DNA from: Photobacterium sanguinicancri
GTDB taxonomy: Bacteria; Pseudomonadota; Gammaproteobacteria; Enterobacterales; Vibrionaceae
Assembly: GCF_024346675.1 (NCBI RefSeq)
Contig: NZ_AP024850.1
Span: forward strand, 868,001-932,000
Direction of reading: 5' to 3'
Length of the DNA: 64,000 nt
Part shown: piece after piece, positions 1-64,000 of the stretch
Position numbering within the stretch: position 1 is the stretch's first letter
How the letters are laid out: each line of letters opens with the position of its first letter
Made by a program: the position numbers and the translations under genes
Notes under the pieces: generated by a model
Seen by the model: only the letters and a program-made list of their open reading frames with translations
Databases searched by the model: none
What the model was told of the DNA's origin: nothing

Positions 1-315
1 GCACTGGTGATCATCGTGGTATTGATGACGCTGGTTCGTCCTGCTATGCGTAAGCTGCTGTACCCGAACCAATCTGAAGATGGCACGCCATTGGATGAAC
101 ATGGTTTACCTATCATTAATCGGGATAGCGATGGCCTAGGCCTTATTGGTTCTGATTTAGATGGTAGTGATGGTTTTGATCTCAGCAGTAGTGGATTAGA
201 TTTACCGAACTTGCACAAAGATGAAGACTTACTGAAAGCCGTTCGTGCCTTAGTGGCGAATGAACCAGATCTTGCGGCGCAGGTCGTGAAAACGTGGGTA
301 AATGAAGATGGCTGA
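1..315 (+). CDS. fliF: Flagellar MS-ring protein FliF, C-terminal end (partial)
   Basis: Only the last 104 codons lie in the window; the frame is open at the left edge. What remains is the end of the second membrane segment (hydrophobic residues up to about codon 14), a basic stretch (RPAMRKLLYP), and an acidic Ser/Asp/Gly-rich cytoplasmic tail ending AQVVKTWVNEDG. In the FliF family this terminal helix binds the N-terminal domain of FliG and joins the MS-ring to the C-ring. The next gene, fliG, starts 14 bases before the fliF stop, so the two are translationally coupled. Identity rests on the tail motif and on position before fliG. Confidence 0.93.
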   Translation, partial: ALVIIVVLMTLVRPAMRKLLYPNQSEDGTPLDEHGLPIINRDSDGLGLIGSDLDGSDGFDLSSSGLDLPNLHKDEDLLKAVRALVANEPDLAAQVVKTWVNEDG

Positions 316-1348
316 TGAAGCTGACAAAATAGATGAAAAAAAGTTTGATGTAACCAGCTTATCAGGTACTGAAAAAGCCGCGATTTTATTGCTTAGTTTA
401 AGTGAGCAAGATGCAGCAAGCATCATCCGTCATTTTGAACCCAAACAGGTTCAGCGTGTTGGTGGCATCATGGCGAGCATGAACGATTTAAGCCAAGAAA
501 AACTGTCTGCCGTTCATCGTAATTTTCTAGAAGATATCCAAAAATACACCAGTATTGGTATGGGTAGCGAAGACTTCGTACGAAATGCCTTGGTAGCAGC
601 ACTGGGTGAAGATAAAGCCAATAACTTGGTCGATCAGATCCTTATGGGCAGTGGTTCTCGAGGTTTGGACTCTTTGAAATGGATGGACCCTCGTCAGGTG
701 GCAAGTATCATCTTAAACGAGCACCCACAGATCCAAACGATTGTACTGTCGTATTTAGAGCCTGAACAGTCAGCCGAAATATTAGCCCAGTTCCCTGAAC
801 GTGTTCGCCTTGATCTTATGATGCGTATTGCCAACCTTGAAGAAGTTCAGCCAGCAGCATTGCACGAGCTAAACGACATCATGGAGAAACAATTTGCGGG
901 TCAAGCGGGTGCGCAAGCAGCGAAAATTGGCGGCTTGAAAGCAGCGGCAGAAATCATGAACTACCTCGACAACAATGTTGAAGGTTTGTTGATGGATCAA
1001 ATTCGCGATAATGATGAAGACATGGCAACCCAAATCCAAGACTTGATGTTTGTGTTTGATAACCTTGCAGAAGTTGACGATCGTGGTATTCAAGCCTTGC
1101 TACGCGATGTTCCACAAGAGCTACTGCAAAAAGCCCTTAAAGGGGCTGATGATCTGCTGCGTGATAAAATCTTACGTAACATGTCGAAGCGTGCAGCTGA
1201 AATGCTGCAAGACGACCTTGAAGCCATGGGACCAATTCGTGTGGCAGATGTAGAATCGGCACAAAAAGAAATTCTATCTATCGCTCGTCGCCTCGCTGAT
1301 GCTGGAGAGCTGATGCTGTCGGGTGGTGGTGGTGATGAGTTCTTATAA
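302..1348 (+). CDS. fliG: Flagellar motor switch protein FliG
   Basis: C-ring protein that carries torque and touches the stator. The 348 residues match the usual length. The N-terminal domain binds FliF; the middle domain carries the EHPQ motif at residues 140-143 that contacts FliM; the C-terminal domain has the charged torque helix (around DDLLRDKILRNMSKRAAEML) and the conserved end ADAGELMLSGG. Two in-frame ATGs lie at 302 and 308. Starting at 308 would give MADEADKI and shorten the overlap with fliF; neither has a strong ribosome-binding site. Linked to fliF upstream and fliH downstream. Confidence 0.97.
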   Translation: MKMADEADKIDEKKFDVTSLSGTEKAAILLLSLSEQDAASIIRHFEPKQVQRVGGIMASMNDLSQEKLSAVHRNFLEDIQKYTSIGMGSEDFVRNALVAALGEDKANNLVDQILMGSGSRGLDSLKWMDPRQVASIILNEHPQIQTIVLSYLEPEQSAEILAQFPERVRLDLMMRIANLEEVQPAALHELNDIMEKQFAGQAGAQAAKIGGLKAAAEIMNYLDNNVEGLLMDQIRDNDEDMATQIQDLMFVFDNLAEVDDRGIQALLRDVPQELLQKALKGADDLLRDKILRNMSKRAAEMLQDDLEAMGPIRVADVESAQKEILSIARRLADAGELMLSGGGGDEFL

Positions 1349-1409
1349 GTGATGAACCGTAGCTATCTAATCAATAATCTAGCTGGAATCCAACAAGGCG
1401 GAGTATTTA

Positions 1410-2207
1410 ATGAGCACTGATCGCCGTCGTGGATTTATGCGTGTTTCAGAGCATCAAGCACAAGAACTCGAGCGCTGGGCGTTTCCCGATTATGCCGAGG
1501 AACAGTTAGAGCCGCGTGATAACGCGATGAACTATGATCCGCAGTGGGAACCTGAACCATTAGAGCCAGAAGAAGAGCCTGGTCCTCCGCCATTAACCGC
1601 GGCAGATTTAGACGACATTCGCCAATCGGCTTATGAAGAAGGATTAACCGAAGGGCGCACCTCAGGTCATGCTGAAGGTTTTGACATCGGCAAGCAAGAA
1701 GGGCTTGAATCAGGTTTACTTGAAGGCCGAGAGCAAGGCCACGCCGAAGGTCTCCAACAAGGCCAAACTGAAATATCAGCCCATGTTGCAGCCTTGGTGA
1801 AACTGGCTGAACAGCTAGCGACGCCGTTACAACAACTTGACGGTGAAGTTGAAAATCAAATGGTTGCCATGGTCACCAGTTTGGCGAAAGAGCTGATCCG
1901 AGTTGAAGTGCAAACTAACCCACAAGTGATCTTACAAACCGTACGTGAAGTGATTGCCGAATTACCAATGGCAGGGCGTACGATTACCTTACAACTACAC
2001 CCTGATGATCTCGCAATTGTACGTGATGCCTATAACGAAGATGATCTTGCCGATCGCCAATGGAAGCTACAAGCTGAGCCAGCCATGAACCGTGGTGATC
2101 TTCATGTTCAGTCTGGTGACTCTAATGTCGATTTCTTTATGGACGATCGCATTCGCCAGCTATTAGAGCAATTTCAAGGTGTAAATAAACAACATGGTGG
2201 TGAGTAA
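1410..2207 (+). CDS. fliH: Flagellar assembly protein FliH, regulator of the FliI ATPase
   Basis: FliH dimers hold the export ATPase FliI and link it to FliN and the export gate. The 265-residue product has an acidic Pro/Glu-rich N-terminal part (residues 30-65), then an uninterrupted series of glycines every fourth residue from 78 to 118 (11 glycines), typical of the FliH GxxxG helix but long. A globular C-terminal domain (about 125-255) resembles the peripheral stalk of V/F-type ATPases. The GGCGGAG stretch 15 bases before the ATG is a weak ribosome-binding site. The stop codon overlaps the fliI start (TAATG). Confidence 0.95.
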
Positions 2208-3745
2208 TGTCATCACCTTACTCTGAGCATCCGCTAACGGATGATCCGCAACAGCCTTTACCACATCAAGCTGGCGTTACTGGTCAAGTGGAAGAAAACC
2301 AGCAAGGCTTTGATCAACAAAGCTCGGATCTACAAAGTACCAATCCACAAAGCAGCGATCTACAAAGTGCTGAGCCGCAAACTGACGCAGCACTTGTTTC
2401 AACACCTGTCACGCCCGCTCATATTTCCCCTAATTTATCGGAAAAGCTAGCTAAGTATAAAACAAAAGGCTTAGCCACTCGGCCTGTTGCCTCAGGACGA
2501 TTAGTTCGTGTGGTTGGTTTAACACTAGAGGCTATTGGCTGTCGTGCGCCTGTTGGAAGCTTATGCAAAGTGGAAACGCTTAAAGGGGAAATGGAAGCCG
2601 AAGTGGTTGGTTTCTCTGGTGATACCTTGTTTTTGATGCCAAGCGAGCAACTTGCTGGGATCATGCCGGGCGCAAAAGTGACGCCAATTACAGAAGCCGC
2701 AGGCATTCCTGTTGGAATGGAACTGCTTGGCCGCGTGATTGATGGCGTGGGTAATCCTCTTGATGGGTTAGGTGATATTTTCACCGCGAAACGTGCCGCT
2801 TTTAATGCAGAACCGATCAACCCCTTATCACGCAAGCCAATCAAAGAACCGCTTGATGTTGGCCTTAAAGCGATCAATGGATTATTAACCGTTGGTAAAG
2901 GGCAACGCATTGGTTTATTTGCAGGTTCTGGTGTGGGTAAATCTGTGACTTTAGGCATGATGACCCGAGGTACAACTGCACAGGTTGTGGTGGTTGGCTT
3001 GATCGGCGAACGTGGTCGTGAGGTAAAAGAATTTATTGATGAAATTCTTGGTCTGGAAGGACGAGCGCGTGCGGTTGTGGTTGCGGCTCCTGCCGATGCT
3101 TCGCCACTAATGCGCTTAAAAGGTTGCCAGACAGCCCTGACGATTGCGGAATACTTCCGTGACCAAGGGTTAGATGTTTTGTTATTAATGGATTCGCTGA
3201 CGCGTTTTGCCCAAGCGCAGCGTGAAATAGCCTTATCTGTGGGTGAGCCTCCAGCAACCAAAGGTTATCCACCATCGGTCTTTGCTAAATTGCCTGCTTT
3301 GGTAGAACGTGCTGGTAACGGCAATGAAAACCAAGGGTCTATTACGGCTTTTTTCACCGTATTAACGGAAGGTGATGACTTACAAGATCCGATCGCCGAT
3401 GCCTCGCGAGCGATTTTGGATGGTCACATAGTACTGTCCCGTGAAATGGCCGATGCAGGGCATTACCCTGCGATTGACGTTGAGCGTTCGGTGAGCCGTG
3501 TTATGCCAGCCATTGTCGATGACGAGCACATGTTGATGTCAAAAGCTGTTCGCCAAGTGTTATCGATTTGCCGTAAAAACCAGGATTTAGTGTCGATAGG
3601 GGCTTACAAACCGGGTACTGATCCCGCCATTGACCAAGCTTTCTTGTTGAAGCCCAAACTCGATATGTACTTGCAGCAGCAGATGAAAGAATCTGTACCG
3701 TACCAAATGTGTGTCAATATGCTCAGAAGTACTCTCAGCGGATAA
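2207..3745 (+). CDS. fliI: Flagellum-specific export ATPase FliI, with N-terminal extension
   Basis: Hexameric ATPase of flagellar type III export. The Walker A motif AGSGVGKS is at 239-246, followed by the Walker B region ([18 protein letters not shown]) and the [15 protein letters not shown] signature of the family. At 512 residues it is about 70 longer than typical FliI. The excess lies at the N-terminus: residues 1-75 are Gln/Ser/Pro-rich, with a repeated SSDLQS element at 39-44 and 49-54. The usual FliI start region ([13 protein letters not shown]) begins only at residue 77. The ATG overlaps the fliH stop, and no other ATG occurs before the conserved domain, so the extension appears to be real. 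Confidence 0.97.
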
Positions 3746-3763
3746 TTTTAAAATTGATCGTTT

Positions 3764-4207
3764 ATGCCTAACAGTGCCTTACAACTTATCCTAGAACGCG
3801 CCAAAGAAGATGAGCACCAAGCTTCTTTAGCGCTAAATAACGCCCGTAATGAGCGTGATAACTATTTAGTTCAACTTCAGCAAATTGAACAATATCGCTT
3901 AGATTATTGTAAGCAACTCTCCAGCCGAGGCCAGGCTGGCCTAACCGCTAGTAATTATAATCACTTACAAAAATTCCTTACTCAGCTTGATGAAACGTTG
4001 GCGAAGCAGAGAATGGCAGGGGCGCAATTTGACGAACAAGTGAATGCTTGTAGTGAATACTGGCAAGAGGTCAGAAAAAAGCGCCGCTCCATTGAGTGGC
4101 TACTAGAAAAAAAGCAAACCGAACGCCAACAGATGTTGGATAAACAAGAGCAAAAAATGATGGATGAATTTTCAACCTTACAATTTGCTCGTCGCCATTT
4201 ACGCTGA
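3764..4207 (+). CDS. fliJ: Flagellar export protein FliJ
   Basis: Short all-helical protein of 147 residues, rich in Gln, Glu, Lys and Arg, predicted as an antiparallel coiled coil. FliJ sits in the centre of the FliI ring like the gamma subunit of F1 and couples the ATPase to FlhA. Sequence conservation in the family is low, so the call rests on length, coiled-coil composition and the fixed position directly after fliI. It is probably the last gene of the fliF-to-fliJ unit, since a sigma-54 promoter follows. Confidence 0.9.
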   Translation: MPNSALQLILERAKEDEHQASLALNNARNERDNYLVQLQQIEQYRLDYCKQLSSRGQAGLTASNYNHLQKFLTQLDETLAKQRMAGAQFDEQVNACSEYWQEVRKKRRSIEWLLEKKQTERQQMLDKQEQKMMDEFSTLQFARRHLR

Positions 4208-4261
4208 TCATCACGAGTTGAGTGTATAGCTTGAATAGACGATTAAGAGCACTATTCATAG

Positions 4262-4277
4262 TGGCTTGATTATTGCA
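4262..4277 (+). promoter_or_regulatory. Sigma-54 promoter upstream of fliK
   Basis: TGGCTTGATTATTGCA fits the sigma-54 pattern TGGCACG-N4-TTGCW with two mismatches in the -24 box and a perfect -12 box; GG and GC are separated by exactly 10 bases. Transcription would start near 4288, about 40 bases before the fliK ATG. Vibrionaceae flagellar genes are known to use RpoN with FlrA or FlrC. The site lies in the only gap over 100 bp between fliG and fliR, which supports a new transcription unit starting at fliK. Confidence 0.8.
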
Positions 4278-4327
4278 TGGTATTTGCATTCATTGTACCG
4301 TGCTTTTTTTCTTGTTGATGAGTGTTT

Positions 4328-6262
4328 ATGAGCCTGTCTAGCTTAATGCCTTTTAATTTTTCTTCTGTTTCTAAAGCTGCGCCTAATGAGGCGAATCCAG
4401 CATCTTCAGATACTGAAGGTGGAAGTGATTTTTCCGAAGAATTACAACAAGCTAGTGCGTCTTCATCACCATCCTCATCGGTATTAAAAAAACAACTAAG
4501 TAGCGGCGAAACTGTTTCTGATACGCCTGAACAGGCAGTAAAGAGCAGTGGCGAGAAACTGACGTCTGATGATTCAGTCGAGTCCGCTGAAACCGTAGCT
4601 AAGAGTGCTGACCTTGAATTAGGGCAAATTGATGGCGAACTTGCTGCCAAAGATGAGGCTAAAGCCATCACATCTGATCAGCAAGTTATTGATACAGATA
4701 GTAATGACGCTATTTCTGATGACGTGCTACAAGTTGAAGCCGTTACTTCTGGTCAGGCTGACAATACCAAGGTTAGTGCGGTAGAGAATATACCACCAAG
4801 TCAAGCAAAGCAGCAGACAATGACAGAAGGGGAAGCCTTTTTAAATCAGATGGATGCAGCGAATAAGCAGTTGTCAGCAAAAGAGTTAAATACCCCAAAT
4901 CAGCCTTCAGCAAATGATGTTGATGGCAACACCTTGCCAGTTGGTACGGCATTAGTTGCTGGCCAATCGCTAGGCGAAGCTCCTGCTAATGCTTCTATTG
5001 ATGCTTCTATTGATGCTTCTGTTGGTACTTCAGTTGATAGCGCTGAATCGCAAGGCCAAGCGGAAGCTGCAAATACAGAATCACTTGCGCATGTCTTTAA
5101 CTCCTCAGCAGTGAATAGTAACGTAACAGCCGCAAATGTGGGTGATGCCTCCGTAACCAGCAGTGAAGCGGAAGCAGTTGTGAATGGAACGGCTTCAGGG
5201 GCGACAGAGGCAAGCCAAGCTGTCGCGGCATCTGGTGCCATTGGTGTTGCTGCGACCAATAATGTAAATATGGCAACTAATGGAAACAGTGAGCCTGTTA
5301 TTACCGACGCGAGTGATACCACAACAGAACAGGTATCAGGAAAAGCGAGCGGTGCTAATGTGTTAGCGAATGGTACAACAGCGAGTACTCCATCGGCGGG
5401 TACGGCACATATTCCATGGTCTTCCAGTGCAGTTATGGCCCCAAGCACGATGGACGCTGGTGGCGTATCAAGCGCGAACTTAGCGGGTGGTCTTGCTGTC
5501 GGAGTCAGTGCAGGAGTCAGTACAGGAGTCAGTACAGGTATAGGTATCGGCGCTGAAGCTGTAACGCCAACGGATGGTTCAAATCTAGAAATGGATCACG
5601 CTGCGACAATGTTGGCTGGGGGGGCGATTGTTGCCAATACAGCTGATGGGCAACAAGACCCAGCTGCAAATATACAAGCAAATGAGTCAGCTGTGGCAAC
5701 AACGAATAACGTGACCGCGGGAAGCCTGACCATGCAGCAAGCAGCAAAAGCGGATGCATTGGCACAAGCCCAAACACCCATTCAGTTAACCAAAGATCAC
5801 GGTGGTGATGAGTTGGCCGAAAAAGTGAATATTATGCTGTCGAAAAATTTAAAGCATGTTGATATTCGGTTAGACCCGCCAGAGTTGGGTAAAGTACAAA
5901 TCAAATTATCTATGAATCAAGATCAGGCATCGGTTCAATTTACAGCGGCGAATGCACAAACCCGTGAGTTATTGGAGCATTCTATGCCGCGTTTGCGTGA
6001 GTTACTTCACCAGCAAGGTATGCAGCTAGCACAAACCTCGGTGCAACAAGACACCAGCCGTCAGCAGTCAGGCGGACAAGCTTTCGCTGGTCAGCAAGGC
6101 CAACACACCAATGGGCAAGATGGCTCAAATGGTGGACAGCAGCGTGGCGGCACATCAGGCCAAGGACATGGTCAAGGTGATGGGCATTGGGGAGCGGGTG
6201 ACGGACAATCGCTAGAAATGTATGCCACACCATCAAACGATCGTGTCGATTACTATGCTTAA
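4328..6262 (+). CDS. fliK: Flagellar hook-length control protein FliK
   Basis: Secreted molecular ruler that sets hook length and switches export specificity through FlhB. The first 480 residues are low-complexity, rich in Ala, Ser, Thr, Glu and Asp, with short internal repeats (SIDASIDASV; GVSTGVSTG). The conserved C-terminal FliK domain is near residues 485-580, with the core LDPPELGKVQIKL. A Gln/Gly-rich tail follows. The chosen ATG gives 644 residues; a GTG two codons upstream (4322) is also possible. Length varies widely in this family. Sigma-54 promoter directly upstream. Confidence 0.93.
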   Translation: MSLSSLMPFNFSSVSKAAPNEANPASSDTEGGSDFSEELQQASASSSPSSSVLKKQLSSGETVSDTPEQAVKSSGEKLTSDDSVESAETVAKSADLELGQIDGELAAKDEAKAITSDQQVIDTDSNDAISDDVLQVEAVTSGQADNTKVSAVENIPPSQAKQQTMTEGEAFLNQMDAANKQLSAKELNTPNQPSANDVDGNTLPVGTALVAGQSLGEAPANASIDASIDASVGTSVDSAESQGQAEAANTESLAHVFNSSAVNSNVTAANVGDASVTSSEAEAVVNGTASGATEASQAVAASGAIGVAATNNVNMATNGNSEPVITDASDTTTEQVSGKASGANVLANGTTASTPSAGTAHIPWSSSAVMAPSTMDAGGVSSANLAGGLAVGVSAGVSTGVSTGIGIGAEAVTPTDGSNLEMDHAATMLAGGAIVANTADGQQDPAANIQANESAVATTNNVTAGSLTMQQAAKADALAQAQTPIQLTKDHGGDELAEKVNIMLSKNLKHVDIRLDPPELGKVQIKLSMNQDQASVQFTAANAQTRELLEHSMPRLRELLHQQGMQLAQTSVQQDTSRQQSGGQAFAGQQGQHTNGQDGSNGGQQRGGTSGQGHGQGDGHWGAGDGQSLEMYATPSNDRVDYYA

Positions 6263-6329
6263 GCTGAAAAATACACGACAATAGGCGTAATGGATTGGCT
6301 TAGGTTTAATAAAGAATAAAAGAGGAAGC

Positions 6330-6818
6330 ATGGCGGACGAGTTACAAGAAACGGGCAAAAAGAAGAAGCTCATTATCATTATAGTGGCTGTAGTTGTTCT
6401 TCTTATCGGTGGTGGTGCAGCTGCATGGTTCATGATGGACGATGATACGCCTGCTGCCGTTGAGTCAGTTAATACTCCAGCACAAGCGACAAAAACTGAG
6501 CCTGCGTATTACGTGACTTTGCCACAGCCTTTTATCTTTAATGTGACAGGTGATAAGCGTGATCGCCTTGTTCAAGTTAAAGTGCAATTAATGGTGCGAG
6601 GTGACGATAATGAATCAACCGCTAAACAACATGTTCCTTTGATTGAAAGTACCCTGTTGCAGACATTCGGTGCTGCGACAGTAGAAGAATTACGCACGCC
6701 AAATGGTCGCGTTGAATTACGTGAAAAAGCGCGCGAATCTGTGCAAGGTGCGCTGCAAAAAGTCTCGGGCCGACGAGTGGTCGAGCGTGTTTTATTTACT
6801 GGCTTTGTAATGCAATAG
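6330..6818 (+). CDS. fliL: Flagellar basal body-associated protein FliL
   Basis: Single-pass inner-membrane protein of 162 residues. A short basic cytoplasmic N-terminus (KKKK at about 11-14) precedes a membrane helix at about 15-36. The periplasmic domain is SPFH/stomatin-like in FliL structures. FliL surrounds the stator units and supports torque under load. A strong ribosome-binding site (AGAGGAAGC) precedes the ATG. The fliM start follows its stop by 7 bases. Confidence 0.95.
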   Translation: MADELQETGKKKKLIIIIVAVVVLLIGGGAAAWFMMDDDTPAAVESVNTPAQATKTEPAYYVTLPQPFIFNVTGDKRDRLVQVKVQLMVRGDDNESTAKQHVPLIESTLLQTFGAATVEELRTPNGRVELREKARESVQGALQKVSGRRVVERVLFTGFVMQ

Positions 6819-6825
6819 GTTCAAT

Positions 6826-7872
6826 GTGAGTGATCTATTAACCCAAGACGAAATTGATGCGCTCTTACATGGTGTTGATGACGTAGAAGATGATGATGAT
6901 CTAGACGATGGTGGCTCCTCCAATGCCACGACGTTCGATTTTTCATCGCAAGATCGTATTGTTCGTGGGCGGATGCCTACGCTTGAGTTGATCAATGAAC
7001 GCTTCGCCCGACACATGCGTATTAGCTTGTTTAATATGTTGCGTAAAACGGCTGAAGTGTCGATCAATGGCGTGCAAATGATAAAATTTGGTGAATACCA
7101 AAACACCTTATACGTTCCAACCAGTTTGAACATGGTTCGCTTTCGTCCGCTAAAAGGGACTGGGCTTATTACCATGGAAGCGCGTTTAGTTTTCATCTTG
7201 GTAGAAAACTTCTTTGGTGGGGATGGACGTTTCCACGCAAAAATTGAAGGGCGTGAATTTACCCCTACCGAGCGCCGTATTGTTCAAATGCTATTGAAAC
7301 TCGTATTTGAAGATTACCGCGAGGCATGGTCGCCAGTAATGGGGGTTGAGTTTGAGTATCTCGATTCTGAAGTTAACCCAACCATGGCGAACATTGTCAG
7401 CCCAACTGAAGTGATCGTAGTGAGTTCGTTCCATATTGAAGTGGATGGCGGTGGCGGTGATTTTCACGTGGTCATGCCATACTCCATGGTTGAGCCTATT
7501 CGTGAATTGTTGGATGCGGGTGTGCAATCCGACAAAATGGATACTGATGTTCGCTGGAGTAAAGCATTGCGTGATGAAATCATGGATGTACCAGTGAATA
7601 TGCGTGCCAAATTATTGGATGTGAATTTGTCACTACGTGATTTGATGGAACTGCAAACGGGTGATGTGATCCCAATTGATATGCCAGAAGCGGCAACTGT
7701 GTTTGTTGAAGATCTACCAACATATCGCGCAAAAATGGGTAAATCAGGCGATAACGTCGCGTTAAAAATTACCGAAAAACTAAAACGACCAGATATGGTG
7801 AAAACTGATCTGGCTTTCCTTGATCGTGATGCACTTGGTACCGCGTTGATGGAAATTAATAATGAAGACTAA
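6826..7872 (+). CDS. fliM: Flagellar motor switch protein FliM
   Basis: C-ring protein that receives phosphorylated CheY. The N-terminal CheY-P-binding segment (LLTQDEIDALLHG, residues 4-16) is intact, followed by an acidic linker (17-30). The middle domain carries the GGDG motif at 131-134 that meets the EHPQ motif of FliG; a C-terminal SpoA domain pairs with FliN. The start is GTG at 6826; the ATG two bases earlier is out of frame. The 348-residue length is normal. Lies between fliL and fliN, as in other Vibrionaceae. Confidence 0.97.
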   Translation: MSDLLTQDEIDALLHGVDDVEDDDDLDDGGSSNATTFDFSSQDRIVRGRMPTLELINERFARHMRISLFNMLRKTAEVSINGVQMIKFGEYQNTLYVPTSLNMVRFRPLKGTGLITMEARLVFILVENFFGGDGRFHAKIEGREFTPTERRIVQMLLKLVFEDYREAWSPVMGVEFEYLDSEVNPTMANIVSPTEVIVVSSFHIEVDGGGGDFHVVMPYSMVEPIRELLDAGVQSDKMDTDVRWSKALRDEIMDVPVNMRAKLLDVNLSLRDLMELQTGDVIPIDMPEAATVFVEDLPTYRAKMGKSGDNVALKITEKLKRPDMVKTDLAFLDRDALGTALMEINNED

Positions 7873-7886
7873 CGATAGGTGTAATC

Positions 7887-8279
7887 ATGTCTCAAAATGA
7901 TCAACAAATCGCAGATGACTGGGCTGCAGCGCTTGCGGAGCAAGCTGACGACGAAACAGTACAGGCTGCGCCACTTGAAGAGTTAACTGACGAGAGTACA
8001 CCAATTACGGAAGATGAACGCCGTAAGCTTGATAGCATCATGGATATTCCGGTGACTATCTCAATGGAAGTCGGTCGCACCCAGATTAGTATTCGTAACT
8101 TACTGCAATTAAACCAAGGTTCAGTGGTGGAATTGGATCGTATCGCTGGTGAGTCTTTGGATGTGATGGTAAACGGCACATTGATTGCACACGGTGAAGT
8201 GGTCGTGGTGAATGATAAATTTGGTATTCGTCTTACTGATGTCATCAGTCAAACTGAACGTATTAAGAAACTACGTTAA
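7887..8279 (+). CDS. fliN: Flagellar motor switch protein FliN
   Basis: A 130-residue C-ring protein with an acidic N-terminal part (1-48) and a SpoA domain (about 50-125; motifs IMDIPVTISMEVGRT and LLQLNQGSVVEL). FliN forms the lower rim of the switch and docks FliH, bringing the ATPase complex to the export gate. The stop overlaps the fliO start (TAATG), indicating coupled translation. Confidence 0.97.
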   Translation: MSQNDQQIADDWAAALAEQADDETVQAAPLEELTDESTPITEDERRKLDSIMDIPVTISMEVGRTQISIRNLLQLNQGSVVELDRIAGESLDVMVNGTLIAHGEVVVVNDKFGIRLTDVISQTERIKKLR

Positions 8280-8707
8280 TGCTGTGGCGTAAATTGAGTA
8301 AAATGGTTGACCTACGAATGACGAAAATACTGCTTTCAGTGCTACTTGCTAGCTTATCTTTACCAGCAATGGCAGCCCCACCAGAAGTGAATCTTGCGAC
8401 GACATTAGCATCATTGCTGTTAGTCATTATGTTGATTTTAGTGCTAGGTTGGCTACTAAAACGCTTACGTTTGCCTTCGATCCAAGGCGATAACAATATG
8501 AAAATTGTTAAGCAGCTAACAGTGGGACAAAAAGAACGTATTTTGTTGCTACAGGTCGGTGATGAGCAGCTATTAGTTGGGGTGACTCAGCATAATATTT
8601 CGTTACTGAATAAGTTGGAACAACCACTTCCAGAGCCTGTGGTTACTCGTCCCGAGTTTGCTAGTCAACTGGGCAAAATATTAAAAAACGACGCTAAAAC
8701 GAAATGA
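8279..8707 (+). CDS. fliO: Flagellar biosynthetic protein FliO
   Basis: Small membrane protein that helps assemble the FliP ring of the export gate. There is a possible signal peptide (about residues 14-33, ending PAMAA) and one membrane helix (about 40-61), followed by a cytoplasmic domain with the FliO pattern [29 protein letters not shown]. The ATG at 8279 overlaps the fliN stop. Starts at 8303 (GTT follows) or 8318 (ATG-ACG-AAA) are also possible and would give a more typical signal peptide. Linked to fliP by an ATGA overlap. Confidence 0.88.
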
Positions 8708-9537
8708 TAAAAAATAGCCTAGTGGCTGCATTGTTGGCAGCGTGTACTTTCTTTTTCAGTGTTTCAGCATGGGCATCCGTAGAAAATGGTACGGTAAGTG
8801 TCACTGAGCAAGCTATGCAAAGCGAGCAAGGTGCATCGCATATGGTGGCTAAGCGAAATGGCACGGGGATTCCTGCTTTTTCCGTTAGCGTGAACCCTGA
8901 CGGTACGGAAGATTACTCGGTCACTTTACAAATACTGGGCTTGATGACAGCACTGGGTTTTTTACCCGCTATCATTATTTTGATGACCTCGTTTACCCGT
9001 ATCGTGGTAGTCATGTCTATCTTGCGTCAAGCCATGGGTTTGCAACAGACGCCATCGAATCAGGTGATTATTGGCATCGCTTTGTTCATGACATTTTATG
9101 TTATGTCACCAGTAATCGATAAAATAAATACTCAAGCTGTTCAGCCGTACATCAATGAAGAAATAAATGCAGAACAAGCATTTACTGCTGCACAAGATCC
9201 ACTGCGTCAGTTTATGTTGAAGCAAACTCGGGTGAAAGATCTCGAGAGCTTCGTCAATATGTCTGGCTCATCGGCGACAGATCCACAAGAAGTGCCGATG
9301 ACAGTCTTGATCCCTGCGTTCATTACTTCAGAACTAAAAACCGCATTCCAAATTGGTTTCATGTTGTTTTTACCATTTTTGATTATTGACCTTGTTGTTG
9401 CTTCCGTCTTGATGGCCATGGGTATGATGATGCTATCACCTATGATTGTCTCTTTGCCGTTTAAACTCATGCTGTTTGTATTGGTCGACGGTTGGAACTT
9501 GATCCTGTCAACGCTCGCGGGCAGTTTTGGCACTTAG
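8704..9537 (+). CDS. fliP: Flagellar export gate protein FliP
   Basis: Pore-forming subunit of the FliP5Q4R1 export gate. An N-terminal signal peptide (1-24, ending SAWA) is followed by the FliP core: [45 protein letters not shown], and the C-terminal paired helices with the MGMMMLSP signature. The 277-residue length is slightly above average because of a Ser/Glu-rich periplasmic segment after the signal peptide. Starts inside the fliO stop. Confidence 0.97.
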
Positions 9538-9553
9538 CCAGTAGAGAGTACGC

Positions 9554-9823
9554 ATGACACCTGAAGCTTTTGTCGAAATATTCCAAGATGCACTCTACAT
9601 GGTTTTAATCATGGTATGCATGATTGTAATACCGGGCCTATTGGTGGGCTTGGTTGTTGCTGTTTTTCAAGCCGCAACCTCAATCAACGAACAAACCTTG
9701 AGCTTCTTGCCTCGTTTGATTGCCACTTTGTTAGCATTAATGCTCTTTGGGCATGCGATGACAACCATGCTCATGGACTATTTTTTCCGCGTGATTGAGC
9801 GGATCCCGCAGTTACTCTATTAG
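9554..9823 (+). CDS. fliQ: Flagellar export gate protein FliQ
   Basis: An 89-residue protein with two membrane helices, typical of FliQ. The conserved segment ISSxNEQTLSFLPR is present as ATSINEQTLSFLPR. Four copies wrap the FliP ring in the export gate. Sits between fliP and fliR with short gaps, as in the standard operon. Confidence 0.96.
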   Translation: MTPEAFVEIFQDALYMVLIMVCMIVIPGLLVGLVVAVFQAATSINEQTLSFLPRLIATLLALMLFGHAMTTMLMDYFFRVIERIPQLLY

Positions 9824-9858
9824 TGACTCAAATTATGACAATGGAACACGCGTAAACG

Positions 9859-10641
9859 ATGCACTATCCAGCGGCAATGATCCTCGATTGGATGGCGAAT
9901 TATTTTTGGCCATTTATCCGCATCTCATCGATGTTAATGTCGATGACGTTTTTTGGCGCGCGCTTTGTTTCACCTAAGATTCGTTTATATCTTGCGGTGA
10001 CTATTACGATAGCGGTGATGCCTGCATTACCTGCTGTTCCGCAAGATATTGAAGTCATGTCTTTTCAAGGTTTTCTGATCATTGCCCAGCAAGTAATTAT
10101 TGGTGTTTCAATGGGGTTTGTGACTCAGTTTGTAAGCCAAACCTTTGTCTTACTTGGCCAGATTCTAGGTATGCAATCGAGCTTGGGTTTTGCTTCTATG
10201 GTCGATCCGGCTAACGGTCAAAATACGCCTGTACTTGGTCAGTTATTCATGATGTTTGCACTCATGCTGTTCTTGTCGACTGACGGCCATTTAGTGATGC
10301 TACAAATGGTGATAATGAGCTTCACGACCTTGCCTATCGGGAAAGGGATGTTGGAAGCGGGGGATTATTATCAGCTCGCTGGTTGGTTTGGTTTAATGTT
10401 TAAAGCGGCACTGAACATGGCATTAGCTGGGATTATCGCCCTAATGACAGTGAATTTAGCCTTTGGTGTTATGACACGTGCTGCACCACAGTTAAACATT
10501 TTTGCATTAGGTTTTTCTTTTGCGTTATTGCTGGGCTTAACCATTGCTTGGTTCTTAGTCTTAGGGATGTTGCCACACTATGAGTATCAGTGGCAGCTTG
10601 GTGTTGACCAGGTTTGTAGCCTGATCCGTTTAGATTGTTAA
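9859..10641 (+). CDS. fliR: Flagellar export gate protein FliR
   Basis: A 260-residue integral membrane protein with about six hydrophobic segments, the single FliR subunit that completes the FliP-FliR helical gate. Family features are the N-terminal WMANYFWPFIRISSML and the segment LGMQSSLGFASMVDPANGQN. A start at 9877 (MILDWM) is an alternative, but the longer form matches the leader seen in related FliR proteins. flhB follows after 21 bases. Confidence 0.96.
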   Translation: MHYPAAMILDWMANYFWPFIRISSMLMSMTFFGARFVSPKIRLYLAVTITIAVMPALPAVPQDIEVMSFQGFLIIAQQVIIGVSMGFVTQFVSQTFVLLGQILGMQSSLGFASMVDPANGQNTPVLGQLFMMFALMLFLSTDGHLVMLQMVIMSFTTLPIGKGMLEAGDYYQLAGWFGLMFKAALNMALAGIIALMTVNLAFGVMTRAAPQLNIFALGFSFALLLGLTIAWFLVLGMLPHYEYQWQLGVDQVCSLIRLDC

Positions 10642-10662
10642 TCCAGTAGGTTAGAAGCAGAG

Positions 10663-11793
10663 ATGTCAGATTCTGACGGTCAGGAACGTACCGAAGAGGC
10701 CACGCCCCGAAGGCTTGAGCAGGCGCGAGAAAAAGGTCAAGTACCGCGCTCAAGAGAATTAGCTTCCGTTGCCGTGTTAGTGGCTGGTGCTGTATCACTG
10801 ATGTGGTTTGGCGAGTCGCTAGCACATGGCTTGATTGCCATTATGACAAAAATGTTCACCCTTTCTCGTGAAGAAATCTTCGATGTCAGTAAATTGTTTG
10901 CGATGATCTTCGTATCACTCAAGCACATTGCTATGCCGTTGTTTATTGTCTTGGCTTTTTTGTTTGTCTGCGCCTTAATTGGGGCATCCGCATTAGGTGG
11001 TGTGAGCTTTTCTGCCGAAGCGGCGCGTCCCAAGCTATCAAAAATGAGCCCACTGAGCGGTTTCAAGCGAATGTTTGGCCTTCAGAGTTGGGTTGAGCTG
11101 ATCAAATCGATCCTTAAAGTACTGCTGGTGGCAGGGGTTGCGCTGTATTTGATGTACAGCAGTATTAATGATTTATTTTTGATCAGTACCGAGTTATTCC
11201 CTAATAATTTCTATCATGCTTTGCAGCTCTTAATGGACTTCGTGCTATTGATTTGTTGTTCTTTGCTGGTGGTCGTCGCCATTGATGTGCCTTATCAAAT
11301 TTGGCAACACAACGAACAGCTAAAAATGACGAAACAAGAAATAAAGGATGAATATAAAGACAGTGAAGGTAAACCTGAAGTTAAAGGGCGTATTCGTATG
11401 CTTCAGCGGGAAATGGCTCAGCGTCGAATGATGGCTGACGTGCCTGAAGCTGATGTGGTGATAACAAACCCGGAACACTTCTCGGTGGCATTACGATATA
11501 ACACTGAGTTAGATGGTGCGCCTGTGGTCATAGCGAAGGGAACCGATCATTTAGCACTTAAAATTAGAGAAGTCGCCAATAAGCATAAAATTGATATTGT
11601 TCCATCGCCACCCTTAGCACGTGCGATTTATCACACGACGGAACTAGAACAACAAATACCGGATGGATTATTTATCGCGGTTGCTCAGGTGCTTGCTTAT
11701 GTTTATCAGTTGAAACAGTATCGAAAAGGGCAAGGTAAAAAGCCCGTACTTTCAAAAGAGGCAAATAATATTCCGACTGAACTTCGTCACTAA
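10663..11793 (+). CDS. flhB: Flagellar export switch protein FlhB (NPEH variant)
   Basis: Substrate-specificity switch of the export gate. An N-terminal EEATPRRLEQAREKGQVPRS signature is followed by four membrane segments (about 33-57, 90-115, 145-170, 188-210). The cytoplasmic domain carries the autocleavage site at 269-272, here NPEH instead of the common NPTH. The cleaving Asn and Pro are kept at the standard numbering (269/270). Length of 376 is normal. Last gene of the fliK-flhB run; a 245-bp gap with a sigma-54 promoter separates it from flhA. Confidence 0.97.
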   Translation: MSDSDGQERTEEATPRRLEQAREKGQVPRSRELASVAVLVAGAVSLMWFGESLAHGLIAIMTKMFTLSREEIFDVSKLFAMIFVSLKHIAMPLFIVLAFLFVCALIGASALGGVSFSAEAARPKLSKMSPLSGFKRMFGLQSWVELIKSILKVLLVAGVALYLMYSSINDLFLISTELFPNNFYHALQLLMDFVLLICCSLLVVVAIDVPYQIWQHNEQLKMTKQEIKDEYKDSEGKPEVKGRIRMLQREMAQRRMMADVPEADVVITNPEHFSVALRYNTELDGAPVVIAKGTDHLALKIREVANKHKIDIVPSPPLARAIYHTTELEQQIPDGLFIAVAQVLAYVYQLKQYRKGQGKKPVLSKEANNIPTELRH

Positions 11794-11934
11794 AGCCTCT
11801 CTTAACTTGGCGGTATCAATAGCATCAAACAAATTGAGTTGTTTAATATTAAATCGTACATATTTTCATCACCAATTGTTATACTGTGAGCCGCTTCAAA
11901 TTATGCTTTTTCGTCAAAAAAATGACGATCGATT

Positions 11935-11950
11935 GGGCATGATTGTTGCT
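11935..11950 (+). promoter_or_regulatory. Sigma-54 promoter upstream of flhA
   Basis: GGGCATGATTGTTGCT matches TGGCACG-N4-TTGCW at all but two positions, with GG and GC 10 bases apart. Predicted start near 11961 leaves a leader of about 78 bases before flhA. In Vibrio species the flhA-flhF-flhG-fliA group is an RpoN/FlrA-dependent class II unit. A weaker CRP-like sequence (TGTGA-N6-TCAAA) lies upstream at 11885-11900. Confidence 0.8.
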
Positions 11951-12038
11951 TTGTTGTTTCGTTTTTAAGACGAAAGCCTTAAAATAGCCTGACAATTATT
12001 ATTCCAATTTCCTATGCGACATTATTAATAGCGATTTA

Positions 12039-14135
12039 ATGAAACTTCTAACGTCTTTAGCGGCGAAATTACCGCTGTCTCGTTTAAAAGCAATGCCTGC
12101 CATTGGCGCACCCGTTATGGTGCTAGCAACGCTCGCGATGATCATCTTGCCAATGCCTCCGATTCTGTTGGATATGGCGTTTTCTTTTAATATCGCATTA
12201 TCGATGGTGGTATTGCTTGTCACCATCTATACCCGCCGCCCATTAGATTTTGCGGCATTTCCTACGGTTCTACTGATTGCCACTTTATTACGATTAGCAT
12301 TGAACGTAGCTTCTACGCGTGTGGTATTGCTTTATGGCCATGAGGGCTCTGCTGCCGCAGGCCAGGTCATTGATGCTTTTGGTTCTGTTGTTATTGGCGG
12401 TAACTATGCGGTTGGTTTAGTGGTCTTCCTGATTTTGATGATCATCAACTTCATGGTTGTAACCAAAGGTGCTGGCCGTATTTCGGAAGTAAGTGCCCGT
12501 TTTACCCTCGATGCATTACCCGGTAAACAAATGGCAATTGATGCCGATTTGAACGCAGGTTTGATCGATCAGGACCAAGCGCGAACTCGCCGTAGTGAAG
12601 TGACTAAAGAAGCTGACTTCTATGGCTCGATGGATGGTGCCTCGAAGTTCGTAAAAGGTGATGCCATCGCTGGTATCTTGATTTTGTGTATCAATATTAT
12701 CGGCGGCTTGGTGATCGGCATGGGTCAGCATGGCCTAGCGTTTGGCGAAGCGCTCGAAATTTATAGCTTACTGACCATAGGTGATGGTCTGGTTGCTCAA
12801 ATTCCGTCACTGTTATTGTCGATTGGCGCAGCCATGATGGTGACCCGTCAAAATACTGACGAAGATATGGGGCAGCAGCTTTACTTTCAGTTATTCAATA
12901 ACCCGCAAGCTTTAATTATCACTGGTGGCATTTTGTTTGTGATGGGTATTGTGCCGGGGATGCCACATGTTCCTTTTCTGCTACTAGCTGCCTTGATTGG
13001 ATTGATGGCTTATTGGCGAGTGAAAAAAGAACAAGCGGCGGCGTTGGTCGAAAAAGATGAAGCATCTACCGAACTTGCTGCGGCACCAAAACAGAAAGAG
13101 TTGTCGTGGGATGATGTTCAACCTGTTGATATTATTGGCCTTGAAGTGGGTTACCGCTTGATACCTATGGTTGATAAAGAGCAGGGCGGTGAGCTACTTG
13201 ACCGTGTTAAAGGGGTACGTAAGAAGCTTTCTCAAGATTTTGGCTTCTTAGTTCCACCTGTTCATATTCGCGATAATTTAGAACTGCCGCCTAACAGTTA
13301 CCGCATCAGTTTGATGGGGGTTGCTTGTGGTGAGGCCAATATTCACCACAACATGGAATTAGCCATTAACCCTGGCCAAGTCTTTGGTTCTATTGATGGT
13401 GAAGTCACCACTGACCCTGCTTTTGGTCTAGAAGCCGTGTGGATTATGGAGTCTCAGCGGGAACATGCCCAAGCGTTAGGTTATACCGTGGTGGACTCTG
13501 CGACAGTACTTGCAACGCACCTTAGCCAGATCCTGACAAACAGTGCCGCACAACTGCTCGGCCATGAAGAAGTTCAGAACTTACTTGAGATGCTAGGGCA
13601 GTCCACACCTAAATTGGTGGAAGGCTTTGTGCCGGATCAAATATCGCTTGGTGTGGTTGTTAAAGTGATGCAGAACTTGCTCAATGAAAGCATTCCAATC
13701 CGTGATATTCGAACGATTGTTCAGACTTTGTCCGAGTACGCACCCAAGAGTCAAGATCCTGACATATTAACGGCAGCTGTTCGCATTTCATTAAAACGAC
13801 TAATTGTTCAAGAAATCAACGGTATAGAGCCAGAGTTGCCTGTTATCACCTTGGTTCCAGAGTTGGAACAAATATTGCATCAAACAATGCAATCTGCGGG
13901 TGGTGAGTCTACAGGTATTGAACCTGGTTTAGCCGAGCGACTACAGCGCTCGTTAGCAGAAGCTACCCAACAGCAAGAGCTGAAAGGGGAACCCGCAGTA
14001 CTGCTGACATCAGGTGTACTACGTTCAACTCTCGCGAAGTTCGTAAAGAATACCATCCCAAGTTTACGGGTGCTTTCCTACCAAGAAGTGCCAGATGAGA
14101 AGCAAATTCGAATCGTAAACGCCGTGGGAAATTAA
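12039..14135 (+). CDS. flhA: Flagellar export protein FlhA
   Basis: A 698-residue export-gate protein. Eight membrane segments occupy roughly residues 20-310, with the FHIPEP-family loop (GRISEVSARFTLDALPGKQM) between segments 4 and 5. A cytoplasmic domain (about 350-690) forms the nonameric ring that receives chaperone-substrate complexes. In related proteins FlhA also conducts ions that drive export. Preceded by a sigma-54 promoter and followed by a hairpin before flhF. Confidence 0.97.
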   Translation: MKLLTSLAAKLPLSRLKAMPAIGAPVMVLATLAMIILPMPPILLDMAFSFNIALSMVVLLVTIYTRRPLDFAAFPTVLLIATLLRLALNVASTRVVLLYGHEGSAAAGQVIDAFGSVVIGGNYAVGLVVFLILMIINFMVVTKGAGRISEVSARFTLDALPGKQMAIDADLNAGLIDQDQARTRRSEVTKEADFYGSMDGASKFVKGDAIAGILILCINIIGGLVIGMGQHGLAFGEALEIYSLLTIGDGLVAQIPSLLLSIGAAMMVTRQNTDEDMGQQLYFQLFNNPQALIITGGILFVMGIVPGMPHVPFLLLAALIGLMAYWRVKKEQAAALVEKDEASTELAAAPKQKELSWDDVQPVDIIGLEVGYRLIPMVDKEQGGELLDRVKGVRKKLSQDFGFLVPPVHIRDNLELPPNSYRISLMGVACGEANIHHNMELAINPGQVFGSIDGEVTTDPAFGLEAVWIMESQREHAQALGYTVVDSATVLATHLSQILTNSAAQLLGHEEVQNLLEMLGQSTPKLVEGFVPDQISLGVVVKVMQNLLNESIPIRDIRTIVQTLSEYAPKSQDPDILTAAVRISLKRLIVQEINGIEPELPVITLVPELEQILHQTMQSAGGESTGIEPGLAERLQRSLAEATQQQELKGEPAVLLTSGVLRSTLAKFVKNTIPSLRVLSYQEVPDEKQIRIVNAVGN

Positions 14136-14193
14136 CCCTGTAATACATTGTAGTTCAGTGTTTTACCTATTGGGGTCTAGTAACAATTTTATC

Positions 14194-14214
14194 AAGCCAG
14201 CCTTAGGCTGGCTT
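14194..14214 (+). other. Hairpin between flhA and flhF
   Basis: A perfect 9-bp inverted repeat, AAGCCAGCC-TTA-GGCTGGCTT, lies in the 126-bp flhA-flhF gap. It is not followed by a T-run on either strand, so it does not look like a complete intrinsic terminator. It could act as an RNA-stability or attenuating element between the two genes, perhaps limiting flhF relative to flhA. Function inferred only. Confidence 0.55.
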
Positions 14215-14261
14215 AATGAGTCTGACAATGTGCTAAAGCGCCATTTGACGGGAATATTAGA

Positions 14262-15962
14262 TTGAAGATTAAACGATTTTTTGCAAAAGATATGCGAACA
14301 GCATTGAGCCAAGTGAAGGAAGAACTTGGTTCAGATGCGGTGATCATGTCGAATAAAAAAGTCACTGGCGGAGTGGAGATTGTTGCCGCAGTTGACACTG
14401 ACTCTGGCAATCAGCCGCCGCCACCGTCTCCTGCCCGTGATGAGTTAGCGAATCGCTTAGGTCAAGCGAAGCGTAAATTGGCTGATGATAAAGTACAGCT
14501 TAAACAATCGGCAGGTAGCCGATTCGCCAGCATGCTACAGAATTATCAAGGCCATAATGAATCTTCAGCGGAAAACCGCAGTGAAGAAGATTCATTATCT
14601 GCGTTATTAAAGCGCCAATCTAAGCATAGCAACGGTGGACGTGATTACGGTTATGACCGTGAAGAACAACCGTCACGCCAACGACATGAGCAGCAACAAC
14701 ATGCCCGTCAACCGATGCAAAGTCGTAATAATATAGGCATGCAATCACGTGAGCAGTCAGGCTCTACAAATTACGGTTCTCAAGCGAATAACGGGCATGC
14801 TAATGGTGGCTTAGGTAAACGCCAACCAGCCAAGCATGCATTAGATATTGGTAATTACCAGCGACCAAACTCTCAAAATTATGATGATAAGCCTGATTGG
14901 GGTCACAACCAGCGCAGTGGTTACCAAGGTGGTCAAAATAATACGGCATCGCGTTCACCGATGGGGGAGCGTAACAACCGTTTAGACCCATCACGTTATG
15001 ATTCTAAATCGCCATCACGCCCTGAAGATATTGATGCGATGCGCAGTGAAATGGCTTCGATTCGCCGTTTGTTAGAGCACCAATTATCAGGCTTGATGTG
15101 GCAAGAGGTTGAACGTCGTGAGCCAATGCGCGCCATGATGATTAAACGCCTAGAGAAAATGGGCCTATCACCTGAATTGAGTGATCAGCTTGCTTGTTAT
15201 ATCCCAGAAGACGTGCCAGCTCATGAAGCTTGGCCTGCATTACTCGGTTTATTAGCCGATCAAATTATTACCACCGACGACTGTATTTTAGAAACGGGTG
15301 GAGTGGTCGCTTTATTAGGCCCTACAGGCGTAGGAAAAACCACGACTATTGCGAAGTTAGCTGCGCGTGCTGCGATGGACTACGGTCCAGAAGAGATCGC
15401 TCTGGTGACAACCGATACTTATCGTATTGGTGCGCACGAGCAATTATCTACTTATGGTCGAATTTTAGGCTGTCCGGTAAGAGTTGCTAAAGATGCGGAA
15501 GAACTGGCCGATATACTTCATCAGTTACGACATCGACGATTAGTTTTATTAGATACAGCAGGGATGGGGCAGCGTGATATTCGCCTGTCAGAACAACTTG
15601 ATACGCTCATGCAAAACAGTGGCGCTCAAATCCGCAGTTTGTTGGTATTACCTTCAACTGCACAGCGTCGAGTCTTACATGAAACGATTGAACATTTCCG
15701 TCGTATACCGTTATCTGGTTGTGTGTTAACCAAGCTTGATGAAGCATTAAGTTTGGGTGAGGTGATGTGTGTAACCATAGAGAATGCACTCCCTATTGCG
15801 TATTTGGCCGATGGTCAGCGTGTGCCAGAAGACATAAAAGTTGCCACAGGCAAGTTTTTGGTCGCACGAGCCAACGAACTATTAGAACAAGAAATTAGTC
15901 AGCAACCTCACTTCTGGAGTAGCGACAATTCAGAAAACCAGGCGGCGGATTTTTATGATTGA
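14262..15962 (+). CDS. flhF: Polar flagellar placement GTPase FlhF
   Basis: SRP-family GTPase that sets the polar site of flagellum assembly. The N-terminal basic B domain starts MKIKRFFAKDMRTAL; a long Gln/Asn/Arg/Ser-rich linker spans about residues 85-265. The N and G domains carry the P-loop GPTGVGKT at 353-360, then DTAGMGQRD and TKLDEALSLGE. The start is TTG at 14262, supported by exact agreement of the first residues with other Vibrio FlhF proteins. At 566 residues it is longer than many, owing to the linker. Overlaps flhG by 8 bases. Confidence 0.97.
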   Translation: MKIKRFFAKDMRTALSQVKEELGSDAVIMSNKKVTGGVEIVAAVDTDSGNQPPPPSPARDELANRLGQAKRKLADDKVQLKQSAGSRFASMLQNYQGHNESSAENRSEEDSLSALLKRQSKHSNGGRDYGYDREEQPSRQRHEQQQHARQPMQSRNNIGMQSREQSGSTNYGSQANNGHANGGLGKRQPAKHALDIGNYQRPNSQNYDDKPDWGHNQRSGYQGGQNNTASRSPMGERNNRLDPSRYDSKSPSRPEDIDAMRSEMASIRRLLEHQLSGLMWQEVERREPMRAMMIKRLEKMGLSPELSDQLACYIPEDVPAHEAWPALLGLLADQIITTDDCILETGGVVALLGPTGVGKTTTIAKLAARAAMDYGPEEIALVTTDTYRIGAHEQLSTYGRILGCPVRVAKDAEELADILHQLRHRRLVLLDTAGMGQRDIRLSEQLDTLMQNSGAQIRSLLVLPSTAQRRVLHETIEHFRRIPLSGCVLTKLDEALSLGEVMCVTIENALPIAYLADGQRVPEDIKVATGKFLVARANELLEQEISQQPHFWSSDNSENQAADFYD

Positions 15963-16842
15963 GAACATGATGCACGATCAAGCGAGCGGCTTACGCCGTA
16001 TGACTAAACTGTCTTCTACCAAAGTTATCACTGTTACCGGCGGTAAAGGTGGAGTAGGTAAAACTAACGTCACGCTCAACATGGCAATCTCAATGGCCCG
16101 CCAAGGTACAAGAGTCATGGTATTGGATGCCGACTTGGGGCTGGCTAACGTTGATATCATGCTAGGTTTACGTGCAGGCAGAAACTTGTCTCACGTGCTA
16201 GCTGGCCTGTGTGATCTACAAGATATTATTGTAGAAGGCCCATACGGTGTGAAAATTATTCCCGCATCGTCAGGTACCCAAAACATGGCAGAATTAAGCC
16301 CTGCACAGCATGCTGGATTAATTCGTGCATTCGGTAGCTTGAATGATGACGTCGATGTGTTGTTGGTAGATACCGCGGCGGGTATTTCAGACATGGTACT
16401 GAGCTTCTCGCGAGCAGCACAAGAAGTGCTAGTTGTTGTTTGTGATGAGCCAACGTCTATTACCGATGCTTATGCGCTGATTAAAATTCTTAGCCGAGAA
16501 TACGATGTGCAGCGCTTCAAAATTGTTGCCAACATGGTACGCAGTTACCGTGAAGGGCGCGAATTATATGCCAAGCTAACTCGTGTTACTGAACGCTTTT
16601 TAAGTGCAAACCTAGAGTTGGTAGCTTGCGTGCCACTGGACGATAAAGTTCGTCAAGCCGTAAAGCGTCAAAAAATTGTGGTTGAAGCTTACCCTAAAAG
16701 TCCTGCAGCATTAGCGTTAAATTCACTGGCGAACAAAGCGCTTACTTGGCCAGTACCAACCAGTGCTGGTGGCCACCTTGAGTTCTTTGTTGAGCGGTTA
16801 TTAGTGAAACCAACGCCAACAGAGGTACCTATCGGTGAATAA
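15955..16842 (+). CDS. flhG: Flagellar number regulator FlhG (FleN), MinD-like ATPase
   Basis: ParA/MinD-family ATPase that limits flagellar number to one per pole, acting against FlhF and on the RpoN activator FlrA. Deviant Walker A GGKGGVGKT at 29-37; a DxD-type switch (LDADLGLANVDIMLG) and VLLVDTAAGISD follow. The N-terminal DQASGLRRM segment is the conserved motif that stimulates the FlhF GTPase. 295 residues, normal. Overlaps both neighbours (flhF end and fliA GTG start). Confidence 0.96.
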   Translation: MIENMMHDQASGLRRMTKLSSTKVITVTGGKGGVGKTNVTLNMAISMARQGTRVMVLDADLGLANVDIMLGLRAGRNLSHVLAGLCDLQDIIVEGPYGVKIIPASSGTQNMAELSPAQHAGLIRAFGSLNDDVDVLLVDTAAGISDMVLSFSRAAQEVLVVVCDEPTSITDAYALIKILSREYDVQRFKIVANMVRSYREGRELYAKLTRVTERFLSANLELVACVPLDDKVRQAVKRQKIVVEAYPKSPAALALNSLANKALTWPVPTSAGGHLEFFVERLLVKPTPTEVPIGE

Positions 16843-17557
16843 AGCGTTAACCTATGGCCGTTACCAAGAGAGCCCGCAAGCGTTCGTAATGCGCTATTCG
16901 GCCTTGGTTAAGCGGATTGCACATCACTTAATGGGACGGCTTCCTCCCAGTGTGCAAGTTGAAGATTTAATTCAAGCAGGCATGATTGGCCTGCTTGAGG
17001 CACAACAAAACTACGACCCGACAAAAGGGGCGAGTTTTGAAACATTTGCTGGAATTCGTATTCGGGGCGCAATGCTTGATGACATTCGCCGTGGAGATTG
17101 GGTGCCACGTTCGGTTTATAAAAATAGCCGACGTATTACCGAAGCAATCTCGGTGCTTGAAGGTGAGCTAGGTCGCGACCCGAACGATCAGGAAATTGCT
17201 ACACATCTCGAAATGACACTGGATCAATACTATCAGGCTTTAAATGATGTAAATTGTGGTCGCTTGGTAGGTATGGATGATCTTGGTGTGACAGAAGATG
17301 CGATTGCCAACGAGGAATCGCTAGAGGAAAATCTTCCCTTTCAAGGTGTTGTGGATGATAATTTCCGCCATTCATTGGCTGAAGCCATTAAAACCTTGCC
17401 TGAACGTGAAGCACTAGTACTGTCGCTCTATTATGATGAAGAACTCAACTTAAAAGAGATCGGTGCTGTTATTGGGGTTAGTGAATCCCGAGTGTGTCAG
17501 ATTCATAGTCAGGCTATGCAACGCTTGCGCGCTAAGCTCACTGCTTGGACTGCGTAA
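16835..17557 (+). CDS. fliA: RNA polymerase sigma factor FliA (sigma-28)
   Basis: Sigma factor for late flagellar genes. 240 residues with region 2 (LVKRIAHHLMGRLPPSVQVEDLIQAG; FETFAGIRIRGAMLDDIRRGDWVP), region 3, and region 4 (LPEREALVLSLYYDEELNLKEIGAVIGVSESRVCQIH). The start is GTG at 16835, overlapping flhG. FlgM, its anti-sigma factor, is not in this window. A sigma-28-like promoter is seen further along at 47854-47880. Confidence 0.97.
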   Translation: MNKALTYGRYQESPQAFVMRYSALVKRIAHHLMGRLPPSVQVEDLIQAGMIGLLEAQQNYDPTKGASFETFAGIRIRGAMLDDIRRGDWVPRSVYKNSRRITEAISVLEGELGRDPNDQEIATHLEMTLDQYYQALNDVNCGRLVGMDDLGVTEDAIANEESLEENLPFQGVVDDNFRHSLAEAIKTLPEREALVLSLYYDEELNLKEIGAVIGVSESRVCQIHSQAMQRLRAKLTAWTA

Positions 17558-17602
17558 AAATTAGAATATTATAAAAACACTGTGACCTCAGTGGAGGCAA
17601 CT

Positions 17603-17986
17603 TTGAACAAAAATATGAAAATCCTCATTGTTGATGACTTCTCAACAATGCGCCGCATCGTTAAAAACCTTTTACGTGACTTGGGCTTTAATAACACCCA
17701 AGAGGCGGATGATGGATTGACCGCATTACCTATGCTCAAAAAAGGTGGTTTTGATTTCGTAGTGACTGACTGGAACATGCCTGGCATGCAAGGGATTGAT
17801 CTACTTAAACACATCCGTGTTGATGATGAATTGAAGCATCTGCCTGTCTTAATGATTACTGCGGAAGCAAAGCGCGAGCAGATCATTGAAGCCGCTCAAG
17901 CCGGTGTTAATGGTTACATTGTTAAGCCATTTACTGCAGCAACGCTTAAAGAAAAGTTGGATAAAATTTTCGAACGTATGCAGTAA
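17603..17986 (+). CDS. cheY: Chemotaxis response regulator CheY
   Basis: Single-domain receiver of 127 residues that, when phosphorylated by CheA, binds FliM to reverse rotation. Acidic pocket D11/D12, phosphoacceptor D56, switch residue T86 and K108 are all present. The start is taken as TTG at 17603 ([12 protein letters not shown]) because a GGAGG lies 5 bases upstream. A GTG at 17582 would add seven residues with no ribosome-binding site. First gene of the chemotaxis block. Confidence 0.96.
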
Positions 17987-18021
17987 TGCTGTCTGTCAGA
18001 CGCTAACAGGTAACCATAATA

Positions 18022-18741
18022 ATGATAACACTTGCTCAAGCGAAACAGCTTGTCAGCCTGCTTGAAGACGGACAACAAGATGAAGCGAATCAACTCGTTT
18101 TATCCGCCGTAAATGAAAGCCGCGATCCAATGTATGACGAAGTTGGGAAACTGACCCGTCAATTGCATGATTCGTTGCAGAATTTCCGTCTTGACCCGCG
18201 TATTTGTGATCTTGCTAAAACTGAAATTCCAGATGCGAGAGGGCGTTTGTCGTATGTTATTGACCGCACTGAAGAGGCGGCGAATAAAACGATGGATGCA
18301 GTAGAAAATACTTTACCTATTGCGGATAAGTTGCACGATAACTTGCTATTAGTTCAGCCTCAGTGGAAGCGACTAATGGTAGGTAAAATCGAGCTGCACG
18401 AGTTTAAAACGCTTTGCCACAACATTGATGGATTGCTAACGCAAGTTGAAGGCGATAGCGGTGAACTTCGTAGTCAACTGACAGAAATCTTAATGGCGCA
18501 AGACTTTCAGGATCTCACCGGGCAGATTATTCGCCGTGTGATTGAGCTCGTCCATGAAGTGGAAGATCAGTTAGTTGATATCCTGAAAGCCTTTGACATG
18601 GAACAAGATGACAAAGCTGAAGCCCTAACGGAAGCACAAACTATTGCCCCAGAAGGGCCAATTATCAACAGCGAAGAACGTGTAGATGTAATGTCTTCAC
18701 AAGATGATGTTGATGATTTGCTGTCGAGCCTTGGATTTTAG
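18022..18741 (+). CDS. cheZ: CheY-P phosphatase CheZ
   Basis: Four-helix-bundle phosphatase that removes phosphate from CheY. 239 residues. The catalytic motif AQDFQDLTGQ places the family Asp/Gln pair at D164 and Q168. The C-terminal amphipathic tail VDDLLSSLGF is the CheY-binding peptide. Precedes cheA by 9 bases with a GGGGAATT ribosome-binding site between. Confidence 0.96.
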   Translation: MITLAQAKQLVSLLEDGQQDEANQLVLSAVNESRDPMYDEVGKLTRQLHDSLQNFRLDPRICDLAKTEIPDARGRLSYVIDRTEEAANKTMDAVENTLPIADKLHDNLLLVQPQWKRLMVGKIELHEFKTLCHNIDGLLTQVEGDSGELRSQLTEILMAQDFQDLTGQIIRRVIELVHEVEDQLVDILKAFDMEQDDKAEALTEAQTIAPEGPIINSEERVDVMSSQDDVDDLLSSLGF

Positions 18742-18750
18742 GGGAATTAT

Positions 18751-21057
18751 ATGAGCTTTGATTTAGATGAAGATATCCTGCAGGATTTCCTTATTGAAGC
18801 AGGAGAAATCCTAGAGTTGCTTTCGGAGCAGCTTGTGGAGCTAGAACGTAGTCCAGATGACGGTGAACTTCTAAACGCGATTTTTCGCGGTTTTCACACC
18901 GTAAAAGGTGGTGCCGGTTTCTTATCATTGGCTGAGCTTGTTGATGCTTGTCATGGTGCTGAGAATATCTTTGATTTACTTCGTACCGGTAAGCGTCAAG
19001 TTACATCTGAACTGATGGACGTGATTTTAGAAGCGTTAGATACCATTAATGCCATGTTTGTCCAAGTTCAAGCGCGCGAGCCATTGGACCCAGCAAATCA
19101 AGCATTGTTGGAAGCGCTTCACCGTTATAGCCAGCCGCCAACGGAAGCTGAACTGAATCCACCTGTTGTGGAAGACGTTGTTGTACCTGTGGCAACTCCA
19201 GAGCCTGTTGCTCCTGTAGTCGAAGCGCCTATTGAAGTACCTGCATCAACCATTCCAAGCGATAGTATTATTGCTGGTAACTCAGTTGATGACATTACTC
19301 AAGATGAGTTTGATCGTCTATTAGATGAACTTCATGGTGTGGGTAATAGCCCGTCAGACGCTGCTATTTCAGCGCCAGCACCTGTAGCCGAAAATATTGT
19401 TAATCAAATTCAGGCAGAAAGCGGTGATATTACCGATGATGAATTTGAACGCTTACTGGATGAACTTCACGGTTCAGGAAAAGCACCTGGTTCGAATACA
19501 CCAGTAGCAGCTCCTGTGGCTAAAGCGCCAGTTGTTGCGCCTAAGCCTGCAGTGTCAATTACTGCAACGTCAGGCGATGACGACTTAATGTCAGACGATG
19601 AATTTGAGCGTTTACTAGATGAACTGCATGGTTCAGGTAAAGGTCCATCACCTGATGAGCTTGATTTTGCCACTAAGCCTATCGCTGACATGATTGCAGA
19701 TGATGCGCCTGTTGCATCTGCTCCTGTTGCATCAGCCCCAGTTGCTGCGGCTCCAGCTCCAGCGGCTAAGCCAGTTGTTGCTGCACCTGTTGCACCTACG
19801 CCAGCGCCAGTTGCGGTCTCAGCACCTGCAGCTAATCCAGTGGCTGAACGTAAAGCGCCACCAGCAAAACCTGCGCAGGCTAAAGCACAAGCAGAAGCAA
19901 CGGTACGTGTCGATACATCAACGCTAGATACCATCATGAATATGGTGGGTGAGCTGGTATTAGTGCGTAACCGCCTGGTTAGCTTAGGTCTGAATAATAA
20001 CGACGAAGACATGTCTAAAGCGGTTGCTAACTTAGATGTAGTCACAGCTGATCTGCAAGGCGCGGTAATGAAAACGCGTATGCAACCGATTAAGAAAGTC
20101 TTTGGTCGTTTCCCGCGCGTTGTACGCGATTTAGCTCGTGCACTGAAAAAAGATATCGTGCTTGAAACGCGTGGTGAAGAAACCGACCTTGATAAAAACT
20201 TGGTTGAAGCACTTGCCGATCCATTGGTCCACTTAGTAAGAAACTCGGTAGACCACGGTATTGAAATGCCAGATGTACGTGAAAAAGCGGGTAAACCTCG
20301 TACCGGTACGGTTCTGCTTTCAGCATCACAAGAAGGTGATCATATCCTCTTAACCATCGAAGATGATGGTGGCGGTATGGATCCTGATAAGCTACGTGCG
20401 ATTGCGGTTGAACGTGGTGTGATGGACGCAGATGCGGCTTCTCGTATATCGGACAACGAAGCGTACAACTTAATTTTTGCACCGGGTTTCTCGACCAAAA
20501 AAGAAATTTCTGACATTTCTGGTCGTGGTGTAGGGATGGATGTTGTTAAGACGGGTATCAACCAGCTAAATGGCTCAATTTTTATCGATTCAGCGCTAGG
20601 TAAAGGCACTCGTATCGACATTAAAGTTCCGTTGACGTTAGCGATTCTACCGACCTTGATGGTGGGTGTTGCTGAGCAGCCATTTGCACTGCCATTAGCC
20701 AGTGTGAACGAGATTTTCCACCTTGATCTGCGTAAGACCAATGTGGTTGATGGTCAGTTAACGACGATTGTGCGTGATAAAGCTATCCCACTGTTCTACC
20801 TCCAAGATTGGTTGAGTGGTGTTGGCTTACCTAAACGCGAACGTAAACACGGCCATGTAGTTATTGTTCAGCTTGGTCATCAGCGTATTGGTTTTGTGGT
20901 CGATACTTTGATTGGTCAAGAAGAAGTGGTTATTAAGCCGCTTGATGAGTTGCTTCAAGGTACGCCAGGTATGGCGGGTGCAACGATTACCAGTGATGGT
21001 CATATTGCCCTGATTCTTGATGTACCAAATTTGCTGAAGCATTACGCTGGTCGTTAA
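18751..21057 (+). CDS. cheA: Chemotaxis histidine kinase CheA, with repeated linker motif
   Basis: Core kinase of the array. The HPt domain has phospho-His H49 (FHTVKGGAGF); a long Pro/Ala/Val-rich linker spans about residues 130-380; the dimerisation domain follows (about 383-450); then the HATPase domain (LVHLVRNSVDHGIE, DDGGGMD, GRGVGMDVV) and a C-terminal CheW-like domain. 768 residues. There is no clear CheY/CheB-binding P2 domain; the linker instead holds three near-identical DEFxRLLDELHGxG blocks (see the repeat entry). Studies of Vibrio CheA place an array-localisation region that contacts ParC/ParP in this linker. Confidence 0.96.
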   Translation: MSFDLDEDILQDFLIEAGEILELLSEQLVELERSPDDGELLNAIFRGFHTVKGGAGFLSLAELVDACHGAENIFDLLRTGKRQVTSELMDVILEALDTINAMFVQVQAREPLDPANQALLEALHRYSQPPTEAELNPPVVEDVVVPVATPEPVAPVVEAPIEVPASTIPSDSIIAGNSVDDITQDEFDRLLDELHGVGNSPSDAAISAPAPVAENIVNQIQAESGDITDDEFERLLDELHGSGKAPGSNTPVAAPVAKAPVVAPKPAVSITATSGDDDLMSDDEFERLLDELHGSGKGPSPDELDFATKPIADMIADDAPVASAPVASAPVAAAPAPAAKPVVAAPVAPTPAPVAVSAPAANPVAERKAPPAKPAQAKAQAEATVRVDTSTLDTIMNMVGELVLVRNRLVSLGLNNNDEDMSKAVANLDVVTADLQGAVMKTRMQPIKKVFGRFPRVVRDLARALKKDIVLETRGEETDLDKNLVEALADPLVHLVRNSVDHGIEMPDVREKAGKPRTGTVLLSASQEGDHILLTIEDDGGGMDPDKLRAIAVERGVMDADAASRISDNEAYNLIFAPGFSTKKEISDISGRGVGMDVVKTGINQLNGSIFIDSALGKGTRIDIKVPLTLAILPTLMVGVAEQPFALPLASVNEIFHLDLRKTNVVDGQLTTIVRDKAIPLFYLQDWLSGVGLPKRERKHGHVVIVQLGHQRIGFVVDTLIGQEEVVIKPLDELLQGTPGMAGATITSDGHIALILDVPNLLKHYAGR
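19303..19647 (+). repeat. Three DEFxRLLDELHG repeats in the CheA linker
   Basis: Residues 185-201, 230-246 and 283-299 of CheA read DEF[DE]RLLDELHG[VS]G[NK]xP, 45 and 53 residues apart. Each would form a short amphipathic acidic helix separated by flexible Ala/Pro linkers, as expected for multivalent docking peptides. Nucleotide positions are 19303-19353, 19438-19488 and 19597-19647. Confidence 0.92.
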
Positions 21058-21076
21058 GATAAAACAATAATAAATC

Positions 21077-21111
21077 AAAAGAATTAGGAGCATTTGTTCC
21101 TAATTCTTTTT
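21077..21111 (+). terminator. Terminator-like attenuator between cheA and cheB
   Basis: A 13-bp stem (21077-21089 paired with 21098-21110) with an 8-base loop in the 86-bp cheA-cheB gap. The downstream arm ends in TTTTT, but the run lies mostly inside the stem and is followed by CC. It is AT-rich and may terminate only part of the transcripts, lowering cheB relative to cheA. A second small hairpin, CCGG-GTAT-CCGG, follows at 21112-21123. Confidence 0.5.
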
Positions 21112-21143
21112 CCGGGTATCCGGAGCAACAGGACAATAAGTAG

Positions 21144-22307
21144 ATGGCAATTAAAGTATTGGTAGTGGACGACTCAAGTTTTTTTCGTCGTCGTGTGAGT
21201 GAAATTATAAACTCAGATCCACAACTGGAAGTAATTGGTAACGCTGTAAATGGTAAAGAAGCAGTCGATCTTGCAAAGCAACTTCGTCCTGATGTTATTA
21301 CCATGGATATCGAAATGCCGGTGATGGACGGTATTACGGCTGTGCGTGAAATTATGAAAAGCACACCGACACCAATCTTAATGTTTTCATCACTAACACA
21401 TGATGGTGCTAAAGCGACCTTGGATGCTTTAGATGCCGGTGCGTTAGATTTCCTGCCTAAAAAGTTTGAAGATATTGCGCGTAATCGTGATGAAGCCGTG
21501 AGCTTATTACAAAAACGCGTAATAGAAATTGCACGTAAGCGTGTGATGATGCGCCGTACGGCAGTGCGCCCAGCAACAGCGGCGACAATCACACCGCGCG
21601 AACCTGTTTCACGTGATGCTGCACGCCCTTTAGCTGCTCGTCCAGCGACAACAACGACAGCAACTCGTGTGCCAGTTGCACCTCGTTCAGCGATCAAACC
21701 TGTTGCTGCGCGCTTTAAAGCAACAGGTAAAAAATATCAGTTAATGGCGATTGGTACGTCAACAGGTGGCCCAGTAGCACTTCAGAAAGTGTTAACTAAA
21801 CTTCCTGCCAATTTCCCATTACCGATCGTGCTAGTACAACATATGCCAGCTACATTTACGGCGGCTTTTGCAGCGCGTTTGAATAACTTGTGTAAAATCT
21901 CAGTTAAAGAAGCCGCAGATGGCGACGTACTAAAACCGGGTGTTGCTTACCTTGCCCCTGGCGGCATGCAAATGATGCTTGAAGGTCGTCCTGGTTCAAC
22001 CCGCGTTCGCATTATTGATGGCGGCGAGCGAATGAACTACAAACCTTGTGTTGATGTTACTTTTGGCTCTGCAGCGAAGATTTATCAAGATAAAGTGTTA
22101 TCGATGATCCTTACGGGGATGGGTGCTGATGGCCGTGAAGGTTGTCGTATGCTGAAAAGCGGTGGCTCAACTATTTGGGCACAAGACGAAGAAAGCTGTG
22201 TGGTTTACGGCATGCCACAAGCGGTTGCTAAAGCTAACATCTCAACGGAAGACTTACCGCTTGAGCGTATATCTGAACGTATTTTAGTCGAGTTAGGACT
22301 AGGGTGA
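21144..22307 (+). CDS. cheB: Chemotaxis methylesterase/deamidase CheB
   Basis: Removes methyl groups from chemoreceptors when phosphorylated by CheA. N-terminal receiver with D55 as phosphoacceptor ([13 protein letters not shown]); Arg/Ala/Thr/Pro-rich linker (about 135-195); C-terminal esterase domain with catalytic S206 (GTSTGGP), H233 (VQHMPATFT) and D329 (GMGADGREG). 387 residues. The methyltransferase CheR is not in the window; in Vibrio it is usually encoded elsewhere. Confidence 0.97.
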
Positions 22308-22317
22308 GGAGCACCGC

Positions 22318-23086
22318 GTGTTAGTCTGGAGCATTGCTAACCAAAAAGGTGGTGTTGGTAAAACAACGACAACAGTTGCGCTTGCTGGGTTACTCAGCGA
22401 GCGAAATAAACGTGTGTTGTTGGTTGATACCGATCCCCATGCGTCGTTGAGCACGTATTTGAACATCGATTCAGATCATGTGCCTGCAAGCTTATTTGAT
22501 TTGTTTCAGTTAACGGAGATTACCCGCAACACCGTGATGCCACTGGTGATGCAGACTAATTATCCGGGCATTGATATTATCCCTGCCCATATGTCGCTAG
22601 CGACATTAGATCGCGTCATGGGTAGCCGCGGTGGTATGGGGTTGGTGCTGAAAAAAGCATTGCGCAGTTTGGTTGATGATTACGACTATGTGCTGATCGA
22701 TTGTCCACCGATCCTTGGTGTAATGATGGTCAATGCGTTAGCAGCCAGTGATCGTATTTTGATCCCGGTACAAACCGAATTTCTGGCGATGAAAGGGCTT
22801 GAACGCATGATGCGTACATTGCATATTATGCAAAAGTCACAGCCTAACGGATTCAGGGTCACAATTGTGCCAACCATGTACGACAAGCGAACGCGTGCTT
22901 CTTTGCAAACCTTGCAAGAATTAAAGGTGCGTTTCCCTGATCAAGTGTGGGCATCCGCTGTACCAATTGACACTAAGTTTCGTGATGCCAGCATCAAGCA
23001 TATGCCACCATCCTACTTTGCTCGTAGTTGCCGTGGTGTCTTTGCCTATAAAACATTATTAAATTATCTCCTGCGGTTAGAACAAG

Positions 23087-23097
<11 letters not shown>
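22318..23097 (+). CDS. parC: ParC, ParA-like ATPase for polar chemotaxis arrays
   Basis: ParA/Soj-type ATPase, 259 residues, Walker A KGGVGKT at 10-16. In Vibrio this gene between cheB and the ParP gene codes for ParC, which positions chemosensory arrays at the old pole; the similarly named topoisomerase IV subunit is unrelated. No parB gene lies beside it, so chromosome segregation is unlikely. The start is GTG at 22318 with a GGAG ribosome-binding site. The end overlaps the ParP start by 11 bases. Confidence 0.88.
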
Positions 23098-24637
<1,540 letters not shown>

Positions 24638-24659
24638 GTAGGCCCCAAGAGGAAACAGC

Positions 24660-25151
24660 ATGTCGCAGGTGAGTGTAGCCGAAATTCAAAAAGAAGACGG
24701 CGATCAAGTATTACAGTGGGTTACTTTCCAACTGGAAGATGAAACTTACGGTATTAACGTAATGCAGGTACGCGAAGTACTGCGTTACTCTGAAATTGCA
24801 CCTGTACCAGGTGCGCCAGACTACGTGATTGGTATTATCAACCTACGTGGTAATGTTGTAACTGTGATCGATACTCGTTCTCGCTTTGGCTTGATGCCGG
24901 GTGAGATTTCAGACAATACCCGTATCGTTATTATTGAAGCCGAAAAACAAGTAATTGGTATTTTGGTTGATAGCGTTGCAGAAGTTGTTTATTTGCGTAG
25001 CTCAGAAATCGACACGACTCCAAGTGTGGGTACTGAAGAAAGCGCTAAGTTCATTCAAGGCGTAAGTAACCGCGATGGTGAGCTGCTGATCCTAGTGGAT
25101 TTAAATAAGCTGCTTAACGATGATGAATGGGACGAGATGGCGTACCTATAA
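24660..25151 (+). CDS. cheW: Chemotaxis coupling protein CheW
   Basis: Adaptor joining chemoreceptors to CheA. The 163-residue product is one CheW domain, with the conserved VMQVREVLRYSEIAPVPGAPDYVIGIINLRGNV segment and a C-terminal acidic tail. Stop overlaps the start of the next gene (TAATG). Completes the cheYZAB-parC-parP-cheW unit. Confidence 0.97.
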   Translation: MSQVSVAEIQKEDGDQVLQWVTFQLEDETYGINVMQVREVLRYSEIAPVPGAPDYVIGIINLRGNVVTVIDTRSRFGLMPGEISDNTRIVIIEAEKQVIGILVDSVAEVVYLRSSEIDTTPSVGTEESAKFIQGVSNRDGELLILVDLNKLLNDDEWDEMAYL

Positions 25152-25582
25152 TGCTTGATTTGGTCATACAATGGTTACCTCTTGGTATCTCGTTGGTTGC
25201 GCTTGTCTTACTGTTTGTGTTACTTGGCCGTGAGCGAAAAGCCCGTTTAGCCTTAGAAGCTAAATTTTCGGCGATGGAGCTTGTGGCAAAAAATGCACGT
25301 CAGCAACATGAAAGCCTCACTAAACAGTTCAATGAACTGCGTGTAGGTACCATGGGTATGAGCCAAAAAATGGCCGAAATAGCAGATCATCAAGAAATGT
25401 TAGCGGATCGTCAAAGTGAAATATCAATGCAAGATCCTGATGGACGCTTGTATAGCCGAGCCAACAAAATGGTTGAGCTTGGTGCGGATATTAATGAGTT
25501 GATGGAAGAGTGTGATTTGCCAAAAGCAGAAGCTGAATTGCTGATGCGATTACAGCAAATATCACAAACTCGCCGCCGCTAA
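25151..25582 (+). CDS. DUF2802 family protein
   Basis: 143 residues with an N-terminal membrane helix (about 5-24), a helical, probably coiled-coil middle (30-95) and a C-terminal region with KMVELGADINELMEECDLPKAEAELL, the DUF2802 signature. The start is set at the ATG overlapping the cheW stop; an upstream ATG at 25127 lies inside cheW and is unlikely. It follows cheW in Vibrionaceae chemotaxis clusters, so a role at the flagellar pole is likely, but no molecular function is known to me. Confidence 0.85.
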   Translation: MLDLVIQWLPLGISLVALVLLFVLLGRERKARLALEAKFSAMELVAKNARQQHESLTKQFNELRVGTMGMSQKMAEIADHQEMLADRQSEISMQDPDGRLYSRANKMVELGADINELMEECDLPKAEAELLMRLQQISQTRRR

Positions 25583-25598
25583 GTATTCTACCTGTTGT

Positions 25599-25895
25599 TT
25601 ACACGACAGTATCGATGTTTTCAGACCCTTCCCATCCGGGCGGGGTTTTTCCGTTTATGAACCATGAAAATGCAATAAGCTCTGCAATGATGACGTAGAG
25701 TTGCTCTGGAATGGTATCACCGACCTCAAGCTTGTTTAAATACTCCAGCAATACGGGATCTTCGTGAATTAACCCGCCTTGTTGTTTAACTTGCTCAATA
25801 ATATGCTCGGCAAGCTGCTCTGTCCCTTTGCTGGTGACTTGTGGTGCTGTTCGGCCATCATAGTGTAATGCAACAGCATGTTTTGAGTAGCTCAT
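25599..25895 (-). CDS. Stand-alone FlhB C-terminal domain-like protein
   Basis: 98 residues resembling the small C-terminal fragment left after FlhB autocleavage. It starts at the point just after NPTH in FlhB: HAVALHYDGRTAPQVTSKGTEQLAEHI, then DPVLLEYLNKLEVGDTIPEQLYVIIAELIAF. It has no membrane part and no cleavage site. Such small FlhB-like proteins in other bacteria can partly replace the FlhB C-terminal domain. Forms an ATGA-overlapping pair with the FliK-like gene, on the strand opposite to the surrounding motility genes. Confidence 0.85.
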   Translation of the reverse strand: MSYSKHAVALHYDGRTAPQVTSKGTEQLAEHIIEQVKQQGGLIHEDPVLLEYLNKLEVGDTIPEQLYVIIAELIAFSWFINGKTPPGWEGSENIDTVV

Positions 25896-26749
25896 ATTTT
25901 GGCGATCAGTCCTGTATACGTTGTATTGTGCTCGCTATCAAACGTTTTGCTTTCTTGTTTGAAACTCATATTTGAAGTGGCTATACCCAGTGATTGCATT
26001 CGATGAGTGAGGTGAGGGGCTAGCAGCTCTGTACGTTGTAGTAGTTGTGCTGACGTACTACTGAAAAGGAGATGTAGTTGCTGATTTTTCCACACGGCTT
26101 TGGTGATTAATGTTTCACTGTCGCCAATGGGAAGCGTGAGGTCAATATGCCAACTTTCTTGTTTCTCATTTTTTTGTGAGCCACTCTTCGCTTTGTCTCT
26201 CCAGACATGTAGTTTAATTTCTTTTCCTTGTGCCTGCGCGAGGTGTAGCTGCAATACTGTCGGGATATCACTATCTTGCTGTGCATTAAGCGCGATACGT
26301 TGTTCTGCGGCTAAGCGAAGTAAAGCTTTAAAGTCATTTTGATCGCTGGGTGAGAGATCGGATAGCCACTGGTAAACCGTACTATTGGGTGTAGCTAATT
26401 GTTGAAGTAGCATTTGAACGGCTGATTGCCCAGCCCCTTGGCGTAACCAAGAAATAAGAGTTGCCTGATTATTCGGCAAAAGAAGCTGAGAGAGTATTTG
26501 CTGAGTAAAGTTTTGTGGTGTAGTCGACGTCGTATTTAACGATGACAAAAGTGCAACAAAACGTTGCAGTGCAGGCAGGTTTGTTAATAAAGTTTGCAGC
26601 CTTTGATGTGGGGTTTCCCCTACCACTTTGGTGGTAACTGGTTGACTTGTATCAACAACTTGGCCATTTAATCGCACTTTATCTGTATTGACTTGTCTAT
26701 CGCTAGTTACTATAGCCATTAACGTTTTGTTGATGTGTACGGGGTTCAC
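25892..26749 (-). CDS. FliK-like hook-length control family protein
   Basis: 285 residues, no signal peptide. The first half is Gln/Thr/Leu-rich and helical; the C-terminal part (about 165-260) has alternating strands (IKLHVWRDK, WHIDLTLPIG, LHLLFSSTSAQLL) and a final helix-rich segment like the FliK C-terminal domain. Similarity is weak by eye, and the assignment leans on its coupling to the FlhB-like gene, since FliK and FlhB C-terminal domains interact. A second candidate for a substrate switch besides fliK and flhB at 4-12 kb. Start could also be the ATG ten codons in. Confidence 0.6.
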   Translation of the reverse strand: MNPVHINKTLMAIVTSDRQVNTDKVRLNGQVVDTSQPVTTKVVGETPHQRLQTLLTNLPALQRFVALLSSLNTTSTTPQNFTQQILSQLLLPNNQATLISWLRQGAGQSAVQMLLQQLATPNSTVYQWLSDLSPSDQNDFKALLRLAAEQRIALNAQQDSDIPTVLQLHLAQAQGKEIKLHVWRDKAKSGSQKNEKQESWHIDLTLPIGDSETLITKAVWKNQQLHLLFSSTSAQLLQRTELLAPHLTHRMQSLGIATSNMSFKQESKTFDSEHNTTYTGLIAKI

Positions 26750-26810
26750 AAATACTTACCTTCACCCTTAATCTAGATAATCGGGTCGCTAACAATATGT
26801 CCGTCCGATG

Positions 26811-26819
26811 TGGTAATAT
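26811..26819 (+). promoter_or_regulatory. Extended -10 promoter candidate for ccmA
   Basis: TGG-TAATAT in the gap between the divergent FliK-like gene and ccmA has the form of an extended -10 element (TGnTATAAT). Transcription would start near 26826, about 30 bases before the ccmA ATG. No clear -35 hexamer is seen. Confidence 0.45.
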
Positions 26820-26857
26820 GCGTGCTTAATTGTGTCACCTAGGATACATCATTTCGT

Positions 26858-27508
26858 ATGTTGTCAGTAGAAAAGTTAAGCTGTATTCGTGATGAACGTG
26901 TACTGTTCGATGACTTAAGTTTTACCGTTGAAAGCGGTGAGTTAGTGCAAATTGAAGGCCATAACGGTGCGGGTAAAACTACGTTGCTCCGTATCATCGC
27001 AGGGCTAGGTAATACCGATGAAGGTCGAGTATGCTGGAATCAGGAAGATATACTGAGTGCCCGTGAAGAATATCATCAAGAGTTGCTTTTTTTAGGGCAT
27101 CAAACCGGTGTAAAGCGCGAACTGACAGCATTTGAAAATTTAGCTTTTTTCCAAGCAATGCATACTGAGGTTGGTGAGTCACCGTTAGGCGGCAGTGCGC
27201 AAGTATTTGGTGATGATGCCTTGTGGCAAGCATTAGCCCATGTGGGCTTAGCCGGGCGTGAAGATGTTCCGGCGGGTCAATTATCTGCAGGTCAGCAACG
27301 ACGTGTTGCTCTTGCAAGGTTATGGATAAGTAATCATCGATTGTGGGTGCTTGATGAGCCACTCACCGCGATAGATAAACAAGGTGTTCGTGTATTAGAG
27401 CGTTTGTTTTTAGCGCATGCACAACGTGGTGGCATCGTATTGTTGACCACGCACCAAGATATGTTTACAGACAGTGATCAACTAAGAAAAATAAAATTGG
27501 GGCAGTAA
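26858..27508 (+). CDS. ccmA: Heme exporter ATP-binding protein CcmA
   Basis: ABC ATPase of the cytochrome c maturation System I. Walker A GHNGAGKT at 34-41, signature [14 protein letters not shown], Walker B LWVLDEP. With CcmB, CcmC and CcmD it forms the complex that releases heme-loaded CcmE. 216 residues. First of nine closely spaced ccm genes; ccmB starts 5 bases after its stop. Confidence 0.97.
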
Positions 27509-27513
27509 GCCGA

Positions 27514-28182
27514 ATGTTGAATGCTATTTCTCAGGTTATTCGTCGTGAGCTATTAATTGCCTTTCGTCGTCAGGCCGATGTGTTTAACCCATTGTGGTTT
27601 TTCATTATCGTTATTACCTTATTTCCATTAGGGATCGGACCTGAGCCTAATTTACTTGCTCGTATCGCACCGGGCATTGTGTGGGTTGCGGCACTATTAG
27701 CAGCACTGTTATCACTTGAGCGTTTGTTTCGTGATGATTATGCCGACGGTTCATTAGAGCAAATGATGTTGATGCCAACGCCATTACCTGTGTTGGCATT
27801 AGCGAAAATGTTAGCGCATTGGTTACTGACGGGTGTGCCACTATTAATTATAAGTCCTCTGCTTGCGATTTTATTGTCGCTGGATTGGGCAACATGGAAA
27901 GCCGTTGTGCTTACCCTGTTAATTGGTACACCAACGTTGAGTTTTCTAGGCGCGATTGGGGTGGCATTAACGGTGGGATTACGTAAAGGTGGTGTTTTAT
28001 TGAGTTTGCTCATATTGCCTCTTTATATTCCTGTGCTTATATTTGCAACCTCGGCGATTGATGCAGCGAGCCTAGGCATGCCATACAATGGGCAATTAGC
28101 CTTAATGGGCGCCATGCTGGTGGCATCAGCAACGTTATCACCGTTTGCGGTTGCTGCCTCGCTTCGAATTAGCGTGAACTGA
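27514..28182 (+). CDS. ccmB: Heme exporter membrane protein CcmB
   Basis: 222-residue membrane protein with about six helices; family segment FRDDYADGSLEQMMLMP is present. Membrane partner of CcmA in the ABC complex acting on holo-CcmE. Its stop is followed by a small hairpin (TGCAAC...GTTGCA at 28184-28202) in the 76-bp gap before ccmC, the largest gap within the ccm cluster. Confidence 0.96.
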   Translation: MLNAISQVIRRELLIAFRRQADVFNPLWFFIIVITLFPLGIGPEPNLLARIAPGIVWVAALLAALLSLERLFRDDYADGSLEQMMLMPTPLPVLALAKMLAHWLLTGVPLLIISPLLAILLSLDWATWKAVVLTLLIGTPTLSFLGAIGVALTVGLRKGGVLLSLLILPLYIPVLIFATSAIDAASLGMPYNGQLALMGAMLVASATLSPFAVAASLRISVN

Positions 28183-28258
28183 TTGCAACTTTTGTGGTTG
28201 CAGTGAGTAATATAATTATATTTATAACTGTTACATTTAGACTGAGTAGAGTTGATTT

Positions 28259-28990
28259 ATGTGGAAGTGGCTACATCCCTACGCAAAAGCTGAAAACTGC
28301 TACCGCTTATGCGGCAAGTTGTTACCTTGGTTTTCCGCTATCGCACTGATATCTATTATCGCAGGTTCCGTTTGGGGGCTGGCTTACGCGCCAAGTGATT
28401 ATCAGCAAGGCGATAGTTTCCGTATTATTTACCTGCACGTACCGGCTGCTATATGGTCGATGGGCGCATATATGTCGATGGCGATTGCCGCTTTTATTGG
28501 CTTAGTGTGGCAAATTCGTCTATCAGATATGGCTGCAGCGGCAATGGCGCCTATTGGTGCTGTGTTTACGTTTATTGCACTACTTACAGGTGCAATTTGG
28601 GGTAAGCCTATGTGGGGTGCTTGGTGGGTATGGGATGCTCGCCTGACTTCTGAATTGATTCTTTTATTCTTATACCTTGGTGTTATCGCGCTATACAGTG
28701 CATTTGATGATCAAAAAACAGCGGCGAAAGCTGCGGGTATTCTTGCTATTGTCGGTGTGATTAACCTGCCTATTATTCACTTCTCAGTCGAGTGGTGGAA
28801 TACCTTGCACCAAGGTGCGACCATTACCAAATTTGATAAACCATCGATGGACAGTTCAATGCTGTGGCCTTTATTGCTAAACATTATTGGCTTTGCTTGT
28901 TTCTTCGGTGCGGTAACTTTGGTGCGTTTGCGCAGTGAAATTATTGCACGTGAAAGTCATCGCCCTTGGGTCCGTCAGTTAGTAAAGTGA
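28259..28990 (+). CDS. ccmC: Heme lyase/transfer protein CcmC
   Basis: Six-helix membrane protein that attaches heme to CcmE. The Trp-rich WWD motif is present (GKPMWGAWWVWDARLTSELILL) with the flanking His residues (YLHVPAAIWS and PIIHFSVEWWNTLHQGATI) that ligate heme. 243 residues, normal. Confidence 0.97.
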   Translation: MWKWLHPYAKAENCYRLCGKLLPWFSAIALISIIAGSVWGLAYAPSDYQQGDSFRIIYLHVPAAIWSMGAYMSMAIAAFIGLVWQIRLSDMAAAAMAPIGAVFTFIALLTGAIWGKPMWGAWWVWDARLTSELILLFLYLGVIALYSAFDDQKTAAKAAGILAIVGVINLPIIHFSVEWWNTLHQGATITKFDKPSMDSSMLWPLLLNIIGFACFFGAVTLVRLRSEIIARESHRPWVRQLVK

Positions 28991-28997
28991 GGAAAGT

Positions 28998-29204
28998 ATG
29001 CATTTTGAATCATTTAGCGACTTTTTAGCGATGGGGGGTTATGCCTCTTACGTGTGGAGCGCTTACGGTATCTCTTTCCTTGCGATGCTTTGGATTTTAT
29101 TGTCTAGCTTACAAAAAAAGCGCCGTTTAATGGCGGAGCTTAAAAATAAAATTGCGCGTGAGCAGCGTATTGAAGATGCGAAAAAACTGGAGAACACACT
29201 ATGA
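28998..29204 (+). CDS. ccmD: Heme exporter protein CcmD
   Basis: Small 68-residue protein with the CcmD features: [20 protein letters not shown] near the N-terminus with one membrane helix (about 15-36), then a basic, coiled-coil tail. Needed for release of CcmE from CcmABC. Overlaps the ccmE start by four bases. Confidence 0.94.
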
Positions 29205-29686
29205 ACCCGAGACGTAAAAAGCGCTTAACCTTGGTGTTAGCGTTAGTCGTTGGCCTCGGTGCAACTATTGGCTTAATGCTGTATGCATTAAATCAAAATA
29301 TGGACTTGTTCTATACCCCGACCGAACTTGTGAATGGTAAACCTGATGGTACAAAACCAGAGGTTGGTCAGCGTTTACGTATTGGCGGTATGGTGGTTGC
29401 AGGTTCAGTCAGTCGTGACCCTCAGTCGTTACAAGTAAGTTTTGATGTGGCCGATATTGGCCCGTCAGTAACCGTTACGTATGACGGCATCTTACCGGAC
29501 TTGTTCCGTGAAGGTCAGGGTATTGTTGCGCAAGGTGTGTTAGTTAACGCAACAACCGTTGAAGCGCATGAAGTGTTAGCGAAGCATGATGAAGAATATA
29601 TGCCGCCAGAAGTTGCAGCTGCAATGGAAAAAACACACGCGCCGCTTGAATATTCAAAAGAACAAACGCAAGGTAGTACACAATGA
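29201..29686 (+). CDS. ccmE: Periplasmic heme chaperone CcmE
   Basis: 161-residue membrane-anchored OB-fold protein. N-terminal helix about 8-29. The covalent heme-binding motif [14 protein letters not shown] places the heme His at 129 and conserved Tyr at 133. Passes heme from CcmC to the CcmFH lyase. Overlaps ccmD and ccmF by four bases each. Confidence 0.97.
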
Positions 29687-31668
29687 TTGCTGAAATAGGG
29701 CACTTTGCTCTGATCATTGCGCTAGGGTTGTCGGTGCTTGCGAGCATTTACCCACTCTATGGTGCAACGACCGGAAATCAGGCAATGATGCGGACAGCAC
29801 GACCACTCACACATGGTGTGTTTGGTATGCTGATGATCTCGTTTGTTATCCTGTGTTGGGGATTTTATAGCAACGATTTTACGATCACGTATGTTGCAAG
29901 TAACTCAAACTCTTTACTGCCTTGGTACTACCGTATAACTGCAGTTTGGGGTGCACACGAAGGTTCGTTACTGCTTTGGGTATTAATCCAAGCGGGTTGG
30001 GCTGCTGCTGTCGCTCGTTTTAGCCGTGGTATGCCGCTAGAATCTGTAGCACGCGTATTGGCAGTCATGGGAATGATTTCAGTGGGCTTCCTACTGTTTA
30101 TTATTGTTACCTCAAACCCATTCCTGCGTACGCTTCCTTATTTCCCTGTTGATGGCCGTGATCTTAACCCGCTTCTACAAGATCCTGGTTTGATCATTCA
30201 CCCACCAATGCTTTACATGGGCTATGTTGGTTTCTCGGTTGCGTTTGCATTTGCGATTGCATCGCTAATGACGGGTCGTCTTGATACGGCTTGGGCGCGC
30301 TGGTCTCGCCCTTGGACAATCGCAGCATGGTCTTTCCTAACGCTGGGTATCGCACTAGGTTCATGGTGGGCTTACTATGAATTAGGCTGGGGCGGTTGGT
30401 GGTTCTGGGATCCAGTAGAAAATGCTTCATTTATGCCATGGCTTGCGGGTACGGCATTAATGCACTCGTTATCTGTGACAGAAAAGCGCGGTACATTTAA
30501 AGCTTGGACAGTATTGTTAGCCATCTCTGCATTTTCACTGAGCTTACTGGGTACTTTCCTTGTGCGTTCTGGTGTATTGGTCTCGGTTCACGCCTTTGCT
30601 TCTGACCCTGCACGTGGCATGTTCATTTTAGGTTTCTTGGTTGTTGTTATTGGCGGTTCATTATTGCTTTACGCTCTGCGTGGCGGTCAAATTCGCTCTC
30701 GTGGTAACTACAGCTTGCTGTCGCGTGAAAACCTACTGTTAGCGAATAACTTATTGTTAATTGCTGGCCTGTTAGTGGTATTAATCGGTACTTTGTTACC
30801 GCTTGTACATAAACAAATTGGTTTGGGCTCGGTATCTATCGGTGCGCCATTCTTTAATACCTTGTTTACTTGGCTAATGATCCCATTTGCTTTCATTTTG
30901 GGTATCGGCCCACTGGTTCGCTGGAAACGCGATCAGATGTCGAGTATTAAAAAACCAATGATCATTTCAGCTTTGATCACTGTACCGTTTGCAATTGGCT
31001 CTATCTACTTGTTGACCGATAAATTCCAAGTGATGGCGGCACTGGGTGTTGCGATGGCGGTTTGGATTATTACACTGCAATGTTATGAAGTTTATGAGCG
31101 AGCAACGCATCGCCATAGTCTAATGACGGGGTTAGGTAAGCTAGGCCGAAGCCATTGGGCTATGGTATTAGGTCACTTAGGTATGGCTGTTACCGTTATT
31201 GGTATCGCGCTTGTGTCTAACTATGATCTAGAACGTGATGTTCGTATGGCGCCGGGTGAAACCATCAATGTTGAAGGTTACGACTTCCACTTCGCCGGTG
31301 TGCGTGATGCTGACGGTCCAAACTACGACGGTTATATTGCTGACTTTAACATTACTAAATCGGGCAAACGTGTAACGACACTTCATGCCGAAAAACGTTT
31401 CTACAGCGTAGCGCGTTCTATGATGACCGAGGCTGCTATTGACAGTGGTATTACCCGCGACCTTTATGTTGCTATGGGTGAGAAACTGGGTAACGACGGC
31501 GCTTGGGCGGTACGTATTTACTACAAACCATTTGTGAACTGGATTTGGTTCGGTGCAACCTTAATGGCATTGGGCGGCGCAATTGCAATTAGTGATAAGC
31601 GCTACCGTTTCCGTAAAAAAGCGAAGCAACCAGAATCAAGTGATGCTCAAGAAGCTGAGGTGAACTGA
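29683..31668 (+). CDS. ccmF: Cytochrome c heme lyase subunit CcmF
   Basis: 661-residue polytopic membrane protein that ligates heme to apocytochrome c. The WWD signature reads [18 protein letters not shown]; the flanking periplasmic His motifs ([32 protein letters not shown]) are all present. Shares one base with ccmG at the stop/start junction (TGATG). Confidence 0.97.
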
Positions 31669-32222
31669 TGAATAAAAAAGTCTTATTTATCCCACTAGCT
31701 CTGTTTATTGGGTTAGTTGTGATGTTCCTTGTTCAATTAACGCGCAATGCTGGCGGTGATGATCCCACTAAATTGGAATCAGTCTTAGTAGGCAAACCTG
31801 TTCCTCAATTTAAGTTGGAAGATTTAGTTGAAGCAGGCAAGTTGTACGAGCAAGGGATTTTCAAAGGTGAGCCATTATTGCTAAACGTATGGGCAACTTG
31901 GTGTCCAACGTGTTATGCCGAGCACTCTTACCTAAATGAGTTGTCAGCTGATGGTGTGAAGATCGTAGGCCTGAACTACAAAGATGATCGCTTAAAAGCG
32001 GTGCAATGGTTGAATGAACTGGGTAACCCTTATGTTCATAGCCTGTTTGATGGTAACGGCATGCTTGGGATGGATCTGGGCGTATATGGTGCGCCAGAAA
32101 CCTTCTTGATCGATGCGAATGGCATTATTCGTTACCGACACGTCGGGGATGTTAACCCGCGTAACTGGTCAGAAAAATTGCAACCTATGTATCAAGCGTT
32201 ACTTGAGGAGGCAAAAGGATGA
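31668..32222 (+). CDS. ccmG: Thiol:disulfide interchange protein CcmG (DsbE)
   Basis: Membrane-anchored thioredoxin-fold protein, 184 residues. N-terminal anchor about 5-24; active site WCPTC with Cys79 and Cys82. Reduces the CXXCH cysteines of apocytochromes before heme attachment. The conserved GVYGAPETFLID segment is present. Overlaps ccmH. Confidence 0.97.
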   Translation: MNKKVLFIPLALFIGLVVMFLVQLTRNAGGDDPTKLESVLVGKPVPQFKLEDLVEAGKLYEQGIFKGEPLLLNVWATWCPTCYAEHSYLNELSADGVKIVGLNYKDDRLKAVQWLNELGNPYVHSLFDGNGMLGMDLGVYGAPETFLIDANGIIRYRHVGDVNPRNWSEKLQPMYQALLEEAKG

Positions 32223-32734
32223 TGAAGCGACTTTCCATTATGCTCGCGAGTTTACTTTTGGTATTAACGGCTTCACTGCCTGCCTATGCTGCGATTGAAG
32301 TACATACTTTCGATAATGTCACTCAGGAAGAAGCTTTCCAAGAGCTAACAGCGACCCTGCGTTGTCCTAAGTGTCAGAATAACACCATTGGTGATTCTGA
32401 TGCCCCGCTGGCACAAGATATGCGCCAGAAAGTGTATGACATGCTGCAGCAAGGCAAAGAAAAGCAAGATGTCGTTGATTACATGGTTGCCCGTTACGGT
32501 AATTTTGTAACTTATGAACCACCAGTAATGTTATCGACAATTATTCTTTGGCTTGGTCCTTTTTTGTTTATCGCAATTGGTTTCACTGTACTGGTGATGC
32601 GTTCTCGCCGCACTACTGCAACTGATAACACAGCGAAAGCGGATGATTTCGATGAGCAAGAAGCAAAGCGCCTTAAAACCTTGCTTGCTGAAATGGAAAA
32701 CACAGAGAATAAAAACGATAAGGTGAAAAAATAA
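32219..32734 (+). CDS. ccmH: Cytochrome c maturation protein CcmH
   Basis: 171-residue protein with a signal peptide (1-24), the LRCPKCQN redox motif (Cys49, Cys52) and a C-terminal membrane helix (about 104-122). Works with CcmG in apocytochrome reduction and with CcmF in heme ligation. This is the short CcmH; the TPR part is a separate gene, ccmI. Two tandem ATGs at 32219 and 32222; the first keeps the ATGA overlap. Confidence 0.96.
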   Translation: MMKRLSIMLASLLLVLTASLPAYAAIEVHTFDNVTQEEAFQELTATLRCPKCQNNTIGDSDAPLAQDMRQKVYDMLQQGKEKQDVVDYMVARYGNFVTYEPPVMLSTIILWLGPFLFIAIGFTVLVMRSRRTTATDNTAKADDFDEQEAKRLKTLLAEMENTENKNDKVKK

Positions 32735-33951
32735 TGATGTTGTTTTGGATTGCCACGGTCGTTTTGATTCTGATCGCGGTTGCTGTCTTTGTTGTGCCAA
32801 TTTACTCAGGTAAAGAGGAAGATGAAGTTGCAAGCCGTGACGAGCTTAATAAAGCATTTTATAAAGATCGCGTGCGTGAAATCGAACTAGAAACAAGCGA
32901 AGGCATTGTCGAAAAACAAGGCGATCTTGTGACTGAACTGCAGCAGTCGCTACTTGATGATGTTACCGAACAGAAAGAATTGCATGAAAACAATGTATCA
33001 GCAGGATTAGTTATCCCCGGCGTATTGGTGATGATTATGATCAGCTATGGTATGTACTTTAATGTTGGTAACCTCAATAAGGTTGAAGAATGGCAAGAGG
33101 TCGCATCACGTTTACCTGAGCTATCACAACGCTTGATGGGTGAAGCTCAAGACCCGCTTAGCGATGAGGAAATGAATGATCTGACGCTTGCCTTGCGTAC
33201 GCGTTTGCATTCAACACCGGATGATGCAACAGGCTGGCTGCTACTTGGTCGTGTCGGAATGGCAAACCGTGATGCCGAAACATCACAAAGTGCGATGAAG
33301 CGTGCTTATGATCTAAATCCTGACGATACAGAAACCCAGCTTGGTTATGCACAAACATTGATGATGATTGGTGATCCTGCACAGGTTGATTTTGTGCGCT
33401 TCCTACTTAAATCAGTGATTAAGCGTGACCATGCTAACGTGCGTGCGATGTCTCTTCTGGCCTTTGATGCATTTGAAGATGGGAAGTTTGAGCAAGCAAT
33501 TTCATACTGGACCATGATGAAAAATCTAATCTCACCAGATGACCCTCGTGCCCCAATGTTGAACCGCAGTATTGAACGTGCGCAAGCTCAGTTATCACCG
33601 ACAGGTGTGACAGCTAAATCAGTGTCTATTACAGTAGACCTTGCTCCTAGTGTTCAATTGCCGCAACAAGGTGTACTGATCATTTCTGCCCATGATGAGA
33701 ATGGTTCACCAATGCCTATCGCCGCGCGTCGTGTACCATTATCAGGGAGCTTTCCAGTAACGATAACGCTCGATGATAATGACAGCATGATCCCTGAGCG
33801 TTTGTTATCTTCACAATCTAAATTGATGGTGAAGGCACGTATTGATACTGATGGTAACGTAATGACGAAACAAGGTGATTGGTTTGGTGAAAGCCAACCG
33901 GTTGATCTTGGAAGTAGCGTAGAAGTAAAAATTAATCAGCAATACGAATAA
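32734..33951 (+). CDS. ccmI: Cytochrome c biogenesis TPR protein CcmI
   Basis: 405 residues: two membrane helices (about 3-22 and 92-110) flanking a cytoplasmic leucine-zipper-like loop, then periplasmic TPR repeats (about 150-290; DDATGWLLLGRVGMANRD) and a C-terminal beta domain. CcmI binds the C-terminal part of apocytochromes and passes them to CcmFH. Last ccm gene, closed by an intrinsic terminator. Confidence 0.94.
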   Translation: MMLFWIATVVLILIAVAVFVVPIYSGKEEDEVASRDELNKAFYKDRVREIELETSEGIVEKQGDLVTELQQSLLDDVTEQKELHENNVSAGLVIPGVLVMIMISYGMYFNVGNLNKVEEWQEVASRLPELSQRLMGEAQDPLSDEEMNDLTLALRTRLHSTPDDATGWLLLGRVGMANRDAETSQSAMKRAYDLNPDDTETQLGYAQTLMMIGDPAQVDFVRFLLKSVIKRDHANVRAMSLLAFDAFEDGKFEQAISYWTMMKNLISPDDPRAPMLNRSIERAQAQLSPTGVTAKSVSITVDLAPSVQLPQQGVLIISAHDENGSPMPIAARRVPLSGSFPVTITLDDNDSMIPERLLSSQSKLMVKARIDTDGNVMTKQGDWFGESQPVDLGSSVEVKINQQYE

Positions 33952-33969
33952 CAAAACTGGCATATATTG

Positions 33970-34005
33970 AGCAGGCTCGATACTATTATTGAGTCTGCTT
34001 TTTTT
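33970..34005 (+). terminator. Intrinsic terminator after ccmI
   Basis: 9-bp stem AGCAGGCTC / GAGTCTGCT (one G-U pair), 12-base loop, then seven T including the last stem base. It ends immediately before the first usable ATG of mlaA, so mlaA either uses a promoter inside the hairpin region or starts further in. Confidence 0.88.
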
Positions 34006-34860
34006 ATGGATGAAATAGAAAGCTTGTTAAAAGAAACAGTTACTACATCACTATTGGCACTTTTTTTATCATTGTCTCTCGTGGGCTGCGCTGACACACC
34101 TGAGCAATTAGAGAATGATGTTACTGAAACCAACAAAGTTACTGTCGCAGATCATATTGATTATGAAGCAGAGGTCGCGTTAGATAATCAAGTGTATGAC
34201 CCGTTAGAAGGTATAAACCGAACGATGTGGGATCTAAACTATAACTATCTTGATCCTTATATTGCTCGTCCAGCCGCGATTGCTTATGTCGATTATGTCC
34301 CTGTGCCCGTACGCTCTGGTCTAGCCAATTTTTTCGCCAACCTTGAAGAACCAGCAAGTATGGTGAATAGCTTAATTATGCTAAACCCTGAAAATGCGGC
34401 GACGCATTTTAATCGTTTTTGGTTCAATACGGTATTTGGTTTGGGTGGGTTAATTGATATTGCGACTGCGGCAAATATTCCATCACCAGGTCAACGTGAA
34501 TTTGGTGACTCATTGGGTTACTACGGGCTAGGTAATGGCCCTTACTTTATGGTGCCACTTTACGGCCCTATTACCTTACGGGAAGGTACAGGTGATATTG
34601 TAGATGGGCTTTATTTCCCGCTGAGCTTACTGACGTTCTGGCAAAGTGCAGGTAAGTGGGCACTAGAGGGGCTAGAGAAACGTGCTGCTCTTGTCTCGCA
34701 GGAATCGATTCTTGATGACTCTCCTGATCCTTATATATTTACCCGTGATGCGTATATTCAATATAAGAACTTTAGAGCAACAGGTGGTGCTACTGTTGAT
34801 GAAGAGCCGCAAGAAGAAGCTTTCTCTGATGAGTTCTTAGACGAGATCGACGATTACTAA
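34006..34860 (+). CDS. mlaA: Outer-membrane lipid asymmetry lipoprotein MlaA (VacJ)
   Basis: Lipoprotein that removes phospholipids from the outer leaflet of the outer membrane and passes them to MlaC. Lipobox LVGC at residues 25-28 in the frame used; family motifs YDPLEGINRTMWDLNY, PVPVRSGLANFFANL, and REFGDSLGYYGLGNGPYFMVPLYGP. Acidic C-terminal tail. The N-terminal start is unclear: ATG at 34006 gives an acidic leader (MDEIESLLKETV) and abuts the terminator T-run; TTG at 34024 gives a more normal signal peptide. Neither has a good ribosome-binding site. Confidence 0.92.
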   Translation: MDEIESLLKETVTTSLLALFLSLSLVGCADTPEQLENDVTETNKVTVADHIDYEAEVALDNQVYDPLEGINRTMWDLNYNYLDPYIARPAAIAYVDYVPVPVRSGLANFFANLEEPASMVNSLIMLNPENAATHFNRFWFNTVFGLGGLIDIATAANIPSPGQREFGDSLGYYGLGNGPYFMVPLYGPITLREGTGDIVDGLYFPLSLLTFWQSAGKWALEGLEKRAALVSQESILDDSPDPYIFTRDAYIQYKNFRATGGATVDEEPQEEAFSDEFLDEIDDY

Positions 34861-34890
34861 TATCGAGAGTAACCTTGACCAACCAAACGA

Positions 34891-34918
34891 AAAGAGAGTG
34901 CCTAGGCACTCTCTTTTT
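34891..34918. terminator. Bidirectional terminator between mlaA and fadL
   Basis: Perfect 12-bp palindromic stem AAAGAGAGTGCC / GGCACTCTCTTT with a two-base centre. The A-run on one side and T-run on the other serve both the plus-strand mlaA and the minus-strand fadL that converge here. Confidence 0.93.
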
Positions 34919-34935
34919 TATTTCTGTTTTCTGTA

Positions 34936-36216
34936 TTAGAAGCGGTAACTAGCCTGTACACCCACTAGCCAAACATTACCAGTGGTTTCACCTGTAAATT
35001 GACCTAACTCAGGGTGACCGGTCTCTTTTTCAGTCATAGACGCATCTTTAGCAAAGATGTAAGTGAAGCCTGCATCTAGGGTGAAGGCTTTAGTCACTTG
35101 GTAGCCTGCACCCACACTTAGCCATAGGCGATCTGTTTCTGGAATCGTTTGTGTACGGTTGTCATCGTTAACCGCTGAGGTGTCGTAAGCCACACCAGTG
35201 CGAAGCACGACTGCTTGGTTTAGCTGGTAAGTTGAACCAACCGCTAAACGGTAGTTGTCTTTCCAGTTTTCTTGTTTGATTAGCTTTTTATCACTCCCAA
35301 GAGCTGGGATGTTTGCTTCTAGTTTTTCAAAGCTGCTCCAATCGGTCCAGTTAAAGCTTGCGTGAATAGCGAGTTGTTCAGTTAACTGGTGGAAGCTCGC
35401 TAGTTCAGCTGTCGCAGGAAGAGATAGCTCCATTGAACCGTCGAACTTTTGTTCTGGGTTCATAGGGTTGAAAGAGAAGCCTTCAGCGTGACCTTCAAGG
35501 TTTAGATCTACTGCTGAACGGTAGTTGAAACCAATGCGGTTGTCGTCATTGATCTGCCAAGCGGTACCTAGTTGCCAGCCCCACGCGTTGTCTTCACCTT
35601 CCATGTATTTTAGGTTGGTTCCTTTAGGTAAGGTACCCACAGGTGTTGACATGTCTGCTGGGTTTGTTGCGCCAAAGTGACCTTCGCCCATTACGTAACG
35701 AATACCAGCACCGACACTGAATTGCTCGTTAATTTTGTAAGCAATGTTAGGGTTGATTTCTACCGAGTGCACTTTTGCTTGGTTACCAAACTGGGTCGCT
35801 TTAAAGTCGCCACCCAGTTCAGTTTCCATACCGTAGTTAGTTGAAAACGCTAAACCTAAGAATACTTGGTCATTTAGTTGGTGAGACAAATAGAAGTTAG
35901 GGATAACCGCTGAGCCTGCAATGTCTTTTGCTTCTGTAGGGATCGCCATACCAACATTTAGATCACCTTTAACATCGATGTTTGGATCAACGTAAATCGC
36001 ACCAGTCGATACTTGAGTACCTTTAAGGTACGTTAGCATTGCTGGGTTGCGAAATTGTGCGCCTGCATTGTCAGCCATTGCAGCTTCACCGGCAAATGCA
36101 CGGCCAAGGCCTGTTGCTGAGTATTCTGCAAGTTGGAAGCCTGCTGCTGTTGCACTTGTGCTTACACCAAAAGTTAACGCTGCTGCTAAAGCAATAGTAA
36201 TATTATTCTTTTTCAT
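34936..36216 (-). CDS. fadL: FadL-type outer-membrane long-chain fatty acid transporter (copy 1)
   Basis: 426 residues with a signal peptide (cleavage after TSATA, about residue 24) followed by the FadL hatch sequence GFQLAEYSATGLGRAFAGEAA and a 14-strand barrel ending in Phe (VWLVGVQASYRF). Imports long-chain fatty acids or other hydrophobic compounds. Lies next to a second fadL copy on the same strand and opposite mlaA, within a lipid-related region that continues to fadIJ. The two copies are clearly related but diverged, so different substrates are possible. Confidence 0.94.
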   Translation of the reverse strand: MKKNNITIALAAALTFGVSTSATAAGFQLAEYSATGLGRAFAGEAAMADNAGAQFRNPAMLTYLKGTQVSTGAIYVDPNIDVKGDLNVGMAIPTEAKDIAGSAVIPNFYLSHQLNDQVFLGLAFSTNYGMETELGGDFKATQFGNQAKVHSVEINPNIAYKINEQFSVGAGIRYVMGEGHFGATNPADMSTPVGTLPKGTNLKYMEGEDNAWGWQLGTAWQINDDNRIGFNYRSAVDLNLEGHAEGFSFNPMNPEQKFDGSMELSLPATAELASFHQLTEQLAIHASFNWTDWSSFEKLEANIPALGSDKKLIKQENWKDNYRLAVGSTYQLNQAVVLRTGVAYDTSAVNDDNRTQTIPETDRLWLSVGAGYQVTKAFTLDAGFTYIFAKDASMTEKETGHPELGQFTGETTGNVWLVGVQASYRF

Positions 36217-36580
36217 GATTTATTGTTCGCTGAAATTAATACAACGAATGATACGCTTTAGAGTAAAAGCTTTAAGTTATAAATGCATATTTTTGTGTTA
36301 TTGGATGAATTAGCGGCAATTTAGTGAGGATGGTAGAAATAGTTGATGCTTTTTTCAGTCGTTTACATTGTTATTGATTTTTTTCAGCGTACAGGCGTGT
36401 TGTTATTTGAGGGGTTGAGCGTACAGAGCGTCGCTGAAAGTGAGCGATGATAAAATGGTTAATTCAGTAAGTGTAGCAAAAAGTGCATATTTATTAATGG
36501 TTAATATAACTAAAATGAATAAAAATAAAAAGGGAGCCAAAAGGCTCCCTTAAATATTATGGCTTAACTGTTCGCTGAAA
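36217..36580. other. 364-bp gap between the two fadL genes, with a 15-bp direct repeat
   Basis: No gene found. TGTTCGCTGAAATTA occurs twice, at 36224-36238 (just before the copy-1 ATG) and 36569-36583 (covering the stop of copy 2), in the same orientation. The terminator of copy 2 lies between them at 36520-36551. A GC-richer patch at 36410-36450 can fold weakly. Copy 1 must use its own promoter here, but no confident promoter is seen. Confidence 0.75.
36520..36551 (-). terminator. Terminator of fadL copy 2
   Basis: Stem AAGGGAGCC / GGCTCCCTT (9 bp, AAAA loop on the plus strand). Read on the minus strand it is followed by TTTTATTTTT. Separates the two fadL genes into different transcripts. 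Confidence 0.9.
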
Positions 36581-37843
36581 TTAGAATGAACGGCTGTATT
36601 GAACACCATATAGCCAAGCATTAGCACGTGTAGTTGCTGATACACTTGTGATGTTAGGTAACATAGATGCCGTGCTTGGGTCTGGATTTGGAGTGCTTTC
36701 ATTTACACTAATGTCTTTACCCATTAGGTAAGTAACACCGAAATCGATATTTGATTTGTTATCGATGTGGTAAGTGAAACCAGCAGATAGCCACTGACGG
36801 TCAGAGTCAGGTACTGAGATTGATGTGGTCTGATCTTGGGCACTGGTGTCGTACATGTAGCCCGCACGAAGATCCCAATCGTTGTTTAGGTAGTAAGTTC
36901 CACCTAATGCGTAGTGCCAACCGTCTTTCCAGTTGTAGTCATTTAGATGAGTGCCACCGTCAGTCTCTAGTTTGTCGAATTCACTCCACTTAATCCATTG
37001 CACGCTATAGTGAACTGCGAACTGATCGTTGAGTTTATGAAAGCCAGAGAACTCAGCCATATCAGGTAGAGGCATGATTAGTTTTTCGTCAACCTTATTG
37101 CCACCAAGTGATATATCACCTTCAGCCTTTAGATCTGGGCTAAAGCGGTACGATAAACCAAAACGATTATCTTCATTCAGTTCATAAACAGAACCGATAT
37201 TCCAGCCAAGCGCATAACCGTCGGCATCAACATCGACTAGTTTCCCTTTTGCGCCAAGACCCGCTTCTAGCATTGCGTTCGTGCGTTCTAGTTTACCGCT
37301 ACCGTAGATCACATCTAAACCACCACCAACACTGAATTGGTCGTTGATGCGGTAGGCGACACTTAGCGCGAAGTTGATGCTTTTAACGTCAGTTAAACCG
37401 CCATATTCGTTACCAGCAAAACTGTCATCGAACTCAGTTTTAGTACCAAAGTTAGAGTAGATGCCACCACCGACAGTAAATTTGTCGTTGATAGGGTGAA
37501 TGTAGTAAATATTTGGTACGTATGCAGTACCGCCAACACTTTGATTACTTTGGCCAGGAACCGATTGACCTGCAAATTTATAATCGATGTCTTTAACTTG
37601 GATGTCAGTATCAATAACGTTAAGGCCAAGAGAGATTGCAGGTGCATCGAATAAAGCCATTGCTGCTGCGTTACGAGATAGTACAGATGCATTATCTGCG
37701 ATTACCGCATCACCAGCGAAAGCACGGCCAAGTCCAGTTGCCGATTGACCATTAAGTTGGAAACCAGCAGCTGCCGCTTGCTGAGATGCCATTGCCACTG
37801 TCAATGCTACGATTGACTTAGTAAACAGACGCTTCTTGTTCAT
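36581..37843 (-). CDS. fadL: FadL-type outer-membrane long-chain fatty acid transporter (copy 2)
   Basis: 420 residues, signal peptide ending QQAAAA (about residue 26), hatch sequence GFQLNGQSATGLGRAFAGDAVIADNASVLSRNAAAMALF, C-terminal Phe (WLYGVQYSRSF). This copy keeps the NA(A)AM pattern typical of fatty-acid-transporting FadL. The upstream region holds CTGGTC-N10-GACCAG, built from FadR half-sites. Paralogous to copy 1 downstream. Confidence 0.94.
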   Translation of the reverse strand: MNKKRLFTKSIVALTVAMASQQAAAAGFQLNGQSATGLGRAFAGDAVIADNASVLSRNAAAMALFDAPAISLGLNVIDTDIQVKDIDYKFAGQSVPGQSNQSVGGTAYVPNIYYIHPINDKFTVGGGIYSNFGTKTEFDDSFAGNEYGGLTDVKSINFALSVAYRINDQFSVGGGLDVIYGSGKLERTNAMLEAGLGAKGKLVDVDADGYALGWNIGSVYELNEDNRFGLSYRFSPDLKAEGDISLGGNKVDEKLIMPLPDMAEFSGFHKLNDQFAVHYSVQWIKWSEFDKLETDGGTHLNDYNWKDGWHYALGGTYYLNNDWDLRAGYMYDTSAQDQTTSISVPDSDRQWLSAGFTYHIDNKSNIDFGVTYLMGKDISVNESTPNPDPSTASMLPNITSVSATTRANAWLYGVQYSRSF

Positions 37844-37921
37844 ATTTATTATTATTCCTAATTATTTTGTGCAGATATATCTTCTACTTTGGAAGATTGC
37901 GCAAGATTGTAGGTGTGTAGC

Positions 37922-37943
37922 CTGGTCTATCAAAGCTGACCAG
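37922..37943. promoter_or_regulatory. Inverted FadR-like half-sites upstream of fadL copy 2
   Basis: CTGGTC (37922-37927) and GACCAG (37938-37943) form an inverted repeat with a 10-base spacer. The right arm extends to GACCAGTT, a perfect half of the FadR consensus AACTGGTCNGACCAGTT. Classical FadR operators have only one base between the arms, so binding here is uncertain. The 328-bp gap 37844-38171 otherwise holds the terminator at 38073-38108 and no gene. Confidence 0.4.
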
Positions 37944-38072
37944 TTGCTATTTTATTGATACGTTTAACTAAAGTTAACGTTTCGTTACGGATTGTATAGC
38001 AATTGAGCGACTGTAGGGGAGGAGTAATAATGTATTATGCAACAGGGGTAACACTTTTACGTGGTCTATGTG

Positions 38073-38108
38073 AAAAAAGAATAAAGGCTACGCGATCTCG
38101 TAGCCTTT
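38073..38108 (-). terminator. Terminator of the sigma/DUF3379 unit
   Basis: 10-bp stem AAAGGCTACG / CGTAGCCTTT with a 6-base loop; read on the minus strand it is followed by ATTCTTTTTT. Lies 64 bases after the DUF3379 stop. Confidence 0.85.
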
Positions 38109-38171
38109 AATGCGTAACCTATTGAACAATAAGTAACCAATCATCATAGGGGGATGATTATTGGTATTGCT

Positions 38172-38900
38172 TTATATTTGCCATTGAAGCTCAGACTTTA
38201 TTGTTTTAGCAACCGGATCCATATCAACCCCTTTCTCACCAACCACAATTAAACTGGCATTTCGGAGTGGCAGTAATACGCCTCCCATCGTTTTATCGTT
38301 AAAGTTAGTAACAGTTGGGCTTTGTTCTGGAACAATAAAGACGGTGACTTTACCTTCAGGTGTATCGACTACCATGTGAAGCGCATTTTGCTCCCCAAAA
38401 GAGCAGTGATTTACGTAGTACACATGGCCAGGTAATGATGATAATTCTGTTCCAAAAGGCTTTAGTTTGGCATTAACTTGGCTGAGTTGTACTGATTCAT
38501 CTATGGTATCAATGAATGGTGCTTCAGCATGTACATGACTAAGTGCAATTTGCCCTAATGACGATGCTTCAGCAGAGCGTATTACTTCTGCATTTGATAG
38601 GATTTGGTCAAATTGCCCCGTAAATACCCCAAAAGCAAAGGCGACTGATGCTGCAATAGCTAAATGCACTCGGGTTGTTTTGGGTTTCGCCGGCGTTTGT
38701 CCTGATTGATGGAACAAAATACGATCAACCAGATCGTCTGGCACATCGACCTTTAGTGCTTTTTCAAGTTTAGTATCGAGTAGCTGTAATTCATCGGATA
38801 GCTTTCTATTCACCAAGGATGAATTCTTCGCTTCGATCATTTCAGCGCTATTATCGTTAGGATCCGCGAGAATACGCCTACGGAATTCAAGATCGTCCAT
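38172..38900 (-). CDS. DUF3379 family protein, probable anti-sigma factor
   Basis: 242 residues. A cytoplasmic N-terminal helical part (MDDLEFRRRILADPND, 1-75) is followed by one membrane helix (about 80-98) and a periplasmic domain. This topology and its 14-base overlap with the ECF sigma gene upstream suggest a membrane anti-sigma factor that holds the sigma factor until a periplasmic signal arrives. No zinc-binding anti-sigma motif (HX3CX2C) is visible, so the mechanism would differ from RseA/ChrR types. Role inferred from position. Confidence 0.75.
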   Translation of the reverse strand: MDDLEFRRRILADPNDNSAEMIEAKNSSLVNRKLSDELQLLDTKLEKALKVDVPDDLVDRILFHQSGQTPAKPKTTRVHLAIAASVAFAFGVFTGQFDQILSNAEVIRSAEASSLGQIALSHVHAEAPFIDTIDESVQLSQVNAKLKPFGTELSSLPGHVYYVNHCSFGEQNALHMVVDTPEGKVTVFIVPEQSPTVTNFNDKTMGGVLLPLRNASLIVVGEKGVDMDPVAKTIKSELQWQI

Positions 38901-39459
38901 TGTGATGACCCCTCTGTTCGGATTGTTTCTCTAATTGTTCTTTTAATTGATTTCGTGCTCTGAACAAGCGAGTCATAACGGTATTACGGTTTAGATCTAG
39001 AATTTCAGCAATTTCATCACCACTAAAGCCTGCCATAACCTGTAATACCAATGGTTCTCTGTATTCTGGGGTTAGCTTCATTATTTGACGGTGTAGCTGC
39101 TGTTGCTCTAATTCCATCTCATTATCTTGCTGGTGCGTATCAGCAATGGCGTAATCATCAATATCAACTAGATCGAATTGTTTACGTTCAAAACGACGGG
39201 CATTTTCACGCCTAAGAATGGTAATTAACCATGCTTTAGCTGCTTTGTCATCTTGTAAACTGTCGAGAGAGCGCCATGCCCGCAAGCAAGTTTCTTGGAC
39301 TAAATCTTCTGCAATATGCTGATCGTGGCAAAGCCAGTATGCATATCGGTAAAGATCTCGGTGCCATGCCCTAACGAGGGCTTCGTATCGTCTTTGCTTA
39401 TTCATATCAACAGAGACCGAGGCATCCGGCTTTTTCTTACGAAAAAATTGTTTAATCAT
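38887..39459 (-). CDS. ECF-type RNA polymerase sigma factor
   Basis: 190 residues from the chosen ATG. Region 2 (LYRYAYWLCHDQHIAEDLVQETCLRAWRSL) and region 4 (LTPEYREPLVLQVMAGFSGDEIAEILDLNRNTVMTRLFRARNQL) are complete; no region 3, as in ECF factors. A TTAGG ribosome-binding site sits 7 bases before the start at 39459; an upstream ATG at 39525 lacks one. Overlaps its DUF3379 partner. Target genes unknown; its setting between fadL and fadI hints at envelope lipid sensing, which is inference. Confidence 0.92.
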   Translation of the reverse strand: MIKQFFRKKKPDASVSVDMNKQRRYEALVRAWHRDLYRYAYWLCHDQHIAEDLVQETCLRAWRSLDSLQDDKAAKAWLITILRRENARRFERKQFDLVDIDDYAIADTHQQDNEMELEQQQLHRQIMKLTPEYREPLVLQVMAGFSGDEIAEILDLNRNTVMTRLFRARNQLKEQLEKQSEQRGHHNGRS

Positions 39460-39590
39460 ACTTTTGCCTAAACCAGTGATGGTTATCCTTGCAATCTGAG
39501 TGAATTGTCGCCGTTGGTTAATCAAAAAATTGTGTTTTCAGCCTTAAAATTGATCTGCTTCAAATTCTGACTGCTCAGGCAAGTTATAGT

Positions 39591-39825
39591 AGTCCTCGTC
39601 ATCTGGTAGAGATGGTTGAGCGCAAGTTCTGAGGATTCAGGGTTGCGAGCAGCAGGATCTATCTGTTGAGCAAGATGACAACTTCCTTTTGAAGGCTGAC
39701 TTTACTTTCTCCTATCAGGTATTGCCTGATTTGCAATTGGCTTTATGTTAATTGACTTTATATTCATTACGTAGATTGCTTTCCGCGTAAATTATAACCA
39801 TACCATATAGGTGTGGTTTTTTTTT
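39591..39825 (+). ncRNA. Candidate small RNA or orphan leader upstream of fadI
   Basis: A strong terminator on the plus strand (39796-39825) has no gene upstream on that strand; the neighbouring sigma gene runs the other way. A -10-like TATAGT lies at 39585-39590. Only reading frames under 10 codons occur between. The segment contains small hairpins, including CTGA-GGAT-TCAG (GGA in the loop) and ATCAGG-TATTG-CCTGAT. The transcript would be about 235 bases. The 5' end is a guess; I cannot assign an RNA family. Confidence 0.4.
39796..39825 (+). terminator. Orphan intrinsic terminator
   Basis: Stem AACCATACC / GGTGTGGTT (9 bp, one G-U pair), loop ATATA, followed by seven more T. It lies 348 bases before fadI and 340 bases after the start of the divergent sigma gene. 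Confidence 0.88.
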
Positions 39826-39867
39826 GCCTATAGAAAAGTATATACCTAAGTAAAGGTAAGATACCTA

Positions 39868-39987
39868 ATGAAGTTTCATACTTTAAATATCGATGTTTCT
39901 CTTCTCTTCTCTTCTCTTCTCTATGGGCTGTGCTTTCTACTTTACTGTGGTTGTGATTACCTTCTAACTCCTCAAATATCTGGCTGA
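39868..39987 (+). CDS. Possible 39-residue hydrophobic peptide containing a TTCTC repeat
   Basis: ATG at 39868, stop at 39985-39987; product starts MKFHTLNIDVSLLF and is hydrophobic and Cys-rich in its second half (YGLCFLLYCGCDYLL). A moderate AAAGG lies 11 bases upstream. Five exact TTCTC units (39897-39921) fall inside the frame, so gain or loss of one unit would shift the frame. It may equally be non-coding DNA in the fadI leader. Unrecognised; low confidence. Confidence 0.25.
   Translation: MKFHTLNIDVSLLFSSLLYGLCFLLYCGCDYLLTPQISG
39897..39921 (+). repeat. TTCTC pentanucleotide repeat, five copies
   Basis: Five exact tandem TTCTC units between the orphan terminator and the fadI promoter region. 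Polypyrimidine tract prone to slippage. See the small reading frame that spans it. Confidence 0.95.
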
Positions 39988-40077
39988 TGAATAGCGAAAT
40001 TATCGCTTAAAAGTATCGATGTTCATCATGTTTCTTAAAACATTCGTTTGAATTAAATAACAAATTGATTACAATTG

Positions 40078-40094
40078 GTGTGGTCTGACCTCTA
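40078..40094. promoter_or_regulatory. FadR-type operator upstream of fadI
   Basis: GTGTGGTCTGACCTCTA contains the full core TGGTC-N-GACC of the FadR consensus AACTGGTCNGACCAGTT, with correct one-base spacing. It lies 79 bases before the fadI ATG. FadR represses beta-oxidation genes and is released by long-chain acyl-CoA, so this position fits repression of fadIJ. The rest of the 647-bp gap 39526-40172 holds the orphan terminator, the candidate RNA and the TTCTC repeat. Confidence 0.78.
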
Positions 40095-40172
40095 TTTTGG
40101 TGATCCTTGTTAGCTGTCGACGACGGTAAGGATCGCAATTAGCTGCAATTTAATCATTAATAAGGAGTAGCG

Positions 40173-41483
40173 ATGACACGTCTCCAGAACCTCACCACCT
40201 CACAAGGTGAGCGCATCGCCGTTGTAAGTGGATTACGTACCCCTTTTGCTCGCCAAGCGACCGCCTTTGATGGTGTGTCTGCGCTTGATATGGGCAAGAT
40301 GGTAGTGAATGAAATGCTTAATCAAGTCGATATTGATCCTAAGCTGATCGAGCAAGTTGTCTTTGGTCAGGTTGTGCAAATGCCTGCAGCCCCGAACATT
40401 GCGCGTGAGATTGTTCTGGGTACTGGCATGCACATTGGTACAGATGCTTATAGTGTGACGCGTGCTTGTGCTACCAGCTTTCAAGCAGCAGCCAATGTAA
40501 GCGAAAGTATCTTGTCGGGCACGATTGATATTGGTATCGCGGGTGGTGCTGACTCATCATCGGTATTACCGATAGGCGTGTCGAAAAAAATGGCCGCGAC
40601 CTTATTGCAGCTAAGCAAAGCAAAAACCATGAGTAAGCGTTTAAAGCTGCTCAGTAAATTAAGCTTAAAAGATTTAATGCCAGTACCGCCTGCGGTTGCT
40701 GAATATTCAACAGGACTAAGCATGGGACAAACGGCGGAGCAGATGGCTAAAAGCCATGGCATTACCCGTTTGGAACAAGATGCATTAGCGCACCGATCTC
40801 ATACATTGGCGGCGCAAGCATGGCGTGATGGTTTGATCCAAGGTGAAGTGATTACGGCTTTTCCTGAACCTTATCGCCAGTGGATTGATAAAGATAATAA
40901 TATTCGTGAAGATTCTAGTATGGAATCTTATGCCAAACTTCGCCCGGCGTTTGACCGTAAGTTTGGTACCGTGACGGCGGCAAACAGTACGCCATTAACC
41001 GATGGTGCTGCTGCTGTGCTCCTGATGCGAGAAGGCCGCGCTAAAGAGCTGGGTTTTACCCCGCTTGGTTACATTCGATCTTATGCATTTTCTGCCATTG
41101 GCGTAGAGCAAGATATGTTAATGGGGCCGTCTTACGCGACACCGATGGCGTTGGATCGCGCAGGGTTGTCGTTATCTGATTTAACCCTGATCGATATGCA
41201 TGAAGCATTTGCTGCTCAAGCATTATCGAATGTGAAGATGTTTGGCTCGAAGAAATTTGCCCAAGAAAAGCTCGGTCGTAGCGAAGCGATTGGTGAAATC
41301 GACATGGATAAATTCAATGTCCTTGGCGGTTCTATCGCTTACGGTCACCCTTTTGCGGCAACGGGCGCACGAATGATGACGCAAACACTGCGTGAGTTAA
41401 AACGTCGCGGTGGTGGATTTGCATTGAATACCGCATGTGCCGCTGGTGGCTTAGGTGCAGCAATGATTTTGGAGGCAGAGTAA
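40173..41483 (+). CDS. fadI: 3-ketoacyl-CoA thiolase FadI
   Basis: Beta subunit of the FadIJ fatty-acid oxidation complex; cleaves 3-ketoacyl-CoA to acetyl-CoA. 436 residues, the longer FadI length, not the ~390 of FadA. Nucleophile C99 in [11 protein letters not shown]-terminal catalytic motifs [10 protein letters not shown] and [10 protein letters not shown]. Strong AAGGAG ribosome-binding site. Stop overlaps the fadJ start (TAATG), ensuring equal synthesis of both subunits. Confidence 0.97.
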
Positions 41484-43588
41484 TGACACAATCAGCATTT
41501 ACATTAACGTATGGCGATAACGGTGTTGCTTGGCTCAAGATCGATGTGCCTGATGAAAAAATGAATACGCTGCAATCAGCATTTGTCGATCAAGTGACAA
41601 CTGTACTCGAAGAGCTGAAAACAAAGTCAGATCTTAAAGGTATGGTGGTGCATTCAGGTAAGCCTGATAATTTTATTGCTGGCGCAGACATTAAAATGTT
41701 GGCGGCATGTACAACAGCAGAAGAAGCACAGCAACTGGCCGCGCAAGGTCAGGTGTTGTTCTCGCAATTAGAGGCATTACCGTTTCATGTGGTGGCGGCA
41801 ATTCACGGCCCATGTTTAGGTGGTGGGTTAGAGCTGGCTTTAGCGTGCCATAGCCGCGTCTGTTCTGATGATGATAAGACACGGTTAGGATTGCCTGAAG
41901 TACAGCTTGGCTTATTGCCTGGTTCGGGGGGAACCCAGCGTTTACCACGTTTGGTCGGTGTTGCTAATTCGCTTGATATGATTTTAACCGGTAAGCAATT
42001 ACGTGCTAAAAAAGCGAAAAAGATTGGTTTAGTTGAAGAGTCGGTCCCCTTGAGTATTTTGCTTGATGTTGCAGAGAAGCAAGCACTAAAACCCAAGCCT
42101 AATCGTAAAAGTTCACTACAAGAATGGGCGCTGGGTGGTAATGCGCTGGGCCGTTCATTGGTGTTTGATCAAGCGGCCAAGAAAACCCATGAGAAAACCC
42201 GCGGTAATTACCCTGCGGCTGATGCCATTCTTGAAGTGATTAAAGTCGGCTTGCAAGATGGCTTGAAAAAAGGCTTTGATCTTGAAGCGAAACGCTTTGG
42301 TGAACTGGTCATGAGCCCAGAATCTGCTGCACTGCGCAGCATCTTCTTTGCTACGACAGCCATGAAGAAAGAGCATGGAGCTGATGCTGAACCTAAAACG
42401 GTTAAGCGGATTGGCGTATTAGGTGGTGGTTTAATGGGAGGCGGGATCAGCCATGTCTCGGCCGTTAAAGCTAAGCTACCGACTCGCATTAAAGATATTG
42501 CTAATGATGGCATTAAAAATGCCATGAACTACAACTTTAAACTGTTAGAGAAGCAGCGTAAGCGCCGCATTATTAGTAAAGCAGAGCAGCAATCTAAGAT
42601 GCTCTCTATTTCAGGTGGTACCGACTACACTGGCTTTAATCATGTTGATGTGGTTATCGAAGCGGTATTTGAAGATTTGAATCTTAAGCATCAAATGGTG
42701 AAAGAAATCGAGGAAAACGGCAACGCGCAGACGATCTTCGCAACCAATACTTCATCGCTACCTATTCATCAAATCGCTCAAGCAGCTGAACGTCCTGAAA
42801 ATGTGGTTGGCTTACATTACTTTAGCCCAGTAGAAAAGATGCCCTTAGTTGAAGTTATTCCACACGAAGGGACATCAGAGCAAACTATCGCCACCGTAGT
42901 CGCACTCGCGAAGAAGCAGGGTAAAACCCCGATTGTTGTTGGCGATAAAGCAGGTTTTTACGTAAACCGCATACTAGCACCATACATGAATGAAGCCGCG
43001 TCGGTGTTAATGGCTGGCGAACCGATTGAGCATATTGATAATGCCTTGCTTGATTTTGGTTTCCCTGTTGGTCCTATTACGTTACTTGATGAAGTTGGTG
43101 TTGATATTGGCGCGAAAATCATGCCGATCCTTGTCGCTGAATTGGGTGAGCGTTTCCAAGGTCCAGACGTTTTCGATGTGTTGCTTGCGGATAACCGTAA
43201 GGGGAGAAAAACGGGTAAAGGCTTCTATAAGTACGACAGTAAGAAAAAAGAAGTCGATAAAACCGTGTATAAACTGCTGAATATTGAGCCACAGCAGCAT
43301 GCTGCCGCAATTGATATCGCTCAGCGTTGTAGCTTAATGATGCTTAACGAAGCTGCCCGCTGTCTAGATGAAGGTGTGATTAAATCGGCGCGTGATGGTG
43401 ATATTGGGGCAATTTTTGGTATCGGTTTTCCACCATTCTTAGGTGGCCCATTCCGCTATATGGATCAAGTGGGTATCGAGCGCATTGTCGAGCTGTTAAC
43501 TGACTGCACTGATAAATACGGTGAACGCTTCCAGCCATGCGATAAGTTGGTGGCGATGGCGAATGAAGGCCAAACCTTTTATTCGTAG
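41483..43588 (+). CDS. fadJ: Fatty acid oxidation complex alpha subunit FadJ
   Basis: 701-residue multifunctional enzyme. The N-terminal enoyl-CoA hydratase domain (about 1-190) has [18 protein letters not shown] and [20 protein letters not shown]. The 3-hydroxyacyl-CoA dehydrogenase domain (about 310-600) has the NAD motif [12 protein letters not shown] and [17 protein letters not shown]. It also carries epimerase activity in the family. Start at the ATG overlapping the fadI stop, with GGAGG upstream. Followed by a terminator. Confidence 0.97.
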
Positions 43589-43636
43589 CTGATTTGTACT
43601 AATACCTGCACGTTTTATCAGTGACGCGCTTTATTG

Positions 43637-43663
43637 AAGGTCTGCCTTGTGCAGACCTTTTTT
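43637..43663 (+). terminator. Terminator after fadJ
   Basis: 9-bp stem AAGGTCTGC / GCAGACCTT, loop CTTGT, followed by TTTT. Ends the fadIJ operon. Confidence 0.92.
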
Positions 43664-43706
43664 ATGGGGGCGTCTTTCATCGTCACTATCACTCATTGTT
43701 TTAATA

Positions 43707-44003
43707 TCAACTTGTTGGTGGTTTAGGATAAGAGCGTAAACGAAAATGGCTTTCGATAAAGCGAGGCCGAATAAAATGATAAAGCAGTAAGGCCAGACTA
43801 AGTGCAATGAAAACGTGTAAGTGCAAAACGACAACGGCAATGGTCGAAAACAAAATAATAGTAACAAAAGCATAGATAAGAATATCGAGCTCATCGTGCA
43901 TTAGCTCTTGTTGGCAATGTGGGCAGCGAAACGATTCTTCGTATTGGCTTAAAAGAGGCGCATGGATATTGCGCTTACAGTGAGGGCAGACATGTTTCAT
44001 CAT
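43707..44003 (-). CDS. Small membrane protein with zinc-ribbon N-terminus
   Basis: 98 residues. Two CPHC pairs (residues 6-9 and 27-30 in the long form) form a zinc ribbon; two hydrophobic segments follow (about 42-62 and 64-82), then a basic tail (RPRFIESHFRLRSYPK). Two tandem ATGs, 44003 and 44000; AAAGG fits the second slightly better. Function not recognised. It sits alone between the fadIJ terminator and the M16 protease gene. Confidence 0.8.
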   Translation of the reverse strand: MMKHVCPHCKRNIHAPLLSQYEESFRCPHCQQELMHDELDILIYAFVTIILFSTIAVVVLHLHVFIALSLALLLYHFIRPRFIESHFRLRSYPKPPTS

Positions 44004-44196
44004 TAACCTTTAGTAGATGAATGACGTCCTTATCAGTAACAAAGATCTGTGATTGTAGGTCTTCAATACAAGCTGGCAATTCACTGTGTTAATTGTGTCG
44101 ATAAGAAATGCTTCTCGTATAGGGCTTTTTTAGCTTATTTATTGTTCTAAAAAGAAATATAGCAAAGGCGCTGAAATTCTCTGTTGCGGAATAGAA

Positions 44197-44226
44197 TAAA
44201 AAAACGACCAGAGAGTAACTGGCCGT
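44197..44226 (-). terminator. Terminator of the M16 peptidase gene
   Basis: On the minus strand ACGGCCAG / CTGGTCGT (8 bp, one G-U pair) is followed by TTTTTTT. Located 25 bases after the gene's stop. The remaining gap to 44004 shows nothing else. Confidence 0.88.
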
Positions 44227-44250
44227 TAGGTAAATGTTGTCGAAATGAGG

Positions 44251-47016
44251 TTAACGCGCTTGTTTTTTGAACTCATCAATAGAGTCGATAGGTTGGCCTA
44301 TATTTAATGGCTCAAGATTCGCATGTGCACCACCTTGGCAATGCATGACCACACGGTTTGCCGTTCGGGGTTTGACGATATCAACAATGAAACGCACCAT
44401 GTCGGCACGGCTCAATGATGTCAGTGCTTTAATGACTTTTTGGCGTTGATTAAAGCTCTCGTCTTTGTTGCCGATACTCACCCAGAATCGTTGGGCGCGG
44501 GTGCGTAAGTTAGTATCAGGGTCTGATATTTGGGCAATTAACCCTTGTTTACTGGCTTGCCATTGTTCTTCATTTAATTCGAGTAACACTAATGCGAATT
44601 CATTGGTGAAATCATCAATCGCTTCAGACAAGTAACTTGGCCCAGCAACAGGGGATTGAATGTATAAGATCAGCCCTGGGTGGCGGTTAAGCGGTAAATT
44701 GGCAGTCCCCACCATATAGCCTAATTGCTGCTTGGTACGTAATTCATGGAAGAAGGTGGTCGACATCAAGTGATTTGCCAGCGTATAGATGGCGATTTTA
44801 CGCGGTGTCGTCTCTCGCGATTGGTAATACATCAAAATGGCTGAGTCAGCATGGTTACAACTGATCTCATGCGTTTGTGTGCCGCCTTCGCCTAAACGCA
44901 CTAATGGGCGTTGTGCTTCGCCATATAGCTGGTCGGTAACTCGGAAAGCATCTTTGAGTATTTCTGCCAGTGCGAGAGCATCGTCTTTTAGCCAGTTACC
45001 GTAGACGAAAGTATCGATATGAAGCTCGGCAAACATGGCTTCAACAAATTCAGGGAGCTCATCCAGCTCTATGGATTCTAAGGCTTCGATTAATGCTGGG
45101 TAAGGCGGATTATTGGGTTGTAATAACCCCGTAAGTTCATTGAAGAGTTGGGATATGGGTTTGTCTTCCGCAGCATTACGCCAATTGCGAAGCATCTGTG
45201 CTTTGATGTTACGAAAACGTTCTGGGTCAAAGTTACGATTGCCAAACTTATCCAGAATCAGTTTCATCAATAAGGTTTGTTTTTCACTAAAGCCTGACAG
45301 TTGTAATGTTACACCGCCTTGGTGCGCATATAAGTTATAAGACATGCCTGCGATTTCAGCAGGGTAGGTACTCTCATTAATTGCTTCTAATAACATCTCT
45401 ACACATAAACGTGTTTTGACAATATTTCGGGGTGAACTAACAGCGTGTGGACTATCAATCGCCACATAGACCACCCCTTTAGGTACGCGGAATTCATGCT
45501 CTTGTTTGTGCCATAAACGAAACCCTGGTAAATCTTGAATAAGTTCGGGGGGCTGTTCGGCATTGTCTGCAAGTGGGTGCGGATCTAGGCTTTCACAAAT
45601 AAATGGGTTCGGTTCGGGCAGCGTTAACTCAGACGATACGGTAACATTTTGCCAGCGACTCAGTTGAGCGTCAGTAAAGGGTACTACCGAGTAAGGTGTG
45701 TGATACCACTGGGCAATTTGGTCATAGTGCTGGCCTTGTGCCACGAGCACTAAACGCATGTTGTCAGGTTTAAGGTACCCTAATAAACCTTGAATAAGCT
45801 CTTCATCATATTCCGCCATCATGTAATCGCCATAGACGATATCTTCAGGCGTGTAGTGTAGTAGGTTCATCACTAAATAACTGACGGTATCAAGTGGGCG
45901 GCTTTTTTCTTGATAACGGAATGCAAACTCTAACACTGAACGTTTTTCGTTATAGCGCCACTCGTTTAAGCCCTGCGTTTTAATTAATTCAATGTATTGG
46001 AAAACCGATTCAACGATTTCATCGATGTTTTCAAGCCCTTTGGGTGTCAGGTTTAATCCCACTGTAAATTCACGGAAGTTATCGCCACTCACACCGCCAC
46101 CTGCTGCAAGGGTGTTGATTAACCCTCGTTTTTTCAAATATGACATCAGGCTACCTTGCCCTTCATTACCCAGTAAATGGGCAATGTAAGACAAGGGTTT
46201 CTTATGATAAAAAGCATCGACTGATGGCATAGTGAAAGACAGTGTTAACTTACGAACTTCTTTAATGGGTTCGATTTGTATGAAACGAGCTGTTTCTTTT
46301 TCGGTGACTAACGGTATGTCAATTTTAGGGCGTGGCAAACCGTTTGAAGGAATGAGGCTGAAAAAGTCAGTGGTATATTGCTCCAGCTCGTCTAATGACT
46401 GTGGGCCAAGTAAGACTAAGCCCATCACACTGGCTGAATAATGGGTTTGATAAAAGTTGATGAGCTCATCGCGTACCGAGGACTGATCGCGATCATCGAG
46501 TGTTGTTAGATCCCCGACAGAAAATTTTGAAAATGGGTGAGCGGGGTTGGTGGTTTCTTTATGTACTTGATATAAGCGACGTACATCGTCTTTTATTTTT
46601 AATTTGTACTCGGAGTCAACGGCTTGTCTTTCTTTGTCGACAGCATCTTCATTAAATAAGGGCGCCGTAAAAAACTGACCGAAGCGATCTAGCCCTTCTT
46701 CAAAAGTGTGAGGACTGACTTCAAAAAAGAAGGTGGTATTTTCTGTGCCTGTCCACGCATTGTTACTACCGCCACTGCGATTAATGAAGGTTTGGAAGTC
46801 GCCGATGACTGGGTATTTTTCCGTTCCAAGAAACAGCATGTGTTCAAGAAAATGAGCCATCCCTTGACGGTCGATAGGGTCATCAAAATGGCCGACATTG
46901 ACCGTTAATGCGGCTGCAGATCGGGGAGCATCTTCATCATGTACTAATAAGACCTTGAGCGCATTAGGCAAGGTCAGACAGCGATACTGTTTGGGATCAT
47001 TCGGACTAATGTGCAC
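44251..47016 (-). CDS. M16 family zinc metallopeptidase (insulinase/pitrilysin type)
   Basis: 921 residues. The inverted zinc motif HFLEH at 55-59 with the downstream Glu region (RQAVDSEYKLKIKDD) identifies an active M16A peptidase of four half-domains in one chain. No signal peptide is visible (starts MHISPNDPKQYRCL), so it is probably cytoplasmic, unlike periplasmic protease III (PtrA). Degrades peptides inside a closed chamber in this family. Divergent from sixA across a 310-bp gap. Confidence 0.93.
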   Translation of the reverse strand: MHISPNDPKQYRCLTLPNALKVLLVHDEDAPRSAAALTVNVGHFDDPIDRQGMAHFLEHMLFLGTEKYPVIGDFQTFINRSGGSNNAWTGTENTTFFFEVSPHTFEEGLDRFGQFFTAPLFNEDAVDKERQAVDSEYKLKIKDDVRRLYQVHKETTNPAHPFSKFSVGDLTTLDDRDQSSVRDELINFYQTHYSASVMGLVLLGPQSLDELEQYTTDFFSLIPSNGLPRPKIDIPLVTEKETARFIQIEPIKEVRKLTLSFTMPSVDAFYHKKPLSYIAHLLGNEGQGSLMSYLKKRGLINTLAAGGGVSGDNFREFTVGLNLTPKGLENIDEIVESVFQYIELIKTQGLNEWRYNEKRSVLEFAFRYQEKSRPLDTVSYLVMNLLHYTPEDIVYGDYMMAEYDEELIQGLLGYLKPDNMRLVLVAQGQHYDQIAQWYHTPYSVVPFTDAQLSRWQNVTVSSELTLPEPNPFICESLDPHPLADNAEQPPELIQDLPGFRLWHKQEHEFRVPKGVVYVAIDSPHAVSSPRNIVKTRLCVEMLLEAINESTYPAEIAGMSYNLYAHQGGVTLQLSGFSEKQTLLMKLILDKFGNRNFDPERFRNIKAQMLRNWRNAAEDKPISQLFNELTGLLQPNNPPYPALIEALESIELDELPEFVEAMFAELHIDTFVYGNWLKDDALALAEILKDAFRVTDQLYGEAQRPLVRLGEGGTQTHEISCNHADSAILMYYQSRETTPRKIAIYTLANHLMSTTFFHELRTKQQLGYMVGTANLPLNRHPGLILYIQSPVAGPSYLSEAIDDFTNEFALVLLELNEEQWQASKQGLIAQISDPDTNLRTRAQRFWVSIGNKDESFNQRQKVIKALTSLSRADMVRFIVDIVKPRTANRVVMHCQGGAHANLEPLNIGQPIDSIDEFKKQAR

Positions 47017-47326
47017 AGGAGAGCCTATATTATTATGATAATTAGGCTAATTATGACGCTCAACCTTCATGCTGGCAAACTTAACACGCTAACTATGTTG
47101 ACTTTATTATCATTTTTATCACTTTTTAATTGAGCAATTAACATGGGTTATTACGTATAAATGATAATCAAAGGATTATTGCGAGTCTATTAACGGACAT
47201 TTGAAGAAACGCTAGTTGAAAATAGCGTTTCTGAGGTCACGGAATAGGAATAGAATTGCCGCAATAGCTATTCAGCATCGGCAAGGCTTGTTAGCATTGT
47301 GACGAAATAGAGTATCGGATTAGATC
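47017..47326. other. Divergent promoter region with a 10-bp hairpin
   Basis: 310 bp between the M16 gene and sixA, no gene. AGAAACGCTA (47205-47214) and TAGCGTTTCT (47223-47232) form a perfect 10-bp hairpin with an 8-base loop and no T-run, about 95 bases before sixA. It could be an operator or an RNA leader structure. A short Fur-like core ATGATAATCA at 47160-47170 is too weak to call. Confidence 0.5.
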
Positions 47327-47800
47327 ATGCGAATTTTTATTATGCGTCATGGTGAAGCTCAAAACTTTGCCCCAAGTGATGCCGAGCGCCCCCTCACACC
47401 ACGAGGTGAGTCGCAGTCACGTCAAATGGCGGAACATTTAGCAGACCAGCTAGATGGCCAACTCGATATGGTATGGGTAAGCCCATACTTACGTGCGCAA
47501 CAAACGTGGCAAACCATGGTCGATTGCTTACCATCTGCGGCGAAAGTAATGACAGTGGATGACATTACACCCTATGGTGAAGCCGAACAGGTTGCTGCGT
47601 ACATTAAAGCCGTTATTGGTGTCGAACGCCCCGACACTTTATTGGTTGTATCACACTTGCCATTAGTGGGTTACTTAACGGCAGAGTTAGTTGTCGGTAT
47701 ACAGCCTCCAATGTTCCAAACATCAGCGATTGCGTCTGTAGAATATAATCCAGACACTGACGTTGCTACCTTCCTTGAACAAGCGATTCCGCACGGTTAA
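47327..47800 (+). CDS. sixA: Phosphohistidine phosphatase SixA
   Basis: 157-residue histidine-phosphatase-fold enzyme. RHG motif with catalytic H8 (IMRHGEAQN); second His in LVVSHLPLVGYL. SixA dephosphorylates phosphohistidine on proteins such as ArcB and the nitrogen PTS protein NPr in E. coli. 157 residues fits SixA, not the larger cobalamin or phosphoglycerate branches. Confidence 0.93.
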   Translation: MRIFIMRHGEAQNFAPSDAERPLTPRGESQSRQMAEHLADQLDGQLDMVWVSPYLRAQQTWQTMVDCLPSAAKVMTVDDITPYGEAEQVAAYIKAVIGVERPDTLLVVSHLPLVGYLTAELVVGIQPPMFQTSAIASVEYNPDTDVATFLEQAIPHG

Positions 47801-47853
47801 TTCACCGTGCTATCTCATTATTTGCGATCTTTTCTTGTTGGTGCAGTTTTTGC

Positions 47854-47880
47854 TTAAGAAACGGAAAGGATTGCCGATAA
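47854..47880 (+). promoter_or_regulatory. Sigma-28 (FliA)-type promoter candidate
   Basis: A perfect -10 element GCCGATAA (47873-47880) is preceded, with the standard 11-base spacer, by TTAAGAAA, which fits the -35 pattern TAAAGTTT at four of eight positions (T, A, A, G). A start near 47888 would give a 60-base leader to the small lipoprotein gene at 47951. Confidence 0.55.
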
Positions 47881-47950
47881 GGTAACCACAAGGGATGGTT
47901 TGGCGTAGACCAAGATCGTCATTAGCACCTTCAACAAAAGAATAGCGGTA

Positions 47951-48313
47951 ATGAAAACAAAACTTCTGGCAGTAATTTGCACTCTGTTTCTTTTTGGTTG
48001 TGTTCAACCACATCAAGGGCCAAGCATCAATGCAAATGGTGCAATTAAATGGGCTAATGGCTTCAGTGAAGAAATGCACATATCGGCATCTGGCAGCACG
48101 TTAACGTTCGCTGCGCCAGACTCTTTCGGTCGCAATGGTGGCGGCATCGCGATTTTTTCACGTATCGACAGTGCACGTAATGGTGACTGTGAACACTACT
48201 ACAGCGAAGGTGCATTAAAAACACGTATGCAAATCTGCAAAAGTGGTGAAGTTACGTTAATTAAAGAAGGGAAAGTGATTAACGTTGGCGCACTGGCTAA
48301 ATTCGTTTATTAG
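47951..48313 (+). CDS. Small predicted lipoprotein, possibly FliA-controlled
   Basis: 120 residues. N-terminal signal with lipobox LFGC (Cys17). The mature part is a small beta-rich domain with three further Cys (NGDCEHYY and MQICKSG among them) that could form a disulfide. No family recognised. The sigma-28-like promoter upstream suggests expression with late flagellar genes, which is inference. A terminator follows. Confidence 0.75.
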   Translation: MKTKLLAVICTLFLFGCVQPHQGPSINANGAIKWANGFSEEMHISASGSTLTFAAPDSFGRNGGGIAIFSRIDSARNGDCEHYYSEGALKTRMQICKSGEVTLIKEGKVINVGALAKFVY

Positions 48314-48387
48314 GCCAATACACATATTTAGTTATCAATGGGGTAGTTTTAGTGTGAGCCATTAAAGCTATCGTTGATAAGAAGAAG

Positions 48388-48421
48388 CGAGGGGACCACC
48401 AATGGTCTCCTCGTTTTTTTG
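48388..48421 (+). terminator. Terminator after the small lipoprotein
   Basis: 11-bp stem CGAGGGGACCA / TGGTCTCCTCG (one G-U pair), loop CCAA, followed by eight T. Confidence 0.93.
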
Positions 48422-48455
48422 TTTTTCCTGCGCACGTTAATTTACCAAATAAGTA

Positions 48456-48986
48456 TTAACGTTCAGGGATATCTAATAAGACCAATAAGGCACCATTGCC
48501 GCCAAACTCCAGTGGTGCTTGGTGGAAAGCCATAACGTCTGGGTGTTGTGCTAGCCATAGCGGTGCTTTGGCTTTCAGAATGTGCTTGCCAATACCATGC
48601 ATAACACAGGCACAAGACACTTTTTCTTTGATGCAGGCGGCAATCATTGCGGCCAGCTCTCGCTTCGCTTCTTGCTGTGTCATACCATGCATATCTAGAT
48701 ACATGTCAGGCACATATACCCCACGGCGAAGCTTTTTCACTTCATATTTAGACACGCCAGTGCGGGCATATTGCATTGGCCCGTTCTCATTTAAATGAGG
48801 CTCAAACTCGTCAGAGAAATAAAACTCATGGTTTTGAGTTTCTTTTATCGAGACTTTGGGCTTATTGACGTTTGTGCTCTGTCGGCGTGATGTGATTATG
48901 GTATCATGCGTCAACTTTTTTACGCCCTTTACCGCATCTTGGAAGAGAGAGAAGTCATCTTCCAACGCAGGATCTTTTTTAGTCAT
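48456..48986 (-). CDS. smrB: Smr-domain endonuclease SmrB
   Basis: 176 residues: an N-terminal helical extension and a C-terminal Smr domain (about 90-172) with LDMHGMTQQEAKREL, the HGIGKHILKAK loop and a final LEFGGNGALLVLL strand. SmrB is recruited to collided ribosomes and cuts the mRNA between them. Divergent from prmB across 53 bp, an arrangement conserved in related bacteria, where the intergenic region serves both promoters. Confidence 0.93.
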   Translation of the reverse strand: MTKKDPALEDDFSLFQDAVKGVKKLTHDTIITSRRQSTNVNKPKVSIKETQNHEFYFSDEFEPHLNENGPMQYARTGVSKYEVKKLRRGVYVPDMYLDMHGMTQQEAKRELAAMIAACIKEKVSCACVMHGIGKHILKAKAPLWLAQHPDVMAFHQAPLEFGGNGALLVLLDIPER

Positions 48987-49039
48987 AATGAATTTCCAAC
49001 AACTCGATAGCGGTATTGTAGCGTCATTCGGAGGCTATT

Positions 49040-49972
49040 TTGGATAAGATTTTTGTCGACGAAGCCGTCAACGAACTTCACACATTGCAAGACATGCTAC
49101 GTTGGACGGTAAGTCGTTTCAATGCTGCGGGACTTTTTTATGGTCATGGTACTGATAATGCGTGGGATGAAGCTGTTCAGCTTGTGCTTCCAACATTGTA
49201 TTTGCCGCTAGATATTCCATCAGATGTGCGTGAGTCACGTTTAACAAGCAGCGAGCGTTTACGCATTGTTGAGCGTGTTATTCGTCGTATTAACGAACGT
49301 ACTCCTGTGTCGTACCTAACGAATAAAGCCTATTTCTGTGGATTAGAGTTCTTTGTTGATGAGCGTGTACTTGTTCCACGTTCACCTATTGGTGAGCTGA
49401 TTGAAAACAGCTTTGAACCATTTTTAAAAGAACGTCCAACACGTATCATGGATTTGTGTACGGGCAGCGGTTGTATTGGTATCGCAACAGCGCATATGTT
49501 CCCAGAAGCAGAGGTAGATATTGTTGATATCTCTACCGACGCACTGGCAGTAGCAGAACAAAACATCACGGATCATGGTTTAGAGCAGCAAGTGATTCCA
49601 CTGCGTTCGGATCTATTACGTGATGTACCAAAAGACCTTTACGACCTTATCGTGACAAATCCACCTTACGTGGATCAAGAAGATATGGATAGCCTGCCTG
49701 ACGAATTCCGTCATGAACCTGAGCTTGGCTTAGCGGCGGGTAGTGATGGTCTGAAATTGGTTCGCCGTATTTTGTCAAATGCACCTGATTACTTGAAAGA
49801 GAATGGTGTTTTGATCTGTGAAGTGGGTAACTCCATGATCCACATGGAAGAACAATACCCGAACATTCCATTCACTTGGATCGAATTTGAAAACGGTGGT
49901 CATGGTGTATTCATGATGACACGTGAGCAATTGATCGATTGCCAAGACGAGTTCGCTCTTTACCGCGACTAA
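49040..49972 (+). CDS. prmB: Ribosomal protein uL3 glutamine methyltransferase PrmB
   Basis: 310-residue N5-glutamine methyltransferase that modifies ribosomal protein uL3. SAM-binding motif [14 protein letters not shown]; catalytic NPPY at 207-210 with the [12 protein letters not shown] context specific for PrmB over PrmC. TTG start at 49040, supported by CGGAGG upstream and by [10 protein letters not shown] agreeing with relatives. In many gammaproteobacteria aroC follows prmB; here a terminator and a broken gene follow instead. Confidence 0.95.
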
Positions 49973-50010
49973 CTCAAGAAGTTAGCGCTTAAAGTGTCGA
50001 CTTGAATAAA

Positions 50011-50035
50011 AACGGAGCCTCGCGCTCCGTTTTTT
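50011..50035 (+). terminator. Terminator after prmB
   Basis: 8-bp stem AACGGAGC / GCTCCGTT, loop CTCGC, followed by TTTT. The A-run on the other side may serve the minus strand too. Confidence 0.9.
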
Positions 50036-50065
50036 GTATCTACAATTTGCCTTCAGTCTGGTTGG

Positions 50066-50356
50066 TTAGAAACGACGCCCTAACGAGAAGGTAAACTGGT
50101 TCCAGTTCAAGAAGCCATACTCTGCAAACAAGGTCCATTCTTTGTTGTCACCAAAGTCATACACGGCACTGACTGCCATGTTAGAGCTTTCTTTACTCTT
50201 CAAATCGACATTTGATGAAAGAAGTGTATTTGAGGCTAAGGCTATGTTCTTATCCGAGCTTGCTAGAAAGTCTTGATTGGATTGAGGGTGGAAGAAATAA
50301 GGGAGGCCAATGATGACTGTGGGCAAAGGAAAATTGTCGGAATAATAGCGAAACAA
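50066..50356 (-). pseudogene. C-terminal fragment of an outer-membrane beta-barrel protein
   Basis: An open frame of 96 codons with no ATG at its start and no signal peptide. Its last 35 residues (AVYDFGDNKEWTLFAEYGFLNWNQ, ending GRRF) have alternating strands and a C-terminal Phe, the hallmark of a barrel protein. The frame opens inside the queC terminator, so it has no promoter of its own. Most likely a 3' remnant of a deleted porin-like gene. Parent family not identified. Confidence 0.6.
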
Positions 50357-50381
50357 AAAAGGTGAAGCGTTACTTCACCTT
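50352..50381 (-). terminator. Terminator of queC
   Basis: 9-bp stem AAGGTGAAG / CTTCACCTT, loop CGTTA on the plus strand; on the minus strand it is followed by TTTTGTTT. Lies 37 bases after queC. Confidence 0.9.
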
Positions 50382-50417
50382 AAAGTTTACGTTGCCAGCT
50401 TGGATCTAGATGATCTC

Positions 50418-51110
50418 TTAGGCTTCTTGTTGTTTAGTGACTAATGACGCCATCACTTCCGCGCGATTATCTAAATAGTCTGTTAGACCAGCACGGCGAA
50501 GATCACAAGATGGACAATCACCACAGCCATCGCCAATAATGCCGTTGTAACAAGTCAGTGTTTTCTCACGAACAAAATCTAACTGATGTTTTTGATCTGC
50601 TAAAGCCCACGTTTCGGCTTTATTAAGCCACATCAAAGGCGTTTCGATAGTGAAAGTTCTATCCATTCCCAGTACCAATGACTGATTAAGTGATTTCACA
50701 AATTCGTCACGACAGTCAGGGTAACCCGAAAAGTCTGTTTCACACACACCAGTAATGACAGATTCAGCACCAATTTGGTAAGCGTAAATCCCCGCCAGTG
50801 TTAGAAATAGGATATTACGGCCCGGCACAAAAGAGTTCGGTAAGCCGTTGGCTTGCAGCTCGTGTGAAACCTCAATGCTATCGCGAGTTAATGAGCTAAT
50901 TGCCAATTCATTCAACAAGCCAACATCCATCACTTTATGTGCGGTGATGTTGAGTTCTTTACAGATAGATTCGGCTACTTCAATTTCAAGCTTATGACGT
51001 TGACCATAATCGAATGTAATACAGTGTACTTCATCGTATTGGGCAATGGCTTGGATAAGGCAAGTAGTGGAGTCTTGACCACCACTAAAAACAACTACGG
51101 CTTTGCGCAT
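50418..51110 (-). CDS. queC: 7-cyano-7-deazaguanine synthase QueC
   Basis: 230-residue enzyme that makes preQ0 from CDG in queuosine synthesis. PP-loop SGGQDS at 9-14; zinc-binding cysteines in the C-terminal cluster [21 protein letters not shown] ribosome-binding site 8 bases before the ATG. A hairpin TACCGA-N7-TCGGTA (51136-51154) lies in the leader; it does not match the preQ1 riboswitch pattern. No other queuosine gene is adjacent. The 279-bp upstream gap shows only this hairpin and the next terminator. Confidence 0.96.
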
Positions 51111-51328
51111 GAATCTTTGTCCTTCAAAGTGTTCGTACCGAAAAACAGTCGGTAGGGATCTATCTTTGTTCTGGCACTCTTAATCATGGTGAGAAAAGGG
51201 CCTTTCAAAGAGAGGCCAACAGCAGATTTTCTATTGGCGAGGCAATGCTACCTTACCCTGAGTGTAGAAGGAAGTAAGCAGGAATAAGCATGGATAAAGA
51301 AACGATAAAGGGGCCAATATACGGCGTT

Positions 51329-51358
51329 AAAAAAAGCCGTAAACATGTATTACGGCTT
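51329..51358 (-). terminator. Terminator of the cysteine-synthase-like gene
   Basis: 9-bp stem AAGCCGTAA / TTACGGCTT with a 7-base loop; on the minus strand followed by TTTTTAA. Lies 32 bases after the stop. Confidence 0.9.
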
Positions 51359-51389
51359 CTGTATCTTCCTATTTACGAGGCGTTAATGA

Positions 51390-52457
51390 CTAGTTGAATT
51401 CACCTGTTTGCTCAAACTGCTCAAGTTGTTGTAAGTAGCCTGAGATATCACCAATGTTTTCGCGTACCCACTCTAGATTGAAATAGGTATCTAAGTAGCG
51501 CTCACCACTGTCACATAGCAAGGTCACGATTGAACCTGTCTCGCCGCGTTGTTTCATTTCAATGGCCAATTGCAATACACCATAAAGGTTCGTACCAGTA
51601 GAAGCGCCAGCTTTACGGCCTAATAGTTTTTCTAACCAGTGTACTGTTGCCACACTGGCAGCATCAGGGATAGTGCGCATTTCATCGACTACTCCTGCAA
51701 TAAAGCTGGGCTCTACACGCGGGCGGCCTATGCCTTCAATACGGCTGCCTTTATCACCAACGAGTGCTGCATTTTGTGTTTTATAAAATTCGTGAAAAAC
51801 AGAGTTTTCAGGGTCAACCACACACAGTTGTGTCGTGTGCATTTGATAGCGAATGTAACGGCCGATGGTCGCAGATGTACCGCCAGTGCCAGGGCTCATC
51901 ACAATCCAGCGTGGAATAGGGTGCTCTTCTAATGCCATCTGGCTGAATATGCTGTTGGCAATATTATTATTTCCCCGCCAGTCAGTGGCCCGCTCAGCAA
52001 AGGTGAACTGATCCATGTAATGTCCATTCATCTCTTTTGCTAAGCGGCGAGATTCGTCATAAATTTCGCTAGGGCTATCCACAAAATGGGCTTGGCCACC
52101 ATAAAATTTTATTTGTTCTATTTTTTTACAGGCTGTTTTGCGCGGTACAACGGCAATAAAAGGAAGACCAAGCAAACGTGCAAAGTAGGCTTCAGACACG
52201 GCAGTGCTACCTGATGATGATTCAATGATTGGAGTGTCTTTATTGATCCAGCCATTACAAAGTGCATAAAGAAAGAGTGAGCGTGCTAAGCGATGTTTCA
52301 AGCTACCTGTTGGGTGCGTACTCTCATCTTTTAAATAAATATCAATACCGTCGAGGATTGGAATGTCTAATTTGATAAGGTGCGTGTCTGCTGAGCGTTG
52401 GTAATCCGCTTCAATTTTACGAATAGCAGTGTTAATCCATTGTGAGTTATTTGTCAT
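51390..52457 (-). CDS. PLP-dependent cysteine synthase-family enzyme, possible cysteine desulfhydrase
   Basis: 355-residue fold-type II PLP enzyme. PLP lysine K54 in [12 protein letters not shown]; phosphate-binding loop [10 protein letters not shown]; Asn loop replaced by [12 protein letters not shown]. This differs from biosynthetic CysK/CysM (which have SGNTG), and it has an extra C-terminal part. Divergent from an Lrp-type regulator 136 bp away; comparable pairs control cysteine breakdown in other enterobacteria and vibrios. Catabolic role is inferred from that context. Confidence 0.82.
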
Positions 52458-52593
52458 TTTTTAAACCTCAGCAGTCTGTTTTTTTTCTTGATACGGATTA
52501 TCTTAGTTATTAAATGGGATAAAAACTTTGCTATATTTGCTTGAATAACGCTAAATGTAGAAAAAAATTCTCTGAATGTGAGGTTAGTTGTTA

Positions 52594-53058
52594 ATGAAAG
52601 CTCCAATCGATCAAGTTGATAGGACATTACTTAGGTTGCTACAACAAGATGGTACCTTATCGCTTGCGGAATTAGCGGATAAGGTAAATTTAACAACAAC
52701 CCCTTGTTGGAAACGTTTAAAGCGTTTGGAAGAGAATGGAATTTTACGCCAGCGTGTAGCCTTACTTGACCCTATTCTTCTGGGGTTATCATTCACTGCT
52801 TTTGTTCAAATCAAAACCAGCAACCACTCGAAAGAATGGTACAACACCCTAGTCGAAGCTGTGGATGATTTTCCTGAAGTGATGGAGTTTTATCGTATGG
52901 CGGGTGAATACGACTATATGATGAAAGTGCAAGTTGCCGATATGGCTGCCTTCGATCAGTTTTATAAGAAAATGGTGAATAGCATTGAAGGGCTCACGAA
53001 TGTGACGTCGACCTTTGCAATGGAGCCACTGAAATACACTACGGCTTTACCTTTATAG
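52594..53058 (+). CDS. Lrp/AsnC-family transcriptional regulator
   Basis: 154 residues: N-terminal winged helix ([44 protein letters not shown]) and C-terminal RAM effector domain (about 70-145). The TTPCWKR recognition helix resembles DecR/YbaO-type regulators that respond to cysteine. ATG at 52594 with GAGG 10 bases upstream; an in-frame TTG at 52588 is less likely. Probably activates the divergent PLP enzyme gene when cysteine is in excess (inference). Confidence 0.9.
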
Positions 53059-53080
53059 TTTCTTCTCTACATATTTTTTA

Positions 53081-53122
53081 AAGCCCGCTTTATGATAATT
53101 TCGCATAAAGTGGGCTTTTTTT
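53081..53122 (+). terminator. Terminator after the Lrp-type regulator
   Basis: 14-bp stem AAGCCCGCTTTATG / CATAAAGTGGGCTT (one G-U pair), 9-base loop, then TTTTT. One of the strongest in the window. Confidence 0.94.
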
Positions 53123-53240
53123 ATGTGATTTTTAGAATAAATCACGTTTCATATCTATTATGCCACCTGTCTTATATTAGCATATTTCAAATGGTGTATT
53201 TTTGATGCAATAAAGGTGATGCGAGTCAATTATTGGCAAT

Positions 53241-53259
53241 AAAAATTATTATCATTACT
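53241..53259. promoter_or_regulatory. Fur box upstream of the FTR1/cytochrome block
   Basis: Read on the minus strand, AGTAATGATAATAATTTTT matches the Fur consensus GATAATGATAATCATTATC at 14 of 19 positions. A -10-like TATAGT at 53282-53287 places the box over the -35 region, the classical position for repression by Fe-Fur. The 313-bp gap 53059-53372 contains only the terminator at its start and this promoter region. Confidence 0.72.
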
Positions 53260-53372
53260 GTTATTTACATTTTGAAACATATATAGTGCGAACAATTCTC
53301 GTTTAGCATCTGTTCGGTGACACTCATTTGTTGTGCAAATAACCGTGATGGAATAATAAAAAAGGAAAAACC

Positions 53373-55394
53373 GTGAAGAAGTCAACGTTAACGCTTGCCA
53401 TTGCCGCAGCCGTTTTTGCATCGACTGCGAGTGCTGCAGCTCAAGTTAAAGTGCTTGATAAGACTCATCAGCCAGCAGGTAACTTTCTAGCATATACCGA
53501 ATTTGAATTATCAGGAGAGCCTTTAGCAGAATCGCTAGGCCTAGATCTTGATGTGTTAGACCCGAATATTGCAGATGATCCAACACCATTTGATTTTGCT
53601 GCAGGTATTGAAAGTTACGAGTACTCAGAAGAAGCGATGTACGCGTTGAACTACCAATCGCAAATGGGTCCACACCTTGTTAACGGTCCTGTTAACCAAG
53701 CGCGTGGCGGTAAACTTGCTGATTTAGGTAAACGTGTTATCGAAATGGCGGGTGCGGTGGGTTTCCCAGCGAGCGAAATTCCGCAAAACATGTACCCAAT
53801 TTCGATTCCATATGTTTCGGGTAACCCTGAGTTTGCACAAAAGCCTGACACCACCACAGTTAACGGCGATGAAGTCGAGATTACGACGGCGAAAGGTAAT
53901 AGCAAAACAGTTCAAACGGTTGTTCCCGCTTATTTCCGTGACTACAAAACATTGGCTTGGGATGAAGCGAGCTTTGATAAAGCATTCAACCCTGCTGCAA
54001 CTGGCGGTATTTTGCTGAAAGAAGTGATGTGGTCACAAGATTTCTTAGGTGGCATGCACGTCACTGCGACAGATGAAGAAGTAGAAGCTGAATCTGCTGT
54101 TATGGATCAAGACGGCAAGCACAGCCTGGGTGTTTCTGCCGCTGATGGCTTTAACGGCATGATGCTGACTGAAATGTCGATTGATAAGATGCTTATCATG
54201 CAACAGCAATTAGGCTTTGATGGTAAGAAGCTGGGTGTGAAATTCGGCCCTGATTACGATCCAGCGAAAGGCCCAATTTGGTTCGCGCACAAAGTGGCCG
54301 TGACTGAAGGTGAACAAAACGGCGTTAAATCCATTGCGGGTCTAAAAGTAACTGATGGCACATCAACACTACGTGATACTTGGTCAACACTATGGCCTGT
54401 AGCGGAATTCTTTGCATTCAGTGATCAACGTGAAGCAAACAGCGCGCAAAATCCTGCTTTCTTAGCGGTATTTGATGGTGCTCCATTTGCGGCGGCACCT
54501 GCGGCTAACACTGATGCGAATGAAGGAAATGATGTCGTTGCTGACGATGCTTTCTCGTTAGCGAACAATATTTCAAACCTTTTATTTAAAAACATTGCAG
54601 CGCTGCACTACAACCAAGCGAAAGGTACGTTTGTTACCGAATTCAAAGATGGTAAGCAAGGCAACCAAGTTGATACTTACGATGCTGCGTACTCGATTGT
54701 TGCACTATCGATTTACCAACGTGCGAAAGATGCATTGCCTGTTGGTTATGCTTCTGCAGAGTCTGGTGATGTAGACCTGAAAACCGCAGCGGGTAAAGAC
54801 GCATTAGCGATGATCAAAGGTCAGGCTGACTTCATCATTGATCACCTTGTTAGCAGCAACGGCCTTGTGTTTGATGGCCTAACGTTAAATAAAGTGAATA
54901 CCCTCAACAAAGACAAATCACTGGATGCACAGTTTGCTGCTATTCGTGGTTTGGTCGCCGCTTACCTTGCAACGGATGATGTGAAGTACAAGCAAGCTGC
55001 CCGTTCTATTTACCTAGCGGTAGAGAAAAACATGTTTGATAAAAACATCAACACATGGGCAACCGTACCGGGTAAAGCAACTATCCACACTCCGTATACT
55101 GAAGCGGCAATTTCAGGTGGTCTGCGCGAAGCGATTCTCCACCTGAAAAACGAAGAAGGCGAGAACGAGCCAGCACTAGAATTAACTACCCTAACGGATC
55201 GTTATGTCAGCTGGTTCCGCACTGTGATTAATGGCGGTATGCAGTTAGCAGAGTGGATGGGTGATTCAGGTGAAAACCAAATTAAAGGTAGCAGCTCAAC
55301 GGATACAGATGAAGATGGTGTTCATCAAATCATCGCTGCTGGTGGCAAGTTTGGTACTGCAATGACAATGGCAAATAAGGCCAGTGTTAAATAA
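53373..55394 (+). CDS. Large secreted protein of unknown function, first gene of the iron block
   Basis: 673 residues. Clear signal peptide (MKKSTLTLAIAAAVFASTASA, cleavage near 21). The second half (about 410-640) is helical with the spacing of an alpha/alpha-toroid domain (YDAAYSIVALSIYQRAKDALP; QFAAIRGLVAAYLATDDVKYKQAARSIYLAVEKNMFD; YTEAAISGGLREAILHL). An Asp-rich DTDEDG loop near residue 648 could bind calcium. No Cys, no CXXCH and no recognised iron-binding motif. GTG start with AAGGA upstream. Behind a Fur box; an intrinsic terminator follows, so it is probably made in excess over the downstream genes. Confidence 0.7.
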   Translation: MKKSTLTLAIAAAVFASTASAAAQVKVLDKTHQPAGNFLAYTEFELSGEPLAESLGLDLDVLDPNIADDPTPFDFAAGIESYEYSEEAMYALNYQSQMGPHLVNGPVNQARGGKLADLGKRVIEMAGAVGFPASEIPQNMYPISIPYVSGNPEFAQKPDTTTVNGDEVEITTAKGNSKTVQTVVPAYFRDYKTLAWDEASFDKAFNPAATGGILLKEVMWSQDFLGGMHVTATDEEVEAESAVMDQDGKHSLGVSAADGFNGMMLTEMSIDKMLIMQQQLGFDGKKLGVKFGPDYDPAKGPIWFAHKVAVTEGEQNGVKSIAGLKVTDGTSTLRDTWSTLWPVAEFFAFSDQREANSAQNPAFLAVFDGAPFAAAPAANTDANEGNDVVADDAFSLANNISNLLFKNIAALHYNQAKGTFVTEFKDGKQGNQVDTYDAAYSIVALSIYQRAKDALPVGYASAESGDVDLKTAAGKDALAMIKGQADFIIDHLVSSNGLVFDGLTLNKVNTLNKDKSLDAQFAAIRGLVAAYLATDDVKYKQAARSIYLAVEKNMFDKNINTWATVPGKATIHTPYTEAAISGGLREAILHLKNEEGENEPALELTTLTDRYVSWFRTVINGGMQLAEWMGDSGENQIKGSSSTDTDEDGVHQIIAAGGKFGTAMTMANKASVK

Positions 55395-55420
55395 CCAGTC
55401 ACCATAATTTGTTACGGATT

Positions 55421-55456
55421 AGGCAGCGATTTTGTATCGCTGCCTTTGTCGTTTTT
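55421..55456 (+). terminator. Terminator/attenuator inside the iron block
   Basis: Perfect 10-bp stem AGGCAGCGAT / ATCGCTGCCT, loop TTTGT, followed by TTGTCGTTTTT. The interrupted T-run suggests partial termination between the first gene and the b-type cytochrome gene. No other clear promoter is seen in this 127-bp gap. Confidence 0.8.
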
Positions 55457-55521
55457 ATCATTTTGATTATTTATTGTGTTTTTTATCGGTAAGTAATGAC
55501 GGGTAGTGAGTAAGAATTGTT

Positions 55522-56004
55522 ATGGCTGCGCATAGTGTGTCGGAACAGCTTCCGAAGTCCGGGTGGTTTAACCAATGGTGGCTGAGTTTGGCTTATCACC
55601 ATAAATGGGCTGAATCTTTACTCTATATGATGTTTTTCAGCGGGATCTTGCTTTGGGATCGCGTTGGGGTGACGTGGCAGGTTGAGCGTTGGTTACTGTT
55701 GGCACACATGCTGGTAGGCGCAACCTTGTTCAGTCTTATTGTTGGCGCATTTTGGGGCGCTCACCGTCGTCTGATCGTTAAAAGTAATAAGCCATTTCTA
55801 CGCCAAACCGGCACTTTGATTGAGTGGCTCTTGATAGCGTGCAGCCTCAGCGGCTTCTATCTGATTTTTTACGGTAACACGGGCAACCCCCTTGGTGTCG
55901 TAATGCAAAATATTCACTTCTATTCATCTTGGTTACTGGCTCCATTGGTGTTTCGCCATGCAATGCGCTGGAGCGTGTTAAACCTATCGAAATTTTTTAA
56001 GTGA
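55522..56004 (+). CDS. Four-helix membrane protein, b-type cytochrome-like
   Basis: 160 residues with four hydrophobic helices (about 31-48, 60-80, 99-117, 134-148). His residues sit near helix ends: YHHKW (26-27), LAHM (about 62), GAHRR (about 76), NIHFYSSW (about 131) and FRHAMRW (about 145), the pattern of a diheme cytochrome b561-type electron carrier. Heme binding is not proven by the sequence. FTR1 follows after 38 bases. Possible role: passing electrons between the quinone pool and the periplasmic cytochrome at 60.4 kb. Confidence 0.68.
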   Translation: MAAHSVSEQLPKSGWFNQWWLSLAYHHKWAESLLYMMFFSGILLWDRVGVTWQVERWLLLAHMLVGATLFSLIVGAFWGAHRRLIVKSNKPFLRQTGTLIEWLLIACSLSGFYLIFYGNTGNPLGVVMQNIHFYSSWLLAPLVFRHAMRWSVLNLSKFFK

Positions 56005-56041
56005 TGAATAGCAAAAACAGTAAAAATTGTTTGGGGAAAAC

Positions 56042-56860
56042 ATGTTAGCCAGTTTTTTAATTACTCTACGAGAAGGGCTGGAAGCCTTCTTGCTTGTGGG
56101 CATCGCCTTATCCTATTTAGCTAAACTTAATGCCCGCCAATACAATAAATATATCTATTTAGGGGTGTTTGTCGGTTTGTTGCTTTCATTGGTTGTGGCT
56201 GTTGTGTTCCAAGTGGTCGTCGATCAGTTTAGCAACGAGCTATACCGTAACTATTTGATGGCAGGGATCCTCACTTTTGCGACTGTCGTGCTGACTTACA
56301 TGGCGATCTGGATGCAGAATCAGGCCAAAAACCAAGTCGCGCAGATGCAGCAAGATGTATCTGATATGGTCAGTTCGGGCAACTTATTTGGCTTGGTCTT
56401 TTTGTCTTTGTTGGCGGTATTGCGTGAAGGTTTTGAGACGATTTTATTTTTCTCTGCCTTGATGTATTCAAACTTTGGTGAATTCAGTACCCAAGATGCC
56501 TTAATTGGCGCTGTCGCTGGCCTGTTACTTTCACTGGCAATCGTGTGGTTGATGTTACGTACAACGCGTAATGTGCCGTTGCGATCTTTTTTCCGCTGGA
56601 CCAGCCTATTGATCATTGTGATTGCAGCAGGACTGTTATCGTCGGCAGTGAACATGTTGCAAGCGGCACACGTATTGCCTGTTCTTCATGCGCAGCTTTT
56701 TGATATTTCGCACATCCTCGATGATCGTGGAGTGTTTGGCACTTTCTTACGTGCTTTGTTTGGCTACAACTCTTCGCCGGGGTTATTACAACTCGCGGTT
56801 TGGGGCGGCTACATGGTGACATTTATCTTTTTCTGGAATCGAGGTTATAAGCAAGCATGA
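56042..56860 (+). CDS. FTR1-family iron permease
   Basis: 272 residues from the ATG at 56042 (GGGGA just upstream); a TTG at 56027 is less likely. Seven hydrophobic segments. Both Fe-binding REXXE motifs are present: REGLE at 10-14 and REGFE at 128-132. FTR1/EfeU proteins move Fe3+ across the inner membrane after oxidation of Fe2+ by a partner. The usual partners (EfeO, EfeB, P19, multicopper oxidase) are absent nearby. Overlaps the flavoprotein gene by ATGA. Confidence 0.93.
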   Translation: MLASFLITLREGLEAFLLVGIALSYLAKLNARQYNKYIYLGVFVGLLLSLVVAVVFQVVVDQFSNELYRNYLMAGILTFATVVLTYMAIWMQNQAKNQVAQMQQDVSDMVSSGNLFGLVFLSLLAVLREGFETILFFSALMYSNFGEFSTQDALIGAVAGLLLSLAIVWLMLRTTRNVPLRSFFRWTSLLIIVIAAGLLSSAVNMLQAAHVLPVLHAQLFDISHILDDRGVFGTFLRALFGYNSSPGLLQLAVWGGYMVTFIFFWNRGYKQA

Positions 56861-58281
56861 GTACGGCAGCTGAAAATAAACACATTGCGGTATTAGGTGC
56901 CGGTCCTGCGGGTTTGATGGCGGCGTGGGAGTTAATGGAAGCGGGTTACCAAGTGACCATTCTAGATCGTGATGATCATGTTGGTGGTATGTGTGCCACT
57001 CAGACTTTTACGGGGCAACATGGTGATTACCGATTTGATTTTGGTGGCCACCGTTTTATTACCAAGAACCCCAAACTGCTGGCTTTCGTGGATTCACTGA
57101 TGGGTGAAGAATTATTGTTCGCCCAACGTAAAAGTGTCATTCGCTACCGTGGCCGTATTTATCAGTATCCCTTGGCGCTGGTGGATTTGATCAAGAATGC
57201 ACCTTTACCGTTGTTGGTGGGGGGCGCAGTCGATTTAGCGAAGCAAATCTTTAAGCCAAAACCACAAGATCAATCTTCGGTGAGTTTTGCTGAGTGGATT
57301 GAAAGCCGCTTTGGTACCACCTTGTATAAGCACTTTTTTGAAGGTTATACCGGCAAATTATGGGGCATTGATCCTAAGTTTTTATCTGGTGACTGGGCGT
57401 CACAGCGTATTAGCCTGATGGATTTGAAAGACGTCGCACGTCGTTTATTACCTGGACGCCGCTCGTCGGTGCGTACTTATGCTCGCCAATACCGTTACCC
57501 TAAACTGGGCTTTGGTCAGCTGTATACTCGCCTTGCTGAAGAGCTTGAAAAGAAAGGTGTTACCATCGTTTTAAATAGCGATGTCTGCGGTTTGACGGTC
57601 AATGCTAACCAGCAGATTGAGCAAGTTGAGTACCGTCATCAGGGGGTAACGAAAACCCTTAGCTGCGATAATGTGATTTCGACCTTACCACTATCCTTGA
57701 TGTGTCAACTGACAGGATTCGACAGTGGATTAGAGTTTCGTTCATTGCGCTTTATGAATATGCCAATGGAAACTCAAGATATCTCTGACAACACTTGGCA
57801 ATACCTTTCGGATCCTGAATTGCTAGGCACGCGTCTGCAAGAGCCCAAACGCCGTTCTTCATTTATGGCACCTGAAGGGCGATCTTCTGTGATGATCGAA
57901 ATTCCATGTAACAAAAATGATGATGTGTGGAACATGGACGGTGATCGTCTGCAACAGCGCGTTCTTGCGGATCTGGCGTCATTAGGCGTTGATCCTCAGC
58001 TTGCGACGGGTGAGTACTTCACGTCTTACACCGAGCATGCTTATCCGTTGATGGACATGACCTATCAAGCGAAGCGCGAAAAAGCGATCACCCACCTTTC
58101 GCAATACAGCAATTTAATCATGACAGGACGTCAAGGTACATTCCGCTATATTTTCACCGATACCGCAATGGAAATGGGCATGATGGCTGCGCAATCTGTG
58201 ATTGATGGTAAAGATCGTCGTCGGGAGATTTTTGATTTTCGTAACGAAAAGACCGTGATTGAAGTCCAGAGTGTCGCATAG
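56857..58281 (+). CDS. FAD-dependent oxidoreductase, protoporphyrinogen oxidase/UDP-galactopyranose mutase-like
   Basis: 474 residues, no signal peptide, cytoplasmic. Dinucleotide motif VLGAGPAG (12-19) followed by the acid LDRDDHVGGMCAT; conserved FDFGGHRFITKNPKLL; YTGKLWGIDPKFLSGDWASQRI; C-terminal GRQGTFRYIFTDTAMEMG FAD-binding end. Relatives are often found in polysaccharide clusters, and here a GT-C glycosyltransferase gene is two genes downstream. Alternatively it could supply reducing power in the iron pathway. Substrate unknown. Translationally coupled to FTR1. Confidence 0.78.
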   Translation: MSTAAENKHIAVLGAGPAGLMAAWELMEAGYQVTILDRDDHVGGMCATQTFTGQHGDYRFDFGGHRFITKNPKLLAFVDSLMGEELLFAQRKSVIRYRGRIYQYPLALVDLIKNAPLPLLVGGAVDLAKQIFKPKPQDQSSVSFAEWIESRFGTTLYKHFFEGYTGKLWGIDPKFLSGDWASQRISLMDLKDVARRLLPGRRSSVRTYARQYRYPKLGFGQLYTRLAEELEKKGVTIVLNSDVCGLTVNANQQIEQVEYRHQGVTKTLSCDNVISTLPLSLMCQLTGFDSGLEFRSLRFMNMPMETQDISDNTWQYLSDPELLGTRLQEPKRRSSFMAPEGRSSVMIEIPCNKNDDVWNMDGDRLQQRVLADLASLGVDPQLATGEYFTSYTEHAYPLMDMTYQAKREKAITHLSQYSNLIMTGRQGTFRYIFTDTAMEMGMMAAQSVIDGKDRRREIFDFRNEKTVIEVQSVA

Positions 58282-58301
58282 CTAGCCAAGAGGAATAACA
58301 G

Positions 58302-58892
58302 ATGAAACGACAAGGTTATGTTCAATTATTCGCACGGCTGTTAGTGCTTGGTTTAGCTTTATTCGCGAGCACATCAAGCTATGCCTACTCCTATGCAGCG
58401 GCAGGTAAAGAACCTGTTATTGATGGTCGTGAAGCTATTTTGACTGCTTTGAACCAGCAAGACTTTGTGGCAGTACAACGTGCCGTAGATGGGTTGACGG
58501 ATGAGTTTACCTATCTACAAAAAGAGCATCAGGTTGATCTGTTTACGCCCATGCAAGCGGCAGTGGCAGCCAAGGATGCAGCAAAAGTTGAAGCGGTGAT
58601 GGATCGCGCTGTGGTTGAAGAAATCATTCGTCGCTTAGACGGTGCAGGTAAAAACTTGGCCGATTATCAAGTCGCAAAAGTCTTAGTTGTAAAAAGTAAG
58701 CTGTTTCTGGATTTGATCACGCCTAAGTTGGATGACGTCCACCGCCAACAAGCAGATCTGGCTATCCAAGGCACACTAGAGTCCATTGGTAACCCTGGGG
58801 TATTTGGTGTGGGACAAGCGCCAGCGGATCCTCAAGCATTTAAGCAGCAAAGCCAATTGTTGATTGATGTGATCAGCACTTTGCACCAGTAG
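58302..58892 (+). CDS. Small secreted helical protein of unknown function
   Basis: 196 residues. Signal peptide ending SSYA (about residue 28). The mature part is almost wholly helical and rich in Asp, Glu and Lys, with segments such as DGREAILTALNQQDF and KVLVVKSKLFLDLI. Size and helicity recall the periplasmic domains that accompany or are fused to some FTR1 permeases, but no EXXE or HXXE iron motif is obvious. Located 20 bases after the flavoprotein and 18 before the glycosyltransferase gene. Confidence 0.6.
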   Translation: MKRQGYVQLFARLLVLGLALFASTSSYAYSYAAAGKEPVIDGREAILTALNQQDFVAVQRAVDGLTDEFTYLQKEHQVDLFTPMQAAVAAKDAAKVEAVMDRAVVEEIIRRLDGAGKNLADYQVAKVLVVKSKLFLDLITPKLDDVHRQQADLAIQGTLESIGNPGVFGVGQAPADPQAFKQQSQLLIDVISTLHQ

Positions 58893-58910
58893 TAAGGCGG
58901 TGAATTAAAC

Positions 58911-60398
58911 GTGGGCCAGCTAAAGCTTGATGCTGTAGCAAGACAGGGTAAACAAACGAGTCTTTGCCTGCTTGCTATGCCCTATAAAGTAGTTTGGCCT
59001 GGGTGCGCCCTGTTTACCCTGCTGGCTTACCTGCTTTGGTGGCATTGGATTGGGCAATTTCCACTGCAACTCACCAGTGATGATGCGCTGAATTTTGCTC
59101 GCGGTGTTGAGCGCTTTTCGGTGCTGGAGTTTCGACCTCACTTTCCGGGGTATCCTGCATTCATTGGTTTTGCGCGATTAGCTGCGCTATGGGTTGCGCC
59201 TAATACTGCTGCGATCTGGGTGTCATTAATGAGCGCCATGCTGATCCCTTTGGCTGTCGCTCGCTTGATTTATTTGTGTTCGCTTTCATTGGTTGCTGCA
59301 ACGTTCGGCGGTGTCTTGGCTTTAACGCAACCTTTGCTGGCTTCAATGGCCTTAAGTGGCTTATCCGATGCACCCGCAATTTTGTTGTTGCTGGTGGCTT
59401 TGGTCGCTGCGGTGCAAAAACAGTACTGGCAGGTGGGCTTGTGGCTGGGGTTGATGCTTGCTACTCGTCCATCCTATGTCGTACTTGCTTTGGGTGTGGC
59501 AGCGGTACCATGGTGGCAAGGTCTGCATCGCCAACAGGGCTTCGTCGGGCAAACAAAGGCCTTTTTGAAAGCCAGCTGTTCATTGGCTTTGGTCGGGAGT
59601 GTGAGCCTAATTTTTATTTGGGCGCATGATGGTGCAGCTTATATCACCGAAGGGATCCGTTTTACTCAAGGACACTTTGCCATTTGGGGCAATACCGTTG
59701 AGGGGAATGATGCAACCTTGTGGCAATGGGTTAGCGCATTGCGTGAGGGCTTTGGTGGATTATTGCTATGGGCAAGTTTGCTGTCACTCAGTGCTGCTAT
59801 AGCGATGGGCCACATTAAGTCGACCTGTCTAATGGGCTTATCGCGTGCGGTTGCTTCACCAGCGTTGGCAGCTTTAGCCACGGTCGCAGCTTTGTACTGG
59901 GTATGGATCAGTGTTGGGCAAAACCCTGACAATTTACGCCATTGGGCACCGGTATTGTTTTTAGCGCTAGTGGTGATGTCAGCACAAATGGCCCGTTTGG
60001 TACAAGGTCGCCCAGTGCTGATTGTGGTGGTGGTTGGTCTTATTAGTTATCACGGTGGACGCAACATCGACACCATGATGCCATCGCTTGAGCTGGAGCA
60101 AACTCAGCTTCAAGCGCCGATACAGCAGGCGATCCAATGGATCCGTACCCAACCACAAATCAAGGTGGTTGGTACAAATTACAGCGTGAATTTATTACGT
60201 GCCCAGCTTCAAGATCGCGCGGTATATGACATGTTTTACCCCAGTAGCGAGCGAGCGCTACGAGAGCAAGCGCACCAAGTTCCAAATAGTGCGTGGCGTA
60301 TTTCTGGTACTCAGCTATCAGGATTGAAACTTGAAGCACAGTTTGCACCAAGGTTTATTGGTGAACGGCGCCTCTTTTTATATCAGATAAGTCAGTAA
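58911..60398 (+). CDS. Multi-pass membrane glycosyltransferase, GT-C fold
   Basis: 495 residues with about 11 hydrophobic segments and a C-terminal soluble part (about 395-495). The GT-C acidic motif follows the first helix (LTSDDALNFARG, D57-D58), and HFPGYPAFIG matches the ArnT/PMT-type loop. Such enzymes use lipid-phosphate sugars to modify lipids or proteins on the periplasmic side. GTG start. Its place in a Fur-associated block with an FTR1 permease is unexpected; the acceptor could be one of the secreted neighbours, which is inference. Confidence 0.75.
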   Translation: MGQLKLDAVARQGKQTSLCLLAMPYKVVWPGCALFTLLAYLLWWHWIGQFPLQLTSDDALNFARGVERFSVLEFRPHFPGYPAFIGFARLAALWVAPNTAAIWVSLMSAMLIPLAVARLIYLCSLSLVAATFGGVLALTQPLLASMALSGLSDAPAILLLLVALVAAVQKQYWQVGLWLGLMLATRPSYVVLALGVAAVPWWQGLHRQQGFVGQTKAFLKASCSLALVGSVSLIFIWAHDGAAYITEGIRFTQGHFAIWGNTVEGNDATLWQWVSALREGFGGLLLWASLLSLSAAIAMGHIKSTCLMGLSRAVASPALAALATVAALYWVWISVGQNPDNLRHWAPVLFLALVVMSAQMARLVQGRPVLIVVVVGLISYHGGRNIDTMMPSLELEQTQLQAPIQQAIQWIRTQPQIKVVGTNYSVNLLRAQLQDRAVYDMFYPSSERALREQAHQVPNSAWRISGTQLSGLKLEAQFAPRFIGERRLFLYQISQ

Positions 60399-60438
60399 TG
60401 AGACTGGCTGATTGGAAGTTATGTGAGTGTAAAGGCAA

Positions 60439-63366
60439 ATGAATTTAAATAGTAAATATAAGCCTATTAAGCAGTTGTTTTTATTGATTGTTGTGCTGAT
60501 GAGTCAATCAGTCTTCGCGATCGAAAAAAGCAGCTCGATGCTTTTTAATAGCGATAAAACACAGATCATCAGTGCGAATTTTGATGCCGGCAGTGTCAGT
60601 CTGCTCAATCGAGAAAATGGTGACATTGAAAAAGAGGTCACCATAGGTCGTGATATCCGCCGTATTGCGCTTACCCAAGATGAGACACTATTACTGGCAA
60701 CGGATTACTTAAGTGATCAGGTTGTACTCTTAGATGCCAAAACACTCGCGACCAAGCAAGTGACGCAAGTGCCATCGCGTCCATTTGGTGTGGTGTTTGA
60801 TGCCAATAATCAGCAATTTTATGTCACCAGCTTTGAACGGGATAAGTTATTGGTGATTGATCGCAAAGGGGAGGTTACTCAAACCTTAGCAACGGCTTCC
60901 ACGCCACGTGGCTTGGCTCTGACCGATGATGGTCGTTTGTTGATTACCCATGCGTTATCGGGCGAAGTTTCAATTTATAACGTGACAACCCCAACGCCGC
61001 AGCTTATCAAAGTGGTGCAACTTGCAGAGACCCCCGCCCATCAAGAGAAAACCACGCCACAAGGTAAGCCACGTTTATTAGATAACATTGTGATTTCGCC
61101 TGATGGTCAGCAGGCATGGTTACCCCATGTATTGTGGTCGTTTGGCCATGATTTCCACTTTCAGTCGACTGTCTTCCCTACGGTGTCGATTTTGGATTTG
61201 GAGCAGGGCAATGAACATGAAATTATTGATGAACGTAAGCAGCTATTTAAACAAATCAACATAATTGAAAGTGGTAACCGTATCCGCATCGTTTCAAATC
61301 CCCATGATGGTGTGTTTACCGCAGATGGAAAGAAAGTCATTTTCACCTTAGCGGGTTCTGAAGATTTGATGGTGTTTGATTTATCTCGCCAAGGTAAGAA
61401 AAACAAAAAACGTCACCGCCGTAAGAAGTTTCAAGGCGGGGTTAAAGCTACCCAGATTTTCCGTAATGTGCCGGGTGATAATCCGCGCGGCATTTTGGTG
61501 GCTGGGCGAGAGTTGTATGTACAAAATGCGATGTCATTGGATATTGCTAAATTTGATACTGGTGCTGTAGGGCCATTTGCCAAAGTTAAGCTGACGAAAG
61601 CAAACTTTGCCAACCTGGTGAGTGCCGATCCACTACCGACACAATTGCGCCGAGGCAAAACCTTATTTAACCGTGCCAACATGGCCGATAATCCTAAATT
61701 CCCTATGGCGGGGGATTTCTGGATGAGCTGTAATTCTTGTCACCTTGATGGCTTTAACTTTACTAACCGTCAACTGATGGAAGACGGCAAGAAGGACCGC
61801 TTTGAAAATGCAACTACTGGTCATGTTGATGTACGTAAGATGATCGCTGGCGACCCGATTGGCGCTTATATCGATATTATTCAAAAGACGCAAGGTGGTA
61901 TGGGCGGCGATCCGCGTGAAGACGATATGCCACCAGTGAATGTCGAGCAACCGCCATTGGAAGCGGCAAAAATGATGATGGCTTTGAATGAATATGTTCG
62001 TTCACCAGAAAATTTGCCGTATCTCTCAACTTGGCTGCGTCTTGATGACAATAAGCGTTACACCCATCCCGATGAGTGGGTCAATTCCGCAGAGTGTTCA
62101 GATTGCCACACCACGATTTACGACCAATGGGCGGATTCTAACCATGGTATGAATATGGATCACCCTTATTACCGTTTTCAAGAAGATGTCGCGGCACAAA
62201 GCGAAGGGGAAGAGTTCCGTGTGCTCTGCCGTGGCTGCCATGCGCCTCAAATGGTGATCAATGGTGAGAATAAGCCATTTTCCGACTTTGGTGATATGCG
62301 AGAAAAAGGTGGCAAGTCACTCAAACTGGCATTGGCTCATGGTCAGTCAGTGAATGAACGAGGTACTGGGTGTGTGTTCTGTCACCGTGTGACCAAAGCG
62401 GAAAATGCAGGTGGTAACACCGACATGACGGTTAACCTTAAAGATCGCGACAGCTATGTGTTTGAAGATGCGAAAAACAGCATGCTGAAATGGCTATCAG
62501 AAAAACAAATTAATGCGATGCCAGAACCACATAAAGCCTCTTATTCTAACCCTGAGCTTTATCAGAGTTCATTGTATTGTGCGACATGCCACAATGAATT
62601 TACTACGGGGCAAGGGGCGAATGTGAATGACAACTTCGGTGAGTGGTTAGCATCCCCATTTAATGCACCTGGAAATCCAGCCCAGAATAAGACGTGTATT
62701 GATTGTCATATGACGCAAGATGTCACTAATTTTGATAATAAAGTCGGTGGTCAATCAACCAATGACGGCCCTATGAAGTCGAACTTACGTTCGCACCACT
62801 TGGTGGGCGGAAACTACTTCTTTACTGGGATGCGTAATCCTGAGCATAAGAAGATGAGTATCGACATTCTAAAGACGGCACTGAGCTTAGACGTTGAAAA
62901 ACAAGGTAACCAACTTACGGCTAAAGTGACCAATGTGAACTCAGGCCATGATATGCCTGGTGGTGCTCGCCGCCAGGTGTGGTTGGAAGTGATTGCCACT
63001 GATGCCAACGGTAAGCAGGTGTTTACCAGTGGTGTGATGCAAAATGGCGTGATCCCGAAAGATGCCCATAAATTTATTAAAGTGGGGGTTGATAAAGACG
63101 GCAAGCCTGTCGGATTGCGTTTCTGGCGCTATGTCAAAATTGGCAAAGACACCCGCATTAAATCTGGTGAAACCCGCAATGAGGTGTTTGAATTACCTGC
63201 TGGTGTGCAATATCCGTTAACGGTTTCAACTCGAGTGCTATATCAAGTGTTTGCCAAAGGCTTAACGGATAAAGTACGCGCCGCATACCCTGATGAGCAT
63301 ATCCCTGATCCTGACGTGATTGAATTGCAGGCTGTGACGAAGACGTATGCTACTAACAATGGGTGA
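60439..63366 (+). CDS. Secreted beta-propeller/hexaheme c-type cytochrome
   Basis: 975 residues, signal peptide ending SVFA (about 28). The N-terminal half (about 30-385) has repeating YVTN/lactonase-like blades (LLNRENGDIEKEVTIGRDIRRIALTQDE; RPFGVVFDANNQQFYVTSF). Six CXXCH heme motifs begin at Cys431, 553, 597, 645, 714 and 753. The first lies in a cytochrome-c-peroxidase-like segment (RRGKTLFNRANM...CNSCH); the last five lie in a region like cytochrome c554 multiheme domains. The C-terminal part (about 800-965) is beta-rich. Needs the Ccm system encoded at 27-34 kb. Likely a periplasmic electron carrier or oxidase. Confidence 0.88.
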   Translation: MNLNSKYKPIKQLFLLIVVLMSQSVFAIEKSSSMLFNSDKTQIISANFDAGSVSLLNRENGDIEKEVTIGRDIRRIALTQDETLLLATDYLSDQVVLLDAKTLATKQVTQVPSRPFGVVFDANNQQFYVTSFERDKLLVIDRKGEVTQTLATASTPRGLALTDDGRLLITHALSGEVSIYNVTTPTPQLIKVVQLAETPAHQEKTTPQGKPRLLDNIVISPDGQQAWLPHVLWSFGHDFHFQSTVFPTVSILDLEQGNEHEIIDERKQLFKQINIIESGNRIRIVSNPHDGVFTADGKKVIFTLAGSEDLMVFDLSRQGKKNKKRHRRKKFQGGVKATQIFRNVPGDNPRGILVAGRELYVQNAMSLDIAKFDTGAVGPFAKVKLTKANFANLVSADPLPTQLRRGKTLFNRANMADNPKFPMAGDFWMSCNSCHLDGFNFTNRQLMEDGKKDRFENATTGHVDVRKMIAGDPIGAYIDIIQKTQGGMGGDPREDDMPPVNVEQPPLEAAKMMMALNEYVRSPENLPYLSTWLRLDDNKRYTHPDEWVNSAECSDCHTTIYDQWADSNHGMNMDHPYYRFQEDVAAQSEGEEFRVLCRGCHAPQMVINGENKPFSDFGDMREKGGKSLKLALAHGQSVNERGTGCVFCHRVTKAENAGGNTDMTVNLKDRDSYVFEDAKNSMLKWLSEKQINAMPEPHKASYSNPELYQSSLYCATCHNEFTTGQGANVNDNFGEWLASPFNAPGNPAQNKTCIDCHMTQDVTNFDNKVGGQSTNDGPMKSNLRSHHLVGGNYFFTGMRNPEHKKMSIDILKTALSLDVEKQGNQLTAKVTNVNSGHDMPGGARRQVWLEVIATDANGKQVFTSGVMQNGVIPKDAHKFIKVGVDKDGKPVGLRFWRYVKIGKDTRIKSGETRNEVFELPAGVQYPLTVSTRVLYQVFAKGLTDKVRAAYPDEHIPDPDVIELQAVTKTYATNNG

Positions 63367-63430
63367 CTCAGAGCGTCAATAGCAAAGTATTAAGCTTGCA
63401 GTAATCGACTAAAATACCGCAACAAACTGA

Positions 63431-63464
63431 AAGAGGCTTATCCAGAATAAGCCTCTTTTTTTTT
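63431..63464 (+). terminator. Terminator after the multiheme cytochrome gene
   Basis: 11-bp stem AAGAGGCTTAT / ATAAGCCTCTT, loop CCAGA, followed by seven T. Ends the iron block. Confidence 0.94.
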
Positions 63465-63748
63465 CGTTAATATAATCACCATTAAATGCTAACTGTACAA
63501 AGTGATATATGCCTAATCACAGACTAGAGGTGCTCTTAACTTAGATGGATGTCTGCTTTTTTATTAAGGATTAAATAAGTTGTTGAATAAAAATACCATA
63601 GTTAGATAATTATCAGTGTTAATGGGATGTTTCAGATTCATTCCTACCTAAGATCTTCTTCGAGATCGACTAAAAAAGACGATAAAGCATTAGCTCTCAC
63701 CTATTTGATGCTTACATTTTGGCTGTACCTGATGTCTGTGGAGGGATG
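63465..63748. other. Gap before the ABC exporter gene
   Basis: AT-rich 284 bp with no gene, no strong inverted repeat and no promoter I can name with confidence. It must contain the start signals for the following gene. Confidence 0.6.
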
Positions 63749-64000
63749 ATGCAGATTTTCTGGCAACTTCGTTGGTTCTTTATACAAGAGTGGCGCCGAT
63801 ACGGTGGCGCAATCATGATTTTGGGTGTGGTAGCGTTATTTGAGCTAGTCCCCCCCAAGGCTATTGGCTGGGTAGTGGACAGTGTTGTGGCTGGCGACAT
63901 GTCGACATCAACCTTATTACTGAGTTTAGCTGGACTTATTGCTTTGTGGGGCGTGGTGTATGTGCTGCGCATTATTTGGCGAGTCTGGTTATTTAGTGCG
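63749..64000 (+). CDS. mdlA: MdlA-like ABC exporter, N-terminal part (partial)
   Basis: 84 codons up to the window edge. The start MQIFWQLRWFFIQEWRRYGGA followed by two hydrophobic helices with LVPPKAIGWVVDSVVAGDM and VVYVLRIIWRVWLFSA closely resembles the N-terminus of E. coli MdlA, half of the MdlAB heterodimeric exporter. Tandem ATGs at 63746 and 63749; GGAGG lies 4 bases before the second. The ATPase domain is outside the window. Confidence 0.85.
   Translation, partial: MQIFWQLRWFFIQEWRRYGGAIMILGVVALFELVPPKAIGWVVDSVVAGDMSTSTLLLSLAGLIALWGVVYVLRIIWRVWLFSA

Follow-up and report, generated by a model that had tools for sequence, protein, structure and literature searches.

A Fur-linked gene block in Photobacterium sanguinicancri joins an FTR1 permease to b- and c-type cytochromes and may form a layered envelope redox system for iron acquisition

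What an FTR1 iron permease does in the company of b- and multiheme c-type cytochromes is the question raised by seven neighboring genes (g1 to g7, all on the + strand) of Photobacterium sanguinicancri (NZ_AP024850.1), which lie in a 64-kb stretch of DNA analyzed here as a whole (the window). The first gene, g1 (53373..55394), encodes a 673-aa protein of no known family, and g2 (55522..56004) encodes a 160-aa membrane protein that is probably a di-heme b-type cytochrome. These are followed by g3 (56027..56860, with a listed TTG start), an FTR1/EfeU-type iron permease with two REGxE motifs; g4 (56857..58281), a 474-aa FAD-dependent enzyme of NF005547 whose start overlaps the end of g3 by 4 bases; g5 (58302..58892), an all-helical 196-aa protein of no family with a signal-peptide-like start; g6 (58911..60398), a 495-aa multi-pass GT-C-like glycosyltransferase; and g7 (60439..63366), a 975-aa protein that combines a beta-propeller with a multiheme c-type domain carrying six CXXCH motifs. 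An intrinsic terminator with a 13-pair stem (63429..63459, + strand) closes the block. The sequence-only reading had described seven + strand genes 3' of a 14/19 Fur match with a terminator at their end; the genes, motifs, and terminator were found as described, but a second, terminator-like hairpin interrupts the block in the g1-g2 gap (55421..55445, + strand), and the 14/19 match is not significant alone. This hairpin is conserved in Photobacterium, and its stem recurs in Aliivibrio, Vibrio, and Ferrimonas as well; such a hairpin was absent from 15 of the 38 g1-g2 gaps examined. g1 is probably in part its own transcription unit.

The usual partners of FTR1 were searched for among the seven proteins. 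Pfam and NCBIfam profile searches gave no match to EfeO/M75, DyP (EfeB), P19, cupredoxin, or multicopper oxidase families, and no cupredoxin or Cu-oxidase Pfam model was matched at an E value of 0.1, in agreement with the earlier statement that none of these accompanies the permease.

Next, the inheritance of the block was examined. g1 and a near-full-length g7 occurred together in the same 16 of 99 related genomes (the window genome included) and in none of the other 83; FTR1 was located at the block in all 16, and the g1-g7 order was the same in 14 of 14 fetched loci. Co-inheritance of the block, which had been put forward as a check, is supported. A wider set of 69 g1 loci was taken from named records by means of two short g1 peptide patterns, so that relatives with neither pattern were missed, and for these loci the genes showed a nested pattern: a core of g1-g2-g7, then g4-g5-g6, then FTR1. 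The core occurred without g4 and g6 at 12 of the 69 loci, FTR1 occurred without g4-g5-g6 at none, and g5 was absent genome-wide from all six genomes searched that have the core but not g4 and g6. Genes found apart in relatives had been named as grounds for rejecting the block; the modules do separate, but in nested order.

The outermost layer can be missing entirely. Among 16 genomes with an FTR1-less g1 locus, 15 have no FTR1 anywhere, and 14 of these hold the g1-g2-g7 core; at the g1 locus of the remaining genome, L074, neither g2 nor g7 is seen. FTR1 is therefore, on these genome comparisons, a dispensable part and not the center of the system, and the earlier placing of the permease at the center was abandoned in view of these 14 genomes and of the nesting at the 69 loci. 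g1 was found at no fewer than 27 Aeromonas loci and also in many marine bacteria (relatives from the protein searches were the best 120 of 459 for g1 and the best 120 of 413 for g5). P. profundum (L054) is one of the carriers of the block. g7 was present in all 16 g1-bearing genomes from named loci, including six Aeromonas genomes with g1 elsewhere; the second Aeromonas locus reads g2-g7-g3-g4-g5-g6 in 5 of 5 fetched cases, and a candidate Fur-like box of its own matches there at 13 to 14 of 19 positions.

Regulation was assessed by scoring against the E. coli Fur-box consensus. The first Fur-like box, GGCAATAAAAATTATTATC (53235..53253, + strand), matches at 14 of 19 positions and is not significant alone, since 6 of 60 mononucleotide-shuffled sequences score as high. 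The second, TATAGTGCGAACAATTCTC (53282..53300, + strand), matches at 12 of 19, and its position is conserved, coinciding with the best box of P. jeanii (L110) and of an Aliivibrio assembly (L115). Comparison across genera was more informative: 32 representative regions upstream of g1 averaged 13.3/19 and 16 of them scored at least 14, whereas 195 controls averaged 11.2, with 10 scoring that high (Mann-Whitney p = 1.5e-10, calculated on related sequences that are not independent). Best matches of at least 14/19 were found at 9 of 13 loci with FTR1, at 7 of 16 without it, and in 10 of 195 controls. Individual boxes are weak, but the enrichment upstream of g1 makes the Fur link of the block credible at the sequence level; the linkage proposed earlier is retained on the strength of the relatives and not of the 14/19 match by itself.

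The two putative heme proteins would form the redox part of the core. Hydropathy averaged over 22 relatives gives g2 four hydrophobic segments, only two of which are strong in the window sequence alone, and its H62, H81, H132, and H146 are invariant in 22 sequences and are placed within two of the four segments or at their ends; DUF4405 was weakly matched by 7 of the 22 members (best E value, 0.003). In g7, a signal-peptide-like start and an N-terminal beta-propeller precede the C-terminal multiheme c-type domain, and all six CXXCH motifs are invariant throughout an alignment of 20 sequences. In one species, Saccharospirillum (locus L107), g2 and g7 are fused, in a copy that contains an in-frame stop. 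Given the four invariant His residues of g2 and this fusion, a single electron-transfer chain comprising g2 and g7 is very probable. The redox pair suggested earlier thus survives as a unit; oxidation of Fe2+ for FTR1 as its purpose is not supported.

The remaining core protein, g1, also begins with a signal-peptide-like stretch, as judged for g1, g5, and g7 from sequence and hydropathy, and modeling predicts an (alpha/alpha)6-barrel fold. Its conservation, like that of FTR1, is among the highest in the block. The profile searches that had been advised for the 673- and 196-residue proteins were run and assigned no family to either, g1 having no Pfam match; DUF4856, the name of one source record, was rejected for g1, as none of the 55 sequences in an alignment gave a match to it at an E value of 1. 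Neither g1 nor g5 showed an identifiable iron-binding site.

The permease itself is a clear FTR1 protein (PF03239; E value, 6e-43; 147.5 bits against a cut-off of 25.3) with the motifs REGLE and REGFE, and the FTR1 domain with two REGxE motifs was present in g3 of the window and in all 23 relatives that carry the gene. It scored 202.8 bits against the EfeU equivalog NF041756, under the cut-off of 255. Its start is likely ATG 56042 rather than TTG 56027, because of the start position in relatives. g4 matched NF005547 (PRK07208.1-3) at 664 bits (cut-off, 380) and is distantly like UDP-galactopyranose mutase; g6, multi-pass by hydropathy and the fastest evolving of the seven proteins, matched NF046093 below the cut-off (E value, 4.5e-4). 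The FAD enzyme and the glycosyltransferase had been said to have no place in known FTR1 systems. Together with g5 they occur as a unit, also at four core loci without FTR1, and are therefore not strays.

g5 has a conserved AYSYAAAGKEP after its signal stretch and a C-terminal GNPGVFGVG. Foldseek ranked EfeM and EfeO on top, weakly (E values, 0.16 and 0.37). The idea that g5 is a hidden EfeO or EfeM was retained as no more than a lead: hhalign against six imelysin M75 proteins gave 0.3% probability, VIA-align placed generic four-helix bundles on top, and a PDB profile search returned no EfeO. The HXXE motif is absent from g5 of the window and occurs somewhere in 4 of 48 aligned g5 sequences, among which no His is invariant. 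Weak Pfam matches of g5 relatives were taken as chance (best E value, 4e-4 in 1 of 48; Psb31, best E value, 0.006 in 5 of 48).

These results suggested, at somewhat less than even confidence, that the block is a Fur-controlled, layered envelope redox system for iron acquisition, in which ferric reduction is the most likely chemistry and FTR1 an accessory importer. In such a system, g2 would take electrons from the quinol pool and hand them to exported g7, which, in the envelope, would most likely act as a reductase of ferric iron or of a ferric complex, while g1, probably abundant and exported, may bind or present the substrate. A second layer of g4, g5, and g6 would pair a helical periplasmic protein with membrane glycosylation that tailors an envelope partner, and in a third layer FTR1 would bring the iron in. 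For a heme-rich system under Fur-like control, a gain of iron would make most sense. One report describes cytochromes c as generally less abundant in iron-limited A. salmonicida, with two induced (A0A6N4CR45 and A0A6N4CND1; PMC9503180), which does not imply that either is g7, and another interprets gene clusters repressed by Fur as iron reductases of an assimilatory kind (PMC8238504). Where both FTR1 and FeoB_C are missing, a different importer would have to take up the reduced iron, and electron flow could be the reverse. FeoB_C was matched in 6 of the 16 genomes with an FTR1-less g1 locus and not matched in 10; neither FeoB_C nor FTR1 was found in 9, of which 8 have the core; several of the genomes are metagenome assemblies whose completeness is not stated. 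A core that acts as ferric reductase for FeoB where FTR1 is missing was rejected as a general rule, because only 6 of 16 genomes have FeoB_C.

The reverse flow is the basis of an unlikely alternative, proposed earlier as the reason for the cytochromes: g7 hemes would oxidize periplasmic Fe2+, electrons would pass through g2 to quinone, and FTR1 would take up Fe3+ made in place. One source describes the known FTR1 systems as working with Fe2+, which is oxidized (PMC11966278), g7 is the sole ferroxidase candidate found in the block, and FTR1 sits at the block in each of the 16 block genomes. However, the core persists in 14 genomes without any FTR1 found. From the redox potentials, moreover, reduction of quinone by free Fe2+ is energetically unfavorable, except where the Fe3+ is strongly bound.

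It is likewise improbable that g1-g2-g7 is a respiratory or detoxifying oxidoreductase acting on a non-iron substrate, with Fur control that reflects only iron content and FTR1 as a recent neighbor. The C-terminal domain of g7 weakly matches multiheme proteins (cytochrome c552 5ze8, ExtKL, and DmsE-like decaheme proteins), two relatives in which a 4-TM part is fused to a multiheme domain adjoin other large proteins and not FTR1, and at 9 of 16 representative FTR1-less loci (two Aeromonas loci and L072 excluded) the best Fur match is below 14/19. Against this, boxes like those of a Fur repressor would turn a heme-rich enzyme on under iron scarcity, and FTR1 is found in every block genome among the 99 searched. 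A surface-glycan system, in which g1 is a carbohydrate-active enzyme on a g4/g6 polymer and the cytochromes drive sugar oxidation, is very improbable given the 12 loci where the core lacks g4 and g6 and the genome-wide absence of g5 in the six such genomes searched; likeness of fold proves no function.

The block matches no described permease-based iron system among those checked. With EfeUOB/EfeUOM (FTR1 permease, M75 protein, and DyP peroxidase) it shares a Fur-linked FTR1/EfeU-type permease and a helical exported protein, g5, with the weak EfeM/EfeO ranks given above; it differs in having multiheme and b-type cytochromes instead of EfeO or EfeB, in a core that exists without the permease, and in a g5 without sequence relation to the six M75 proteins. 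NF041757 was matched in none of eight block genomes other than that of the window; a DyP N-terminal domain occurs elsewhere in 11 of 15 block genomes, in frames of about 300 to 330 aa, the single match of the window genome being a 313-aa frame about 1.85 Mb from the block. P19-FTR1 (FetMP, cFtr1) and FtrABCD likewise combine an FTR1 permease with extracytosolic redox parts, but the block has no cupredoxin or ferredoxin-like match. Of 15 block genomes searched, 13, that of the window among them, gave no protein of the P19/FtrA family (PF10634), and in the other two P19 lies beside a second FTR1. Flavinylation-based iron reductase clusters (PepSY- and MsrQ-like), which send electrons across the membrane to an extracytosolic redox protein, are Fur repressed in two species, and adjoin iron transporters (PMC8238504), differ in that the block has hemes and not ApbE-attached FMN. 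Neither an FMN-binding domain nor ApbE was matched among the seven proteins. MtrCAB, ExtKL, and NrfA-type proteins are respiratory chains of multiheme cytochromes; the block resembles them in having a multiheme c-type protein, which is accompanied here by a membrane cytochrome, but has a beta-propeller in g7, is Fur linked, is partnered with g1 and FTR1, and contains no match to an outer-membrane porin. A literature search, with subscription journals mostly outside its coverage, found no paper describing the block.

In yeast reductive iron uptake, a b-type reductase feeds Ftr1, and the proposed chain would resemble this in outline, with hemes replacing flavin. We regard as rather doubtful the possibility that g1-g2-g7 represents a system of iron assimilation based on heme and not described before, FTR1 independent in some lineages, with the barrel protein as iron carrier or presenter and with stepwise recruitment of the glycosylation pair, the helical protein, and finally FTR1, as a bacterial counterpart of the yeast pathway. 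Bacterial FTR1 systems have been described with copper proteins, peroxidases, or P19, and a conserved partner set that relies on hemes of the b and c types would broaden the known chemistry of iron uptake. It would also pose a paradox, namely, why at least six hemes per g7, and probably two more in g2, are spent under iron scarcity. g1 and g5 stand as conserved families without assigned function in the libraries searched, and the nested layering offers natural experiments on the contribution of each module.

All seven plus-strand genes that the sequence-only reading had described were recovered at 53373-63366 of the window, in a genome of 5.55 Mb on two contigs: g1 (673 aa), g2 (160 aa), g3 (FTR1), g4 (an FAD enzyme of 474 aa), g5 (196 aa), g6 (GT-C-like, 495 aa), and g7 (975 aa, a propeller with six CXXCH motifs). 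Pfam searches of the seven proteins matched g3 to FTR1 (E value, 6e-43), g4 to flavin amine-oxidase and UDP-galactopyranose-mutase-like families, and g7 to propeller and multiheme families; g1, g2, g5, and g6 had no Pfam match, including the 673- and 196-residue proteins for which a profile search had been proposed. With NCBIfam, g4 fell in NF005547 (664 bits; cutoff, 380), and g6 gave only a subthreshold match to a surface-glycopolymer family. The presence of g4 and g6 hints at chemistry on glycans or lipid-linked sugars. The g1 protein is 100% identical to that of Photobacterium sanguinicancri CAIM 1827 (L112).

The terminator claimed at the block end was recovered by a simple scan (63429-63459). 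A second hairpin lies between g1 and g2 (55421-55445); the same stem is found again at loci of Photobacterium, Aliivibrio, Vibrio, and Ferrimonas, and 15 of the 38 g1-g2 gaps examined had no such hairpin. This hairpin suggests that g1 may be expressed at a higher level than the rest of the block. Within g7, a strongly basic stretch, KKNKKRHRRKK (residues 320 to 330; window 61396-61428), is a possible docking surface; it is kept in most aligned orthologs, those of core-only loci included, and is not conserved in L100 and L103.

Conservation was assessed across a set of 99 related genomes that includes that of the window. Near full-length g7 orthologs were found in 16 (in G028 as two pieces), and g1 was found in the identical 16 (in G037 the match reaches the contig end). 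FTR1 was at the block in all 16; FTR1 matches without g1 or full-length g7 occurred in 13 other genomes, and 15 further genomes had only partial, distant g7 matches. Fourteen of the 15 nonwindow orthologs were fetched, and each of these loci held the seven genes in the same order; in the fifteenth (G037), the g7, FTR1, and g1 matches share one 8.9-kb contig. The genes thus co-occur as a block, as the sequence-only reading had proposed to check. Four fetched loci with distant g7 relatives (L046 to L049) had none of the other six genes. The g7 gene is split over two frames in L041 (G028, a Photobacterium relative), where the other six genes are full or nearly full matches, and also in L061 (a Kangiellaceae assembly).

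To define modules, 69 g1 loci from named species genomes were collected via two short peptide patterns of g1, and gene content was scored by tblastn with the window proteins. All seven genes were present at 23 loci, all but FTR1 at 4, and g1-g2-g7 only (the core) at 12, among which L102 stops at a contig end, L061 has g7 in two pieces, and L094 has g2-g7 8.4 kb off. One locus, L074, held g1, g4, g5, and g6; L070 was truncated by a contig edge; and g1 stood alone at 28 loci (27 from Aeromonas, plus L072). The FTR1-g4-g5-g6 module lies between g2 and g7 in 20 full-set loci and after g7 in L097, L100, and L103. In Aeromonas, the remaining six genes cluster away from g1 in the order g2-g7-g3-g4-g5-g6 (all five loci fetched); a sixth genome searched had g7 and g5 near each other. 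The lone g1 of L072 (9992-11995) comes from a genome with a complete block elsewhere (L060) and is thus its second g1 copy. In L094 (9983-21975), the approximately 8.4 kb between g1 and g2-g7 is occupied by opposite-strand genes, among them genes for predicted exported proteins of binding-protein-like and OmpA-like type.

All 16 g1-bearing genomes reached through loci contained g7, and 10 contained g5, which was missing from the six core-only genomes. No FTR1 (PF03239) was found genome-wide in 15 of the 16 genomes with an FTR1-less g1 locus, and 14 of these 15 have the core (L074 lacks it at its locus). In the sixteenth, Motiliproteus coralliicola, FTR1 lies in a different cluster, together with a pentaheme cytochrome and a b-type-like 4-TM protein. 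Thus, the dependence order among these loci is core, then g4-g5-g6, then FTR1. The FTR1-centred mechanism proposed earlier is only partly supported: FTR1 accompanies every block among the 99 genomes, but the core occurs without it in 14 genomes.

Co-occurrence ties g1, g2, and g7 together, also in genomes where they are unlinked, and fusion further ties g2 to g7. In Saccharospirillum salsuginis (L107, 12034-15000), the g2 and g7 orthologs share one fused frame, with an in-frame stop ahead of the final g7 part. Elsewhere (L047, 8975-10957; L048, 8839-10926), a four-helix part is fused to a multiheme domain 26 to 27% identical to g7; next to these fusions lies a large protein (about 1200 aa) that resembles FG-GAP repeats. 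The second FTR1 cluster of M. coralliicola (L179, 6746-12715; G114, contig 9) encodes an FTR1 whose N-terminal domain looks periplasmic, a membrane protein of 188 aa, a protein of 510 aa carrying two CXXCH motifs, a four-helix-like membrane protein of 194 aa, and a pentaheme cytochrome of 545 aa. The pairing of FTR1 with cytochromes of the b and c types may be of more than one origin.

Fur-like boxes were scored over 19 positions against the E. coli consensus. The 14/19 match first noted in the window was equalled or beaten in 6 of 60 shuffles and is unremarkable for a stretch this AT-rich; the Fur link gains credibility from a comparison of g1 upstream regions across loci. Among 32 representative regions of 200 bases, the best matches to this consensus averaged 13.3 of 19, with 16 at ≥14, versus 11.2 and 10 for 195 control regions from the same loci (p 1.5e-10, the sequences being related and not independent). 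Enrichment was seen in loci with FTR1 (9 of 13 at ≥14) and without it (7 of 16, leaving out two Aeromonas loci and L072). The window box that aligns with that of relatives (53282-53300) scores 12 of 19. Upstream of the separate g2 cluster of Aeromonas, the best match was 13 to 14 of 19 in 5 of 5 loci; 34 of 195 controls reach ≥13 in a shorter stretch.

Known FTR1 partners were also sought. P19 (PF10634) was not found in 13 of 15 block genomes, the window's among them, and in the other two it adjoins a second FTR1; EfeO (NF041757) was found in none of the eight other block genomes searched. DyP domains occur outside the block in 11 of 15 genomes. Two M75 (imelysin-family) genes lie about 430 kb from the block in the window genome, which means that the cell does have M75 proteins, encoded outside the block; the pair (contig 1, 1360286-1364029) lies outside the window, with about 1.8 kb between them. 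They may be the counterpart of the "peptidase, putative iron-regulated" and thiol oxidoreductase genes listed as raised in an Aliivibrio salmonicida fur mutant (PMC5511505). By the tests made, the block is not a member of EfeUOB, of the P19 and FtrABCD families, or of the flavinylated reductase family; in outline it would work like known reductive iron uptake.

The simplest reading is a chain in which electrons would pass from quinol through the b hemes of g2 to the exported hexaheme protein g7. That iron is the substrate is suggested by the Fur-like boxes and by the company of FTR1, and the core would reduce ferric iron. Ferric reduction is favoured because electron transfer from quinol to ferric iron is downhill by redox potentials and because FTR1 is dispensable for the core. 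A further reason is the precedent of Fur-repressed gene clusters that have been interpreted as assimilatory iron reductases (PMC8238504). Counting against a simple reduction scheme, FeoB was found in only 6 of the 16 genomes with an FTR1-less g1 locus, so an importer of reduced iron is often not apparent in such genomes. In A. salmonicida under iron limitation, two cytochromes c, candidate counterparts of g7, are induced while cytochromes c are generally less abundant (PMC9503180). The block first noticed in the window is confirmed, and in a stronger form, as a conserved, modular, Fur-linked system, and there is a fair chance that its core is a new system.
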